From assembly GCF_002288325.1 (NCBI RefSeq), contig NZ_CP016780.1, positions 558,001-622,000 of the forward strand: a DNA stretch of 64,000 nt, in the 5' to 3' direction. This document shows, piece after piece, positions 1-64,000 of the stretch. This DNA comes from Candidatus Planktophila lacus (GTDB taxonomy: Bacteria > Actinomycetota > Actinomycetes > Nanopelagicales > Nanopelagicaceae). Both the position numbers and the translations under genes were made by a program. The notes beneath the pieces are model-generated. The model was not told the DNA's origin, made no database searches, and saw only the letters and a program-made list of their open reading frames with translations. Every line of letters begins with the position of its first letter. Position 1 is the first letter of the stretch.

Positions 1-1660
1 AAGCAGCTTTAAATTTTTCAACTGAACCAGGCTTATGTGGATAGCCCCACTGAGCAAATGGCATTGCGCCTGAGTCATACCAACAGTCGATAACTTCAGG
101 TACGCGATTCATAACCTTGGAACATTGCGCACATGGAAAGGTAATGTCGTCAACAAATGGGCGATGTGGATCAAGGTTGGAAAGTTCTTGTCCAGCTAGT
201 GCGCCGAGTTCAGCAAGTGAATCAACGCAGACTTCATGTTTATCTTCGCAACGCCAGATCGGTAGCGGCGTTCCCCAGAAACGATTTCGCGAAAGCGCCC
301 AGTCAATGTTGTTATTGAGCCAATCACCGTAACGGCCAGTCTTAATTGTCTCGGGATGCCAATTGGTCTTGTTATTCTCGCGGATCAACTCATCTTTAAT
401 TGAGGTCGTGCGGATATACCAAGATGGTTGCGCGTAATAAATAAGTGCGGTGTGACAGCGCCAGCAGTGTGGATATGGGTGCTCAAATGGCTGGTGCTTA
501 TATAAAACACCGCATGATTTAAGTTCCTTAACCAAAGTCTTATCGGCTTCCTTAAAGAAGACCCCGCCAACTAGTGGAACATCGGCTAAGAACTTTCCAT
601 CGGGTGCGATTGGATTTACAACAGGAAGACCATAACCACGGCAAACCGCTAAATCGTCAGCGCCAAAGGCAGGGGATTGGTGAACTAAGCCAGTTCCATC
701 TTCAGTTGTTACATATGTTGCCAGAACTATGAAATGCGAATCTGGAATCTCGATCAAATCTAGTGGGCGCTTGTAAGTAACGCGCTCGAGATCTCTACCC
801 TTGATAACCTTTAAAACTTTAACTTCACCGGAGAGTGCGCTGAGAAGAGCCTCTGCAACAACTAGGACTTCGCGGTTTTCTTCAACCACAACTTCAGCGA
901 CGGCATAATCAACATCTGGGTGAACCGCAACAGCGGTATTTGAAACCAAGGTCCAAGGCGTTGTTGTCCAGACAAGCAGAGCCGCACCAAGATCTGCTAA
1001 TTCACCAGATGTAACTGGAAAGCGAACATATACAGATGGATCGGTAACTGTTTCGTATCCCTGCGCTAACTCATGATCGGAGAGGCCGGTTCCACAACGC
1101 GGGCAATATGGTGCAACGCGGTGATCTTGAACTAGAAGACCTTTCTTCCATATCTCTTTTAAGCTCCACCAAACGCTTTCGACATATTCAGGAGCCATCG
1201 TCCAATAAGCCTGATCAAAATCAACCCAAAAACCCATCCGGTTGGTCATCGTTGTAAATGCATCAACATGGCGAGTTACTGATTCGCGGCACTTATCGTT
1301 AAAGGCGGCAATTCCGTATTTTTCAATATCGCCTTTTCCAGTAAAACCTAACTCTTTTTCGACAGCGATCTCAACTGGCAAGCCGTGGCAATCCCAACCT
1401 GCTTTGCGAGTTACATATTTGCCCTTCATCGTTTGATAACGCGGAAAGACATCTTTAAAGACGCGCGCTTCGATGTGGTGAGTTCCGGGCATTCCATTGG
1501 CTGTTGGTGGGCCTTCATAGAAGGTCCAAGGTTGCGCGCCTTCTCTAGCTTGCGTGCTCGCCTCGAAAATCGAATTGGTGCGCCAGAAATCTAGGATCGA
1601 ACGCTCCATACCTGGGAGGTCGATCGCTGCGGGAATTGGGCGCATCTTTGGAGAATTCAT
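1..1660 (-). CDS. ileS: Isoleucyl-tRNA synthetase, N-terminal part (cut by left edge)
   Basis: Charges tRNA-Ile with isoleucine in the cytosol and edits misactivated valine. Reading the minus strand from ATG 1660 gives about 553 residues before the window ends. The class I signature is seen as PPTANGMPGTHH near residue 50, followed by ARVFKDVFPRYQTMKG and RKAGWDCHGLPVE, all typical of IleS. Close to the edge the frame reads DCWYDSGAMPFAQWGYPH, which precedes the KMSKS region, so the KMSKS loop and anticodon-binding domain lie outside. There is no Shine-Dalgarno before the start; a TAGACT box lies 9 nt upstream (1675-1670), and ATG 1645 is an alternative start. It is divergent from the DksA-like gene, as in other actinobacteria. 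The call is certain; the exact start is not. Confidence 0.96.
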   Translation of the reverse strand, partial: MNSPKMRPIPAAIDLPGMERSILDFWRTNSIFEASTQAREGAQPWTFYEGPPTANGMPGTHHIEARVFKDVFPRYQTMKGKYVTRKAGWDCHGLPVEIAVEKELGFTGKGDIEKYGIAAFNDKCRESVTRHVDAFTTMTNRMGFWVDFDQAYWTMAPEYVESVWWSLKEIWKKGLLVQDHRVAPYCPRCGTGLSDHELAQGYETVTDPSVYVRFPVTSGELADLGAALLVWTTTPWTLVSNTAVAVHPDVDYAVAEVVVEENREVLVVAEALLSALSGEVKVLKVIKGRDLERVTYKRPLDLIEIPDSHFIVLATYVTTEDGTGLVHQSPAFGADDLAVCRGYGLPVVNPIAPDGKFLADVPLVGGVFFKEADKTLVKELKSCGVLYKHQPFEHPYPHCWRCHTALIYYAQPSWYIRTTSIKDELIRENNKTNWHPETIKTGRYGDWLNNNIDWALSRNRFWGTPLPIWRCEDKHEVCVDSLAELGALAGQELSNLDPHRPFVDDITFPCAQCSKVMNRVPEVIDCWYDSGAMPFAQWGYPHKPGSVEKFKAA

Positions 1661-1721
1661 AAGGAGGCGAGTCTAACGCCCGCCTTGCGCAGAACTGTTC
1701 AAGAATTTGCGCGGTCGATGA

Positions 1722-2573
1722 GTGGCAAAGTTGGTGGCGCGTGGAAAAGGGCATAAGGTGCGCGGCGTGCCAGCAAAAAAGAAGACCGTGAAGAAGCCGG
1801 TTAAGAAGGTAGCCAAGGCAAAGAAGGCGCCTGCTAAGAAAGCCGCGGCCAAGAAAACTCCTGCCAAGAAAGTTGCTAAGAAAGCGCCAGCAAAGAAAGT
1901 TGCTAAGAAAGTTGCTAAGAAAGTTGCTAAGAAAGTTGCTAAAAAAGCGCCAGCCAAGAAATCTGCCTTGAAGAAAGCGCCAGTTCGACCTTTCCCATCT
2001 AAGGCTGGAAAGACAACTCTTACCGTTGATGAAAAATCTCAAACAGTTAGCGTTGCAACAGTTGTTGCGCCAGTTGCTGCTCCAGTAATTGAAGAGCGCC
2101 GTCTAGTAATGCCCCCACCTCCACGCCCAGTCAAGAGTGGAAAGAAAGTTGCGCCGCTTAAACCAATCAAAGCAGCGCCAACTCCAGTAACTGCCAGCGA
2201 TGGTGAAGCGCCATGGTCGGCTGCAGAGTTAAAGGCAGTTCGCACTGAAATCTCTGCTGATCTTGAACGCTTGCGTCGTGAACTTGTTCTTGTAGAAGCA
2301 GAGATGGATGAGTTGATTTCTGATTCTGGTGAAGGCGCTGGAGATGATCAGGCCGATTCAGGTACCAAAACTTTTGAACGTGAACACGAGATGTCTCTGG
2401 TAATCAACGCGCGCGATATGGTCTTACAAACAGAGCGCGCCCTTGATCGAATCGACAATAAAACTTATGGAAGTTGCGAAGAGTGCGGCAGCCCAATCGG
2501 CAAAGCACGCCTGCAAGTATTTCCACGCGCTACCCTCTGCATGATCTGTAAGCAGAAGGAAGAGCGGCGCTAA
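1722..2573 (+). CDS. DksA/TraR-type C4 zinc-finger protein with lysine/alanine-rich histone-H1-like N-terminus
   Basis: 283 residues from GTG 1722, which directly follows an in-frame TGA. Residues about 19-95 are a basic low-complexity tail of KKVA, KKAPA and PAKK units like the tails of histone-H1-like bacterial proteins. A proline/valine-rich linker follows to about residue 165, then a helical pair rich in Glu/Arg, then a C4 zinc finger with Cys252, Cys255, Cys273 and Cys276 in the DksA/TraR arrangement (CEEC...CMIC). DksA-family proteins bind RNA polymerase in the secondary channel; whether this one does is unknown. The basic tail could bind DNA or RNA (inference). It sits between ileS and lspA, where actinobacteria commonly carry a DksA-like gene. 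Tail length may vary because four perfect 12-nt repeats encode part of it (1893-1940). No clear RBS supports the start. Confidence 0.85.
   Translation: MAKLVARGKGHKVRGVPAKKKTVKKPVKKVAKAKKAPAKKAAAKKTPAKKVAKKAPAKKVAKKVAKKVAKKVAKKAPAKKSALKKAPVRPFPSKAGKTTLTVDEKSQTVSVATVVAPVAAPVIEERRLVMPPPPRPVKSGKKVAPLKPIKAAPTPVTASDGEAPWSAAELKAVRTEISADLERLRRELVLVEAEMDELISDSGEGAGDDQADSGTKTFEREHEMSLVINARDMVLQTERALDRIDNKTYGSCEECGSPIGKARLQVFPRATLCMICKQKEERR
1893..1940 (+). repeat. Four perfect 12-nt tandem repeats (AAGAAAGTTGCT) in the DksA-like gene
   Basis: Units at 1893-1904, 1905-1916, 1917-1928 and 1929-1940 are identical and encode KKVA. Another identical unit stands alone at 1866-1877, and degenerate units flank the run. 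Identity at the codon level, including third positions, suggests recent slippage or unequal exchange rather than old protein-level selection. Confidence 0.95.
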
Positions 2574-2574
2574 G

Positions 2575-3120
2575 GTGCGCCCAGCTTCACAACCCAATTC
2601 CGGCAAAGCAAAGTTTGGCTTGGTTAAACGCCTCTATCTAATCGCCTGGATAATCTGGCTAATCGATTTCGCTACCAAGACTTGGGCGATCGCTAATTTA
2701 GATTCCCGAGATCCCATTAAATTGATTGGATCATTCCTGCAGTTAACGCTGGTAAAAAACTCTGGAGCGGCATTTAGCTTTGCGACGGGTGCAACTTTTA
2801 TTCTCTCAATATTTGCTTGTTGCGTCGTAGCCGCAATTGCTTACTACGCACCAAAGATCACCTCAAAGGGATGGGCGATTGTGATTGGTCTAGCCCTTGG
2901 CGGAATCGTAGGTAACTTAACTGATCGAATCTTCCGTGCGCCGGGCTTCTTCACCGGCCATGTGATCGACTGGATTGAGTTACCAAATTGGCCGGTATTT
3001 AACATCGCAGATAGCGCTATTGTGGTTGCAACAGTGATCGCAGTGGTCCTGTCAATTAAAAATATTTCTCCGATAGAGCCAGCAAATGTCGAGAAAAAAG
3101 ATAGTTCCGAGGAGGCGTAA
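2575..3120 (+). CDS. lspA: Lipoprotein signal peptidase (signal peptidase II)
   Basis: Integral membrane aspartyl peptidase that removes signal peptides from prolipoproteins after Lgt has lipidated the lipobox cysteine. 181 residues, normal for the family with a short extra N-terminus. Four hydrophobic segments lie near residues 20-40, 70-92, 100-118 and 140-162. The conserved motifs are VKNSGAAFS at 60-68, GGIVGNLTDRIF with catalytic Asp117, and FNIADS with catalytic Asp146. The GTG start at 2575 is 1 nt after the stop of the preceding gene, and the stop abuts the rluD start, so the three genes are probably translated from one message. lgt, its partner in lipoprotein maturation, lies at 18837. 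Confidence 0.97.
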   Translation: MRPASQPNSGKAKFGLVKRLYLIAWIIWLIDFATKTWAIANLDSRDPIKLIGSFLQLTLVKNSGAAFSFATGATFILSIFACCVVAAIAYYAPKITSKGWAIVIGLALGGIVGNLTDRIFRAPGFFTGHVIDWIELPNWPVFNIADSAIVVATVIAVVLSIKNISPIEPANVEKKDSSEEA

Positions 3121-4059
3121 ATGTCACGCGAAGCGCGCACATTAAGCGTTCCTGAAGGAGTTGCGGGCGAGCGAATCGACAGCGCCCTCACGCGAGTCCT
3201 TGGCCTTTCGCGCACCGCAATCGTAAAACTTCTCGAAGATGGCGACATCACAACTTCAGGGCGAGCGATGGCTAAGTCAGAGCGCGTAACGAGCGGACAA
3301 GTTATCGATGTCTTGATGCCAGAACCGCTAAATCAAGATCCAATTCCGCTGACTCCACTTGATGGGTTGCGCGTTGTTTACGATGATGAACATATTGTCG
3401 TAGTTGATAAACCGGTTGGTTGCGCCGCGCACCCAAGCCCAGGATGGATGGGGCCAACCGTTGTCGGCGCGCTTTTGGCAGCCGGTTACACAATTTCTAC
3501 ATCGGGTCCTTCCGAACGCGCTGGAATCGTTCATCGCTTAGATGTTGGCACGAGCGGTTTAATGATCGTTGCAAAAACTGATATTGCCTACACACGATTG
3601 AAGGAAGCATTCCGCAACCACGAAGTTGAAAAGACTTATCACGCGCTCGTGCAAGGTCATATGGATCCTGTTTCTGGAACCATCGATGCGCCTATCGATC
3701 GCCACCCAAAAGAAGATCATCGCTTTGCAGTTATTGCCGAGGGCAAAGAGAGCATCACCCACTACGAAGTTATCGAGTTTTATCGCTCCGTCTCACTCGT
3801 TAAAGTTGAGTTAGAGACCGGACGCACGCATCAAATCCGAGTTCACTTCTCGGCGCTAAATCATCCGCTAGTTGGCGATACAACTTATGGAGCAGATCCA
3901 GTCCTCGGAAAATCGTTAGCCATGTCACGTCCTTGGTTACACGCCCTTGAACTTCGCTTTAAACATCCCGTCTCATCCGAAGAACTGGTTCTCAACGCTC
4001 CCTATGCACCTGACCTTCAGGCTTGCTTGGCGTTGCTATCCGAAGCTGTTCTGCCGTAA
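3121..4059 (+). CDS. rluD: RluA/RluD-family 23S rRNA pseudouridine synthase
   Basis: Isomerises uridines to pseudouridine in RNA, probably 23S rRNA. 312 residues. An S4 RNA-binding domain covers about residues 12-75, followed by the catalytic domain with VDKPVGCAAHPSP near 95-107 and the signature HRLDVGTSGL, where Asp141 is the catalytic aspartate. ELETGRTHQIRVH is the conserved motif near the C-terminus. It follows lspA with no gap, and a GAGGAGG Shine-Dalgarno lies inside the end of lspA. The lspA-rluD pair is common across bacteria. Assignment to RluD rather than RluC or RluA rests on length and context, so target specificity is less certain than family. Confidence 0.93.
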   Translation: MSREARTLSVPEGVAGERIDSALTRVLGLSRTAIVKLLEDGDITTSGRAMAKSERVTSGQVIDVLMPEPLNQDPIPLTPLDGLRVVYDDEHIVVVDKPVGCAAHPSPGWMGPTVVGALLAAGYTISTSGPSERAGIVHRLDVGTSGLMIVAKTDIAYTRLKEAFRNHEVEKTYHALVQGHMDPVSGTIDAPIDRHPKEDHRFAVIAEGKESITHYEVIEFYRSVSLVKVELETGRTHQIRVHFSALNHPLVGDTTYGADPVLGKSLAMSRPWLHALELRFKHPVSSEELVLNAPYAPDLQACLALLSEAVLP

Positions 4060-4078
4060 CGACTAATCTTGTGCAACT

Positions 4079-7000
4079 GTGACAACCGAAAACCCAACCC
4101 AGCCAAAAGCGAGTAAAGATTCTTTTGTGCACCTTCATGTGCATACTGAATATTCAATGCTCGATGGTGCCGCACGTATCGGCGATCTAGTAGAAGAAGT
4201 AGCCCGCCAAGAGATGCCGGCGATCGCAATGACTGATCACGGAAATGTTTTCGGCGCCTTTGATTTCTATAAACAAGCGGTCAAGGCGGGCGTTAAACCG
4301 ATCATTGGTATCGAAGCCTACGTTGCTCCAGAATCGCGCTTTGATAAGAAGAAGGTGCAATGGGCCGATGGTGGAGAGGACGATGTTTCAGGCGGCGGTG
4401 CATATACGCATATGACCATCTTGGCCGAGAACAATCATGGACTCGCTAATTTATTTAAGCTCTCATCTCTTGCATCCCTTGAAGGTTATTACTACAAGCC
4501 GCGTATGGATCGTGAACTACTCTCTAAATATGCTGATGGTTTGATCGCAACTACTGGTTGCCCGGGTGGAGAAATCCAGACTCGCCTGCGTATGGGAAAT
4601 TATAAAGAAGCGATGCGCGCGGCAAGTGATTACCGAGATATTTTTGGCGCACATAACTTCTTCCTTGAACTAATGGATCACGGCATTGATGTTGAAAGGC
4701 GCGTTAAGGAAGATCTCATCAAACTTGGCCGCGAACTTAAACTGCCGCTGCTTGCGACAAACGACCTGCACTACACCCGCCATGAAGATGCGCCTGCGCA
4801 TGAAGCCCTGCTCTGCGTGCAATCTGGTTCAACTCTGGCAGATCCAAAGCGCTTTAAGTTTGATAACGATGAGTTCTACCTAAAGTCACCTGCGCAAATG
4901 CGTGAACTCTTTAAAGATCTGCCTGAAGCATGCGATAACACTCTGCTCATCGCCGAACGCTGCAACGTAAAACTCCGCGAAGGCGAAAATCTCATGCCCG
5001 CCTTTGCGGTGCCGCCAGGTGAAACAGAAGATTCTTGGTTACGTAAAGAGGCAGAGCGCGGGTTGGTTACACGTTTTGGAGATAAGGCAACAGATGCTCA
5101 TCGCGTTCGTTTAAATTACGAATTAGATGTCATGGCCAATATGGGATTTCCGGGTTACTTCTTAGTTGTTGCAGATCTAGTGGCACATGCCAAGAAAGTT
5201 GGAATCCGTGTTGGTCCTGGTCGCGGCTCTGCTGCGGGTTCATTAGTTGCGTACTCACTCGGAATTACCGGCCTTGATCCAATCGAACACGGCTTACTTT
5301 TTGAGCGATTCTTAAATCCAGAACGTATCTCTATGCCTGATATCGATCTGGACTTTGATGAACGTCGGCGCAGCGAGATGATCCGTTATGCAACTGAGAA
5401 ATACGGCGAAGATCGCGTAGCCCAGATCATCACCTACGGAACAATTAAATCTAAGCAATCAATTAAAGATGCCACACGCGTTTTAGGCTATCCATATGTA
5501 ATTGGTGAGAAGTTAACGAAAGCGCTCCCACCTTCAGTGATGGGAAAAGATATTTCACTTGCTGGAGTATTTGATTCACAAGACTCACGCCATGGCGAAG
5601 CCGGCGAATTTCGCGAGCTCTACAACACCGATCCTGATTCAAAGAAGGTCGTTGATTTAGCGCGCGGACTCGAAGGACTCAAGCGCCAATGGGGCGTGCA
5701 TGCCGCTGGCGTCATCCTTTCGCGTGAACCACTTCTTGATGTAATCCCAATTCATCGCCGCGAAGCCGATGGAGCAATCATTACCCAGTTCGATATGGGC
5801 GCCTGCGAATCAACGGGCTTGTTAAAGATGGATTTCTTGGGTCTTCGTAACTTATCCGTACTAGATGACGCGCTTTTAAATATTAAAGAGAATCAAGGAA
5901 TAGATATAGTCCTTGAAGATCTACCACTGTCAGATCAAAAAACTTTCGAACTCTTATCGCGCGGTGACACACTTGGTGTATTTCAACTCGATGGTGGACC
6001 AATGCGCGCACTCCTTCGCAGCATGGCGCCAGATTCATTTGCCGACATATCTGCGGTTATCGCGCTCTACCGCCCTGGTCCTATGGGCGAAAATGCACAC
6101 AATAACTATGCCGATCGTAAGAATGGTCGCAAACCAGTAGAACCAATTCATCCAGAGCTCTCTGAAGTTCTCCAAGAAATTTTGGGAGATACCTACGGTC
6201 TTATTGTTTATCAAGAACAAGTAATGGCGATCGCCCAGAAAGTTGCGGGGTTCTCACTTGGGCGCGCAGATCTTTTGCGTAAGGCGATGGGTAAGAAGAA
6301 TAAGGAAATTCTGGATAAGGAGTACATACCTTTTGAAGCTGGTATGAAAGAAAATGGATTCTCAACCGCCGCCATCAAACGTTTATGGGATGTTCTTATT
6401 CCCTTTTCTGACTATGCATTTAACCGAGCACATAGCGCAGGTTATGGAGTTGTCTCGTTCTGGACCGGTTATTTAAAGGCGAATTATCCAACCGAATATA
6501 TGGCGGCCCTGCTTACCAGTGTGCGTGATGATAAAGATAAGTCAGCGCTCTACTTATCCGAGTGCCGTCGTATGGGCATCAAGGTTCTTCCCCCCGATGT
6601 CAATGAATCAAATGCTGAATACACACCGCGTGGCAAAGATATTCGCTTTGGGCTTGCTGCAATCCGTAACGTTGGTGAAGGCGTGGTCGCTTCAATTAAA
6701 TCTGCGCGTACAACAAAGGGAGCATTTACCTCATTCGGTGATTTCCTCGCCAAAGTAGATGCGCAAGTTTGCAATAAGAAAACAATTGAATCTTTAATCA
6801 AAGGTGGAGCATTCGATTCGCTAAACCATCCACGTAAAGCGTTGATGTCAGTTCACCTAGAGGCAATTGACTCAGTCATCGAAACCAAGCGCGCAGAAGC
6901 GATTGGACAGTTTGATCTCTTCGGAGGTGACTCGATGACGCAAGTTTCAGGTCTGGAAATTGAGATACCTACATTTGAATGGGATAAGGCAACGCTGCTG

Positions 7001-7612
7001 GTCTTTGAACGCGAAATGTTGGGCCTCTATGTTTCAGATCATCCTCTTCTTGGCGTTGAACATATCTTGCGTTCCAATACCGATATGTCTATTAGCGCGC
7101 TACAAAGTGATGAGAGCACGCCAGATGGCATGGTCACTTTAGGTGGCTTGATTACCGGCGTTCAACGCAAAGTCTCTCGCACAGGTTCATCGTGGGCGAT
7201 TGTTAGCCTGGAAGATCTCGAAGGCGCTATCGAAGTTCTCTTCTTCTCGAATACTTACAATCAATATGCACTTACCTTGATTGAAGATCGCGTTGTAACA
7301 GTTCGAGGTCGATTCGAGCGTCGCGATGAAGTTTTGCGTTTTACTGCGCTTGAAATGAAGTCCCTCGATGTTTCGACTGGACCAGTTGGGCCGCTATTAA
7401 TCTCTTTGCCAATTGCGCAGTGCACGCCACCAGTAGTCGATCGCATGAAGGAAATTCTGCGTTCGCATCCCGGCAAACGAGAAGTACATATGCAGATCGA
7501 TGACCAAGGCGTACTAACAACTATGAAGATTGATGCACTCGTAACAGCATCGCCAAGTTTGAGCGCAGATTTGAAATCTATCTTGGGGCCAGACTGCTTA
7601 GTTCGAATGTGA
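4079..7612 (+). CDS. dnaE: DNA polymerase III alpha subunit (replicative DNA polymerase)
   Basis: Catalytic subunit of the replisome, 1177 residues, the usual DnaE1 size. The N-terminal PHP domain keeps its metal ligands: HVHTEYSMLDG near residue 18, MTDHGN near 50 and later His/Asp residues. In mycobacteria the DnaE1 PHP domain is the proofreading exonuclease, so the intact residues suggest the same here. The polymerase core shows GPGRGSAAGSLVAYSLGIT and MPDIDLDFDERRR with the catalytic aspartates. Tandem HhH elements and an OB-fold (VTLGGLITGVQRK) lie towards the C-terminus. The GTG start has no Shine-Dalgarno; TAATCT at 4064-4069 lies 9 nt upstream and could be the -10 of a nearly leaderless message. 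The gap after rluD is only 19 nt. Confidence 0.98.
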   Translation: MTTENPTQPKASKDSFVHLHVHTEYSMLDGAARIGDLVEEVARQEMPAIAMTDHGNVFGAFDFYKQAVKAGVKPIIGIEAYVAPESRFDKKKVQWADGGEDDVSGGGAYTHMTILAENNHGLANLFKLSSLASLEGYYYKPRMDRELLSKYADGLIATTGCPGGEIQTRLRMGNYKEAMRAASDYRDIFGAHNFFLELMDHGIDVERRVKEDLIKLGRELKLPLLATNDLHYTRHEDAPAHEALLCVQSGSTLADPKRFKFDNDEFYLKSPAQMRELFKDLPEACDNTLLIAERCNVKLREGENLMPAFAVPPGETEDSWLRKEAERGLVTRFGDKATDAHRVRLNYELDVMANMGFPGYFLVVADLVAHAKKVGIRVGPGRGSAAGSLVAYSLGITGLDPIEHGLLFERFLNPERISMPDIDLDFDERRRSEMIRYATEKYGEDRVAQIITYGTIKSKQSIKDATRVLGYPYVIGEKLTKALPPSVMGKDISLAGVFDSQDSRHGEAGEFRELYNTDPDSKKVVDLARGLEGLKRQWGVHAAGVILSREPLLDVIPIHRREADGAIITQFDMGACESTGLLKMDFLGLRNLSVLDDALLNIKENQGIDIVLEDLPLSDQKTFELLSRGDTLGVFQLDGGPMRALLRSMAPDSFADISAVIALYRPGPMGENAHNNYADRKNGRKPVEPIHPELSEVLQEILGDTYGLIVYQEQVMAIAQKVAGFSLGRADLLRKAMGKKNKEILDKEYIPFEAGMKENGFSTAAIKRLWDVLIPFSDYAFNRAHSAGYGVVSFWTGYLKANYPTEYMAALLTSVRDDKDKSALYLSECRRMGIKVLPPDVNESNAEYTPRGKDIRFGLAAIRNVGEGVVASIKSARTTKGAFTSFGDFLAKVDAQVCNKKTIESLIKGGAFDSLNHPRKALMSVHLEAIDSVIETKRAEAIGQFDLFGGDSMTQVSGLEIEIPTFEWDKATLLVFEREMLGLYVSDHPLLGVEHILRSNTDMSISALQSDESTPDGMVTLGGLITGVQRKVSRTGSSWAIVSLEDLEGAIEVLFFSNTYNQYALTLIEDRVVTVRGRFERRDEVLRFTALEMKSLDVSTGPVGPLLISLPIAQCTPPVVDRMKEILRSHPGKREVHMQIDDQGVLTTMKIDALVTASPSLSADLKSILGPDCLVRM

Positions 7613-7667
7613 TTTTGCGCTTTATCGCCTAATTTTATTGGCAACGCCTCGAAGAGGTGGCAGCCGT

Positions 7668-7679
7668 TAGACTTGCCCC
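7668..7679 (+). promoter_or_regulatory. Predicted leaderless promoter of the his-trp cluster (TAGACT, N6, ATG)
   Basis: TAGACT at 7668-7673 fits the actinobacterial -10 pattern TANNNT and ends 6 nt before the hisD ATG. No Shine-Dalgarno is present. A small inverted repeat, CCTC-GAA-GAGG at 7647-7657, lies 10 nt upstream and could be an operator. It would drive hisD and possibly the whole cluster. Confidence 0.6.
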
Positions 7680-8987
7680 ATGATTCGCTCGCTTGATCTA
7701 CGGGGTAAAGCTCTCACCAAAGCGGGCTACCAGAAAGCTATTCCGCGAGCGAAGTTAGATATCGCTGCAGCGCTAGTTGCGATTGAACCAATTCTGCAGA
7801 AAGTTAAATCAGGTACTGAGGCAGACTTGCTCCAACTGGCCGAAGAATTTGATGGCGTTCGGCCACCTTCAATCCGCGTTCCACAATCTGCTTTAGATAA
7901 AGCACTTGCTGATTTAGATCCAAAGATTCGTGCGGCACTAGAACTATCAGCGGAGAGAATCCGTAAAGTTCACAACGATCAAACCCGCGGCGTAACTACT
8001 ACGAAAGTTGTCGATGGGGGAGTCGTAACTGAACGTTGGATCCCAGTTGATCGCGTCGGGTTATATGTTCCAGGTGGTCGCGCCGTTTACCCAAGTAGCG
8101 TCTTAATGAATGTCATCCCAGCGCAGATTGCAAAAGTTTCCAGCATCGCTGTTGCATCACCACCACAGAAAGAGTTTGGCGGACTTCCGCATCCAACGAT
8201 TCTTGCTGCTTGCGCACTCCTTGGTATCAATGAGGTTTACGCAGTCGGTGGAGCACAAGCAATCGCGCTCTTTGCCTATGGCATGGATGGCCTCTGCGAG
8301 AAATGTGATTTGGTCACTGGTCCAGGCAATATCTATGTCGCTGCCGCCAAGCGCGCGCTGCGTGGAGTAATTGGAATCGACTCAGAAGCCGGCCCAACTG
8401 AGATTGCTATCTTGGCCGATGAAAGTGCGCGCGCAGGTGAAGTTGCCGCAGATCTAATTAGCCAGGCCGAGCACGATCTAATTGCCGCCGCTGTTCTAGT
8501 GACGACATCTGAAAAATTAGCAGGCGATGTTGTTAAAGAGTTGGAAGTCAGAGTCGCCAAGACGAAGCACTCAGCCAGAATCCGTGAGGCACTTTCCGGT
8601 ATTCAATCTGCAATCGTTATGGTCGATTCAATTGCGCAAGGGCTTGATGTCGTAAATGCCTATGCAGCAGAACACTTAGAGATCCAAACCCAGAACGCTG
8701 CGCAAGATGCGTTGAAAATTCGCAACGCTGGCGCAGTCTTCATCGGACGCTTCTCACCAGTGTCACTTGGCGATTATTCAGCAGGTTCAAATCACGTACT
8801 TCCAACAGGTGGATGCGCCTGCCACAGCAGTGGGCTATCTGTACAAACCTTCTTACGCGGGTTGCACTACATCGAATATTCAGAGGAAGCATTTATAGAT
8901 ATTTCACAGACTGTTATCACCCTTGCAAATTCAGAAGATTTGCCGGCACACGGTGAAGCGATGACCGCGCGTTTGGAAGATTTATGA
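7680..8987 (+). CDS. hisD: Histidinol dehydrogenase
   Basis: Zinc enzyme that oxidises L-histidinol to L-histidine in two NAD-dependent steps, the last reactions of histidine synthesis. 435 residues, the normal length. Recognisable blocks are [59 protein letters not shown] and [15 protein letters not shown], which carry the zinc and substrate ligands. It is the first gene of the his-trp cluster. Its ATG lies 6 nt after a TAGACT box with no ribosome binding site, so it is probably translated from a leaderless message. It overlaps hisC by 4 nt (ATGA). Confidence 0.98.
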
Positions 8988-10084
8988 GCGAGAAGAAATG
9001 GCCACTTTGGCTGCCACTTCGCGATGATTTAACTTCCCTTTCCCCGTATGGAGCGCCACAGGTTCCAGCTGAGGCAACGTTAAATACCAACGAGAATCCT
9101 TATGCACCATCTCCTGAACTCGCACAAGCGATCGCCGACCGCGTGCATAGGGTTGCTACAACTTTAAATCGCTATCCAGATCGTGATGCCACAGTTCTGC
9201 GCACGGCTCTCGGTAAATTTATAAACACTCTATCTGGAACAAATTTCACAGCAGATTCAATCTGGGCAGCCAATGGCAGTAACGAGATTATCCAATCTCT
9301 TTTCATGGCATTAGGTGATCGAGGCGCACTTGGATTTACACCTTCATATTCAATGCACCCGCTAATCGCCAAGGTAGTTGGCGTTACTTGGCAAGATGGA
9401 GGACGTCGCGCAGATTTCACGTTAGATACCGCCAAGGCGATAACGGAGATTTCGGGAAAGAAACCAGCCCTAACTTTCGTGACAACTCCAAATAATCCAA
9501 CTGGCACCCTTTTAAAAATCGGCGAGATTGAGGAGCTAGCAAAGGCGACAGCACAAGTTAACGGTTTGCTAGTCGTTGATGAGGCTTATGCAGAATTTTC
9601 TAAGGAAATATCTGCCGTCACGCTAATTGAAAAGTATCCAAATGTGGTGGTGATCCGGACTATGAGTAAAGCATTCGCTTTCGCCGGAGCGCGCGTGGGT
9701 TATTTAGTGGCCAACCCCGATGTCGTGGATGCGATGTTTCTGGTGAGATTGCCTTACCACTTAAGCGCAATTACTCAGGCAGCTGCTGAAGTTGCACTTG
9801 AGTATCAAGGCGAACTTTTAGGAACTGTTGCGAGACTGATTGATTCACGTGGGAAAGTTATTGCTGAGCTGGAATCCATGGGCCTAACCGTTGCTCCAAG
9901 CAGCGCAAACTTCATCATCTTCTCAGGATTTAACTCAGAGCCAGCGCAGATCTGGCGCCAACTTCTCGATCGCGGTGTTCTGATTAGAGATGTGGGATTA
10001 TTAGGGCACTTGCGTATGACCATTGGCAATGAGGCCGAGAATCAGAAATTTATTGGCGCCTTAAAAGAGATTTTGCAGAAGTAA
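8984..10084 (+). CDS. hisC: Histidinol-phosphate aminotransferase
   Basis: PLP-dependent class I/II aminotransferase converting imidazole acetol phosphate and glutamate to histidinol phosphate. 366 residues. Motifs include [11 protein letters not shown] near residue 38, [29 protein letters not shown] and [16 protein letters not shown], where the lysine of SKAF is the expected Schiff-base residue. It overlaps hisD by 4 nt and is separated from hisB by 29 nt, so it is translationally coupled to hisD. Confidence 0.97.
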
Positions 10085-10113
10085 TTGAATACGAAGCTAA
10101 TGGAGATAATCAG

Positions 10114-10698
10114 ATGAGAACAGCCCGAGTAGAACGTAAAACTAAAGAGTCCCACGTAATTGTTGAGTTAAACCTCGATGGCGTCGGTGAGATCTCAGTA
10201 GATACTGGCGTCCCATTCTTTGATCACATGCTTTCTCAACTTGGAAAGCATTCTGGTTTCAATCTAACTGTAAAGACAACTGGTGATATTGATGTCGATT
10301 CACATCACACAGTTGAAGATACTTCACTGGCATTTGGACAAGCGCTGCGCGAGGCACTTGGCGATAAAATTGGTATCCGTCGCTTTGGTGATGCGATGGT
10401 TCCACTTGATGAAGTTCTGGTTCAGGCAGCAGTTGATCTTTCTGGTCGTCCATATCTAGTTCACCGCCAACCAGAAATCGTTGAGTTAATCGGAACTTTC
10501 GATACGACTCTTGGTAAGCACATATGGGAATCAATCGTTGCCGAAGCTCACATCGCACTGCATATTCGCGTTTTAGAAGGACGCAATGCCCACCACGTAT
10601 TCGAAGCACAATTTAAAGCGGTTGCTCGCGCACTTCGCGATGCCGTTTCCCTTGATGGTGGAATCGCAGGAGTTCCTTCAACAAAAGGTTCTCTTTAA
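10114..10698 (+). CDS. hisB: Imidazoleglycerol-phosphate dehydratase
   Basis: Manganese enzyme that dehydrates imidazole glycerol phosphate to imidazole acetol phosphate. 194 residues, so it is the monofunctional form without the phosphatase domain fused in enterobacteria. The duplicated metal-binding motifs are seen as [14 protein letters not shown] near residue 36 and DSHHTVEDT near 62, with an internal repeat ([22 protein letters not shown]) in the second half. A GGAG ribosome binding site lies 8-12 nt upstream. The histidinol-phosphate phosphatase is not in the window. Confidence 0.97.
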
Positions 10699-10700
10699 TA

Positions 10701-11303
10701 GTGATCGCAATCCTTGATTACGGTTCCGGGAATTTAAGGTCGGCACAACGCGCTTTCGAACGCAGCGGTAAAGAAGTTGTAGTTACCTCCGATCGCGACA
10801 TTGCGCTAAATGCACAAGGTCTAGTAGTCCCAGGAGTTGGCGCCTTCGCCGCATGTATGCGCGGTTTAGTTGCAGTTGGGGGAGATGCGATTGTTCGCGA
10901 ACGCCTTGCTAAGCAACGTCCAACTTTAGGAATCTGTGTTGGAATGCAAATTCTCTTCAGAGATGGCGATGAACATACCAACGGGCCACTGCACCAAGGC
11001 GTCGGCATCTGGCAAGAGAGCATCACCAAGTTAGATGCGCCGATATTGCCGCACATGGGTTGGAATACCGTAGAAGTCTCATCAAACTCGAACTTGTTTA
11101 AAGGAATAGAAGATCAATCTTTCTACTTTGTTCACTCTTATGCGGCAAAGAAGAGCGTTGGTATTGCACAGGCGTGGAGCACGCACAATGAAAAGTTTTT
11201 GGCGGCGGTAGAAGACGGTGCTATTGCAGCGACGCAATTTCATCCTGAGAAATCTGGCGATGCCGGTCTTGCGCTGATTAAGAATTGGGTGGGGATGTTA
11301 TGA
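10701..11303 (+). CDS. hisH: Imidazole glycerol phosphate synthase, glutaminase subunit
   Basis: Class I glutamine amidotransferase that supplies ammonia to HisF. 200 residues. The catalytic triad is visible: Cys79 in GICVGMQ, and His181 and Glu183 in QFHPEKSG. The oxyanion region is PGVGAF near 44-49. The GTG start is 2 nt after the hisB stop, and the stop overlaps the priA start by 4 nt. The partner subunit hisF is two genes downstream. Confidence 0.97.
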
Positions 11304-12052
11304 CGACAAACAATCACCAAAGAAATTATCTGGAACTTCTGCCCGCCGTAGATGTAAAGGATGGCAAAGCAGTACGCCTAGTTCAAGGCGAGCTCGCACA
11401 AGAGAGTATCTATGGAGCACCGCTTGAGGTTGCCCTCGAGTTTCAAGCAGCGGGAGCTGAATGGCTTCACCTAGTTGATCTAGATGCAGCATTTGGTCGC
11501 GGCGAAAATACATCTTTATTAGCCGAGGTCGTGGGTCGCCTGGATATAAAAGTTGAACTCTCTGGTGGCATTCGTGACGATGAATCTTTAAAGCGTGCCT
11601 TAGCCACAGGATGTACTCGCGTAAACCTTGGCACTGCAGCTCTGGAAAACCCCGAATGGACAGCGCGCGTGATTGCCGAACACGGAGATCGCATCGCTGT
11701 CGGTTTAGATGTTCGCGGACATGTATTAGCAGCGCGCGGTTGGACTAAAGAAGGTGGCGATCTCTTCGAAACGATCGAACGTCTGGAGCGCGATGGCTGC
11801 TCTCGTTACGTTGTCACCGATGTTACAAAAGATGGAACGCTCCAAGGACCTAACCTAGAACTACTTAAAGAGGTATGTGCTGCAACCAGGAAGCCGGTTG
11901 TTGCCAGCGGTGGAATCTCATCCCTTGCCGACATCACGGCACTTTCATCACTTCATGCAATTGGAGTTGAAGGTGCAATAGTTGGTAAGGCTCTTTATGC
12001 AGGTGCCTTCACTCTTGAAGAAGCTTTGGCGATCACTAAGGGCGCGAAGTAA
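11300..12052 (+). CDS. priA: Phosphoribosyl isomerase A (HisA/TrpF bifunctional type)
   Basis: TIM-barrel isomerase of about 250 residues. In actinobacteria PriA acts on both the histidine intermediate ProFAR and the tryptophan intermediate PRA, replacing HisA and TrpF. The sequence shows [67 protein letters not shown] and VASGGISS, which match mycobacterial PriA closely from memory. Asp18 (PAVDV) and Asp174 (VVTD) are likely catalytic. ATG 11300 is chosen because it overlaps the hisH stop as ATGA; an in-frame TTG at 11285 is less likely. No trpF occurs among the trp genes downstream, which supports dual use. Confidence 0.93.
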
Positions 12053-12826
12053 ATGGCGTTATCTATTCGGATCATTCCTTGCCTTGATGTGACTGATGGC
12101 CGAGTCGTAAAGGGAGTTAACTTCACCGATTTGGTTGATGCAGGCGATCCGGTTGAGATGGCATCTCTTTACAATCTAGAAGGCGCCGACGAGTTAACTT
12201 TTCTAGATATCTCTGCCAGCAGCAGTAACCGCGAAACAACTTTAGATGTAGTGCGCAAGACCGCTGAACAAGTCTTTATCCCGTTAACAGTTGGCGGCGG
12301 CATTCGCTCAGTTGATGATGTGGACCGTTTACTGCGCGCCGGTGCAGATAAAGTTTCAATCAATACATCTGCCATTGCGCGCCCTGAATTAATCGCAGAA
12401 ATCGCCGATCGCTTCGGCTCTCAAGTTTTAACCATCTCTATTGATGCGCGCCGCGCGAGAACTGAATCAGGATTTGAAGTTACAACGCATGGTGGTCGAA
12501 AGAGCGCCGGGCTTGATGCTCTTGCATGGGTTGAAAAAGCTTGCGCACTTGGAGCAGGAGAGATCCTGCTCAACTCAATGGATGCCGATGGAACTCGCGC
12601 GGGCTATGACATCGGAATGATTACCGCCGTTCGCGCCATCTCTAAAGTTCCACTAATCGCCAGCGGTGGCGCAGGCGCGCTAGAAGATTTTGCCGCTGCC
12701 CTTGATGCCGGTGCAGATGCGCTACTTGCAGCGAGCGTCTTTCACTTTGGAATTCACCGCATAGGTGATGTAAAGCGCTATCTAAGCGCGCAGGGTTATT
12801 CCATTCGCAACAACGCAACTGCGTAA
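12053..12826 (+). CDS. hisF: Imidazole glycerol phosphate synthase, cyclase subunit
   Basis: Cyclase half of IGP synthase. It uses ammonia from HisH to make imidazole glycerol phosphate and AICAR from PRFAR. 257 residues. The TIM-barrel motifs are [18 protein letters not shown] at residues 7-24 with the catalytic aspartate, [36 protein letters not shown] with the second catalytic aspartate, and [11 protein letters not shown]. It starts directly after the priA stop (TAA then ATG). Confidence 0.98.
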
Positions 12827-12840
12827 GGCAGAATAAGCAC

Positions 12841-13191
12841 ATGAGCGCTGCGATCCCACCAGATATAGCAGCGCGCCTAAAAGAGGGTATCGATTTAATT
12901 CCAGCGATCGCCCAAGATGCGCAAACCGGTGAAGTCTTAATGCTGGCTTATATGAACCGCGAATCTCTTGCACTAACTCTGGCGACAGGTAAGGCAACTT
13001 ACTGGAGCCGCAGCCGCAGCGAACTCTGGGTAAAAGGTGCAACATCTGGCCACACTCAAGAGGTAGTTTCAATTTCACTTGATTGTGATGGCGATGCCTT
13101 GCTTCTGAAAGTTAACCAAGTTGGCGCGGCTTGCCACACGGGGGATAAGACTTGTTTTCATAATCCGCTCGAGATTAGCGCGGAGCGATGA
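12841..13191 (+). CDS. hisI: Phosphoribosyl-AMP cyclohydrolase
   Basis: Opens the purine ring of PR-AMP in the third step of histidine synthesis. 116 residues, a monofunctional cyclohydrolase without the HisE pyrophosphohydrolase domain. Zinc and substrate motifs are [43 protein letters not shown] and [10 protein letters not shown]. The ATG is preceded at N6 by CAGAAT (12829-12834), a weak -10-like hexamer, so an internal leaderless promoter is possible. The stop overlaps trpE by 4 nt. hisE and hisG are not in the window. Confidence 0.96.
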
Positions 13192-14681
13192 TGCAACTAT
13201 CTGAATTTCGCGAATACGCCAAGAGCTACAACGTTATTCCCGTCTATCGCAAACTCCTTGCGGACGGTGAGACGCCGCTAGGTGTTTATCGCAAGATTGC
13301 AAAGAACGAAGCATCAACTTTTCTCTTGGAATCTGCCGAACACGGGGGAGCCTGGTCACGGTATTCATTTATCGGCGCTCATTCGCAAGCAACTTTAAGT
13401 GAGAAAGATGGCAGTTCAGTTTGGGTTGGCACAACGCCTGCTGGCGCACCAGTCGGAATAGATCCTCTCGAAGCGCTTCGCCTATCGGCTGCGCATCTCA
13501 AATCTCCAAAGATTGCCGGACTCCCACCTCTTACTGGTGGGCTAGTTGGCTATATGGGTTATGACGCAGTTCGCCGCTTAGAGAAATTGCCGAACCAAAG
13601 CGTAAAAGATATTCCGCTTCCAGAAATCGCCTTTATGTTAACTAGCGATCTTGCCGTGATGGATCACGCTGAAGGAACAATTACCTTGATCGCAAATGCC
13701 ATCAACTGGGATGGCAGCAATGAGCGAATCGATGAAGCATTTCACGATGCCCAACTTCGTTTAGATCGTATGCAATCTGATCTACAAAGTTCGCTACCTG
13801 GTTACATCGATCAAATTCCAGACCGTCAGACTCCGCAATTTACGCAAAACATCTCTAGCGATGAATTCAAAAGTAAGGTGCTACAAGCCAAGGAGGAGAT
13901 TGTTGCGGGTGAGGCTTTTCAAATAGTCCTATCGCAGCGCTTTGCTATGGAATGTAGCGCTGATGCTTTAGATGTTTACCGTGCGCTACGTCTTCATAAC
14001 CCGAGCCCTTATATGTATCTCTTCCGCTTTACAGATGGGATTGAAGTAGTTGGATCAAGCCCAGAAGCTTTGGTTAAGGTGACCGGCAAAGAAGTAATGG
14101 TTCATCCAATCGCTGGAACTAGAAAACGTTCATCTTCTGCTGAGGAAGATCATCGTTTAGGCGAAGAGTTATTGGCAGATCCCAAAGAGCGTGCCGAACA
14201 CTTGATGCTGGTTGATCTAGGTAGAAATGATTTAGGGCGCATCTCAAAGCCAGGAACCGTTGAAGTTATCGACTTCATGCATATCGAACGCTATTCACAT
14301 GTTATGCATATCGTTTCAACAGTTATCGGTGAACTTGCAGAAACCTCTACGCCAGTTGACGCGCTCTTTGCCGTCTTTCCTGCTGGAACTTTATCTGGTG
14401 CGCCAAAGCCAAGAGCTATGGAGATCATTGAAGAACTCGAACCAACTCGACGCGGGCTCTATGGTGGCGCAATTGGTTATATTGATTTCACCGGCAATAT
14501 CGATACTTGTATCGCAATACGTACCGCGCTGATTTATAACAAGATGGCATACGTTCAAGCAGGAGCCGGCGTAGTAGCAGATTCTGATCCTGAATCAGAA
14601 GATCTGGAATGTGCAAATAAAGCAGCCGCTGTTTTAGGCGCCATTAGCGCTGCAAATAAGATGAGGTCATCAAGTGTCTGA
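13188..14681 (+). CDS. trpE: Anthranilate synthase component I
   Basis: Converts chorismate and ammonia (from TrpG) to anthranilate, the first step of tryptophan synthesis. 497 residues. The N-terminal part contains the LLES element (residues about 45-48) linked to tryptophan feedback inhibition. The chorismate-binding half shows [44 protein letters not shown] and [17 protein letters not shown], with [15 protein letters not shown] near the end. It overlaps hisI by 4 nt and the next gene by 8 nt. ATG 13191 is a possible alternative start. trpG and trpD are not in the window. Confidence 0.97.
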
Positions 14682-14865
14682 GTTTGTTCAAATAGCCATC
14701 TCAATTTTAATTGTTGCAGCGCTCACGATCTATATTTCTAAACGTTTTAGAATTTCCAAGCGTTACGAGCGCCAATCGCGGAGTACGCCACCCATGAATT
14801 CCTGGAGCGCGCTCGATCACGGAATAGATCCCAGCGAAGTTAAAGGCGAGACTGAGAAGCCATGA
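14674..14865 (+). CDS. Small single-span membrane protein between trpE and trpC (possible remnant of the Trp-associated membrane protein family)
   Basis: 63 residues from GTG 14674, overlapping the trpE stop by 8 nt and the trpC start by 4 nt, so it is embedded in the operon and very likely translated. Residues 5-22 form one hydrophobic helix, followed by a basic stretch (SKRFRISKRYERQSR) and a soluble tail, SWSALDHGIDPSE. Many actinobacteria carry a longer Trp-biosynthesis-associated membrane protein in this position whose C-terminus, as I recall, has a similar W-x-ALD-x-G-x-DP motif. This protein may keep only the last membrane helix and tail of that family. Function is unknown and the homology is tentative. 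Confidence 0.75.
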   Translation: MSEFVQIAISILIVAALTIYISKRFRISKRYERQSRSTPPMNSWSALDHGIDPSEVKGETEKP

Positions 14866-15635
14866 CTGTTCTAGATTCAATTATTGAAGGCGTCCGTGAA
14901 GATTTAGCCAAACGTCGGAAATCGCTCAACCAAATTCATGAAGAGATGACACAGGCTGCTCCGGTTCGCGATGCTCACCTTGCCTTAACAGGGGATGAGA
15001 TGAAAGTTATTGCGGAGGTAAAACGATCTTCGCCTAGTAAAGGGGCGCTATCTGCAATCGCTGATCCCGCCGCGTTGGCTGAGCGCTATCAAAGCGCAGG
15101 TGCAAGTGTGATTAGCGTTTTAACAGAAGAGCGCCGCTTTAAAGGATCGCTTGCTGATTTAGATGCAGTACGTACTCGCGTTGATCTTCCAGTTTTAAGA
15201 AAAGATTTCATGGTTGATGAGTATCAATTCTTCGAAGCGCGCGCTCATGGCGCAGATTTGGTTTTACTTATAGTTGCCGCGCTATCCAAGAGCCAACTTA
15301 AAGACTTTTTTGATATCGCAACTGAATTAAAGATGGCATCTCTCATTGAAGTTCACACAGCAGATGAGTTAGAGAGAGCGCTAGAAATCTCTCCTCGAAT
15401 AGTCGGAGTGAATTCCCGAAATCTAAAGACCTTGGAAGTAGATCCCACAGCATTCTCTGATTTGATTCCGAGAATTCCTGCCGAGTTAATCCGCGTTGCA
15501 GAATCTGGAATTTCAACTCGCAGCGATGTTGAATTTGCGCAGAACTCAGGCGCAAAGGCGATCTTGGTAGGTGAAGCCCTGGTTACATCGGGGGATCCGG
15601 ATTTGGCGATGCGGACCTTATTGGGTCGAGGGTAG
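14862..15635 (+). CDS. trpC: Indole-3-glycerol phosphate synthase
   Basis: TIM-barrel enzyme that closes the indole ring of CdRP to give indole-3-glycerol phosphate. 257 residues, monofunctional with no TrpF domain fused. Seen motifs are [14 protein letters not shown] near residue 50, [40 protein letters not shown] and VAESGIS. It overlaps the preceding gene by ATGA. Its TAG stop forms the first three bases of the predicted -10 box of trpB. Confidence 0.98.
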
Positions 15636-15645
15636 GCTTAATCCC
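15633..15645 (+). promoter_or_regulatory. Predicted internal leaderless promoter for trpBA (TAGGCT, N7, ATG)
   Basis: TAGGCT at 15633-15638 ends 7 nt before the trpB ATG and there is no Shine-Dalgarno. Its first three bases are the trpC stop codon. The same hexamer and spacing recur before other starts in this window. Confidence 0.55.
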
Positions 15646-16857
15646 ATGTCGACTACGCCGCAAGAAGATCTTGGATCCATATTGGGACACTTCGGTCCTT
15701 ATGGCGGTCGCTTTGTACCTGAAGCGCTGATTGGCGCTCTCGAAGAGCTAGAAACGGCGCATCGCACTGCTCAAGAAGATCCCTCATTTGTCGCAGAGCT
15801 CGCAGAACTTCATCGCACGTACACAGGTCGTCCTAGCATCCTCACTGAAGCAAAACGTTTTGCCGAACATGCAGGTGGCGCGCGCATAATTTTGAAGCGT
15901 GAAGATTTAAACCACACTGGCAGCCATAAGATCAATAACGTTCTAGGACAAGCGCTACTTACAAAGCGCATGGGTAAGAAACGTATCATCGCCGAAACCG
16001 GTGCAGGTCAGCATGGCGTTGCATCTGCAACCGCTGCAGCCCTTTTTGGGTTGGAGTGCGTCGTCTACATGGGTGAAGAAGATACAAAACGCCAAGCGCT
16101 AAATGTTGCCCGTATGAAGTTACTTGGCGCAGAAGTTATTCCTGTTACAACTGGATCACGTACCTTAAAAGATGCCATCAATGAAGCGATGCGCGATTGG
16201 GTAACTAACGTTGAAACCACTCACTACATGCTGGGCACCGTTGCAGGTCCGCACCCCTTTCCAACTATGGTTAGAGATTTTCATAAGATCATTGGCGAAG
16301 AAACACGCGAACAAGTTTTAGCGCTCACCGGTCGTCTACCTGATGCGGTACTTGCCTGCGTCGGAGGCGGTTCGAATGCCATCGGAATTTTCCACCGCTT
16401 TATCTCCGATCCATCAGTACGTTTGATTGGGCTAGAAGCAGGTGGAGATGGCGTGGAAACCGGACGCCATGCAGCAACAATTACTGGTGGAACTCCAGGA
16501 GTTCTGCACGGAACTCGATCTTATGTTTTGCAAGATGCTAATGGTCAAACTGTTGAGTCACATTCAATTTCTGCTGGTCTTGATTATCCTGGTGTAGGTC
16601 CTGAGCATGCGTACTTGCATGACATTGGGCGCACTGAGTATCGCGCCATCACAGATGAACAAGCGATGCATGCCTTCGCACTTCTTTCGAAGACAGAAGG
16701 AATTATTCCGGCGATCGAAACTGCACATGCTCTAGCAGGTGCGCTCCAGGTTGGAAATGAACTAGGTAAAGATGCGATTATCGTTATCAACCTTTCTGGT
16801 CGCGGCGATAAAGATGTGCAGACTGCAGCGCAATATTTTGGAATTCCACTGGATTAA
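15646..16857 (+). CDS. trpB: Tryptophan synthase beta chain
   Basis: PLP enzyme that condenses indole with serine to make tryptophan in the TrpA2B2 complex. 403 residues from ATG 15646. The Schiff-base lysine is Lys95 in [11 protein letters not shown]; the phosphate-binding loop is [23 protein letters not shown] carries the catalytic glutamate. The frame is open upstream to 15571 inside trpC, but the family normally begins just ahead of [11 protein letters not shown], which fits the chosen start. That start also sits 7 nt after a TAGGCT box. The TAA stop overlaps the trpA ATG by one base. Confidence 0.98.
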
Positions 16858-17657
16858 TGACTGCACTCGATCAACTATTTGTAAAGGTTCGCGCTGAAAA
16901 TCGCGCTGCGCTAATTGCCTATATCCCTGCAGGTTTTCCTTCTCAAGCTGGTTGTGCAAAAGTTATTCAAACCTTTATCGATGCCGGAGTTGACGCGATC
17001 GAGATTGGTTTTCCATATAGCGATCCGGTAATGGATGGTCCAACTATTCAGGCGGCGGCAGTTACCTCTTTAGAAAATGGAACAGGTGCTGCTGAAGTTA
17101 TGTCTGCTCTCAAGGTTGCAACCGATGGTGGAGTAGCAGCAGTAGTTATGACTTACTGGAACCCGATTGAGCGCTATGGCGTTGAAGAATTTGCCGAAGC
17201 GATTGCAGCAAATGGTGGATCTGGCGTAGTTACTCCAGATTTAACAATTGAAGAGTCCGTCGCCTGGTTAGGCGCTACTAAGCAAAATTCGATTAATCCG
17301 ATCTATGTAATTGCGCCAAGCACATCAGATGCTCGAATGCCTAAGGTAACTGCAGCTTGTGGTGGATTTGTTTATGCTGCAAGTTTGATGGGTGTAACTG
17401 GAGCACGTAATTCAGTTTCATCAGGTGCTGCAGATTTAGTCGCGCGCATTCGCACAACAACTGGACTACCAGTCGCCGTTGGCTTGGGTGTATCAACTCG
17501 CGAGCAAGCTAAAGGCGTTGCTGCTTACGCGGATGGAGTTATCGTCGGTTCCGCCTTTATTAAGGCTTTGCAAGATGCTCCAAATGAGGAAGCCGGATTG
17601 GCTGCAGTTAAAGAGTTAGCAACAGAGTTAGCGAAAGGCGTACGTGAGGGACGATGA
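16857..17657 (+). CDS. trpA: Tryptophan synthase alpha chain
   Basis: Cleaves indole-3-glycerol phosphate to indole, which is channelled to TrpB. 266 residues. The catalytic Glu49 and Asp60 sit in EIGFPYSDPVMDGP at the same positions as in the well-studied enterobacterial enzyme. Other motifs are AYIPAGFP at 21-28, MTYWNPIERYG and GVTGARNS. It overlaps trpB by one base (TAATG) and the next gene by four (ATGA). Confidence 0.98.
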   Translation: MTALDQLFVKVRAENRAALIAYIPAGFPSQAGCAKVIQTFIDAGVDAIEIGFPYSDPVMDGPTIQAAAVTSLENGTGAAEVMSALKVATDGGVAAVVMTYWNPIERYGVEEFAEAIAANGGSGVVTPDLTIEESVAWLGATKQNSINPIYVIAPSTSDARMPKVTAACGGFVYAASLMGVTGARNSVSSGAADLVARIRTTTGLPVAVGLGVSTREQAKGVAAYADGVIVGSAFIKALQDAPNEEAGLAAVKELATELAKGVREGR

Positions 17658-18142
17658 GTAAATTCGAAAAGCTACAGCCCTGGATAGGACTTCTTTCGCG
17701 TCTGACCCTTGGTGGCGTTCTTTTTGTTGCCGGTTATCTTAAGGTCGACAAACTAGAGGTATCTCAAATGGCAGTTCGGTCATATGAATTACTTCCGATT
17801 CCGATAGCTAATTTTCTTGGCCAGACCCTGCCTTTCTTTGAAGTTGTCGTTGGCCTACTACTTATTCTTGGAGCAGCAACTAGAGCGGTCGCAGCGCTCG
17901 GTGGCTTTACAATGTTTATTTTTATCATCGCTATTGCTCAAGCGTGGGCACGCGGCTTAAACATTGATTGCGGCTGCTTCGGTGGCGGAGGCACAGTAGA
18001 TCCTGGTCAGACACGCTACCTTCAGGAGATTCTCAGAGATGCTGGGCTAGTAGCCCTTGCCCTATTCTTAGTGCGATATCCGATAACCAAGTTTTCTATT
18101 GATAAAACACCTAAACAATCTAACGCAGGAGATACGGAATAA
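17654..18142 (+). CDS. MauE/DoxX-type redox-associated membrane protein
   Basis: 162 residues with four predicted membrane helices near 12-29, 52-74, 79-99 and 122-140. A Cys106-x-Cys108 pair in DCGCFGGGG lies in a loop. This layout matches the MauE-like branch of the DoxX superfamily, which is often found beside thioredoxin-fold proteins and is thought to help their oxidation or reduction. The downstream gene is a DsbA-like protein, so the two probably form an extracytoplasmic thiol-redox pair (inference). It overlaps trpA by 4 nt. The link to tryptophan synthesis is probably only positional. Confidence 0.85.
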   Translation: MSKFEKLQPWIGLLSRLTLGGVLFVAGYLKVDKLEVSQMAVRSYELLPIPIANFLGQTLPFFEVVVGLLLILGAATRAVAALGGFTMFIFIIAIAQAWARGLNIDCGCFGGGGTVDPGQTRYLQEILRDAGLVALALFLVRYPITKFSIDKTPKQSNAGDTE

Positions 18143-18144
18143 AG

Positions 18145-18825
18145 ATGGCACAAGCGAAAAAATCAAACGGCGGAAAAGATAACTTCACACGTAACCTCGT
18201 AGTTGCAGTTGTGGTTGGAGTAGCTTTAATCATGCTGGTGCCAACAGTTCTCTCTAAGCAAGGCGATTCCACTGCTGCAATTCCTGCTACCGCCTCAGTA
18301 AATGATGGTTATGGGTTGGTCTTTAACAGCGAATTAACAGATGTTCCATTTATCGAAATTTACGAAGACTTCCAGTGTCCGGCTTGCGCACGCTTTGAAG
18401 CGATTAGCGGTCCTTACATCGAAGAGTTAATTGCTACAAAGAAGGCCAAGGTGGCATTCCACATGCTCTCCTTCCTAGGCGGTGAATCACAGATTGCAGC
18501 AAATGCAGCAGCATGTTCTGCAGATCAAGGAAAATTCCTAGAATTCCATAAAACTCTCTACGCTAACCAGCCTGCCGAAAATACAGGTGCTTGGACATCT
18601 CAGTATTTTGCAACTCTTGGAATCGGTCTAGGAATTTCTAGCAGCGATTACGACAAGTGCGTAACAGGCCAGGATTACATGGGTTGGGTTAAGAACGTTG
18701 CGGAAGAAGGATCGAAGCGAAATATCAACTCAACTCCAACGGTTTTGATCAACGGTAAGGAAATAGATCGCAACACTGCATATGGAAGCCTTGCTGACTT
18801 TATGCTTGCGGTTGAAAAAGCCTAA
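18145..18825 (+). CDS. DsbA-family membrane-anchored thiol-disulfide oxidoreductase
   Basis: 226 residues. One membrane anchor at about residues 18-36 is followed by an exported thioredoxin-fold domain with an inserted helical part. The active-site motif is Cys78-Pro-Ala-Cys81 in FQCPACARFE, and the cis-proline loop is STPTVLING near the C-terminus. These place it in the DsbA/thioredoxin_4 group of disulfide-forming or isomerising proteins acting outside the membrane. It starts 2 nt after the MauE-like gene and is probably its redox partner. Two further cysteines (in AACSADQ and DKCVTG) may form a structural disulfide. Confidence 0.9.
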   Translation: MAQAKKSNGGKDNFTRNLVVAVVVGVALIMLVPTVLSKQGDSTAAIPATASVNDGYGLVFNSELTDVPFIEIYEDFQCPACARFEAISGPYIEELIATKKAKVAFHMLSFLGGESQIAANAAACSADQGKFLEFHKTLYANQPAENTGAWTSQYFATLGIGLGISSSDYDKCVTGQDYMGWVKNVAEEGSKRNINSTPTVLINGKEIDRNTAYGSLADFMLAVEKA

Positions 18826-18836
18826 CTAGATTCCGC

Positions 18837-19646
18837 ATGAATCGCTCGATACCTACTCCCTCTATTTCGGAAGTATCAATCGGGCCTTTCACCGTTCATT
18901 TCTATGCGCTCTGCATAATTGCTGGAATTGCTATTGCAATTTGGCTAGGCAATAAGCGCCTTGCTTCTCGTGATGAATCGTTAAGAGGCGTTGTCTCTGA
19001 AGTCGCAGTGATCGCAGTGCCCTCCGGAATTATTGGTGGAAGGCTCTATCACGTAATAACAACACCAGAAGATTTCTTCGGTGCAGATGGCGAACTCCTT
19101 GCGATATTAAAGATTTGGCAGGGTGGGCTTGGAATTTGGGGCGCGATATCACTCGGTGCGCTGGGAGCGTTCTACTCTTATAGAAGACTAGCGCGCACAA
19201 TGAGTTTGCCGAGTTTTGGAGTCTTTCTTGATGCAATTGCTCCAGGAATTCTCCTTGCTCAAGCGATTGGTCGATTTGGAAATTGGTTTAACGCCGAACT
19301 CTTTGGTCGCCCGCTAGATACTTGGTGGGGATTATCAATTCCATATAAATATCGACCAAGTGGATATGGCCTCGTTGAAACATTTCACCCAACATTTCTC
19401 TACGAAGCGATCTGGTGCACTTTGATCGCCTTCATATTGATGGGCGCATCGAAACACTGGTCTGCTGGTTGCACCTTCGCGGCATATGTATTTAGCTATT
19501 CGCTGGGCCGCTTCTTTATCGAATCTATCCGTATTGATCCAGCACATAACTTTGCCGGGCTTCGGATAAATCAATGGGTGAGCATGGGGCTAGTGATGGT
19601 TTCTGCGCTAGTTTTCCTCCGACTACGCGCCCGCGATAAGGCCTAA
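18837..19646 (+). CDS. lgt: Prolipoprotein diacylglyceryl transferase
   Basis: Membrane enzyme that attaches diacylglycerol from phosphatidylglycerol to the lipobox cysteine of prolipoproteins, the step before LspA. 269 residues and about seven hydrophobic spans. The signature is seen as AQAIGRFGNWFNAELFGRP, containing the conserved Arg146, Asn149 and Glu153. GGRLYHVI near 67-74 and FHPTFLYEAIW are also conserved. It lies 11 nt after the DsbA-like gene with no Shine-Dalgarno; TAGATT at 18827-18832 is a possible -10 box. The trpA-redox-lgt order is, from memory, shared with other actinobacteria. Confidence 0.97.
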   Translation: MNRSIPTPSISEVSIGPFTVHFYALCIIAGIAIAIWLGNKRLASRDESLRGVVSEVAVIAVPSGIIGGRLYHVITTPEDFFGADGELLAILKIWQGGLGIWGAISLGALGAFYSYRRLARTMSLPSFGVFLDAIAPGILLAQAIGRFGNWFNAELFGRPLDTWWGLSIPYKYRPSGYGLVETFHPTFLYEAIWCTLIAFILMGASKHWSAGCTFAAYVFSYSLGRFFIESIRIDPAHNFAGLRINQWVSMGLVMVSALVFLRLRARDKA

Positions 19647-19675
19647 ACCTTCGCAGTTTTTCCGCATTGATCCGA

Positions 19676-19687
19676 TAGGCTGTAAAT
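19676..19687 (+). promoter_or_regulatory. Predicted leaderless promoter of the VIT-family gene (TAGGCT, N6, ATG)
   Basis: TAGGCT at 19676-19681 lies exactly 6 nt before the ATG and no Shine-Dalgarno is present. The gap after lgt is 41 nt, enough for a separate promoter. Confidence 0.6.
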
Positions 19688-20410
19688 ATGGCACTTGAAG
19701 ATGTTTACCGTAGAAATCTACATCACCGCACTCATCGCGCAGGTTGGTTACGCGCTGCAGTTCTTGGTGCAAATGATGGTTTAGTTTCTACCGCATCGCT
19801 AATGATTGGTGTATCCGCAGCGAAAGCTGGCGGAGTAGACGCACAAGCGTTCTTGATTACTGCAGGCGCCGCAGGAATTGCTGCGGGAGCGATGTCGATG
19901 GCTGTTGGTGAATACGTTTCAGTTCGTTCACAAAATGATGTTGAAGAATCTGATCGTGTCTTGGAGATGCAACATCTAGCAATTGATCCTGAGTCAGAAC
20001 TTATCGAACTGCAACATATCTATATCGAACGTGGGCTAACGCCAGAACTCGCAATGCAAGTTGCAAAGGCGATGCACGATCGCGATCCTTTAGAAGCACA
20101 TCTGCGCGATGAGCTCGGACAGTTTCCTCACACTAAAGCCCGACCTGTCCAAGCAGCGATGGCATCTGCTGCAGCATTCACCGCTGGAGGATTAATCCCA
20201 TTCGTTGGCGCCTTTGCTCCAACTCCAGGAAAAGCGGCAGCAACAATTGTCGCTTTCACCATTATTGGTTTAACTCTGACCGGAATCCTGAGCGCAAAGA
20301 CGGCAGGCTCAAAGATCCTCGCTCCGACTCTTCGCGTGATCGTGGGCGGGTGTATCGGCATGGCAATTACCGCTGGAATCGGCCAGGCGCTCCATTTGAG
20401 CGGTATCTAA
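19688..20410 (+). CDS. VIT1/CCC1-family membrane protein (putative Fe/Mn transporter)
   Basis: 240 residues. The opening AGWLRAAVLGANDGLVS and the following SMAVGEYVSVRSQNDVEE are characteristic of the VIT family, which moves ferrous iron or manganese out of the cytosol. Five membrane helices fit: two near residues 22-75 and three in the C-terminal third (AMASAAAFTAGGLIPFVGA onwards), separated by a Glu-rich cytosolic segment (residues about 80-150) that in eukaryotic members binds metal. Substrate cannot be told from sequence. It appears to be a single-gene unit with its own TAGGCT promoter. Confidence 0.88.
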   Translation: MALEDVYRRNLHHRTHRAGWLRAAVLGANDGLVSTASLMIGVSAAKAGGVDAQAFLITAGAAGIAAGAMSMAVGEYVSVRSQNDVEESDRVLEMQHLAIDPESELIELQHIYIERGLTPELAMQVAKAMHDRDPLEAHLRDELGQFPHTKARPVQAAMASAAAFTAGGLIPFVGAFAPTPGKAAATIVAFTIIGLTLTGILSAKTAGSKILAPTLRVIVGGCIGMAITAGIGQALHLSGI

Positions 20411-20430
20411 ACTCACTCTCGCGCAGGCTA

Positions 20431-20447
20431 ATTCGGGAGTGCCGAAT
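20431..20447. promoter_or_regulatory. 17-bp inverted repeat upstream of gltB (ATTCGG-N5-CCGAAT)
   Basis: ATTCGG at 20431-20436 and CCGAAT at 20442-20447 are perfect complements with a 5-nt spacer. It lies 21 nt after the VIT-family stop and 113 nt before gltB. It could be an operator for gltBD control or a short hairpin. No known regulator site is recognised. Confidence 0.45.
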
Positions 20448-20478
20448 ACCGCCAACAGTTGCTACCCTTTTGCATCTA

Positions 20479-20494
20479 CCACCGCTCGCGGTGG
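20479..20494 (+). terminator. GC-rich hairpin between the VIT-family gene and gltB (possible terminator or attenuator)
   Basis: CCACCG-CTCG-CGGTGG forms a 6-bp stem with a 4-nt loop, followed by CTCTTTC rather than a clean T-run. It may end the upstream message or act in the gltB leader. The remainder of the 150-nt gap holds no recognisable gene. Confidence 0.35.
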
Positions 20495-20560
20495 CTCTTT
20501 CGGGCCAAAGTTGTCCCACTCTTTCAACAATTAAGTGTGAGCAACAGGAGCGTGTAACTG

Positions 20561-23500
20561 ATGGCTCTTCCATCTAATTACCCAACACAACAGGGTCTCT
20601 ACGATCCCGCAAACGAGCATGATGCATGCGGCGTTGCAATGGTTGCTACTCTAAATAAAGTTGCTACACATGAGATTGTTGAAAAGGCGCTTACCGCTCT
20701 ACGTAATTTAGAACACCGCGGCGCATCAGGTGCTGAACCAGATAGCGGTGATGGCGCAGGAATTTTGATTCGCGTTCCAGATGCTTTCTATCGCGCAGTT
20801 ACCGACTTTAAACTTCCCGCTGAAGGCCACTACGCAACAGGTATTGCATTTGTTGCACAAGGTGCCGAAGTTCGATCAGAAATTGCGAAGATCGCAGCGG
20901 AGGAAGGCCTAACTGTTCTCGGTTGGCGCGATCTTCCAATCAATGCGAAATCACTTGGCAAGACTGCAGTTTCAGTTATGCCAAAGTTTGAACAGGTCTT
21001 TCTTGCCGGCAATAAAGACGAATCAGGAATTGCGTTAGATCGTCTCGCCTTCTGCCTTAGAAAACGCGCTGAACATTCACTCGATCTTTACTTCCCATCA
21101 CTTTCTTCACAGACAATTGTTTACAAAGGAATGCTTACAACAGGACAGCTCGAAGAGTTCTTCCCGGATCTAAGCGATGTGCGCGTGGTATCTCCGCTTG
21201 CACTTGTTCACTCACGCTTTTCTACAAATACATTTCCTTCGTGGCCACTTGCCCATCCATACCGATTTATTGCTCACAACGGTGAGATCAATACCGTTAA
21301 GGGAAATCGCAACTGGATGCGCGCCCGCGAATCACTTCTTGCTAGCGAGTTAATTCCTGGAGACCTCAGCCGCCTCTTTCCTATCGTGGAAATGTCCGGC
21401 AGTGACTCTGCTTCCTTTGATGAAGTTCTAGAACTTCTCTACCTAGGTGGACGATCTTTGCCACATTCAGTTTTGATGATGATTCCGGAAGCGTGGGAAA
21501 ATCACACAACGATGTCGCAGAAACGTCGCGACTTTTACGCCTTCCATGCATCTCTTATGGAGCCATGGGATGGTCCAGCATGTGTAACTTTCACAGATGG
21601 GCATCAAGTTGGTGCAGTTCTAGATCGTAACGGGCTACGTCCATCACGTTTCTGGGTTACCGATGATGGGCTAGTTGTTCTTGCATCTGAAGTCGGTGTT
21701 CTCGATTTCCCTGCTGAAAAGATTGTTCGTAAGGGTCGCTTGCAGCCAGGCAAGATGTTCCTAGTTGATATTGAAGCCGGGCGAATTATTGAAGATGATG
21801 AGATAAAAGATTCGTTGGCTGATGCTGCGCCATATGGTGAATGGTTACACGCCGGAATGATGAAGCTATCTGATCTTCCTTCTCGCGAACACATTATTTA
21901 TCCGCATTCATCTGTTGTCCGTCGCCAACGCGCCTTCGGTTATACCGAAGAAGAATTGCGCATCTTGGTTACTCCAATGGCTAAGAACGGCATGGAAGCG
22001 CTCGGCTCAATGGGTACCGATACTCCAATCGCAGCGCTCTCTGAAAAACCACGTCTGCTCTTTGATTACTTCTCACAGCTCTTTGCACAAGTAACAAATC
22101 CTCCACTTGATGCAATCCGTGAAGAACTTGTCACAAGTCTGGGCGGATCAATTGGTCCAGAACATAATTTGCTTGATCCAGGTCCTTCATCTTGCCGTCA
22201 GATCTCGCTCGCCTTCCCAGTTATCGATAATGATGAACTTGCCAAGATCATCCACGTAAATGCTGATGGCGACCATCCAGGTTTATCTGCCTACGTTGTT
22301 CGCGGACTCTTTCCAGTATCCGGCGATGGAAATACTTTGCACACTCGTCTAGAAGAGATTAAGCGCGAAGTATCTGATGCAATTTCTGCAGGAGCGCGCA
22401 TTATTGTTCTATCCGATCGCGATGGCGATGCCGAAGATGCGCCAATTCCTTCTCTTCTCTTAACTGCGGCAGTTCACCACCATTTAATTCGCGAAAAGAC
22501 TCGCACCAAGGTTGGTTTAGTTGTTGAAGCAGGCGATGTTCGCGAAGTTCACCATGTGGCTCTTCTTATTGGTTACGGCGCAGCCGCAGTTAACCCGTAT
22601 CTTGCGATGGAATCTGCTGAAGATTTAGTCCTGCAAGGCGTAATCACTGGCATTACTCCCGAAAAGGCTGTTCGCAACATTATTAAGAGTTTAGGAAAAG
22701 GCGTTCTCAAGGTTATGTCGAAGATGGGTATTTCGACGATCGCCTCTTACACCGGAGCGCAGGTATTCGAAGCGATCGGACTTTCTCAAGAAGTTGTCGA
22801 TGAATACTTTGTTGGTACCACTTCACGTCTTGGTGGAATCAGCCTCGACACAATCGCTGAAGAAACTTTGGCGCGCCACCACATTGCATATCCACCTGGG
22901 GGAGCGATCCCAGGTTCAAAGCGCCTGCCAATCGGTGGCGAATACCAATGGCGTCGCGATGGCGAACCACATCTATTTAATCCAGAGACTGTCTTTGCGT
23001 TGCAGCACTCAACTCGTTCAAAGCGCTACGACATCTTCAAGCGTTACACCAGCAAGGTCGATGGCCAGAGTAAAGAGCTAATGACTCTACGCGGACTCTT
23101 TGCATTTAATGAGGGTGTTCGTCCGGCAATTTCTATCGATGAAGTTGAACCAATTTCTGAGATCGTCAAGCGCTTCTCAACAGGTGCGATGTCATGGGGC
23201 TCGGTCTCACAAGAAGTTCATGAAACTTTAGCAATTGCCATGAACCGACTCGGCGCCAAATCAAATACTGGCGAAGGCGGAGAAGATCCATCGCGCTTTA
23301 CCCCAATGGAAAATGGCGATTCCAAGCGCAGTGCGATTAAGCAGGTTGCTAGCGGACGTTTCGGAGTAACAAGCAACTACCTTGTTAACGCCGATGATAT
23401 TCAAATCAAAATTGCGCAAGGTGCAAAGCCCGGTGAAGGCGGACAGTTGCCCGGCAACAAGGTTTATCCATGGATTGCAAAGGTGCGTTACTCAACTCCA

Positions 23501-25078
23501 GGTGTTGGCTTGATTTCACCACCACCACATCACGATATTTACTCAATCGAAGATCTGGCACAACTGATCCACGATTTGAAGAATGCCAATAAGAATGCAC
23601 GTATTCACGTCAAACTGGTTGCTGAAGTCGGTGTCGGCACCGTTGCTGCAGGAGTTAGCAAGGCGCATGCTGATGTTGTTCTGATCTCCGGTCATGATGG
23701 CGGAACTGGTGCATCACCACTTACTTCACTTAAACATGCTGGTGCTCCTTGGGAGTTAGGTCTTGCCGAAACGCAGCAGACGCTTCTGTTAAATGGTCTG
23801 CGCGATCGCATCGTTGTACAAGCAGATGGTCAGCTAAAGACGGGTCGCGATGTTGTTATCGCAGCGTTACTGGGCGCCGAAGAATACGGTTTTGCTACCG
23901 CGCCGCTAGTCGTTTCTGGTTGCGTAATGATGCGCGTCTGTCACTTGGATACCTGTCCAGTTGGTGTGGCAACACAAAATCCAGAGCTACGTAAGAAATT
24001 TACCGGCAAGCCAGAGTTTGTCGAAACTTTCTTCGAGTACATCGCGGAAGAAGTACGTGAAATTTTGGCCAGCCTTGGTTTCCGCACAATGCAAGAGGCG
24101 ATCGGTCACGTTGAATATCTCGACACTCGCGATGCGGTAAATCACTGGAAAGCCAGCGGCCTGGATCTAGCACCACTACTAGTACGCCCAGATGTGGATT
24201 CACCTCTGCACCGCACAACAGTGCAAGATCATGGATTAGCTGCAGCGCTCGACAATAAGTTGATTGAACTCTCCGCCCCGGCACTCGATAAGGGTGAAAG
24301 CGTTCGTATCGACCTGCCAGTTCGAAATGTGAACCGAACAGTTGGCACGATGTTGGGTGCAGAAGTCACAAGACGTTACGGCGCTGACGGATTACCAATT
24401 GGCACGATCGATGTAACTCTGCATGGCTCTGCTGGACAGTCACTTGGAGCGTTCTTGCCTCGAGGAGTTGTTATTCGTATGTATGGCGATAGCAATGACT
24501 ACGTAGGTAAAGGTATTTCTGGCGGTCGCGTAATAGTTCGTCCAGATGAAAGAGCGACCTTTGCATCTCATGAAAACGTAATCGCCGGAAACGTAATCGG
24601 TTATGGATCCACATCAGGCCAGATCTATATTCGTGGCTTGGTCGGTGAAAGATTCTGTGTTCGTAACTCAGGCGCAACTGCAGTCGTCGAAGGAATCGGA
24701 GATCACGGTTGCGAATACATGACTGGTGGCACCGTTGTTGTACTGGGTCGCACCGGACGTAATTTTGCAGCAGGTATGTCTGGCGGCCGCGCATTTGTTT
24801 TGGATCTAAATCCTGCACAAGTTAACGGCGAACTCGTCGACATCTTGGCGGTTCCAGAAGATCAGAAGGAGTCGCTAAAGGCTCTGGTCTCTGACTTCTT
24901 TACCGAGACTGGATCAGAAGTTGCTTCCGCGCTTCTTGCAGATTGGAACGCTGCGCTAAATCGCATCTCGTTGGTAATGCCACGCGACTACGCGCGCGTC
25001 TTAGCGGCCATTGAACGCGCTACAAAAGATGGCTTACCGGTTGATCAATATGTAATGGAGGTTGCAGCAAATGGCTGA
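20561..25078 (+). CDS. gltB: Glutamate synthase (NADPH) large subunit
   Basis: Catalytic subunit of GOGAT, which makes two glutamates from glutamine and 2-oxoglutarate. 1505 residues. The N-terminal Ntn amidotransferase begins at Cys23 (EHDACGVA) after a 22-residue propeptide that is normally removed. The central and FMN-binding domains show [35 protein letters not shown] and [14 protein letters not shown]. The 3Fe-4S cysteines are in [17 protein letters not shown] beta-helix domain with repeated glycine turns ends the protein ([19 protein letters not shown]). An AGGAG lies about 10 nt upstream of the ATG. The gene runs into gltD with an 8-nt overlap. Confidence 0.98.
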
Positions 25079-26525
25079 TCCAAAGGGATTTCTAACTACG
25101 CCGCGCGAGACTCCAAAGCGCCGTCCAGTTGATGTACGTATCAAAGATTGGCATGAGGTTTACGAACCACAGAGCATGGAGCACTTGCAGAAGCAGGCAG
25201 GTCGTTGCATGGATTGCGGCATTCCTTTCTGTCATCAAGGTTGCCCACTGGGAAATTTGATTCCCGAGTGGAATGACTTGATCTGGCGCGGCGATAAAGA
25301 AGAAGCTATCGATCGCCTTCACGCAACAAATAACTTCCCAGAATTCACAGGTCGCCTCTGCCCAGCACCTTGCGAGACTGCGTGCGTCGTTGGAATTAAC
25401 GCTGATGCAGTAACAATCAAGCAGGTAGAACTGCGCACAATTGAAGAAGCCTTCGGTGCCGGAAATGTAAAGCCGCTCGCTCCAGAAAGATTGACTGGTA
25501 AGACTGTTGCAGTAATTGGTTCCGGCCCTGCTGGACTAGCTGCTGCACAACAGCTAACTCGTGCCGGACATACCGTTGCCGTTTATGAACGCGCCGACAA
25601 GATCGGTGGACTTCTTCGCTACGGAATTCCTGAATTTAAGATGGAGAAGAACATTCTGGATCGCCGTTTAACTCAGATGGAGAAGGAAGGAACTCGCTTC
25701 CGTCCTGGAGTAAACGTGGGAGTTGAGCTAACTGGAAGTGACCTGCGCAAGAAGTACGATGCAATAGTTCTTGCCGTTGGTGCAACCCAATGGCGCGATC
25801 TTCCGATTAAAGGTCGTGAAAATAAGGGCATCTATCAGGCGATGGAGTTCTTGCCTTGGGGCAATAAGCAAGCACTTGGTGAAGTTGTAAACCCTGATAT
25901 CAACGTTGCAGGTAAGCATGTAGTAATTCTTGGTGGGGGAGATACGGGCGCAGATTGCTTGGGAACTTCAATCCGCCAAGGCGCAGCAAGCGTTACTCAA
26001 CTTGAGATCATGCCTCGCCCAACTGAAGAACGCCCATCATCACAACCTTGGCCAACTTACCCAATGATCTACCGAGTTTCTTCTGCTCATGAAGAGTTGG
26101 ATAACCGACTCTTTGCAGTTAGTACTGAAGAATTTATCGGTGATGGAAACGGCAACGTAAAGGCGATCAAACTCGTTGAGACAAAGTTTGAAAATGGAAA
26201 GTTTGAGCCAGTTCCAGGAACAGAGAAAGAAATACCTGCTGATTTTGTATTTCTTGCAATGGGCTTTACTGGTCCAGAAAAGTCAGCGCTACTAACTCAA
26301 CTCAACGTTGAATTAGATGAGCGCGGAAACATTAAACGCGATGCCAACTTCCAGACCAGCGAAGAAGGAATTTTCGTTGCTGGAGATGCCGGTCGTGGTC
26401 AATCTCTAATTGTTTGGGCAATCGCTGAAGGGCGAAGCGCAGCAGCGGGAGTCGATACTTATTTAGAAGGCGAGAGCCAACTGCCTTCACCGATCGAACC
26501 GACTGATCGCTCCCTAATGGTTTAA
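25071..26525 (+). CDS. gltD: Glutamate synthase small subunit
   Basis: FAD protein that passes electrons from NADPH through 4Fe-4S clusters to GltB. 484 residues from ATG 25071, which overlaps the gltB stop by 8 nt; an in-frame TTG at 25062 is less likely. The N-terminal cluster cysteines appear in [17 protein letters not shown] and [15 protein letters not shown] binding is at [18 protein letters not shown] binding at [11 protein letters not shown], and the last FAD motif is [11 protein letters not shown]. The stop codon overlaps the first copy of a TGGTTTAA repeat series running into the pyk upstream region. Confidence 0.98.
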
Positions 26526-26530
26526 GGCGA

Positions 26531-26578
26531 GGTGGTTTAAAGTCTCAGCGGTCTAAAGCCGCGGTGGCTTAAATCTCT
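26531..26578. repeat. Three imperfect 16-bp tandem repeats between gltD and pyk
   Basis: Units at 26531-26546, 26547-26562 and 26563-26578 share the core GG-T/C-T/C-TAAA at the same register. A fourth related core, TGGTTTAA, overlaps the gltD stop codon 15 nt earlier. The middle unit can also fold as GCGG-N7-CCGC. Even spacing of about 1.5 helical turns suggests either an array of protein-binding sites or decayed tandem duplication. The array lies 46-93 nt upstream of pyk. Confidence 0.6.
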
Positions 26579-26611
26579 TCCTCCAAACTGTCCAGTAGTT
26601 AAACGATTAGA

Positions 26612-26623
26612 TAAGGTAGCCAC
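26612..26623 (+). promoter_or_regulatory. Predicted leaderless promoter of pyk (TAAGGT, N6, ATG)
   Basis: TAAGGT at 26612-26617 ends 6 nt before the pyk ATG and no Shine-Dalgarno is present. The 16-bp repeat array lies just upstream and is well placed to influence it. Confidence 0.55.
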
Positions 26624-28063
26624 ATGCGTCGCGCGAAGATTGTCTGCACAATGGGTCCAGCCGTTGAATCACCCGAAAAAGTTCGTGAGTTGATTGCAGC
26701 CGGTATGAATATGGCTCGCCTCAATCTCTCTCATGGCGGCTATGAAGAACACCAGAGCCGACTTAATGAAGTCCGCGCAGCTGCGAAAGAGGCAGGAAAA
26801 CCTGTTGCGATTCTCGTAGATCTACAAGGACCAAAGATTCGCTTAGCTCGCTTTAAGGCCGGCCCACATGATCTATCTCGCGGAGATATCTTCACAATTA
26901 CTACTGATGAAGTAGAAGGCACTAAAGAGCGCGTCGGTACTACTTACAAAGGCCTACCTGGAGATTGCAAGCCAGGAGATCGCATTCTCATCGACGATGG
27001 AAAAGTTACCGTTGAAGTTACTGAGGTAAAAGGCAACGATGTTGTAACCAAAGTTATCGAGCCGGGCGCCGTTAGCAACAACAAAGGAATTAACTTGCCA
27101 GGCGTCGCCGTTTCAGTTCCAGCGCTCTCTGAAAAAGATAAAGAGGACCTTCGCTGGGGGCTAAATGCCGGCGCTGACTTCATTGCGCTTTCATTTGTGC
27201 GCAGCGCTGAAGATATTGTTGATGTTCATAAAATTATGGATGAAGTTGGTATCCGCGTTCCCGTAATTGCAAAGATTGAAAAGCCTCAGGCAGTTGCAAA
27301 CTTGCAGGAGATTGTTAACGCCTTTGACGGCATCATGGTGGCTCGCGGTGACCTCGGTGTTGAACTCCCGATTGAAGAAGTTCCTCTTGTGCAAAAGCAT
27401 TGCATCGAACTAGCGCGCGAAGCTGCTAAACCGGTAATCGTTGCAACCCAGATGCTTGATTCGATGATTACAAACTCTCGTCCAACTCGCGCGGAAGCAA
27501 CAGACTGTGCAAATGCAGTTCTAGATGGCGCAGATGCCTTGATGCTCTCTGGCGAAACATCGGTTGGCGAATTCGCTATCGAAGCTGTTCAAACTATGGC
27601 TCGCATCATCAGCCATACTGAAGAAGGCGGCATGGATATGATCCGCCCGATGAAATCAGCGCCTAAGACAAAGGGCGGTGCGATCACCAAGGCTGCAACT
27701 GAAGTCGGCGCAATTGTTGGCGCTAAATATTTGGTTACCTTCACGCAATCCGGAGATTCTGCGCGCCGCACTGCGCGACTTCGTTCTCCAATTCCGATCT
27801 TGGCATTTACCCCTGAAGTTGGCACATATAACCGAATGGCGCTGGACTGGGGAGTAGAACCAGAGTTAACGCCGATGGTTAAGCACACCGATGAAATGGT
27901 TATGCAGGCCGATACCCTCTTGATCAAATCTAAGCGCTGCGTTGAAGGTGAACTAGTCGTGATCGTCGCTGGTTCACCTCCTGGAATTCCAGGATCAACG
28001 AACGCTATGCGCGTTCACCGCGTGGGCGATGCCGTGAGTGGCGCTGCTCCTGCATACCGTTAA
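26624..28063 (+). CDS. pyk: Pyruvate kinase
   Basis: Final ATP-yielding step of glycolysis, converting PEP and ADP to pyruvate and ATP. 479 residues, the usual length. The opening RRAKIVCTMGPAVESPEKV, NMARLNLSHG, the active-site helix IAKIEKPQAV and the metal/phosphate region ARGDLGVELPIEEVPLVQK are all present. The C-terminal allosteric domain (about residues 345-479) is complete. It stands alone between gltD and a tRNA gene, with a predicted leaderless start. Confidence 0.98.
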   Translation: MRRAKIVCTMGPAVESPEKVRELIAAGMNMARLNLSHGGYEEHQSRLNEVRAAAKEAGKPVAILVDLQGPKIRLARFKAGPHDLSRGDIFTITTDEVEGTKERVGTTYKGLPGDCKPGDRILIDDGKVTVEVTEVKGNDVVTKVIEPGAVSNNKGINLPGVAVSVPALSEKDKEDLRWGLNAGADFIALSFVRSAEDIVDVHKIMDEVGIRVPVIAKIEKPQAVANLQEIVNAFDGIMVARGDLGVELPIEEVPLVQKHCIELAREAAKPVIVATQMLDSMITNSRPTRAEATDCANAVLDGADALMLSGETSVGEFAIEAVQTMARIISHTEEGGMDMIRPMKSAPKTKGGAITKAATEVGAIVGAKYLVTFTQSGDSARRTARLRSPIPILAFTPEVGTYNRMALDWGVEPELTPMVKHTDEMVMQADTLLIKSKRCVEGELVVIVAGSPPGIPGSTNAMRVHRVGDAVSGAAPAYR

Positions 28064-28102
28064 GATTTGGCTTGTAACTTTCCTGTAAGGGAATTGCAAA
28101 GA

Positions 28103-28175
28103 GCCTCGGTACTCCAACGGTAGAGAGGGCAGTCTCAAACACTGCATAGTGTCGGTTCGAATCCGACTCGAGGCA
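28103..28175 (+). tRNA. tRNA-Leu (anticodon CAA) with a short variable arm
   Basis: A 73-nt cloverleaf. The acceptor GCCTCGG pairs with TCGAGGC (one G-T at the bottom pair), with discriminator A73. The D arm has CTC/GAG with GG in the loop. The anticodon stem is GCAGT/ACTGC with loop CTCAAAC, giving anticodon CAA at 28134-28136, which reads UUG. The variable region is only ATAGT. The T arm is GTCGG-TTCGAAT-CCGAC. No CCA is encoded. A14, A15 with T48, and A73 agree with leucine identity, but leucine tRNAs normally have a long variable arm, so the 5-nt loop is unusual. The next gene's ATG starts 1 nt later. Confidence 0.85.
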
Positions 28176-28176
28176 C

Positions 28177-28779
28177 ATGACAACGACTAGTAGCGCGGAA
28201 AAGTCTCCAGTAAGAATTCTTGTAGCCGAGGATGAAGCGCTGATCCGTATGGACTTAGTCGAAATGTTGCGCGAAGCAGGTTATGAAGTTGTAGCAGAAG
28301 CTGCAGATGGTGCCCAGGCGATTGAACTCGCACAGTTACATAAACCAGATTTAGTAATTCTTGATGTGAAGATGCCGGTGCTGGATGGAATATCAGCAGC
28401 AGAAAAGATAATTGATATTGCACCAGTTCTTATGTTGACCGCATTTTCACAACGCGAACTCGTAGAACGTGCACGAGACGCCGGCGTTATGGCCTACGTT
28501 GTAAAACCATTTTCGATAGGTGACCTTGTGCCTGCAATCGAAATTGCAATTAGTAGACATATGCAGATGCGATCACTTGCCGATGAAGTTGCAGATCTTC
28601 ACGAGCGACTTGAAACTCGTAAATTGATTGATCGCGCAAAGGGAATATTGATGCAGGCCTTGAACCTCTCTGAACCTGAGGCCTTTTCTTGGATCCAGCG
28701 CGCTGCGATGGATCGCCGGCTGACCATGAAAGAGGTCGCCGCAGCCGTTATCTCCCCAGATGCTGTACCTGGCCACTGA
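28177..28779 (+). CDS. pdtaR: ANTAR-domain response regulator (PdtaR-like)
   Basis: 200 residues. The receiver domain (about 12-125) has acidic Glu18, Asp19 and Glu20, phosphoacceptor Asp63 in LVILDVKMP, Thr88 and Lys110 in VVKPF. The C-terminal ANTAR RNA-binding domain (about 140-195) shows LIDRAKGILMQALNLSEPEAF and an RRLTMKEVAAAVI ending. Such proteins act as antiterminators by binding paired hairpins in mRNA leaders; in mycobacteria PdtaR works with the kinase PdtaS. No kinase gene is adjacent. The start has to be ATG 28177 because the next in-frame ATG lies inside the receiver fold. That leaves 1 nt after the tRNA and no normal ribosome binding site. Confidence 0.92.
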   Translation: MTTTSSAEKSPVRILVAEDEALIRMDLVEMLREAGYEVVAEAADGAQAIELAQLHKPDLVILDVKMPVLDGISAAEKIIDIAPVLMLTAFSQRELVERARDAGVMAYVVKPFSIGDLVPAIEIAISRHMQMRSLADEVADLHERLETRKLIDRAKGILMQALNLSEPEAFSWIQRAAMDRRLTMKEVAAAVISPDAVPGH

Positions 28780-28878
28780 ACTCTCAGGAAAGGCTCAAAA
28801 GTAACCAAACCTTTACATTGGCAGGCTTAACCCTGGGTTGATAGATCTTCCTCACCCCCTTTACACTTTCAGCCTCCC

Positions 28879-28890
28879 TGTCCCGGGACA
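28879..28890. promoter_or_regulatory. 12-bp perfect palindrome upstream of livK (TGTCCCGGGACA)
   Basis: A perfect palindrome 28 nt before the livK ATG, between a possible promoter (TTGGCA at 28818-28823 and TAGATC at 28842-28847, 18-nt spacing) and the AGGAAGG ribosome binding site. It could be an operator for control by amino acid or nitrogen supply. CCTTTACA also occurs twice in this 139-nt gap, at 28810 and 28858. Confidence 0.45.
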
Positions 28891-28918
28891 CATGCAAGAA
28901 AAAACAGGAAGGCAATAC

Positions 28919-30067
28919 ATGAACAAGAAGATCAAAGCTTCTGTCGCTATCGTTGCCGCAGCTGCGCTTTCACTAGGCGTATTTGCATCAACATCAGCAT
29001 CAGCAGCAACAAAGACTTACACAATCGCATACCAGGGTCCACTTTCAGGTGGAGAAGCATCAACTGGTATCGATGAGCAGAACGCCGTTAAGTATGCCGC
29101 AAAGCTATTCATGGCAAAGAACAAGAACATCAAGATCAAGGTTCTTTCAGTTGATGACCAAGGAGATCCAGCTGTTGCATCAACAGTTGCTCCAGGCGTT
29201 GGCAATAACAAGAGCGTTCTTGGCGTTGTAGGACCTGCTTACTCAGGTGCAACAATTGCTTCACTTCCTTACTACAAGGCTGGATCACTAGTAATGATCT
29301 CTCCTTCAGCAACACGCGTATCAATTACAGATCCAGCATCACCTGACTTCGGTGGACCAGTTTTCCACCGCGTAGTTGGTAAGGATGACTTGCAGGGTCC
29401 AGCGTTGGCTAAGTACGCAACAAAGGGTGTAGCAAATGCAAAGGTATTCGTGTTCGATGACCAGTCTGCATACGGCGTGCCATTGGCAGGCTATGTAACT
29501 GGTGGTCTGAAGAAGGTTGCTGGAGCATCTGTTGTAGGAACTGACTCAGTTCCAAACACAACTACAGATTTCAGCCCAACAATTGCAAAGATCAAGACAT
29601 CTGCAGCAAATGTTGTTATCTACACCGGCTACTACAGCCAAGCTGCTATTTTCGTAAAGCAGCTTCGTGACTCAGGTTCAACAGCGATCTTCGCTGGTGG
29701 CGATGGAGTCTTCAACCAGGAGTTCCCAAAGCTTGCGGGAGCATCTGCTGAAGGTTCACGCGTTACAGGTGTAGGCGGACTTGCAGGAATCAGCACAAAG
29801 CTTGAGGCTGATTTCAAGAAGCAAATGGGCGTTTCATCTGGTGTTTACTCAGTTGAATCATTCGATGCTGCAAATATCCTTCTTGAAGGAATCAAGGCTG
29901 GAAAGACAACTCGTGCAGCAATGCTCAAGTTCGTTAAGGCCTACAACGGTAAGAGCGTTTCAGGAAACACCATCAAGTTCGATAAGAACGGTGACGTTTC
30001 ATACGGTCTCTTTGCTGGATTCACATCAAAGGATGGCGTTCTAGTTAACACAGGTATTATCAAGTAA
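28919..30067 (+). CDS. livK: Branched-chain amino acid ABC transporter, substrate-binding protein
   Basis: 382 residues of the periplasmic-binding-fold type I family that captures leucine, isoleucine, valine or related compounds. A signal peptide is clear: NKKIK, a hydrophobic core AIVAAAALSLGVF, and a signal-peptidase-I-like site ASA before Ala30. There is no cysteine anywhere in the protein, hence no lipobox, which is unusual for a Gram-positive binding protein. The mature part starts YTIAYQGPLSGGEASTGI and includes GVVGPAYSGATIAS and SPSATRVSI. ATG 28919 is chosen for its AGGAAGG ribosome binding site and signal peptide, rather than the upstream in-frame start at 28838. It heads the livKHMGF operon. 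Confidence 0.95.
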   Translation: MNKKIKASVAIVAAAALSLGVFASTSASAATKTYTIAYQGPLSGGEASTGIDEQNAVKYAAKLFMAKNKNIKIKVLSVDDQGDPAVASTVAPGVGNNKSVLGVVGPAYSGATIASLPYYKAGSLVMISPSATRVSITDPASPDFGGPVFHRVVGKDDLQGPALAKYATKGVANAKVFVFDDQSAYGVPLAGYVTGGLKKVAGASVVGTDSVPNTTTDFSPTIAKIKTSAANVVIYTGYYSQAAIFVKQLRDSGSTAIFAGGDGVFNQEFPKLAGASAEGSRVTGVGGLAGISTKLEADFKKQMGVSSGVYSVESFDAANILLEGIKAGKTTRAAMLKFVKAYNGKSVSGNTIKFDKNGDVSYGLFAGFTSKDGVLVNTGIIK

Positions 30068-30092
30068 TTAGATAGACCTGATGCATTAAAGG

Positions 30093-30142
30093 TTGGTGGG
30101 TGCTTTTAATCTCTCGAAAGAGAGAGGCGAGGCACCCACCAA
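30093..30142 (+). promoter_or_regulatory. Nested stem-loop between livK and livH
   Basis: TTGGTGGGTGC (30093-30103) pairs perfectly with GCACCCACCAA (30132-30142). Inside it lies a second hairpin, TCTCTC-GAAA-GAGAGA (30110-30125), with a GNRA tetraloop. No T-run follows, so it is more likely an mRNA-stability or partial-termination element that sets livK expression above livHMGF than a simple terminator. Confidence 0.75.
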
Positions 30143-30195
30143 TTGCATAATTTGAGAGCATAGAATGACCGAATTGAAGTTACTGAAGGAGATTC

Positions 30196-31146
30196 ATGTT
30201 TGCGGTACTGATTGATCAGTTCTGGGCCCTAACGATTGCAGGGCTGGCGTTAGGTTTTATCTACGTTTTGATCTCGCTCGGATACACCATGGTTTACGGT
30301 GTCTTACGCATGATCAACTTCGCTAACTCAGAAATTTTTATGTGGGGAACTTTCGGCACAGTCATCACCTCGCGCGATATCTTTAAGTACACACAGGTCT
30401 CCGAACCTGCAACAGGGTTCAAACTCGCCCTTGTCCTATTGTCGAGTTTGCTCATGTCGATGCTCGTAGCAGGACTCACTGCAGTATTTGTTGAGTACGT
30501 GGCCTACCGTCGCTTGCGCATGAGAGGCACCAACCGTTTAGCGACTCTGATTTCAGCGATCGGAATTTCCATCGTCTTATCAGAGATCATGCGCCTACTT
30601 ACCGACTCTCGTCCGGTTGGATCTCCACGAGTACTAGAGAAGACAATTCTCACTGAAGTTTGGGGCGCCAACATTCGCCTCGATACCGTTATCACAATCA
30701 TCGCTGCAGCGATTATCTATATCATTCTTGAACGCTTCGTAAAGCTCTCTCGTATGGGTAAAGCGATTCGCGCAGTATCAATGAATGAAGACGCTGCAAA
30801 GCTAATGGGTGTAAATCTAAACCGCGTTATCACCGCCACCTTCTTGGTCGGTGGACTTGCAACAGGTGCGGCCAGCTTCTTCTACATAACAGTATTTGAA
30901 TACACCAAGTTCAACATTGGTTTCACTATGGGCCTCGCCGCCTTTACCGCCGCAGTAATCGGTGGAATCGGAAATATCCGTGGCGCTTTCTACGGTGGGC
31001 TCGCGCTTGGACTTCTTGAAGTTTATGCCTCTGCAGTTCTTGGAACACAGTGGAAAGCGGTTACCGTCTTTATCGTTCTAGTTCTAGTCCTTCTCTTTAA
31101 GCCGAATGGTTTATTCGGTGAAGCCGTTCAGACAACGAGGGCATAA
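30196..31146 (+). CDS. livH: Branched-chain amino acid ABC transporter permease LivH
   Basis: 316 residues with about eight membrane spans. It forms half of the membrane channel for substrate delivered by LivK. Family motifs are ISLGYTMVYGVLRMINFANSE near the N-terminus and the ATPase-contact loop GKAIRAVSMNEDAAKLMGVN around the middle. AAVIGGIGNIRGAFYGGLALGLLE lies in the second half. A strong GAAGGAG ribosome binding site precedes the ATG. It lies 128 nt after livK, beyond the nested hairpin, and 3 nt before livM. Confidence 0.96.
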   Translation: MFAVLIDQFWALTIAGLALGFIYVLISLGYTMVYGVLRMINFANSEIFMWGTFGTVITSRDIFKYTQVSEPATGFKLALVLLSSLLMSMLVAGLTAVFVEYVAYRRLRMRGTNRLATLISAIGISIVLSEIMRLLTDSRPVGSPRVLEKTILTEVWGANIRLDTVITIIAAAIIYIILERFVKLSRMGKAIRAVSMNEDAAKLMGVNLNRVITATFLVGGLATGAASFFYITVFEYTKFNIGFTMGLAAFTAAVIGGIGNIRGAFYGGLALGLLEVYASAVLGTQWKAVTVFIVLVLVLLFKPNGLFGEAVQTTRA

Positions 31147-31149
31147 CTC

Positions 31150-32184
31150 ATGAAAATTAGAAACTATTGGAACCTCCGCGATTGGGGCGCAGGAATCTGG
31201 GAGCGCTCAGGCCGACCAGCCCGAGTACTAATCGCAGTTACAACAATTTTCTTAGTTGGGCTACTGCCATTTGCTGGAGCATCATTTCTAGCAACACCAA
31301 TCGCAGCTTATGACGCGGTACTTGTCTATCCAGTTGCAGTCTTCGTTCTTATGGCGCTGGGCTTAAATATTGTTGTTGGTAAGTCCGGAATGCTCGATCT
31401 TGGTTACGTTGCCTTCTTCGCAATCGGTGCTTACACGATGGCGATTATGGGTACAACAACCGGTTTAAATACTTGGGAGATCATGCCTTTCGGTATCGCC
31501 TTTGCGATGCTCGCAGGCGTCATCCTTGGTCTACCAACACTTCGCTTACGTGGTGATTACCTCGCCATCGTTACCTTGGGCTTTGGTGAGATCGTTCGCC
31601 TTGTTCTTCTCAACTCTTCATGGAGCAAAGGTCCAAACGGAATTGCAAACGTTCCGATGCCACCTGATATCGGACCGCTTAAATTCAAATTAGATGATCA
31701 GAAAGTCTTCTTCTGGGTTGTTCTAATTATGATTCTGCTTACGATCTGGATGATCCGCCGCCTATCAGTTCGTCGTCCAGGCCGCGCTTGGGAAGCGATC
31801 CGCCAAGATGAAGATGCTGCAGAGTTGATGGGTGTACCAACTCTTAAGTACAAGATCTGGTCATTTACTCTCGGCGCTGCAATTGGTGGCGCCGCCGGCG
31901 TTCTCTACGCTTCAAAGAACCTCTTTATCGCACCTGAAATGTTTACCCTAAACGTTTCAATTCTTATCCTTGCCTGCGTGGTATTTGGTGGAATCGGAAA
32001 TATCTGGGGCGTAATTATCGGTGCAACAATTCTTGGTTACCTCCCAGATCGCATCCGCTTTATCTCAGATGCTCGCCTCTTAGTCTTCGGCTTAGTTCTT
32101 GTTGTTGTTATGAACTTCCGCCCAGATGGCCTACTACCGCGAAAGAAACGCGAAAAAGCGATTGTTAAGAAAGGGGCGAATTAA
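31150..32184 (+). CDS. livM: Branched-chain amino acid ABC transporter permease LivM
   Basis: 344 residues with about nine or ten membrane spans. It is the second permease partner. Seen motifs are ALGLNIVVGKSGMLDLGYVAFFAIGAY, LRLRGDYLAIVTLGFGEIVR and the ATPase-contact segment GRAWEAIRQDEDAAELMGVP. VVFGGIGNIWGVIIGATILG parallels the equivalent LivH segment. It starts 3 nt after livH and ends 2 nt before livG. Confidence 0.96.
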   Translation: MKIRNYWNLRDWGAGIWERSGRPARVLIAVTTIFLVGLLPFAGASFLATPIAAYDAVLVYPVAVFVLMALGLNIVVGKSGMLDLGYVAFFAIGAYTMAIMGTTTGLNTWEIMPFGIAFAMLAGVILGLPTLRLRGDYLAIVTLGFGEIVRLVLLNSSWSKGPNGIANVPMPPDIGPLKFKLDDQKVFFWVVLIMILLTIWMIRRLSVRRPGRAWEAIRQDEDAAELMGVPTLKYKIWSFTLGAAIGGAAGVLYASKNLFIAPEMFTLNVSILILACVVFGGIGNIWGVIIGATILGYLPDRIRFISDARLLVFGLVLVVVMNFRPDGLLPRKKREKAIVKKGAN

Positions 32185-32186
32185 AG

Positions 32187-32963
32187 ATGGCTAAAGTTCT
32201 TTTAAATCTGGAAAACCTCACCATGAAGTTCGGTGGAGTTACAGCGCTTAATGAAGTAAATCTTGAGGTTCGCGAAGGTGAAATTCTCGCCCTGATCGGC
32301 CCTAACGGTGCGGGAAAGACAACTGTCTTTAACGTGATCACCGGCGTCTACCAAGCAACTTCTGGTTCAATTAATTTTGATGGCCAAAAGATCGGTGGCA
32401 AGAAGCGCTATCAGATCACCGGTCTTGGTATCGCTCGCACTTTCCAGAACATTCGCTTATTCGGAGATATGACAACGCTTGAAAATGTCATTACTGCAAC
32501 CGATGTTCATAAGAAGAGCGGCCTAATTTCGGCTCTCTTTGGAACACCTCGTGCTCGTCGCGAAGAACGCGAGAACCGAGCTAAGGCGCACGAAATTCTT
32601 GAGTTCATCGGAATCGATGAATACTCAGATCGCTTAGCCCGTAACTTGCCTTACGGTGTTCAGCGTCGTCTTGAAATCGCTCGTGCTATGGGAACTTCAC
32701 CCAAGTTATTGCTTCTTGATGAGCCTGCTGCAGGTTTTAACCCACAAGAAAAGGTTGAACTTGCGGCAACTATAAAGAAAGTTCGCGATGCTGGCTACAC
32801 AGTTCTTTTGATCGAGCACGATATGTCGCTGATCATGGGAATTTCAGATCGCGTTGCTGTTCTTGATTTTGGAACCAAGATCGCTGATGGTTCACCAGCT
32901 GAAGTACAAAACGACCCTCGCGTTATTGAGGCTTACCTAGGAGTACCTGCAGATGCGTCTTGA
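32187..32963 (+). CDS. livG: Branched-chain amino acid ABC transporter ATPase LivG
   Basis: 258-residue cytosolic ATPase. Walker A is GPNGAGKTT near residue 38, followed by Q-loop ARTFQNIRLF. The signature is the LivG-type LPYGVQRRLEIARA rather than LSGGQ. Walker B is LLLLDEPAAGFNP and the switch histidine is in LIEHDMSLIMG. The C-terminal BCA extension (PAEVQNDPRVIEAYLG) is typical of the family. It overlaps livF by 11 nt. Confidence 0.97.
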   Translation: MAKVLLNLENLTMKFGGVTALNEVNLEVREGEILALIGPNGAGKTTVFNVITGVYQATSGSINFDGQKIGGKKRYQITGLGIARTFQNIRLFGDMTTLENVITATDVHKKSGLISALFGTPRARREERENRAKAHEILEFIGIDEYSDRLARNLPYGVQRRLEIARAMGTSPKLLLLDEPAAGFNPQEKVELAATIKKVRDAGYTVLLIEHDMSLIMGISDRVAVLDFGTKIADGSPAEVQNDPRVIEAYLGVPADAS

Positions 32964-33672
32964 AATTAAAGATCTACACGTTCACTACGGCAAGATTGAA
33001 GCGATCAAGGGCGTATCAATCGTTGTTAATGAAGGCGAAATTGTTACTCTCATCGGCGCTAACGGAGCCGGCAAGACAACAATGCTTAAGACAATTTCAG
33101 GTCTTCGTCCTGTCACAACTGGTCAGATCATTTTTGATGGTCAAGATATCTCTAACGTTCCTGCGCACAAGCGTGTGGATCTCGGTCTATCGCAAGCACC
33201 AGAAGGCCGCGGAATTTTCCCAGGTATGACAGTTTTGGAAAACCTAGAAATGGGTAAGTTCCATCGCCATAACCGTAAAAACGAGATGGCCGAAGATCTA
33301 GATAAGGTCTACACGCTCTTTCCACGTTTGAAAGAACGCGTCTCACAAGCCGGCGGAACTTTATCTGGTGGAGAACAACAGATGCTCGCAATTGGCCGTG
33401 CACTAATGGCTCGTCCAAAAGTACTTCTCCTCGATGAGCCTTCAATGGGTCTAGCACCTCAGATGATTGCAAATATCTTCCGCATCATCACCGAGATCAA
33501 TAAGACCGGTGTAACAATTCTTCTCGTGGAACAGAATGCACAGCAAGCGTTGCAACGCGCACACCGCGCCTACATTCTTGAGACCGGAAACGTTGTTAAG
33601 GAAGCTAAGGCTTCAGATCTTCTTAACGATCCTGCTGTACGCGAAGCCTACCTCGGTACTGGCGCTCACTAA
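32953..33672 (+). CDS. livF: Branched-chain amino acid ABC transporter ATPase LivF
   Basis: 239-residue second ATPase. Walker A is GANGAGKTT near residue 35, Q-loop SQAPEGRGIFPGMTV, signature LSGGEQQMLAIGRALM, Walker B VLLLDEPSMGLAP, and the switch position is VEQNAQQ with glutamine in place of histidine. The ending ASDLLNDPAVREAYLG is typical. Its TAA stop abuts the stop of the convergent thioesterase gene with no base between. Confidence 0.97.
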   Translation: MRLEIKDLHVHYGKIEAIKGVSIVVNEGEIVTLIGANGAGKTTMLKTISGLRPVTTGQIIFDGQDISNVPAHKRVDLGLSQAPEGRGIFPGMTVLENLEMGKFHRHNRKNEMAEDLDKVYTLFPRLKERVSQAGGTLSGGEQQMLAIGRALMARPKVLLLDEPSMGLAPQMIANIFRIITEINKTGVTILLVEQNAQQALQRAHRAYILETGNVVKEAKASDLLNDPAVREAYLGTGAH

Positions 33673-34095
33673 TTATCTTTCAGCAAGGATCATGCAGGTA
33701 ATACGTGCAGAACAAGTACGTTGACCCTGCTCGTTGGTAATCACAACTTCGTATACACACAAGGTTTTTCCTATTGATACCGCTGTGGCAACGCCAGTCA
33801 CATATCCTGACATAGCCGATTTGTGATGAGTGGCGTTGATATCAACGCCAACAATTCTGCGGTTAGGTCCAGCATTTAATTGGGTCCCTATAGAACCTAG
33901 CGATTCAGCCAAAACGACATTTGCACCACCATGTAGCAAACCAATTGGTTGAGTATTTCCCTCAACAGGCATACGTCCAACTAAGCGCTCAGGGGATGCC
34001 TCAAGGATCTCAATCCCCATCTTCTTGTCGAGGGCGCCACTTCCGCGTTCGCGAATTAGTTCTAGATAGTTCGGGGTATTTTCTGGCTGCGTCAT
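33673..34095 (-). CDS. PaaI-family hotdog-fold thioesterase
   Basis: 140 residues of the hotdog thioesterase superfamily, acting on acyl-CoA or aryl-CoA esters in the cytosol. The conserved active-site segment is LLHGGANVVLAESLGSIG (residues 53-70), with a VGVDINATHHKSAMSGYV strand afterwards. Substrate is unknown. It is divergent from polA with a 47-nt shared promoter region and convergent with livF. TACTAT lies 8 nt before its ATG on the minus strand and no Shine-Dalgarno is present. The thioesterase-polA pairing recurs in actinobacteria as I recall it. Confidence 0.88.
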   Translation of the reverse strand: MTQPENTPNYLELIRERGSGALDKKMGIEILEASPERLVGRMPVEGNTQPIGLLHGGANVVLAESLGSIGTQLNAGPNRRIVGVDINATHHKSAMSGYVTGVATAVSIGKTLCVYEVVITNEQGQRTCSARITCMILAER

Positions 34096-34130
34096 AGTTC
34101 GAAATAGTAACTTGTTAACGGGTACTTCTC

Positions 34131-34142
34131 TAGGATGACGCC
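34131..34142 (+). promoter_or_regulatory. Predicted leaderless promoter of polA (TAGGAT, N6, ATG)
   Basis: TAGGAT at 34131-34136, the classical actinobacterial -10 sequence, ends 6 nt before the polA ATG. No Shine-Dalgarno. The divergent thioesterase promoter shares this short gap. Confidence 0.6.
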
Positions 34143-36749
34143 ATGGCCCAGAAGCGTTTATTACTTATCGATGGCCATTCAATGGCATATCGCGCCTTCT
34201 TCGCACTACCTGCCGAAAATTTCACAACCGCACAGGGCCAACATACAAATGCTATTTATGGCTTTGCGACGATGTTGATCTCACTACTTAAAGACGAGAA
34301 GCCAACTCATGTGGCAGTTGCCTTCGATGTATCTCGCAAGACTTTCCGCACCGATATCTTTCCTGATTACAAAGCCAATCGCGCAAAGACCCCTGATGAA
34401 TTCCGCTCGCAGATGTCTTATCTAAACGATTTGGTTACAGGATTCGGAATAACCCAGTTTGCACTCGAAGGTTACGAAGCTGATGACATCATCGCCACTA
34501 TTACTAAGCAGGCAGAACGTGAGGGTGCTGAAGTACTTATCTGTACCGGCGATCGGGACAGCTTTCAGCTAGTTACCGAGAAGACGACTGTTCTCTATCC
34601 GAAGCGCGGAGTCTCCGAAATGGCGCGCATGACTCCGGATGCGGTGCAAGAAAAATACGGCATGAGCCCTGACCAATATCCTGATTTTGCGGCGCTGCGC
34701 GGCGACCCGAGCGATAACTTGCCATCGATTCCAGGTGTTGGCGAAAAGACTGCCGCAAAGTGGATCGTTGAATATGGATCGCTTAAAGATTTGATTTCCA
34801 ACGTGGACAAAGTCGGCGGAAAAGTCGGCCAATCACTGCGTGACAATATCGACGATGTAATCCGCAACCGCGAGTTGACTCAACTCGTACATGATGCACC
34901 GATCGAATACCAAGTTGATGCACTTGCTTGGGCTGGTGTTGTCGAAAGTGATCTCACGAAGTTATTTGAACAACTTGAGTTTCGAACCCTCAAAGATCGA
35001 TTAAAGCCAATTCTTAATCCCGACTCAGTAGTCAAAGAGGTAAAGGGTCAGAGCAACAACGTTGAGTTCACACTCTTTGCCCCAATGATCGAAGGTGGAA
35101 CCCTGTCACCGGAAGAGTTAAGTGAAAAGATTGCTCAGCACTCGGGAGATATCGCTCTATCTTTTGAGCTACTAGATGAGAAATTGCATCGTTACGCAGT
35201 TGCCTTTAATCCGAGCGATGTCTATTTGATTCATTCCGAACAGATGGGGGAGTGGGCACAGAACCCAAAAGTTTCTAAAATTGCCCATGACGCTAAATCC
35301 TTAGCGCGCGAGAATCTTCTGGATGGCGTTGTCTTTGATACTGCACTCGCTGCCTACTTGGTAAACCCAGGTGTGCGTGCACAAGAGTTATCCGATCTAT
35401 TAGAGCGCTGGGGAGATGGCGCTCAAATTGATACATCTTCTCCAGAGCAATCACTGCTTACGGGTGCAGCCGCCCTCTTTAAATTACGTGGCTCACTTCT
35501 AACCGAGATGAAAGATCGCGGCGTACTTGCGCTCTTTACAGATCTAGAACTTCCTATCGCTCACCTGCTCGCAGTTATGGAGAACCGCGGCATCGCCGTT
35601 GATCGCAAAGAACTTGAAAAGTTAGCGACATTCTTTGAGGGAGAAGTCACACGCGAGACAAAGGCGGCGCACCTAGCCGCCGGCCATGAATTCAATGTGG
35701 CATCTCCAAAACAGCTACAAGTTGTTCTCTTCGATGAGCTAAACCTGCCAAAGACGAAGAAGATCAAGACTGGATTTACAACCGATGCCGAGGCGCTTAA
35801 CTGGTTATTTGAAAAGACTAAACATCCACTCCTTGAATCACTTCTTAGAATTCGGGAAACCAAGAAGTTAGGCACAACGGTCGAAGGCCTTATTGCAGAA
35901 ATAGGCAGCGATGGACGAATCCGCACCCATTTTGCGCAGACCGTTGCAGCAACGGGTCGTCTTTCATCTGTAGGACCAAACCTGCAGAACATCCCGGTTC
36001 GAACCGAAGAAGGTCGCAGTATCCGTAACGCATTTATCGCAGATAAAGGATTTAGCGGACTCTTAACTGCAGATTACAGCCAGATCGAAATGCGGATCAT
36101 GGCTCATCTCTCAAATGATGCTGGATTACTTGCAGCATTTGAAACCGGTGAAGATCTACATGCCACCGTTGCTGGTCTTGTCTTCGGTGTGAAAGCAAAT
36201 GAAGTTGATTCAGAGATGCGCCGTCAGATCAAAGCGATGTCTTACGGACTTGCCTATGGCTTGAGCTCTTATGGTCTTGCCGCGCAGTTAGATCTCTCAC
36301 CACCTGCTGCACAGGATTTAATGGATCGATACTTCCAGCGTTTTGGTGGAATCCGCGATTACTTAAGTAGCGTTGTAGTACAAGCACGCAAAGTTGGATA
36401 CACCGAAACCGTTATGGGGCGCAGACGCTACCTGCCAGATCTAATGCACGATAACCGCCAACGTCGTGAGATTGCAGAACGTATGGCGCTAAATGCTCCG
36501 ATTCAGGGTTCGGCCGCCGACATCATCAAACAGGCAATGCTCAATGTAGAGCGCGCGTTGATTAGCGAAAACCTTAAATCACGTCTATTACTGCAGGTTC
36601 ATGATGAGTTGATCCTTGAAGTTGTAGCGGGCGAAGAAGAAGTTCTAACTGATTTGGTCCGTCGTGAGATGGGTTCTGCCTTCCCACTTCGCGCACCGCT
36701 TGATGTAAGCGTCGGTATCGGTAAGAGCTGGAACGAAGCTGCACACTAA
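34143..36749 (+). CDS. polA: DNA polymerase I
   Basis: 868 residues. It removes RNA primers and fills gaps in replication and excision repair. The N-terminal 5'-3' exonuclease (about 1-290) shows LLLIDGHSMAYRAFFA, FDVSRKTFR, GYEADDIIAT, GDRDSFQLV and GDPSDNLPSIPGVGEKTA. The middle domain is a degenerate proofreading exonuclease: the DxE of motif I is replaced (ALSFELL) and the motif III tyrosine/aspartate are not apparent. The polymerase domain has the intact LLTADYSQIEMRIMAHLS, RRQIKAMSYGLAYG and VHDELILEV motifs. It is convergent with the MFS gene, 4 nt apart. Confidence 0.97.
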   Translation: MAQKRLLLIDGHSMAYRAFFALPAENFTTAQGQHTNAIYGFATMLISLLKDEKPTHVAVAFDVSRKTFRTDIFPDYKANRAKTPDEFRSQMSYLNDLVTGFGITQFALEGYEADDIIATITKQAEREGAEVLICTGDRDSFQLVTEKTTVLYPKRGVSEMARMTPDAVQEKYGMSPDQYPDFAALRGDPSDNLPSIPGVGEKTAAKWIVEYGSLKDLISNVDKVGGKVGQSLRDNIDDVIRNRELTQLVHDAPIEYQVDALAWAGVVESDLTKLFEQLEFRTLKDRLKPILNPDSVVKEVKGQSNNVEFTLFAPMIEGGTLSPEELSEKIAQHSGDIALSFELLDEKLHRYAVAFNPSDVYLIHSEQMGEWAQNPKVSKIAHDAKSLARENLLDGVVFDTALAAYLVNPGVRAQELSDLLERWGDGAQIDTSSPEQSLLTGAAALFKLRGSLLTEMKDRGVLALFTDLELPIAHLLAVMENRGIAVDRKELEKLATFFEGEVTRETKAAHLAAGHEFNVASPKQLQVVLFDELNLPKTKKIKTGFTTDAEALNWLFEKTKHPLLESLLRIRETKKLGTTVEGLIAEIGSDGRIRTHFAQTVAATGRLSSVGPNLQNIPVRTEEGRSIRNAFIADKGFSGLLTADYSQIEMRIMAHLSNDAGLLAAFETGEDLHATVAGLVFGVKANEVDSEMRRQIKAMSYGLAYGLSSYGLAAQLDLSPPAAQDLMDRYFQRFGGIRDYLSSVVVQARKVGYTETVMGRRRYLPDLMHDNRQRREIAERMALNAPIQGSAADIIKQAMLNVERALISENLKSRLLLQVHDELILEVVAGEEEVLTDLVRREMGSAFPLRAPLDVSVGIGKSWNEAAH

Positions 36750-36753
36750 GGGG

Positions 36754-37980
36754 CTAAGTAGTAGTTGGTGAATTATCAGACATAGCTGCGAGATCTTCTT
36801 CATCTGTTGGTATGCGATCTGCCGCAGATAAACGTTTCTTTCCTAAATTAAGAATGATAAATCCGGTAACGATAGTGAAGCAGGTTATGGAGAGAGCAAA
36901 TCGCGGTGAATAAGTCTCTGCGATCCAACCACCAGCCGCAGCACCAATTGACATCAGAGTTCCTTCAACAGTCCAGATCCAACCCATCATTCCAACTGCC
37001 GAACCCTTAGGGCGCACCGCCTCCATAACTTCCCAGTAAAAGACTTGGATCGTTCCGCCTACCAAACCTAGGAATGAAGCGGCAATAACCATCGACCAGC
37101 CTGGATAAGTAAAGACGATCGGTATGGAGATGAAGATCCAAATCAAGTAGGTAATTCGCATCGCCTTAAGTGCAGATACTTTCTTTGAGACAAGACCGCC
37201 AAGAAGTCCACCAAAGATATTTGCGATTCCCATCGCCGCTAAAATCCAAGCAGTTCTGTGGGGCACTTCTTCTAAAGTTGCGAAAGCTGGAACGGCTACA
37301 TCGAAAGCGCCCCAACCGAAACCAATAAAACACCCCTCGATCATCAGCAATTGAATTGCCTTGTGGCGCCAGAGGGAGATGTGATTCTCTTCTTTCTTCT
37401 CTGGGATCCAATTACGAGAAACTTTGGTAATCGCTAAACCGCCGCCTCCTATCAACATAAAGATGGAAGCCACCACAAGCGGGCTTCCTGGACGTGATGA
37501 GAGAGCCAATGAAGTGGCAATAACCGGACCTAGAACACCTGCAGAACTCATTACCGATGTATCTACGGCATAAGCGGTGCGCAAGAAATCTTTTGGAACG
37601 ACATCGCGCCACAACGGACGTACTGAGAGATTAATTGGAGGCGCGGTAATTCCCATAATGAAGGCGGCCAACAAAATACCATTTCGATTTTCCATAGTAT
37701 TTAAAATCAACATCATTCCGGCGTAACCTGGAACAAAAATACGCAGTGGCCATTTCTGTCCATATTTATCCATCAACATGCCACGTAATCCAGCAGTTGC
37801 GGCGCCCGCGACAGAGTTAATTCCAATAGCAAATCCCGCAGCAGCAATCGAGCCGGTTGCATCTTCAGTCTTAAAGAAAATGGCGAGTGCAACCATGCCG
37901 TAGGCGACACGGGCCGGGAATGCTGAGAGAACTAAGACCCATACATTGGGAATGGCAAAGAGTTCTCTGTAGCGTTTCAT
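36754..37980 (-). CDS. Major facilitator superfamily transporter
   Basis: 408 residues with about 12 hydrophobic spans. The loop between helices 2 and 3 shows GLRGMLMDKYGQKWPLR, similar to the MFS signature G-x-x-x-D-R-x-G. The second half has the matching loop LGGLVSKKVSALKAMR. Substrate cannot be told; drug or small-metabolite efflux is typical for this layout. The start codon at 37980 has no Shine-Dalgarno; TAAACT lies 8 nt upstream on the minus strand. It is divergent from rpsA across 123 nt. Confidence 0.88.
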   Translation of the reverse strand: MKRYRELFAIPNVWVLVLSAFPARVAYGMVALAIFFKTEDATGSIAAAGFAIGINSVAGAATAGLRGMLMDKYGQKWPLRIFVPGYAGMMLILNTMENRNGILLAAFIMGITAPPINLSVRPLWRDVVPKDFLRTAYAVDTSVMSSAGVLGPVIATSLALSSRPGSPLVVASIFMLIGGGGLAITKVSRNWIPEKKEENHISLWRHKAIQLLMIEGCFIGFGWGAFDVAVPAFATLEEVPHRTAWILAAMGIANIFGGLLGGLVSKKVSALKAMRITYLIWIFISIPIVFTYPGWSMVIAASFLGLVGGTIQVFYWEVMEAVRPKGSAVGMMGWIWTVEGTLMSIGAAAGGWIAETYSPRFALSITCFTIVTGFIILNLGKKRLSAADRIPTDEEDLAAMSDNSPTTT

Positions 37981-38056
37981 TGGTTGCTAGTTTACGCCTG
38001 ACTATTAGGCGGATTTGCCCTATTAACCGCTAAAACCGTACGCTTACGCCCGTTCA

Positions 38057-38071
38057 CCAGAAAGGTTCTGG
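38057..38071. promoter_or_regulatory. Inverted repeat upstream of rpsA (CCAGAA-AGG-TTCTGG)
   Basis: Perfect 6-bp arms with a 3-nt spacer, 33 nt before the rpsA start. It may be an operator or, if transcribed, a small hairpin in the rpsA leader. The rest of the 123-nt MFS-rpsA gap holds no gene. Confidence 0.4.
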
Positions 38072-38103
38072 AGTCCTATTACTTTCTATCCCTACGGAGC
38101 AAC

Positions 38104-39459
38104 TTGAGCACATCATCACCAGTCGTAGCAGTTAACGACATCGGATCAGCAGCAGATTTCCTTGCAGCAATCGAAGGCACAATCAGAAATTTCAATGACG
38201 GCGATTTGGTCGTCGGAACAGTAGTCCAAGTAGATCGCGAAGAAGTTCTTCTTGATATTGGTTATAAGACAGAAGGCGTAATTCCTTCACGCGAACTCTC
38301 AATCCGCCACGATGCAGATCCAAATGACATTGTTAAGGTCGGCGATCGCATTGAAGCGCTCGTTCTCCAAAAGGAAGATAAAGAAGGACGCACGATTCTC
38401 TCTAAGAAGCGCGCACAGTATGAGCGCGCCTGGGGCGAAATCGAAGGCAAGAAAGAACGCGACGAAGTTGTCGTCGGAACAGTTATTGAAGTTGTTAAGG
38501 GCGGCTTGATCGTTGATATCGGTCTACGCGGCTTCTTGCCAGCATCACTCGTTGAAATGCGTCGTGTACGCGATCTAACTCCTTACATCGGTAAGGAAGT
38601 TGAAGCTCGCATCATCGAACTCGATAAGAACCGTAACAACGTTGTTCTTTCACGTCGCGCATTCCTAGAGCAGACCCAATCAGAGTCACGCACTACATTC
38701 TTGAACCAGCTACAAAAGGGTCAAGTACGTACTGGCGTAATCTCATCAATCGTTAACTTCGGTGCATTCGTTGACCTTGGTGGCGTAGACGGTCTAGTTC
38801 ACGTTTCAGAGCTTTCATGGAAGCACATCGATCACCCAGGTGAAGTTGTTGAAGTTGGCGATGAAGTAACCGTAGAAGTTCTCGAAGTTGATTTCGAGCG
38901 TGAGCGTGTTTCACTTTCTCTTAAGGCAACACAAGAAGATCCATGGCAAGCATTTGCTCGCACCCACACAATCAATCAGGTTGTTCCGGGCGTCGTGACA
39001 AAGCTTGTCCCATTCGGTGCATTCATTCGTGTTCACGAGGGCATTGAAGGACTTGTTCACATCTCAGAGTTGGCAGAACGCCACGTTGAGATCCCAGAGC
39101 AGGTTGTTGCTGTAGATGACGAACTATTTGTAAAGATCATCGATATCGATCTTGAGCGTCGTCGTATCTCACTATCTCTTAAGCAGGCTAATGAAGGTCA
39201 TGAAGTTGAGATCGAAGCTTTTGATCCAACCCAATACGGAATGGCTGCTCGCTACGACGCAGCAGGTAACTTCATCTACCCAGAAGGTTTCGATCCTGAT
39301 ACTCAGGAGTGGAAGCCAGGCCATGACGCTCAACGCGAAGAGTGGGAACGTCAATACCAGGAAGCACAAACTCGCTTCCTTGCTCACAAGAAGCAGAAGG
39401 CAGAAGCAAAGGCAGCAGATGCCGCAGCTCCTGTTGCTGAAGAAGCAGCTGCTGAATAA
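38104..39459 (+). CDS. rpsA: 30S ribosomal protein S1
   Basis: Binds mRNA and helps initiation. 451 residues with four S1 OB-fold domains at about 35-105, 120-188, 205-275 and 290-360, seen as repeated G-x-V-x-x-V and VHVSEL/VHISEL units (DGLVHVSELSWKHI, EGLVHISELAERHV). That is fewer than the six of E. coli and normal for actinobacteria. The C-terminus is acidic and alanine-rich. The TTG start at 38104 has GGAG 5 nt upstream, and no ATG or GTG lies close enough to replace it. A strong intrinsic terminator follows. Confidence 0.95.
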   Translation: MSTSSPVVAVNDIGSAADFLAAIEGTIRNFNDGDLVVGTVVQVDREEVLLDIGYKTEGVIPSRELSIRHDADPNDIVKVGDRIEALVLQKEDKEGRTILSKKRAQYERAWGEIEGKKERDEVVVGTVIEVVKGGLIVDIGLRGFLPASLVEMRRVRDLTPYIGKEVEARIIELDKNRNNVVLSRRAFLEQTQSESRTTFLNQLQKGQVRTGVISSIVNFGAFVDLGGVDGLVHVSELSWKHIDHPGEVVEVGDEVTVEVLEVDFERERVSLSLKATQEDPWQAFARTHTINQVVPGVVTKLVPFGAFIRVHEGIEGLVHISELAERHVEIPEQVVAVDDELFVKIIDIDLERRRISLSLKQANEGHEVEIEAFDPTQYGMAARYDAAGNFIYPEGFDPDTQEWKPGHDAQREEWERQYQEAQTRFLAHKKQKAEAKAADAAAPVAEEAAAE

Positions 39460-39472
39460 TAAGTAGATAATG

Positions 39473-39504
39473 AAAAAAGGCTCACCTTCGGGTGGGCCTT
39501 TTTT
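39473..39504 (+). terminator. Strong intrinsic terminator after rpsA
   Basis: AAAAAAGGC-T-CACC, a TTCG tetraloop, then GGTG-G-GCCTTTTTT form a 14-bp stem with one T-G pair and a terminal T6 run. It is symmetric, so it could work on both strands. It is the only textbook terminator I see in the window. Confidence 0.95.
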
Positions 39505-39529
39505 CATATCGAAATCTGAATGTGAAAGG

Positions 39530-39542
39530 TAGAGTCTGAACC
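39530..39542 (+). promoter_or_regulatory. Predicted leaderless promoter of coaE (TAGAGT, N7, ATG)
   Basis: TAGAGT at 39530-39535 ends 7 nt before the coaE ATG. No Shine-Dalgarno. It lies just downstream of the rpsA terminator, where a new promoter is needed. Confidence 0.6.
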
Positions 39543-40133
39543 ATGTTGGTCGTTGCACTTACCGGTGGAATAGGCGCAGGCAAATCTCTTGTTGCCCAAT
39601 ACTTCTCAGAACTCGGCGCTCGTGTTGTAGATGCAGATCAACTATCACGGATAGCAATTGAACGTGGCTCTGAGGGATTTGATGAAGTCATCACCCGATT
39701 TGGCGAAGGCATTCTGCGCAACGGCGATATAGATCGCAAAGCGTTAGGTGAAATAATTTTTAAGGATAAGAGCGCTAAGGCAGATCTTGAAGCGATTATC
39801 CATCCGCGCGTTCGCGAACTGTTCTTTGAAGTTGTCAGCGATCTCGCTGCAGATGAAATTCTGATTTATGAGATCCCGCTACTAGTTGAAACCGGTGCCG
39901 CCAGTAACTTCGATCAGATCATTACAGTTGAAGCAGATCTTGAGATTCGTAAATCCAGACTATTAAAGCGCGGCATGTTCATCTCAGAGATTGAATCTCG
40001 CTTAGCTGTTCAGGCTTCACCATCTGAGCGTGAAGCGGTCTCTACCCACGTGATCGAAAATAGCGGCGATGAAGATCAACTGCTGCGCAAGGTGGAAAAC
40101 CTCTGGGAGGAACTCCAGCGCCTTTCAAAGTAG
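39543..40133 (+). CDS. coaE: Dephospho-CoA kinase
   Basis: Phosphorylates the ribose 3'-OH of dephospho-CoA, the last step of CoA synthesis. 196 residues. The P-loop is TGGIGAGKS at 7-15, followed by DADQLSR near 32 and IHPRVREL near 87 that bind substrate. YEIPLLVETGA is the conserved Walker-B-like segment. The actinobacterial C-terminal UPF0157-like extension found in some relatives is absent. Its TAG stop is the first half of the predicted uvrB -10 box. Confidence 0.96.
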   Translation: MLVVALTGGIGAGKSLVAQYFSELGARVVDADQLSRIAIERGSEGFDEVITRFGEGILRNGDIDRKALGEIIFKDKSAKADLEAIIHPRVRELFFEVVSDLAADEILIYEIPLLVETGAASNFDQIITVEADLEIRKSRLLKRGMFISEIESRLAVQASPSEREAVSTHVIENSGDEDQLLRKVENLWEELQRLSK

Positions 40134-40142
40134 GCTAGGAAA
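40131..40142 (+). promoter_or_regulatory. Predicted leaderless promoter of uvrB (TAGGCT, N6, ATG)
   Basis: TAGGCT at 40131-40136 begins with the coaE stop codon and ends 6 nt before the uvrB ATG. The intervening AGGAAA could serve as a weak ribosome binding site if transcription starts further upstream. No LexA-type box is recognised. Confidence 0.5.
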
Positions 40143-42236
40143 ATGCGCCCGATCTCTGATCTTCAAAGAAAGGTTCACCCTTTCCAGGTAATCAGCGACT
40201 ACGTACCTGCAGGAGATCAACCTCAGGCGATCGAAGAGATCGTTACGCGAATAAACGCGGGTGAAAAAGATGTAGTTCTACTAGGAGCAACAGGTACCGG
40301 CAAATCTGCAACTACAGCTTGGTTGATTGAGCGTTTACAGCGCCCAACTTTGGTTCTCGCTCCTAACAAGACCCTCGCCGCTCAGTTGGCAAATGAATTT
40401 AAAGAGCTACTACCCAATAACGCAGTTGAGTACTTTGTTTCTTACTACGACTATTACCAACCTGAAGCTTATGTTCCGCAGACCGATACCTTTATCGAAA
40501 AAGACTCCAGCGTTAACGATGAAGTCGAGCGCCTGCGACATTCGGCGACGAACTCGCTCCTAACTCGTCGTGATGTAATTGTTGTCGCAACTGTCTCTTG
40601 TATCTATGGCCTTGGAACGCCTCAGGAATACATCGACCGCATGATTCGCCTAAAGGTTGGCGATGAGATCGAGCGCAACCAACTTCTACGCAGATTCGTA
40701 GATGTGCAGTACTCACGTAACGATATGGCCTTTGAACGCGGCACCTTCCGCGTCCGCGGCGACACTATTGAAATCATTCCGATGTATGAAGAACTAGCCA
40801 TCCGCATTGAGATGTTCGGTGATGAGATTGAAAAGATCATGACACTGCATCCACTTACCGGCGAGATCATTCGCGATGAGACCGAGATCTATATCTTCCC
40901 TGCCACGCACTATGCCGCAGGCCCAGAAACGATGAAGCGTGCGATGGGTGAGATCGAAGATGAACTTCAAATCCAACTAAATCTCTTTGAAAAGCAGGGA
41001 AAACTTCTAGAGGCGCAACGCCTGCGCATGCGTACGACATTTGATCTCGAGATGATGCAACAACTTGGATTCTGTTCCGGAATCGAAAACTACTCACGTC
41101 ATCTCGATGGTCGTGAACCGGGAACCGCGCCTAACTGTCTGCTTGACTACTTCCCAGAAGATTTCTTAGTTGTTATCGATGAAAGCCACGTAACAGTGCC
41201 GCAGATTGGCGCAATGTACGAAGGCGATGCATCTCGTAAACGCACTTTGGTAGAACACGGCTTCCGACTTCCGAGCGCACTCGATAACCGTCCACTGCGT
41301 TGGCCCGAATTTCTAGAACGCGTTGGCCAAACTGTTTATCTATCTGCAACTCCCGGAAAGTACGAGATGGAGAAAGTTGGGGGAGATGTAGTTGAACAGG
41401 TAATCCGCCCAACCGGTTTGGTAGATCCAGCGATCATTATCAAACCAATTAAAGGTCAGATCGATGATCTTCTAAATGAGATCAATATCCGCGCGGCAAA
41501 GAATGAGCGAGTTCTTGTCACAACTCTGACCAAGAAAATGTCTGAAGATTTGACGGATTATCTGCAAGAGCGTGGCGTCCGCGTGCGTTATCTACACTCT
41601 GAAGTAGATACTTTGCGACGTGTAGAACTGCTGCGTGAACTTCGCTCTGGTGAATACGATGTTTTGATCGGTATCAACTTGCTCCGTGAAGGTCTTGATC
41701 TACCCGAAGTATCACTGGTTGCAATCTTGGATGCCGATAAAGAAGGCTTCTTGCGTTCAGCAACATCTCTTATTCAGACAATCGGACGTGCAGCACGTAA
41801 CGTTTCGGGTGAAGTGCATATGTATGCCGATAACATTACAAAGTCGATGGCACAGGCAATTGATGAAACCAATCGTCGTCGCGCCAAGCAAGTGGCCTAT
41901 AACCTGGAGCGCGGTGTTGATCCGCAGCCGCTTCGCAAAAAGATCGCTGACATCACCGACACAATCGCCCGTGAGAGCGATGACACCGATGAACTTATGG
42001 CAGCTCGTAAATCATCAGGTAAAGGAAAGGGAGCCACATCGGTTCTCGATATCGGCTTCAACGCCCGCACCGTTATTTCGCTACCGCGCCAGGAACTACT
42101 TGCCTTGATAGGCTCGCTCACCGAACAGATGCGTAGCGCAGCTGGTGACCTACAGTTCGAACTCGCAGCTCGCCTGCGCGATGAAATTAGAGAGCTCAAG
42201 AAGGAGCTCCGCGGAATGGATGAGGCGGGAATTTAA
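40143..42236 (+). CDS. uvrB: Excinuclease ABC subunit B
   Basis: Helicase-like damage-verification subunit of nucleotide excision repair. 697 residues. Walker A is GATGTGKS at 48-55. The beta-hairpin that clamps DNA is [14 protein letters not shown] near residue 100. Helicase motifs include [35 protein letters not shown] and [11 protein letters not shown]-terminal UVR domain (about 655-690) contacts UvrC. It is followed directly by uvrA and uvrC, giving a compact uvrBAC unit. Confidence 0.98.
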
Positions 42237-45110
42237 GTGAGCATCGATAAGTTAATTGTGCGCGGTGCCCGCGAGCACAATTTAAAAAATGTCTCTATCG
42301 AACTACCGCGCGAATCCTTAATCGTCTTCACCGGTCTATCCGGTTCTGGAAAATCAAGCCTGGCCTTCGACACGATTTTCGCTGAAGGTCAGCGTCGTTA
42401 CGTTGAATCCCTTTCGGCGTACGCGCGTCAGTTCTTGGGTCAGATGGATAAACCTGATGTCGACTTCATTGAAGGTTTATCTCCTGCCGTTTCGATCGAT
42501 CAGAAATCCACCAACCGAAATCCACGTTCGACAGTTGGAACAATCACTGAGGTTTACGACTATCTGCGACTGCTCTTTGCGCGTGCCGGACGACCACACT
42601 GTCCTAAGTGCGGCAAAGCGGTCTCGCGCCAAAGTCCTCAGCAGATTGTTGATCAAATTCTCACCATGCCAGCTACAACTAAATTCCAGGTTTTAGCGCC
42701 AGTCATCCGCGAACGTAAAGGTGAATTTGTTGATCTCTTTGCCGAACTTGTCACTCAAGGTTATTCACGTGCACGCGTCGATGGCGAGACTATCTCGCTC
42801 TCTGAACCACCAAAGTTAAAGAAACAAGAGAAGCACACCATTGAAGTTGTCGTAGATCGCTTGACCGCGAAGGCAGAATCAAAATCACGGCTTACCGATT
42901 CAATCGAAACAGCACTACGTCTAGCTTCCGGAATAGTGCTCCTGGATTTTGTAGATGCCAAAGGCGCTGAGAAAGAACGAACCTATAGCGAACATATGGC
43001 TTGCCACGACTGCAACCTCTCATTCGAAGAACTTGAACCGCGTTCTTTCTCATTTAACTCACCATTTGGCGCTTGCCCGGAATGTTCAGGTATCGGCACA
43101 AAGCTTGAAGTAGATGAAGATTTAATTATCCCAGATGACAATCTCTCAATTAATGATGGCGCTATCGCACCTTGGTCTAGCGGACATATCAACGAGTACT
43201 TCTTACGTTTACTTGAGGCGCTTTCTGAAGAGGTTAAATTCTCGCTAGATAACCCTTGGAAGAAGTTATCTGTTAAAGCCAAAGAAGCGATCCTCAACGG
43301 TTTTGAGTATGAAGTCCATGTTAAGTATAAGAATCGCTACGGCCGCGTCCGTAATTACTCCTCAGGATTTGAAGGAGTAATACCTTTCGTAAATCGTAAA
43401 CATGACGAGACTGATAGCGATTATTCCCGATCAAAGTACGAGTCATATATGCGTGAGACGCCTTGTAATGTTTGTAAAGGCGCACGCTTAAAGCCGGAAG
43501 TCCTTGCTGTGACGGTGGGGGATAAGAGCATTGCCGAGATCTGTGAACTCTCCATCGCTGATTGCGCAGCCTTCTTAAAGAGTATTTCGCTCAACGCTCG
43601 CGAGGCACAGATCGCAGAGCGAGTGATGAAGGAAGTGCATGCTCGTTTGGGGTTCTTGCTCGATGTTGGACTTGATTACCTATCTCTGGCACGACCTGCT
43701 GCAACACTTTCTGGAGGCGAAGCGCAACGTATTCGTCTAGCAACTCAGATCGGCTCTGGCCTAGTTGGCGTGCTTTATGTATTAGATGAACCCAGTATCG
43801 GATTGCACCAACGCGATAACCGTCGCCTCATCGAGACTCTCACACGTCTGCGCGATCTCGGAAATACCTTGATCGTTGTAGAGCATGATGAAGAGACTAT
43901 TCGCACCGCTGACTGGATCGTCGACATAGGTCCTGGCGCGGGCGAACATGGTGGCAAGGTTGTGGTGTCAGGATCGTATGAAGATCTAATTGCATCTAAA
44001 GAATCAATCACAGGTGCTTACTTATCGGGGCGCAAGTCGATTGCGATTCCAAGCAAACGTAGACCAATAGATCCAAAGCGTAAATTGGTTATTAAGGGTG
44101 CCAAGGAGAATAACCTCAAAGATGTTGAAGTAGATATCCCGCTTGGTCTCTTTGTCTCGGTTACAGGTGTAAGTGGTTCAGGTAAATCAACTCTAGTTAA
44201 CGACATTCTCTACACAACTTTGGCCAACAAGTTAAATGGTGCTCAGTTGGTGCCAGGTCGCCACCGTACCGTTACTGGTATAGATCAGCTCGATAAAGTT
44301 GTACACGTTGACCAGTCACCAATCGGTCGCACTCCTCGTTCCAATCCCGCCACCTACACAGGCGTATTCGACAAGGTGCGTGCGCTATTTTCTGAGACAA
44401 CTGAAGCCAAGGTGCGTGGTTACCAACAGGGTCGCTTCTCATTTAACGTAAAAGGTGGGCGCTGCGAGAACTGTTCGGGCGATGGCACTATAACCATCGA
44501 AATGAACTTCTTGCCAGATGTTTACGTTCCATGCGAGGTCTGTCATGGCGCACGATATAACCGTGAAACTTTGGAAGTTCATTACAAAGGCAAAACAATT
44601 GCCGAAGTTCTAGATATGCCGATCGAAATCGCGCACACATTCTTTGAATCCGTTCCAGCGATCGCCAGATACCTAAAGACACTTTGCGATGTCGGTCTAG
44701 GTTATGTTCGCTTGGGCCAGTCGGCGCCAACTCTTTCAGGTGGCGAAGCGCAACGCGTGAAGTTGGCTACCGAACTGCAACGCCGTTCAACTGGACGCAC
44801 AATCTATGTTCTAGATGAACCAACAACTGGTCTGCACTTCGAAGATGTCAGTAAGTTACTTGGGGTGCTTAGTCGTTTGGTTGATTCCGGAAATACAGTC
44901 GTTGTGATTGAACACAACCTAGATGTAATTAAATGCTCTGACTGGGTAATCGATATGGGGCCAGAAGGTGGTTTCCGAGGCGGCATGGTTGTTGCTGAAG
45001 GAACACCTGAAGATGTTGCGAAAGTTAAAGCGAGTTACACAGGTAACTTCCTGGCCGAAATGCTCGCTACCAACCGCGCACCGGCTAAGAAAAAGGCTGC
45101 CGTTAAGTAA
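42237..45110 (+). CDS. uvrA: Excinuclease ABC subunit A
   Basis: Damage-sensing ATPase of nucleotide excision repair. 957 residues, full length. Two ABC modules are visible: Walker [10 protein letters not shown] with signature [12 protein letters not shown], and GVSGSGKST with [12 protein letters not shown]. Zinc modules are seen as CPKCGKAVS, a [10 protein letters not shown] with [10 protein letters not shown] pair, and CENCSGDGT with CEVCHGARY. The GTG start lies directly after the uvrB TAA, and the stop abuts the uvrC ATG, so translation is coupled. Confidence 0.98.
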
Positions 45111-47048
45111 ATGGCTGATCCAGCTAGTTACCGCCCAAAGGAGATCCCAGAAGATCCTGGGGTTTATCGCTTCTATAACGGCAAAGATAAAGTTATCTAC
45201 GTTGGTAAGGCAAAGAATTTAAAGAATCGCTTAACAACTTACTTTGGTTCAAATTTGGCGCGCAAGACTCACCGGATGGTTAACGAAGCGGTCCGTGTTG
45301 ATTGGACGATCGTTGCTACCGAACTCGAAGCACTTGCTCTGGAATTTTCTTGGATCAAGCAATATCAACCAACTTATAACGTGCAGTTCAAAGACGATAA
45401 GTCTTATCCATACCTTGCAATTTCCATGCAAGATGAATTTCCTCGAATCTTTATTACCCGCAAGGAGAAACGCCCCGGACTTAAATACTTCGGCCCTTAC
45501 ACAAATGCGTGGGCGCTCCGAAATACCTATGAAGTACTTCGCAAAGTCTTTCCAGTTCGATCTTGCTCTGAAGGAAACTTCGCGCGGGCCAAGCGGAGCA
45601 AACGGCAGTGCTTACTGGGGGATATCGGTAAATGCGCCGCACCTTGCGTCGGCTGGGTAACGCCTGAAGAACATCGCGAGATCGCAGTAAAGCTCGATGC
45701 CTTTATGGAGAAAGGCATGGAAGATATCTTGCCTAAGTTGCGCAGTGAGATGGATCTTGCATCTGAACGCGAAGAGTTTGAACGCGCAGCGCGTATCCGT
45801 GATCAGATCGAATCCTTCGAAAAAGCACAACGTTCCACCCAAGGCAATCTCTCAGATGATCTAGATGGAGATTTCATTTCAATACATGAAGAAGGCTTAC
45901 ATGCAGCCGGTTCAATCTTTATGGTGAGACGTGGATCAATCAAAGGCTCGCGTTCGTGGATTGTCGATCAAGAACGAGCACTTGAGGGTGATGAGCAAGT
46001 CGCCTCACTGTTCTTCTCTATTTACAGCCAGAGCGCACCAACTGATATTCCAAGCGAGATCTATCTAAATCGCGAGCCGATTGACCAAGAAGCGTTAGAA
46101 GCCTGGCTTACAAATCTTCGCGGAGCAAAAGTTTCAATAAAAGTTCCACAACGTGGCGAAAAGGTCGAGCTACTGCAGACTGTGGCACGCAATGCTCACT
46201 ACGCCTTAATTCAATTCTTAAGTAAGCGTGCAACCGATGCCGCCGTTAGCGGCAAGGCGCTGCTGGAGATCGAGGAGCAGTTAGAGCTAAAGCGCACACC
46301 GCTTCGTATCGAGTGTTATGACATCTCAAATATCTCTGGCACATCAGTCGTGGCATCTATGGTCGTCTTTGAAGACGGTATGGCTAAGAAGAGCGAATAC
46401 CGCCGCTTCATAATCGATACTAAGGAAGCAACCGATGACACTCGGGCCATGCACCAGGTCATTACTCGCCGCATGAAGCGTTTACTAAATGACCGTGCTG
46501 TAGATGAAAGCGATGTCGCCGCTATTGGAGGCAAGCTAAGTAAGTTTTCATATCCACCACAGTTAATAGTTGTAGATGGTGGAGCGCCGCAAGTTGCCGC
46601 TGCGCAACGCGCGCTCGATGAACTAGGTGTTACCGATGTTGCACTATGTGGGTTGGCGAAGCGCTTAGAAGAAGTCTGGCGTCCCGGTGAAAGCGATCCG
46701 TTGATTTTGCCGCGCACTAGTGAGGGAATGTATTTGCTACAACGCATCCGCGATGAAGCTCACCGCTTTGCTATTACCTTCCACCGTTCGCGGAGATCAA
46801 AGGTGATGTTGGAATCCATTTTGGATGAGATTCCACAGATGGGCCAGGCTCGTCGCGCTGCCTTGCTTGAACAATTTGGATCAGTTGCCGCACTGCGTAA
46901 AGCAACTCTGGCACAAATCGCGATGACACCTGGTATCGGAGAAAAGATCGCTGAAATCATCTTTGAGTATCTCCAGAAATCAGCGCACGGCTCGGTTGCG
47001 GAGATTGTTAATACTCAAACCGGCGAGATCACAACCGCTACGAAGTAG
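45111..47048 (+). CDS. uvrC: Excinuclease ABC subunit C
   Basis: Makes both incisions in nucleotide excision repair. 645 residues. An N-terminal GIY-YIG nuclease (about 12-95) shows DPGVYRFYNGKDKVIYVGKA, followed by a cysteine-containing linker (GKCAAPCVG), a UVR domain near 210-245, the RNase H-like second nuclease with ECYDISNISGTSVVASM and VVDGGAPQV, and tandem helix-hairpin-helix motifs at the end (MTPGIGEKIAEII). It starts with no gap after uvrA. Confidence 0.98.
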   Translation: MADPASYRPKEIPEDPGVYRFYNGKDKVIYVGKAKNLKNRLTTYFGSNLARKTHRMVNEAVRVDWTIVATELEALALEFSWIKQYQPTYNVQFKDDKSYPYLAISMQDEFPRIFITRKEKRPGLKYFGPYTNAWALRNTYEVLRKVFPVRSCSEGNFARAKRSKRQCLLGDIGKCAAPCVGWVTPEEHREIAVKLDAFMEKGMEDILPKLRSEMDLASEREEFERAARIRDQIESFEKAQRSTQGNLSDDLDGDFISIHEEGLHAAGSIFMVRRGSIKGSRSWIVDQERALEGDEQVASLFFSIYSQSAPTDIPSEIYLNREPIDQEALEAWLTNLRGAKVSIKVPQRGEKVELLQTVARNAHYALIQFLSKRATDAAVSGKALLEIEEQLELKRTPLRIECYDISNISGTSVVASMVVFEDGMAKKSEYRRFIIDTKEATDDTRAMHQVITRRMKRLLNDRAVDESDVAAIGGKLSKFSYPPQLIVVDGGAPQVAAAQRALDELGVTDVALCGLAKRLEEVWRPGESDPLILPRTSEGMYLLQRIRDEAHRFAITFHRSRRSKVMLESILDEIPQMGQARRAALLEQFGSVAALRKATLAQIAMTPGIGEKIAEIIFEYLQKSAHGSVAEIVNTQTGEITTATK

Positions 47049-47080
47049 CCAAAGAGAGCGCCGCAAGGGAGAATAAAGCC

Positions 47081-47950
47081 ATGTCAACGAAGGAACTCCT
47101 TGTTGTAACGGGAATGTCAGGTGCAGGTCGTTCAACCGTTGCCCACGCCTTAGAAGATCTCGGTTGGTATGTAGTTGATAACTTGCCACCTGCCTTGCTG
47201 CCTGAATTAGCTGTACAAACAAAGAGTTCAGATATCGCATCCCTAGCAGTTGTTGTAGATGTGCGTGGAGGTAAGTTCTTTGACGCGCTTAGCAACTCAC
47301 TCCAAAAGTTAAAAGACTCGGGTATCTCTTATCGTTTACTCTTTCTAGACGCTACAGATCAATCTCTGGTGCAGCGCTTTGAATCAACACGTAGACCCCA
47401 CCCTTTGCAAGCAAAAGACCGGATTGTTGATGGAATCGAACGCGAACGCACCAAGTTAGAGGAACTTCGTTCTGGTGCCGATGTCGTGATCGATACTTCT
47501 AATTTAAATGTGCACCAGTTAGAAAAACGGATCGGCGAAATCTTTTCAGCAGGAATGTTGGATGCGATCCGCATCAATGTGCTCTCCTTCGGATACAAAT
47601 ATGGAATTCCGGTCGACTCAGATTTAGTTTTAGATTGCCGCTTTATTCCAAATCCACATTGGATCCCGGAGCTGCGCCCGCTCACAGGTCTTACTAAAGA
47701 AGTTTCAAATAAAGTTTTGACCAGCGAGGGCGTATCGGAATTTGTAAAGAGTTATGTTGGAGTTATTCGCCAGATGATGCCGGGTTACCTTCGCGAAGGT
47801 AAGAAGTACGTGACCATCGCAATTGGTTGTACCGGTGGAAAACATCGCAGCGTGGCGATCTCTGAGGAAATAGCCAAACAACTCTCTTCAGAGAAATCAG
47901 AGATAGAAATTTCAGCACACGCGACACATCGTGATGTAGGTCGTGAATGA
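47081..47950 (+). CDS. rapZ: RapZ/YvcJ-family nucleotide-binding protein
   Basis: 289 residues. Walker A is GMSGAGRST at 11-19 and a second conserved region is VVDVRGGKFFDA. The C-terminal half has DLVLDCRFIPNPHW and IGCTGGKHRSVAI, which form the RNA/metabolite-binding part in E. coli RapZ. That protein controls GlmZ decay; in actinobacteria the function is not established. The rapZ-yvcK-whiA order is conserved in Gram-positive bacteria. An AAGGGAG ribosome binding site precedes the ATG. Confidence 0.95.
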   Translation: MSTKELLVVTGMSGAGRSTVAHALEDLGWYVVDNLPPALLPELAVQTKSSDIASLAVVVDVRGGKFFDALSNSLQKLKDSGISYRLLFLDATDQSLVQRFESTRRPHPLQAKDRIVDGIERERTKLEELRSGADVVIDTSNLNVHQLEKRIGEIFSAGMLDAIRINVLSFGYKYGIPVDSDLVLDCRFIPNPHWIPELRPLTGLTKEVSNKVLTSEGVSEFVKSYVGVIRQMMPGYLREGKKYVTIAIGCTGGKHRSVAISEEIAKQLSSEKSEIEISAHATHRDVGRE

Positions 47951-48900
47951 GTGGCAGTAAACCGCGAGTAGTTGCACTTGGGGGAGGCCATGGTCTGGCG
48001 GCAACTCTTTCCGCACTTCGCCAAATAACAAGTGATTTAACTGCGATTGTCACGGTGGCTGATAACGGTGGCTCAAGTGGTCGCTTGCGCGAAGAGTTTT
48101 CGATTTATCCTCCTGGTGATTTAAGAATGGCACTAGCGGCGCTCTGCGCAGATGATGAATGGGGCCGGAGTTGGGCTGAGATCATGCAATATAGATTTGA
48201 AAGTGATGGCGTACTTGATGGCCACGCCGTTGGAAATTTACTGCTTGCAGCGCTTTGGAATAAGGGTGAAGATCCAGTTGCAGGGCTAGATCGAGTTGGA
48301 TCGCTATTGAAAGTTATCGGTCGTGTATTACCGATGTCTGTAGAACCACTTGATATTGAAGCAACTTTCACTAATTCAACAGGTCGCTTTATTGTTAAAG
48401 GGCAAGTAGAAGTTGCTACTGCTAAAGGCCGCCTAGAAAGTCTGCGCCTGCTCCCTAAAAATCCAACCGCCCGTCCAGAATCTCTTGCTGCAATTGATGC
48501 AGCAGATTGGATTGTTATGGGCCCAGGATCTTGGTTCTCCAGCGTTCTGCCACATCTGATGGTTCCCCAACAACGCGATGCGTTAGTTGCAGCGAAAGCG
48601 AAGAAGATTCTGATTCTTAACTTGGATTCAGCAACTGAAAATGGACCAGTCATAAATTCGGGGGAGTACGCCGGATATACCGCTACAGAACATATAGAGA
48701 TATTGCACACCTATGCTCCCGATCTGCGCTTTGATTTAATCGTGGCAGATCAAAGCGTTGTCGCTGGATCGGATCAGCTACAGCGCCATCTTTCAAGTAC
48801 AGGTGGAGAGTTATTGATAGCCGACCTGCGTGACCAACGCTCCTTGGTCCATCATGATCCAAAGAAATTAACTTCACTTTTCGCACACATAGCGGGCTAA
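47947..48900 (+). CDS. yvcK: Gluconeogenesis factor YvcK (CofD-like)
   Basis: 317 residues of the CofD/YvcK family. Motifs are [17 protein letters not shown] at the start, [37 protein letters not shown] and [15 protein letters not shown]. YvcK homologues bind UDP-sugars and affect cell shape and growth on gluconeogenic carbon; in mycobacteria the homologue CuvA affects the cell wall. It overlaps rapZ by ATGA. The TAA stop lies 19 nt before the chosen whiA start. Confidence 0.94.
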
Positions 48901-48919
48901 TCCCTGCTTGGATATGCCC

Positions 48920-49897
48920 ATGGCAATGACCGCAGCAGTTAAAGACGAGCTAAGCCGTCTTTCAGTAACCAAACCTTGCTGCCGCAAAGCCGAAGTATCT
49001 TCACTTCTGCGTTTTGCTGGTGGCCTTCATATTGCAGCTGGCAAAGTTGTAATCGAAGTAGAACTCGATACTTCACAGAGCGCACGTCGCCTCAAGAAAG
49101 ATATCGCCGATATCTACGGCCACGATAGCGATCTCGCAGTTCTCTCATCCAGTGGATTGCGCAAAGGTTCTCGTTATGTGGTGCGCGTTATTGAAGCCGG
49201 TGATGCACTAGCTCGCCAAACAGGTTTGATCGATAGCAACGGTCGCCCAGTTCGTGGTCTGCCACCACAAGTTGTCGCTGCCAATATCTGCGATGCCGAG
49301 GCTGCTTGGCGAGGTGCTTTTATTGCACACGGTTCCCTCACTGAACCCGGTCGTTCATCTTCACTTGAAATTACTTGTCCAGGTCCAGAAGCAGCGTTGG
49401 CGCTCGTTGGAGCAGCTCGTCGTTTAGGAATTACCGCAAAGGCGCGCGAAGTTCGCGGCGTCGATCGCGTTGTTATTCGCGATGGCGATGCCATTGGAGT
49501 TCTTCTTACTCGCCTTGGCGCACATGAAAGTGTTCTTGCCTGGGAAGAACGTCGCATGCGCCGCGAAGTTCGGGCAACCGCAAATCGTTTAGCAAACTTT
49601 GATGATGCCAATCTGCGTCGCTCAGCACGCGCTGCAGTTGCAGCAGCAGCTCGCGTGCAACGAGCTATGGAAATTCTCGGCCCACAAATCCCTGATCATC
49701 TAAAAGAGGCCGGCGAACTTCGCATCAGCCACGGACAGGCAAGTCTTGAAGAACTCGGATCGCTGGCCTCTCCACCAATGACCAAGGATGCGATCGCAGG
49801 ACGTATCCGACGACTCCTCGCAATGGCCGATAAACGCGCCTCTGAACTCGGTATTCCAGATACTGAAGCGGGCTTATCGCCTGACTTGCTCAACTAG
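48920..49897 (+). CDS. whiA: Sporulation/cell-division regulator WhiA
   Basis: 326 residues. The N-terminal LAGLIDADG-like domain and C-terminal helix-turn-helix are both present. [20 protein letters not shown] and [20 protein letters not shown]-type segments match Streptomyces WhiA nearly residue for residue. In Streptomyces WhiA with WhiB drives ftsZ at sporulation; in non-sporulating relatives it is kept, presumably for division. ATG 48920 ([14 protein letters not shown]) is the family start; in-frame TTG 48908 and ATG 48914 are upstream options. Confidence 0.97.
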
Positions 49898-50016
49898 TCC
49901 TACGCAGAAGTAACTCCACGCGGCTGGTAAGGTTAGCCACGACCCCAATGATGTGGCAGTTTTATTGCCGTACACCCAATTGGCGTAACTTTTAATGAGT
50001 ACCCAGCGGGTCCTGA

Positions 50017-51039
<1,023 letters not shown>

Positions 51040-51055
51040 CCATTACCTGTAATTA

Positions 51056-52240
51056 ATGTCGCTTCAAAACTTTGATGTAGCCGGCAAGCGAGTATTCCTT
51101 CGCTGCGATCTCAATGTTCCGTTGAAAAACGGCGAGATCACAGATGATGGACGCATCCGCGCCTCGCTGCCGACTATCAAAACTCTCATCGCAAACGGTG
51201 CCAGCATCGTTATCGCAGCGCACCTCGGTCGCCCGAAAGGTGAGGCCAAACCAGAACTTTCACTAGCACCTGTTGCAAAGCGTTTATCTGAATTACTTGG
51301 CGCACCAGTGCAATTTGCTGGAGCTGTCACTGGAAGCGATGTAACTTCTAAGGCAGCAGCGCTCAAGGCAGGCGAGATCTTGTTGCTGGAAAATATTCGC
51401 TTCTCCGCTGCTGAAACTTCTAAGGATGAGGCTGAGCGCCAAGTTCTTGCCAAAGAGTTAGCAGCACTTGCTGATGCATACGTTGGCGATGGTTTCGGCG
51501 CGGTTCACCGCAAACATGCATCTGTTTTCGATCTTCCTAAGTTGTTGCCACACGTTGCTGGCACGCTTGTGGCCGCAGAAGTTGAAGTTCTCAAGAAGTT
51601 AACCCAAAACCCAGAACGTCCATATGGCGTTGTACTTGGGGGAGCAAAGGTTTCAGACAAGATTGGTGTTATCTCTAACTTGCTCGGCAAGGTAGATGTC
51701 ATGGCGATCGGTGGCGGAATGGTCTTTACATTCTTGGCTGCACAAGGAAAAGAGATCGGAACATCTCTCGTTGAAACAGACCTCATTGAAACTGTTAAGG
51801 GTTTGATCAAGCAAGCTGCTGATTCTGGTGTGAAGTTGGTACTTCCAACAGATATCTTGGTAGCACCAGCCTTTGCATTTGATGCACCTGCAACTTTGGT
51901 TAGCGCCGATGCAATTCCCGCAGATCAGATGGGTCTCGATATTGGTCCAGATTCAGCGGCAGCCTTTGCTACAGCGATTCGTTCTTGTAAAACTCTTTTC
52001 TGGAACGGGCCGATGGGCGTATTCGAATTTCCAGCATTTGCTAGCGGTACCAAGGTTGTGGCACAGGCGCTTACTGAGGTTTCTGGCATCTCTGTAGTCG
52101 GTGGTGGAGACTCTGCCGCTGCGGTACGCGCTCTTGGTTTCGCAGATTCAGCCTTCGGATATATTTCTACCGGCGGTGGCGCATCGCTTGAATACCTAGA
52201 AGGCAAAGAACTTCCAGGTCTAACTGCTCTAGGTCTATAA
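51056..52240 (+). CDS. pgk: Phosphoglycerate kinase
   Basis: Makes ATP from 1,3-bisphosphoglycerate. 394 residues. Substrate-binding motifs are [18 protein letters not shown] at about 14-31, [24 protein letters not shown] and [14 protein letters not shown]. The nucleotide side has [23 protein letters not shown] and GGGDSAAAV. It starts 16 nt after gap. Confidence 0.98.
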
Positions 52241-52290
52241 GTAATTGGTCTGTAATTTTTCATCACAATCTAAGTTAGAAGGAGTAAAGA

Positions 52291-53070
52291 ATGCGTAAGC
52301 CACTTATGGCAGGTAACTGGAAGATGAACCTCAATCACCTTGAGGCGATCGCGGTTGCACAGAAGCTTGTCTACTCACTCTCTGATAAAGATTATGACGC
52401 AGTTGATATCGCGATCATCCCCCCATTTACCGATATTCGTTCGATTCAAACAATGGTTGATGGTGACCGACTTCGCTTGCTATACGGTGCGCAAGATATA
52501 TCACCAGAAAGCAGTGGAGCATTTACCGGAGATATTTCTGGATCAATGCTGGCAAAGCTCGGCTGCACCTTTGCCGTCATCGGCCACTCAGAGCGCCGCG
52601 CAATCCATCACGAAGATGACGCGCTTATCAACCGCAAGATCAAAGCAGCACTCGCAAACGAGCTAACTCCAATCTTCTGCGTAGGTGAAGAACTTTCCAT
52701 CCGCGAATCTGGCGCACATGTATCTCACGTAATTCGCCAAGTCCGTGCCGGTCTTGAAGGATTTACTAAGCCAGAACTTAAGAAGATTGTTATCGCCTAC
52801 GAACCAGTTTGGGCGATCGGCACCGGAAAGACTGCAACCCCTGAAGATGCGCAAGAAGTATGCGCTGCGATCCGAGAAGAGATTCAAAGTATCGGCTCAC
52901 CCGAGATCGCCGCAAATATGCGCATCCTCTACGGCGGATCTGTTAAATCATCTAACGTTGTCGAAATCATGAAGCAGGTCGATGTCGATGGCGCCCTAAT
53001 CGGGGGAGCGAGCCTGGATCCTGAGGAATTGGCCAAGATCGCCAAGTTCTACTCGGTGGAAGGCGCCTAA
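52291..53070 (+). CDS. tpiA: Triosephosphate isomerase
   Basis: Interconverts DHAP and glyceraldehyde 3-phosphate. 259 residues. Catalytic residues are Lys11 (GNWKMN), His99 (GHSERR) and Glu171 ([11 protein letters not shown], with loop 6 following). The phosphate-binding end is [10 protein letters not shown] and GGASLDPE. A good GAAGGAG ribosome binding site precedes the ATG, and the gap after pgk is 50 nt. Confidence 0.98.
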
Positions 53071-53134
53071 TCTCGCACTTCGATCTAGTATCCTTACGCT
53101 CTATCTCCATCCACAACTTGAGGAGTTTTACACC

Positions 53135-53365
53135 GTGGCTCTAGCTCTATCTATCTTGCTTGTTATTACAAGCATCTTGATGATCCTGCTCGTTCTCCTT
53201 CACAAAGGAAAAGGTTCAGGCCTCTCCGATCTATTCGGCGGCGGAATGTCATCAAACTATGGCGGTTCATCTGTTGTAGAACGTAACCTCGATCGCATCA
53301 CAATCGTTGTTGGCGGAATCTGGTTCGGCGGCGTTGTCGCACTCAGTCTTGTTTTGAAGGGTTAA
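53135..53365 (+). CDS. secG: Preprotein translocase subunit SecG
   Basis: 76-residue component of the SecYEG channel. Two membrane helices lie near residues 1-22 and 52-74, joined by the typical glycine-rich loop HKGKGSGLSDLFGGGMSS. The ERNLDRIT stretch before helix 2 is characteristic. The GTG start has a GAGGAG 10 nt upstream. The tpiA-secG-rbpA order supports the call. Confidence 0.95.
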   Translation: MALALSILLVITSILMILLVLLHKGKGSGLSDLFGGGMSSNYGGSSVVERNLDRITIVVGGIWFGGVVALSLVLKG

Positions 53366-53368
53366 TCC

Positions 53369-53707
53369 ATGGCAAGTGCAATTCGCGGAAGCCGTGTCGG
53401 CGCCGGCCCAATGGGCGAGGCTGAACGCGGAGATCAGATCGAGCGTGCCACAGTTTCATACTGGTGTGGCAATGGCCATGAAGTTCGCCCATCCTTCGCA
53501 GTAGAAGAGACTGTAGTAATTCCTGCCGAATGGGACTGCCCTAAATGCGGTCTTCCTGCCGGACGCGATCGCAACAATCCGCCAAAGGCAGTTGTAAATA
53601 TTCCTTACAAGACGCATTTAGCTTACGTAAAAGAGCGTCGCACAGATGTTGAAGGCGCAAAGATTCTTGAAGAAGCGCTCCGTAAACTTCGTGGAGATGA
53701 CGATTAA
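53369..53707 (+). CDS. rbpA: RNA polymerase-binding protein RbpA
   Basis: 112 residues. RbpA is an actinobacteria-specific partner of RNA polymerase and the primary sigma factor that stabilises the open complex. The sequence shows the N-terminal tail with AIRGSRVG, the core with Cys residues in YWCGNGHEV and WDCPKCGLPAGRD, the basic linker, and the sigma-interacting domain (KTHLAYVKERRTDVEGAKILEEALRKL split across two helices). It starts 3 nt after secG. It matters here because many promoters in this window appear to rely on the -10 element alone. Confidence 0.97.
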   Translation: MASAIRGSRVGAGPMGEAERGDQIERATVSYWCGNGHEVRPSFAVEETVVIPAEWDCPKCGLPAGRDRNNPPKAVVNIPYKTHLAYVKERRTDVEGAKILEEALRKLRGDDD

Positions 53708-53726
53708 ATAAAAGTAGTAAAAGTTT

Positions 53727-55262
53727 TTAGAGAGCTTTAGCGGCTCTCAAGATCTGGTCGATACCCGCGCTACGTTCTGTGCAATGCAGACGAAGCAGCG
53801 GGTATTTTCTTGTCGCAAGAGCGCGGTTATCACCGAGGGCTTGCGCCATGAGCAAAGTACGGAAATCAAAGGCGCGTCCTGGAACCGGATAGTTATTTAC
53901 TGTCTCGCCAGTTATCTGTAAGAACGAACCATTCTGTTGTCCGCCCTTATGGAATTGTCCGGTGGAGTGCAAGAAACGCGGACCCCAACCAAAGCTAACT
54001 GGACGTCCAGATTTCTCGGAGAGAACCGCACGAAGTTCAGTCAACTTGCTATCTCCTGCGCGATCTAAATAAGCGGTGATCGCTATGTAACCGTCAGCGT
54101 CGGTATTCGCAATTAGATTCTTTAACGCTGCAACTAAGGTGTTTCCATCGCCGAAGATCTCAACGCCATCTTCGCTGTTGGCGGTGGTAATCACTGGAAG
54201 TGAGTTATTCCATTCCGCAAGTACCGCAGAAGTTGCTTCCTTTGCCTCGGTAACATTGGGTTGATTGAAGGGATCGATTTCGAGCGCTGCACCCAGTAGA
54301 GCAGTTACCCATTCCCAGAATAAGAAATGCTCACCAAGTTCTGCTTCGACTGTTAGATCTGCACCAGGTGCAAAGGCGACAGAGAATGCACCGCCCATGG
54401 CAGCTTCCTTGAAACCTTCTGTTGCAATCGGCAGGCGCCCTTGCTCTTCCTTGCCTGTTGATTCCGCGATTAACTGTTCGATCCAGTCAGAAAGTCCAGG
54501 AAACTTTGAACCGCTATCTGTGAAACCTAAGAATTGCTCGGCTTGAGTTAGTAGCAAATAAGCGACATCTAGAACTACTTCGGGATTGGTTTTCATGAGC
54601 TCACGACAATCACTTGCTTGATCAAGTAGAACAGATGCATCAACGCCCATCAACGTCGCAGGTGTTAAACCAAAGGCGGTGAGCGCGCTAAAGCGACCAC
54701 CAACGTGAGGGTCAGCGTTGATAACTGTGAATCCGGCTTTACGGACATCTTGATCTAGCGGTGATCCAGGATCAGTTACAAAGACCATATGTTCAGTGGG
54801 ATTCAACCCCGCATCACTTAAATACTTTTCGAAGAATGCGCGCTGCGAAGATGTTTCGATAGTAGATCCTGATTTTGAAGCAACCAGCACCAGCAACTTG
54901 CTCGCATCGCCTTGTAGCGCGCGGTGGAGATAATCTGGATCAGTCGAATCCAGGATAAAGACGCTCTTCTTATAAGTCTGTGCGATGACTTCTGGGGCAA
55001 GCGAAGAGCCACCCATTCCGCAGAGAACTAGATCTGTTTTATCGCGGAATTTAGCGGCGAGAGCATCTAGCGCCGGCAGTAAATCACGTGAACTCTGATC
55101 TAGATCAACCCAATTTAAACGGATCGCAGCTTCGGCACTTGCCGCCTGGCCCCAGGTATTTGCATCTTTAGCAGCGATACGAGGATGAGCCTTAACCAGT
55201 GTTTGATACTTCGCATCGTTGCGATCAACTTTGCTGAGAGATGGTCCGCTTAATTTGATCAT
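53727..55262 (-). CDS. pgi: Glucose-6-phosphate isomerase
   Basis: Interconverts glucose 6-phosphate and fructose 6-phosphate. 511 residues. The SIS-domain motifs are LVLCGMGGSSLAPEV near 80 and LVLVASKSGSTIETSS near 125. The C-terminal active-site segment is FGWGPRFLHSTGQFHKGG. This is the compact isomerase form that resembles the isomerase half of transaldolase/isomerase fusion proteins; no transaldolase domain is attached. It follows tkt with a 6-nt gap and ends 19 nt from the convergent rbpA. A GAGAGC/GCTCTC hairpin lies in its last codons. Confidence 0.93.
   Translation of the reverse strand: MIKLSGPSLSKVDRNDAKYQTLVKAHPRIAAKDANTWGQAASAEAAIRLNWVDLDQSSRDLLPALDALAAKFRDKTDLVLCGMGGSSLAPEVIAQTYKKSVFILDSTDPDYLHRALQGDASKLLVLVASKSGSTIETSSQRAFFEKYLSDAGLNPTEHMVFVTDPGSPLDQDVRKAGFTVINADPHVGGRFSALTAFGLTPATLMGVDASVLLDQASDCRELMKTNPEVVLDVAYLLLTQAEQFLGFTDSGSKFPGLSDWIEQLIAESTGKEEQGRLPIATEGFKEAAMGGAFSVAFAPGADLTVEAELGEHFLFWEWVTALLGAALEIDPFNQPNVTEAKEATSAVLAEWNNSLPVITTANSEDGVEIFGDGNTLVAALKNLIANTDADGYIAITAYLDRAGDSKLTELRAVLSEKSGRPVSFGWGPRFLHSTGQFHKGGQQNGSFLQITGETVNNYPVPGRAFDFRTLLMAQALGDNRALATRKYPLLRLHCTERSAGIDQILRAAKAL
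53730..53748 (-). terminator. Hairpin at the 3' end of pgi (weak terminator candidate)
   Basis: On the minus strand GAGAGC and GCTCTC pair around a 7-nt loop, followed by the stop codon and an A/T-rich tail with interrupted T-runs (TTTT, TTTT, TTT). It lies between the convergent pgi and rbpA. The T tract is imperfect, so strength is doubtful. Confidence 0.35.
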
Positions 55263-55268
55263 CGTTCT

Positions 55269-57311
55269 TTATTTCAGAGCGCTCTGGATTTTTGCGGCAA
55301 TTACATCTGGACCGAATCCAAATTCGGTAAAGAGCTTCCCAGCAGATGCCGAAGCCCCAAAGTGTTCTAGCGATATAGAGATGCCTGAATCACCGATGTA
55401 ATCGCGCCAACCTTGAGCGATTCCGGCTTCGATACTTACGCGCAACTTGGCGGTTTTAGGAATCACTTGGCCTTGATATGCAGAATCGGTCTCTTTAAAC
55501 CATTCCAGGCAAGGAGCGCTTACTACGCGAGTAGAAACTCCTTGACCCTCAAGAAGATCTTGCGTGGCAAGTGCGACACCGACTTCAGAACCAGTTGCGA
55601 TAAGAACTATGTCTGCAGAAGCGGAAGCTTCCTTCAAAATGTAGGCGCCCTTTGCAACAAGTGCGACATCACCATGTGTCGAGCGATCAACAACCGGTAA
55701 GTTCTGGCGAGAGAGCAATAAGCCTGCAGGCTTACGGCGTTGCAAAATCACCTTCCACGCTTCGCGAACTTCGTTGGCATCGCCTGGGCGAACTACATCA
55801 AAGTTCGGAATCGCGCGGAGCGAAGCCAAATGTTCAACCGGTTGATGCGTTGGACCATCTTCGCCAAGACCAATTGAGTCGTGGCTCCAGATAAAGATAG
55901 ATGCAATATCCATGATCGCTGCCAAGCGAACTGCTGGTCGCATGTAATCGCTAAAGACGGCAAAGGTTCCACCGAAACAACGCGATAAACCATGTAATGC
56001 AACGCCGTTAAGAATTGAACCCATCGCATGTTCGCGAATACCAAAGTGGATCATGCGACCGTATGGATTTGCATTCGCCATCGCACTGGATGCGGGGAGA
56101 AATGAACCAGCGCTGCTGATCACGGTGTTATTACTTCCCGCTAGATCTGCTGAACCGCCCCAAAATTCTGGAAGTACCTTTGCGATAGCGGCGATCACAT
56201 CACCGGATGCTTTACGAGTTGCTACATCTTTTCCTGGTGCGAAGATCGGAAGATCTTTATCCCAACCCGCAGGAAGTCCTTTAGATACCAGGCGCTCAAG
56301 CAGTGCAGCACGATCGGGGTGAGCCGATTTCCAAGTTGCAAAATTCTTATCCCAATCAGCGCGTAACGCTGCGCCACGTTCTTTAATTTTGCGAACATGT
56401 GCGATCACATCTGCTGGTGCAGCAAAACTTTCTTCCGGATTTAACCCGAGAAGCACTTTTGTCGCGGCGATTTCTTCTGCCCCTAACGCTGAACCATGTG
56501 ACTCGGCGGTGTTTCTAGCCTTAGGTGCGGGCCAAGCAATGACAGAGTTCATGCGAATCAAAGTTGGCTTTAGAGTTTCTTTCTCAGCGGCGATCATTGC
56601 CGCATCCAAAGCTAAAAAATCAACATCTCCATCAGATTTAGTCGCGACTTCAATTACGCTCCAACCATAAGCGCGATAACGAGCAGAGACATCTTCGGTA
56701 AAGGCAACATGGGTATCGCCTTCAATCGAGATGCGGTTGTCGTCGTAGATCATCTTCAAGTTGCCAAGTTGTTGTGTACCGGCAAGGGATGATGCTTCAC
56801 CGCTTACACCTTCTTGTAAATCACCATCGGAACAGATAACCCAAATATTGTGATCGAAGATCGACTTTCCGGCAGGAGCATCTGGATCTAGTAAACCGCG
56901 CTCATAACGGGCAGCCATCGCCATTCCGACCGCAGTTGCTACACCTGCACCTAACGGTCCGGTCGTCATTTCAACGCCAGCGGTGTGACCGTATTCAGGG
57001 TGGCCCGGTGTAAGTGAGTTCCAAGTTCTAAATGATTTCAGATCATTTAACTCAACGCCGTAGCCGCTGAAGTAAAGTTGAATGTAAAGAGTGAGTGAAG
57101 AATGGCCGCAAGAAAGAACAAAGCGATCGCGCCCCAACCAATTTGGGTCAGCAGGATCATGGGTCAAATGGTTTTGAAATAGGTTGTAGGCAACTGGTGC
57201 AAGTGACATCGCGGTACCGGGATGTCCATGACCAGCCTTTTGAACTGAATCCATAGCGAGTGCACGGGCAATGACCACAGCGCGATCATCTAATTCAGTC
57301 CAGTTCTTCAT
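55269..57311 (-). CDS. tkt: Transketolase
   Basis: Thiamine-diphosphate enzyme of the non-oxidative pentose phosphate pathway. About 680 residues. The N-terminal substrate motif is KAGHGHPGTAMSLAP near 25. The ThDP/Mg site shows CSDGDLQEGVSGEASSLAG and YDDNRISIEG. The middle domain has FGIREHAMGSILNG, with the essential glutamate in the preceding region, and HDSIGLGEDGPTHQPVEHL. ATG 57311 is preferred because AAGG lies 6 nt upstream; ATG 57317 is two codons earlier. It is followed by pgi without the transaldolase and glucose-6-phosphate dehydrogenase genes that often intervene in actinobacteria. Confidence 0.97.
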   Translation of the reverse strand: MKNWTELDDRAVVIARALAMDSVQKAGHGHPGTAMSLAPVAYNLFQNHLTHDPADPNWLGRDRFVLSCGHSSLTLYIQLYFSGYGVELNDLKSFRTWNSLTPGHPEYGHTAGVEMTTGPLGAGVATAVGMAMAARYERGLLDPDAPAGKSIFDHNIWVICSDGDLQEGVSGEASSLAGTQQLGNLKMIYDDNRISIEGDTHVAFTEDVSARYRAYGWSVIEVATKSDGDVDFLALDAAMIAAEKETLKPTLIRMNSVIAWPAPKARNTAESHGSALGAEEIAATKVLLGLNPEESFAAPADVIAHVRKIKERGAALRADWDKNFATWKSAHPDRAALLERLVSKGLPAGWDKDLPIFAPGKDVATRKASGDVIAAIAKVLPEFWGGSADLAGSNNTVISSAGSFLPASSAMANANPYGRMIHFGIREHAMGSILNGVALHGLSRCFGGTFAVFSDYMRPAVRLAAIMDIASIFIWSHDSIGLGEDGPTHQPVEHLASLRAIPNFDVVRPGDANEVREAWKVILQRRKPAGLLLSRQNLPVVDRSTHGDVALVAKGAYILKEASASADIVLIATGSEVGVALATQDLLEGQGVSTRVVSAPCLEWFKETDSAYQGQVIPKTAKLRVSIEAGIAQGWRDYIGDSGISISLEHFGASASAGKLFTEFGFGPDVIAAKIQSALK

Positions 57312-57349
57312 AGCCATCCTTTATTTGTATTTTTCATCTACTGATTGAC

Positions 57350-58210
57350 CTATTGAATTACCAAAGTCTTTGTAACGGTAATGCGGATTCGCCACGCTGC
57401 GATCCAAACTAGGGTTGCTCCAAGAAGATGAGCAGCTACAAGTATTTCAGGTATCCCAGTGAAGTATTGGATATAACCAATCGCGCCCTGGGCGAGGGCG
57501 ATCGCTGTGAAAACACCAATTCTCCGAACTAGCTCTTTATCGCTTCGAACCAGAATGAAGAAAGCCGCGGTTAAACCAAGCAGCGCAATGACCGCATCGG
57601 CATGCAGCCACGCAACGACGCGAATATCGAATCCAAAACGTTGCGCTTTCTCATCTCCAGCATGTGGGCCAGAGCCAGTCACGATGGTGCCGAGAATAAT
57701 GACCACGAAAGTTAATCCGATATGTAAGAGTGAGATTCGCTTTGTTAACTTATCTAGATCTGTGCGCGGGCGGGCTGAATACTCTCGTCTCGAGTAAAGC
57801 GATGCCGCGCCAGCGATCAAAATTATCGATAGCAAAAGATGGCCAGCCACTGGTAGCGGATGCAAATCAGTGAGAACAGTTATTCCCCCAAGTACGCCTT
57901 GACCGAGAATTCCAAGAAGTTGTCCGATAGCTAGCGAGCGCAGATCGCGACGACGTTTATTGAGAACATGAATCAGAATTGCTAATGAAACTGCAACGAG
58001 CGCAAAGGTTAATAAACGATTTCCAAACTCGATCCAAGCATGTAACTGACCTTCTGCTTGATGAGGAACCGGCGTATATGAACCAGGTGTGCATTCTGGC
58101 CAAGTTGGGCAGCCCAGGCCTGATCCCGTAATTCGCACTGCGCCACCGGTCAAGACCAATCCAGCTTGCAAAGTTAGTAGCGCGCCGTAGAGGAATCTGC
58201 GCAGCTTCAT
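57350..58210 (-). CDS. ctaA: Heme A synthase (COX15/CtaA)
   Basis: Membrane enzyme that oxidises the methyl group of heme O to make heme A for aa3-type cytochrome oxidase. 286 residues with about eight spans arranged as two four-helix halves. The N-terminal GGAVRITGSGLGCPTWPEC has the conserved extracytoplasmic cysteine pair. Heme-ligand histidines fit HAWIEFGNRLLTF, AGHLLLS, VAWLHADAVIAL and VAAHLLGATLVW. The ATG lies 6 nt after a TAGGCT box on the minus strand, with no Shine-Dalgarno. It is divergent from sufR. ctaB is not in the window. Confidence 0.95.
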   Translation of the reverse strand: MKLRRFLYGALLTLQAGLVLTGGAVRITGSGLGCPTWPECTPGSYTPVPHQAEGQLHAWIEFGNRLLTFALVAVSLAILIHVLNKRRRDLRSLAIGQLLGILGQGVLGGITVLTDLHPLPVAGHLLLSIILIAGAASLYSRREYSARPRTDLDKLTKRISLLHIGLTFVVIILGTIVTGSGPHAGDEKAQRFGFDIRVVAWLHADAVIALLGLTAAFFILVRSDKELVRRIGVFTAIALAQGAIGYIQYFTGIPEILVAAHLLGATLVWIAAWRIRITVTKTLVIQ

Positions 58211-58222
58211 AGCCTTAGCCTA
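58211..58222 (-). promoter_or_regulatory. Predicted leaderless promoter of ctaA (TAGGCT, N6, ATG)
   Basis: On the minus strand TAGGCT (58222-58217) ends 6 nt before the ctaA ATG at 58210. This is the same hexamer and spacing as at the VIT-family gene and uvrB. Confidence 0.6.
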
Positions 58223-58288
58223 AGACCGCGCGAGGAAAGAGGCGGTCAAAGTCACGCCGTAGAAGTGGCGAGATGGCATGAATTAAGA

Positions 58289-58303
58289 CACAATAGTGTT
58301 GTG
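58289..58303. promoter_or_regulatory. Putative SufR operator overlapping the sufR start (CACAA-N5-TTGTG)
   Basis: A perfect 5-bp inverted repeat with a 5-nt spacer. It includes CACAAT (58289-58294), a -10-like hexamer placed exactly 6 nt before the GTG start, and runs into the start codon. Binding here would block the promoter, as expected for an autoregulated suf operon. Confidence 0.5.
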
Positions 58304-59035
58304 AAAATCAAGGAACGTCCGAGCGCCATCGTGGGAGATGATCCGCGTACCCGCGATGCCGTCGCCCGCTCAATCCTTGAAAATGGACCATCTACCGCTG
58401 TTGCCTTGGGCGAGCGCTTAGGTCTTACGCCAGCTGGAATTCGCCGCCACTTAGACCTGCTTGTCGCAGATGGAATTCTCGAAGCGCGCGATCCACGAGT
58501 TGCACCATCGCGCGGGCGTGGTCGACCATCCAAAGTTTTCGTGATGACCGATAACGGGCGCGAGAAGTTCGAACATTCTTACGACGATCTAGCGGTAGCC
58601 GCTCTTAAATTTATGTCTGCACAATCTGGAGAACATCTCGTTAGCGCATTTGCGCAATCACGCGCCGATGACATGGTTCGCAAAGCCAGTTCTTCTATTT
58701 CAAAGAGCGATGACAAAGTCGCATCACTTGCTGAGTTCCTAACCGAACAAGGTTATGCCGCAAGCGTCGGTCCACGTGGGACAGGTGAAGAACTTTGTCA
58801 GCACCATTGCCCGATTGCACACGTCGCCGCAGAGTTTCCCCAGCTATGTGAAGCCGAGACAGAGGCGCTTTCAAATCTGCTCGGAACTCACGTACAACGT
58901 TTAGCCACGATCGCCCACGGCGATGGTGTTTGCACTACATATATACCTCAACTTGGTAAGCAAGTTATAAAGCAAGTTCCAAAGCAAGTTCCAAAGATAA
59001 ACACTCAAGCAAAAGCCGGAAAGGCGCAAAAATGA
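58301..59035 (+). CDS. sufR: SufR-type iron-sulfur-dependent transcriptional repressor
   Basis: 244 residues from GTG 58301. A winged helix-turn-helix covers about residues 10-75 ([18 protein letters not shown] as recognition region, then the wing GRGRPSKVF). The C-terminal cluster-binding part has C-x-x-H-C-P-I followed 13 residues later by another Cys ([20 protein letters not shown]), the SufR/[4Fe-4S] pattern. It senses cluster status and represses the suf operon. The frame is open to 58265, but GTG 58301 fits the promoter and operator better. The C-terminus has three 4-residue repeats ([12 protein letters not shown]). The stop overlaps sufB by ATGA. Confidence 0.93.
58958..58993 (+). repeat. 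Three 12-nt tandem repeats near the 3' end of sufR
   Basis: AAGCAAGTT plus ATA, CCA and CCA at 58958-58969, 58970-58981 and 58982-58993, followed by a further AAG. They encode [12 protein letters not shown] in a tail beyond the cluster-binding domain. Near identity at the DNA level suggests slippage. Confidence 0.9.
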
Positions 59036-60441
59036 CAACAGCACATCCAGAGCTCGAAGGTCTTGGAAACTACGAATACGGTTGGTCAGATGGCAACGAT
59101 GCTGGCGCAAACTCAAAACGTGGCATTAACGAAGATGTCGTTCGCGATATCTCTTCCAAGAAAGACGAACCACAATGGATGCTAGATCTACGCCTTAAGG
59201 GCTTGTCACTGTTTGAGAAGAAGCCGATGCCATCATGGGGATCAGACCTTTCTGGAATCTTCTTCGACACCATCAAATACTTCGTTCGCTCAACCGAGAA
59301 GCAGGCTGCAACTTGGGATGATCTTCCTGAAGAAATCAAAAACACTTACGATCGTTTAGGTATCCCAGAAGCAGAAAAGCAACGCTTGGTCTCTGGCGTT
59401 GCAGCGCAGTACGAATCAGAAGTTGTTTATCACTCAATCCGTGAAGATCTAGAAGCACAAGGCGTGATCTTCCTTGATACCGATAGCGGGCTAAAGCAGC
59501 ACCCAGAACTCTTCAAAGAGTATTTCGGTTCAGTAATTCCAGTTGGCGACAATAAGTTTGCAGCACTGAACACTTCTGTATGGTCTGGTGGTTCATTCAT
59601 CTACGTACCAAAGGGCGTACACGTCGAAATTCCATTGCAGGCATATTTCCGAATCAACACCGAAAACATGGGTCAGTTCGAGCGCACCTTGATCATTGCC
59701 GATGAAGATTCATATATCCACTATGTAGAAGGCTGCACAGCGCCAATCTACAAATCAGATTCACTTCACTCAGCAGTCGTAGAAATCATCGTAAAGAAGG
59801 GTGCACGCGTTCGTTACACCACGATTCAAAACTGGTCTAACAACGTTTACAACCTCGTAACCAAGCGGGCTACCTGCGCTGAAGGTGCAACGATGGAATG
59901 GGTCGATGGAAATATCGGCTCTAAGGTAACCATGAAGTACCCAGCAGTTATGTTGATGGGTCCTCATGCCAAGGGTGAAACACTCTCCCTTGCATTTGCG
60001 GGCGCCGGACAACATCAAGATTCTGGTGCAAAGATGGTGCACGCAGCTCCTTACACATCTTCATCCGTAATCTCTAAATCTGTTGCACGTGGCGGCGGTC
60101 GTACTTCCTACCGTGGTCTCGTACAGGTTCAAGAAGGCGCACATCACTCAAAGAGCACCGTAAAGTGCGATGCGCTCTTGGTTGACACAATTTCACGTTC
60201 TGACACATACCCATATGTCGATATCCGCGAAGACGATGTTTCAATGGGACACGAAGCAACAGTTTCTAAGATCAGTGATGATCAACTCTTCTACCTAATG
60301 TCACGTGGACTTACTGAAGATGAGGCTATGGCGATGATCGTTCGTGGCTTTATCGAACCAATTGCACGCGAACTTCCAATGGAGTATGCACTTGAGTTAA
60401 ACCGACTAATTGAACTTCAGATGGAAGGTGCTGTCGGTTAA
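59032..60441 (+). CDS. sufB: Fe-S cluster assembly scaffold protein SufB
   Basis: 469 residues. It forms the SufBC2D scaffold where clusters are built. The N-terminal region has [22 protein letters not shown] as separate conserved blocks, then the beta-helix core with [28 protein letters not shown], and a C-terminal [16 protein letters not shown] with [20 protein letters not shown]. The cysteine in KCDALL is the conserved late cysteine. ATGA overlap with sufR and TAATG overlap with sufD indicate coupling. Confidence 0.97.
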
Positions 60442-61532
60442 TGACAACGCTCACCACTAACTACTTAACGCCTACTGGGCGAGAAGAGGCCTGGCGCTTT
60501 ACTCCGTTAAAGCGTTTAGGTGGTCTTCATGATGGCACTGCAGTAATTGCAGATCGCCGATCGCTTTCGCTTAAGGGCGTGGCCGCAGAAGGCGTCAGCT
60601 TCGAAAGAATCTCACGCGAGTTAGCCGCTCCGTTAACTGAAAGCGATGACGCAATTGTTGGCCGTATCCGCGAAAACGCAGCAGATGTCGCCGTTCTAAC
60701 CATCAAGGCAAACACAGAAGTTGCAGCGCCGATCTTCTTAAATCGCAGCTCTGGCGCTACAGATTCCGCTGAACTCTCTCGAGTTCAGATCCGAATCGAA
60801 AACCATGCCAAAGCAACTGTGATCATCGAGAACTCTGGTGATACGCACCTTGCAGAAGATATGGAAATCTCAGTCGCACCGGGCGCGAACTTAACGTTGG
60901 TGACTTTGCAAGAGTGGGATGGAAAGACAATTCACGCCGGCCGCCACCATGCAATCGTCGATCGCGATGCAACTTTTAAGTCAATCGTTGTAACCGTAGG
61001 TGGATCACTTGTTCGCTTACTTCCAACAGTTGATTTCATTGCACCTGGCGCATCCTGTGAGCTATTAGGCGTTTACTTTGCAACTTCCGGACAGTTCTTC
61101 GAACACCGTATGTTTGTCGATCACAAAGTCCCAAATGCCAAATCACGCGTTAACTACAAGGGCGCACTTGCAGGAGATGGAGCCCATACCGTCTGGATTG
61201 GTGATGTCTTTATCCGAGCTGCAGCCGAAGGCACAGATACTTACGAGCTAAACCGCAATCTCTTGCTCTCCGATGGAGCGCGCGCAGATTCAGTTCCTAA
61301 CTTGGAGATTGAAACTGGGGAGATCGTAGGCGCAGGACATGCCAGTACAACTGGTCGCTTCGACGACGAACAACTCTTCTACTTGATGTCACGTGGCATT
61401 AATGCAGCAGATGCTCGTCGCTTAGTGGTTCGCGGTTTCTTCAATGAAATCGTCTCTGAGATTGGCGTGGAAGAGATTCAAGATCGTCTTATGGATCGTA
61501 TCGATGGCGAACTTGCAAAGGCTGGTTCGTAG
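60441..61532 (+). CDS. sufD: Fe-S cluster assembly protein SufD
   Basis: 363 residues, a paralogue of SufB in the scaffold. The N-terminus has EEAWRFTPLKRL and the beta-helix part ends with NLEIETGEIVGAGHASTTGRFDDEQ split across conserved turns, then [22 protein letters not shown]. It overlaps sufB by one base and runs directly into the Rieske gene. Confidence 0.96.
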   Translation: MTTLTTNYLTPTGREEAWRFTPLKRLGGLHDGTAVIADRRSLSLKGVAAEGVSFERISRELAAPLTESDDAIVGRIRENAADVAVLTIKANTEVAAPIFLNRSSGATDSAELSRVQIRIENHAKATVIIENSGDTHLAEDMEISVAPGANLTLVTLQEWDGKTIHAGRHHAIVDRDATFKSIVVTVGGSLVRLLPTVDFIAPGASCELLGVYFATSGQFFEHRMFVDHKVPNAKSRVNYKGALAGDGAHTVWIGDVFIRAAAEGTDTYELNRNLLLSDGARADSVPNLEIETGEIVGAGHASTTGRFDDEQLFYLMSRGINAADARRLVVRGFFNEIVSEIGVEEIQDRLMDRIDGELAKAGS

Positions 61533-61829
61533 ATGAGCGATCTAAAACTTAGCGAGTTAACTTCGGGTAAGCCGGTCAAGATCGAAAAAGATGGTCGCGC
61601 TATCTGCGTTGCTCGTGTTGGCGATGAAGTCTTCGCCGTAGATGACACTTGCTCGCACTCAGATGCTTCTCTATCAGAAGGTGACATTACAGATTTCAAG
61701 ATCGAATGCTGGCTTCACGGCGCAGAGTTTGATCTTCGTACAGGCGAAGCGTTAACTCCGCCAGCAGTTGCAGCACTAAAGACTTATTCAGTAAGCGTTG
61801 ACGGAGACTCCGTCACGGTAGATGCGTAG
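61533..61829 (+). CDS. Rieske-type [2Fe-2S] ferredoxin-like protein of the suf operon
   Basis: 98 residues. The cluster ligands fit C-x-H near residue 41 (DDTCSHSDASLSEG) and C-x-x-H near residue 59 (IECWLHGAEFDL). Similar small Rieske proteins sit between sufD and sufC in many actinobacteria and are annotated as non-heme iron oxygenase ferredoxin subunits, but their role in cluster assembly or electron supply is not settled. It has no gap after sufD and 12 nt before sufC. Confidence 0.93.
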   Translation: MSDLKLSELTSGKPVKIEKDGRAICVARVGDEVFAVDDTCSHSDASLSEGDITDFKIECWLHGAEFDLRTGEALTPPAVAALKTYSVSVDGDSVTVDA

Positions 61830-61841
61830 CGAGGATAATTG

Positions 61842-62594
61842 ATGAGCACTCTAGAAATTCGTGGACTTAAAGTCTCTGTAGATACCGAGAACGGTGCTGT
61901 AGAAATTCTCAAAGGCGTAGACCTGACTATCAAATCCGGCGAAACCCACGCAATCATGGGCCCTAATGGCTCTGGAAAATCAACTCTTGCCTACTCAATT
62001 GCCGGACATCCCAAGTACACAATTACTAGCGGAACTGTCACGCTAGATGGCGTAGATGTTCTTGAGATGACTGTTGATGAGCGCGCCAAGGCTGGTCTGT
62101 TCCTTGCTATGCAATATCCAGTTGAGGTTCCGGGCGTATCTGTTTCTAACTTCCTACGCACCGCAGCAACTGCTCTTCGCGGTGAAGCGCCTAAGTTACG
62201 TACTTGGGTAGGCGAAGTTAAAAGCGCGATGGAAGCTTTGAGCATGGATCCATCATTTGCACAACGCAATGTCAACGAAGGTTTCTCTGGTGGTGAGAAG
62301 AAGCGCCACGAAATCATGCAGCTTGAACTACTCAAGCCAAAGATGGCGATTCTCGATGAGACTGATTCAGGCCTAGATGTTGATGCCCTTCGCATAGTCT
62401 CTGAAGGTGTAAATCGTGCAAAGACAAATAACAATCTTGGGGTTGTTCTGATCACTCACTACACCCGAATCCTGCGCTACATCAAGCCAGATTTCGTACA
62501 CGTCTTCGCCAACGGCAAGATCGTTGAACAAGGTGGGCCAGAACTTGCAGATAAGCTCGAAGCCAATGGATATGCGGAGTACGTAACTGCGTAG
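61842..62594 (+). CDS. sufC: Fe-S cluster assembly ATPase SufC
   Basis: 250 residues, the ABC-type ATPase that drives SufBC2D. Walker A is GPNGSGKST near residue 37, signature FSGGEKKRHEIMQ, Walker B MAILDETDSGLD, switch ITHYTRI. The D-E-T-D-S-G-L-D variant is typical of SufC. ATG 61842 is preferred to the TTG one codon upstream; GAGG at 61831 is close by. It ends 20 nt before sufS. Confidence 0.98.
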   Translation: MSTLEIRGLKVSVDTENGAVEILKGVDLTIKSGETHAIMGPNGSGKSTLAYSIAGHPKYTITSGTVTLDGVDVLEMTVDERAKAGLFLAMQYPVEVPGVSVSNFLRTAATALRGEAPKLRTWVGEVKSAMEALSMDPSFAQRNVNEGFSGGEKKRHEIMQLELLKPKMAILDETDSGLDVDALRIVSEGVNRAKTNNNLGVVLITHYTRILRYIKPDFVHVFANGKIVEQGGPELADKLEANGYAEYVTA

Positions 62595-62614
62595 TTTCGC
62601 AATTACTTATATAC

Positions 62615-63859
62615 ATGTCATTTGATGCAGTCGTAATCCGTGCGGATTTTCCGATCTTTGATCGCAAGATCCGCGATGGAAAGCGCCTGGTCTATCTAGA
62701 TAGCGGTGCGACAAGCCAGAAGCCGAACATCGTTATCGATGCGGAAAGCGATTTCTATCGTTTACATAACGCTGCAGCTCATCGTGGCGCTCATCAATTG
62801 GCAGAGGAAGCGACTGACGGAATTGAATCTGCGCGTAAAGTTGTCGCTGATTTCTTGGGCGGCAAAGAAGATGAGATTGTCTTCACTAAAAGTTCTACAG
62901 AGGCGCTTAATCTATTGGCCTATGCGATCGGTTCTGCGCCAACCGGGAATAAGTTTCACCTAAAGGCTGGCGATGAGATAGTGGTTTCCGAGATGGAACA
63001 TCACGCCAATTTGATTCCTTGGCAACAACTAGCAGCGCGCACAGGTGCGATTCTTAAATGGTTTGAGGTAACTCCTGAGGGGCGCTTAGATCTCTCAAAT
63101 ATCGATTCTATTATTACGACGAAGACCAAGATCGTTGCGCTAACTCACCAATCAAATGTTCTCGGAACTATTGTTCCATTGGATGATCTGGTAAAGCGCA
63201 CCCACGATGTAGGCGCCGTTTGCATCCTTGATGCTTGTCAATCAGTGCCGCATATGCCAGTTAACGTGGCAGATCTAGATATCGATTTCTTAGCCTTCTC
63301 TGGCCATAAAGCAGTTGGACCAACTGGAGTTGGAGTTCTCTGGGGAAGAGCGAATTTACTCGAAGAACTTCCGCCATTCCTATTTGGCGGATCGATGATC
63401 GAGTCAGTGACTATGACTGAAGCAACTTGGGCACCAGCACCTCGTAAATTTGAACCAGGCGTTCCAAATATGGCGCAGATTGTTGGCTTTGGGGTCGCAC
63501 TCAAGTACTTAACAAAGATCGGAATGGGTGCGATCCATAAACATGAAATCGAACTCACTAAATATGCGCTAGATGCAATGTCCGGTATTGATTCACTTCG
63601 TATTCTCGGCCCTCTAAATACGGATATGCGTGGGGGAGCGGTTTCCTTCACACTCGGTGAAATTCATCCGCATGACTTAGGACAATTTTTAGATGATGCG
63701 GGAATCGCAGTTCGCACGGGACATCACTGCGCCTGGCCACTAACTCGCAAGATGGGCGTTGCCGCTACAACCCGTGCAAGTTTCTATCTCTACAACACCA
63801 CCGAAGATATCGATCAACTTTGTGAATCGATCCTTGCTGCGCAGAAATACTTCGGCTAA
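62615..63859 (+). CDS. sufS: Cysteine desulfurase SufS
   Basis: 414-residue PLP enzyme that takes sulfur from cysteine. Class V aminotransferase motifs are YLDSGATSQKP at 26-36, FTKSSTEALNLLAYA, SEMEHHANLIPWQ, and the Schiff-base lysine in FSGHKAVGPTGVG. The persulfide cysteine is in VRTGHHCAWPLTRK near 367. A TACTTA box (62604-62609) lies 5 nt upstream, with no Shine-Dalgarno. The TAA stop overlaps the sufU ATG by one base, and SufU is its expected sulfur acceptor. Confidence 0.98.
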   Translation: MSFDAVVIRADFPIFDRKIRDGKRLVYLDSGATSQKPNIVIDAESDFYRLHNAAAHRGAHQLAEEATDGIESARKVVADFLGGKEDEIVFTKSSTEALNLLAYAIGSAPTGNKFHLKAGDEIVVSEMEHHANLIPWQQLAARTGAILKWFEVTPEGRLDLSNIDSIITTKTKIVALTHQSNVLGTIVPLDDLVKRTHDVGAVCILDACQSVPHMPVNVADLDIDFLAFSGHKAVGPTGVGVLWGRANLLEELPPFLFGGSMIESVTMTEATWAPAPRKFEPGVPNMAQIVGFGVALKYLTKIGMGAIHKHEIELTKYALDAMSGIDSLRILGPLNTDMRGGAVSFTLGEIHPHDLGQFLDDAGIAVRTGHHCAWPLTRKMGVAATTRASFYLYNTTEDIDQLCESILAAQKYFG

Positions 63860-64000
63860 TGCAACTCGATAACCTTTATCAGGAAGTGATCCTTGATCAC
63901 TATAAGAACCCGCAGAACAAGAAGCTATCAGCGACTTACGACGCACAGGTTCACCACGTAAACCCTTCTTGTGGCGATGAAATTGATTTAAATGTAACGA
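63859..64000 (+). CDS. sufU: Sulfur relay protein SufU, N-terminal part (cut by right edge)
   Basis: ATG 63859 opens a frame to the window end: MQLDNLYQEVILDHYKNPQN at the start, then HHVNPSCGDEIDLNV. This is the beginning of SufU/IscU-like proteins, with the first zinc/sulfur cysteine in NPSCGD. SufU accepts persulfide sulfur from SufS in Gram-positive bacteria. About 47 residues are visible. It overlaps sufS by one base. Confidence 0.95.
   Translation, partial: MQLDNLYQEVILDHYKNPQNKKLSATYDAQVHHVNPSCGDEIDLNVT

Follow-up and report, generated by a model that had tools for sequence, protein, structure and literature searches.

A short-armed leucine tRNA fused to the start of a pdtaR-type gene in Candidatus Planktophila lacus, and its relatives in actinomycetes and phages

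The window analysed here, a 64-kb stretch (64,000 nucleotides) of the complete, one-contig genome of the freshwater bacterium Candidatus Planktophila lacus (Nanopelagicaceae; 1.38 Mb), contains one tRNA gene, a tRNA-Leu(CAA), located between a pyruvate kinase gene and a response regulator gene that we take to be pdtaR. The features of the locus are as follows:

26624..28063, + strand: pyruvate kinase gene (pyk), upstream, 39 nt before the tRNA; named by its sequence and its pdtaR neighbourhood
28103..28175, + strand: tRNA-Leu(CAA) with a short variable loop (class I shape) and no encoded CCA; ARAGORN and Rfam RF00005
28136..28138, + strand: anticodon CAA, which reads UUG
28146..28150, + strand: 5-nt variable loop ATAGT (A46, G47, U48), matching the NNAGY loop of the family described below
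28176..28176, + strand: C74, the sole base separating A73 from the pdtaR start codon
28177..28779, + strand: pdtaR-type response regulator gene (receiver and ANTAR), whose start codon directly follows C74 of the tRNA

Positions 28103-28175 form an intact 73-nt tRNA gene, with ARAGORN and Rfam in agreement on its span and on the + strand (RF00005 score of 54.2 bits, gathering threshold 29, E 7e-9). Pairing is complete, with one G-U, in the acceptor, anticodon and T stems, and the D stem has three pairs and a C13.A22 mismatch. A preliminary description, made from the sequence alone, had reported a CAA anticodon with only ATAGT between the anticodon and T stems, as well as A14, A15-T48 and A73; both programs confirm the anticodon, and the loop and the three identity positions are present in the sequence as stated. 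The 5-nt arm falls short of the length that defines class II (variable arm of at least 10 nt), while a leucine anticodon and A73 are both present and the hinge identity set of A14, A15-U48, G18G19 and A20a is complete. The tRNA is not a chance resemblance, because a near-identical copy lies at the same place in all sampled Nanopelagicaceae.

Forty tRNA genes were found in the genome, four of them for leucine, with variable arms of 5 nt (CAA), 5 nt (TAA), 11 nt (TAG) and 15 nt (GAG); the two short-armed ones, CAA and TAA, are the UUR decoders. No long-armed CAA or TAA tRNA-Leu is present among the 40 tRNAs of the complete genome, so that a second, class II tRNA-Leu(CAA), which the preliminary description had named as a finding that would count against its reading, is missing. 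When tRNAs were scored position by position, the combination of A14, a 13.22 mismatch with A22, A15-U48 and A73 occurred only in the four leucine tRNAs, all of which also carry YAG after G18G19. The C13.A22 mismatch is thus no defect but a leucine trait, because a 13.22 mismatch with A22, joined to A15-U48, YAG and A73, is confined to these 4 of the 40. Within the genome, the tRNA-Leu(CAA) is closest to the short Leu(TAA), at 69%, and then to Phe, at 56%; with this ranking and a core found only in leucine tRNAs, an origin from another isotype by anticodon change was rejected.

Leucine tRNAs of the cytosol are class II in textbooks, and the absence of the arm that defines them speaks for a tRNA charged with some other amino acid, or one that is suppressor-like or recoded; this is very unlikely, given the full leucine core, C2-G71 and A73 of the tRNA and the leucines that homologues carry at UUG sites. 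UUG accounts for 277 of the 1916 leucine codons in the open reading frames of the window, and when pyk and pdtaR were compared with those of other actinobacteria, 77% of the residues aligned to UUG sites were leucine, close to the value at CUN sites. Recoding of UUG was rejected on this basis, and the reassigned role that the preliminary description had offered as an option finds no support. Its other suggestion, that leucine identity rests on A73, A14 and A15-U48 without a long arm, agrees with the sequence and with published work on E. coli, in which A73, A15-U48, G18G19 and A20a are required for leucylation, and the long arm is dispensable (PMC9976931). C2-G71 is a known antideterminant for SerRS. 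The genome has a single leuS gene over the cut-off, with a match that reaches model position 842 of 843, and no second LeuRS dedicated to short tRNAs was found in it by this measure.

These features resemble those of bacterial class II tRNA-Leu of the E. coli type, with which the P. lacus tRNA shares A14, A15-U48, G18G19, YAG at 20-20a-20b, the A22 mismatch, A73 and C2-G71, but it lacks the long variable arm and has A9 and C13 instead of G9 and G13. Mitochondrial tRNA-Leu(UUR) likewise has a short variable loop in place of the long arm, and A73 and A14 are the features by which it is charged (PMC9976931), although it belongs to another organism and another LeuRS, whereas the P. lacus tRNA has a stable, canonical cloverleaf. 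A degenerate gene, whose one remaining use is as the leader of pdtaR, might be suspected from the direct fusion of the two, and seems scarcely credible when all helices are intact, the sequence is near-identical across Nanopelagicaceae and no other UUG-specific tRNA is encoded, even though UUG could also be read through wobble by the tRNA for UUA; with intact helices and a sole CAA copy, the pseudogene was rejected. By all tests that could be applied the tRNA is functional; leucine charging is predicted from its sequence, and we infer that it is charged in vivo. It would serve as an ordinary elongator, the sole UUG-specific leucine tRNA of the genome, presumably charged by the single bacterial LeuRS, an enzyme that in bacteria has no need of a long variable arm.

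The preliminary description had proposed a lineage-specific leucine tRNA, and while the leucine assignment stands, the restriction to one lineage does not, with the short form spread through Actinomycetes and phages. A strict short-form pattern matched CAA tRNAs in 117 of 198 actinomycete genomes and TAA tRNAs in 84 of the 198, compared with a handful for the reversed control pattern. Throughout the class pdtaR adjoins a tRNA-Leu(CAA), and at 80 named pdtaR loci this tRNA was short in 60 and long in 20. It was short in all Nanopelagicaceae examined, and also at the loci of Kineococcus, Demequina and a Mycobacteriaceae genome bin. Streptomyces is divided: many have the short form, and others carry a long-armed tRNA in that position. 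Short leucine tRNAs were found as well on Streptomyces phages, cyanophages and plasmids, and 72 of 80 viral contigs fetched by a TAA pattern carried a real short leucine tRNA, the core being the same in nearly all of them. Outside the actinobacteria, plasmid pRUMAL01 of Ruminococcus albus has a short-loop tRNA-Leu(TAA) next to another Leu(CAA)-like tRNA. A short-variable-loop tRNA-Leu(TAG) has been reported in a mycobacterial tRNA cluster (PMC6582537); it is also actinobacterial, but is additional to a normal long-armed tRNA, whereas the short forms of P. lacus are the only UUR decoders and chromosomal core genes. The phage tRNA-Leu genes (TAA, TAG or CAA; Streptomyces phages, cyanophages and IMG/VR viruses) have the same core and variable loop, and differ in being supplementary tRNAs carried by phages. 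A search of open-access text found no description of a short-variable-loop leucine tRNA family in bacteria, and the short-armed tRNA-Leu is a widespread, little-noticed form.

The short tRNAs have in common A9, C13.A22, an NNAGY loop, A15-U48 or G15-C48, and A73, and the P. lacus tRNA-Leu(CAA) has every one of these features. Among 84 distinct short leucine tRNAs, A9 was present in 79, C13.A22 in 78 and A73 in all, and the 15-48 pair was A-U in 76 and G-C in 8, without exception, compared with G9 in 26 and G13 in 26 of 29 long leucine tRNAs. A tree of leucine tRNAs was built after removal of the anticodon and the variable arm (with U48 kept), leaving 66 columns in which the class-linked positions 9 and 13 were included. 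The short-armed tRNAs formed a clade with a bootstrap support of 85, in which the P. lacus tRNA was placed, and the class label changed once on the tree, compared with a mean of 23.5 and a minimum of 18 in 500 shuffles. If instead the long arm had been lost many times independently in actinomycetes, a 5-nt loop might itself force the same core (A9, C13, A46), and it is true that the positions that differ (9, 13 and 46) are those contacting the variable loop, and that both classes occupy the same pdtaR locus in Streptomyces. Such repeated loss is nevertheless improbable, in view of the one class change against 23.5 expected, and of the loop and T stem (ACAGT GTCGG) common to phage, cyanophage and actinobacterial members. 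The sequences thus point to a single, old family with one origin, which is likely but short of proof, as a tree of 66 columns is a short one and core positions linked to class are among them. In many actinomycetes, the decoding of UUG and UUA would have passed to members of this family, which phages carry too.

The junction of the tRNA with pdtaR is more unusual than the short arm, and we propose that it has a role in making the mRNA. Among 25 Nanopelagicaceae loci, the ATG or GTG of pdtaR begins one base after A73 (28175-28179 in the window) in 21, and the remaining four have a spacer between tRNA and pdtaR with a GAGG- or AAGG-type motif resembling a ribosome site. The start codon is secure, because several relatives have no other in-frame start ahead of the conserved protein. 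In the window, no Shine-Dalgarno sequence is possible for pdtaR outside the tRNA. The tRNA is co-oriented with pdtaR in Nanopelagicaceae, and mostly divergent from it elsewhere. A separate promoter for pdtaR may lie inside the tRNA, but a scan around the junction found no consensus promoter, nor a terminator.

Cleavage of Propionibacterium acnes tRNAs falls between C74 and C75, i.e., between the two Cs of CCA; this species has no clear RNase Z, and leaderless mRNAs are common in it (PMC3848588). RNase Z did not appear over the cut-off in the P. lacus genome either, where C74 is encoded in all 40 tRNA genes and the full CCA in only 13; C74 is also present in all 103 leucine tRNAs checked outside Nanopelagicaceae, in which CCA is mostly missing. 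The position of the pdtaR start codon fits a cut after C74, which would give an mRNA beginning exactly at that codon. By analogy with this other actinobacterium, we infer that the tRNA-Leu(CAA) gene became the 5' leader of pdtaR in Nanopelagicaceae, that the two would be made as one transcript, and that cleavage after C74 would free both the tRNA and a pdtaR mRNA starting at AUG or GUG. Genome compaction alone, by which the junction would contribute nothing to mRNA production, could also account for it in a streamlined genome of 1.38 Mb, in which two other tRNAs have the same arrangement, albeit shared with the nearest species only; we regard this as possible, if rather doubtful, since the exact one-base offset is kept in 21 of 25 loci with both ATG and GTG, and the loci without the junction have the ribosome-site-like spacer. 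A regulatory role, which the preliminary description had also raised, or one in processing is plausible, but on the ground of the fused start codon, which that description did not contain. The two other junctions of N73, C and start codon are at tRNA-Arg(TCT)-orn and at tRNA-Lys(TTT)-EamA-like transporter, and each was seen in only one of the relatives sampled.

We hold it highly probable that the tRNA is a functional, sole UUG-specific leucine tRNA, that it belongs to one short-loop family, and that it acts as a 5' leader for pdtaR in Nanopelagicaceae. More tentatively, and at a little under even odds, a single, partly phage-borne family may have displaced long-armed tRNAs as the decoders of UUG and UUA in much of the Actinomycetes, with the Nanopelagicaceae CAA member being a cleavable leader that produces a leaderless pdtaR mRNA. 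If so, the maturation of a tRNA would be coupled to a signalling gene, the pdtaR regulator. The junction, together with the invariant C74, opens to direct test how tRNA 3' ends are processed where no clear RNase Z exists, and whether leaderless mRNA is made by that processing. Cytosolic leucine tRNAs are treated as class II in a review of identity (PMC9976931). A class I form that is natural and widespread among actinobacteria, and that alternates with the long form at one Streptomyces locus, is a natural experiment bearing on which features LeuRS really reads and on the way in which tRNA genes are displaced.

Other odd tRNA-like genes were seen in Planktophila. Those with a Val anticodon combine an Arg-like D arm with T or G at position 37, and their anticodon arm is hypervariable. 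Each Planktophila genome has one to three of them, often separated by a few kb; they are possibly island or integration sites. A further tRNA-like gene with a Gly(ACC) anticodon has A73 and a Gln-like D arm, and across the genus its outer arms are conserved and its anticodon arm is variable and poorly paired.
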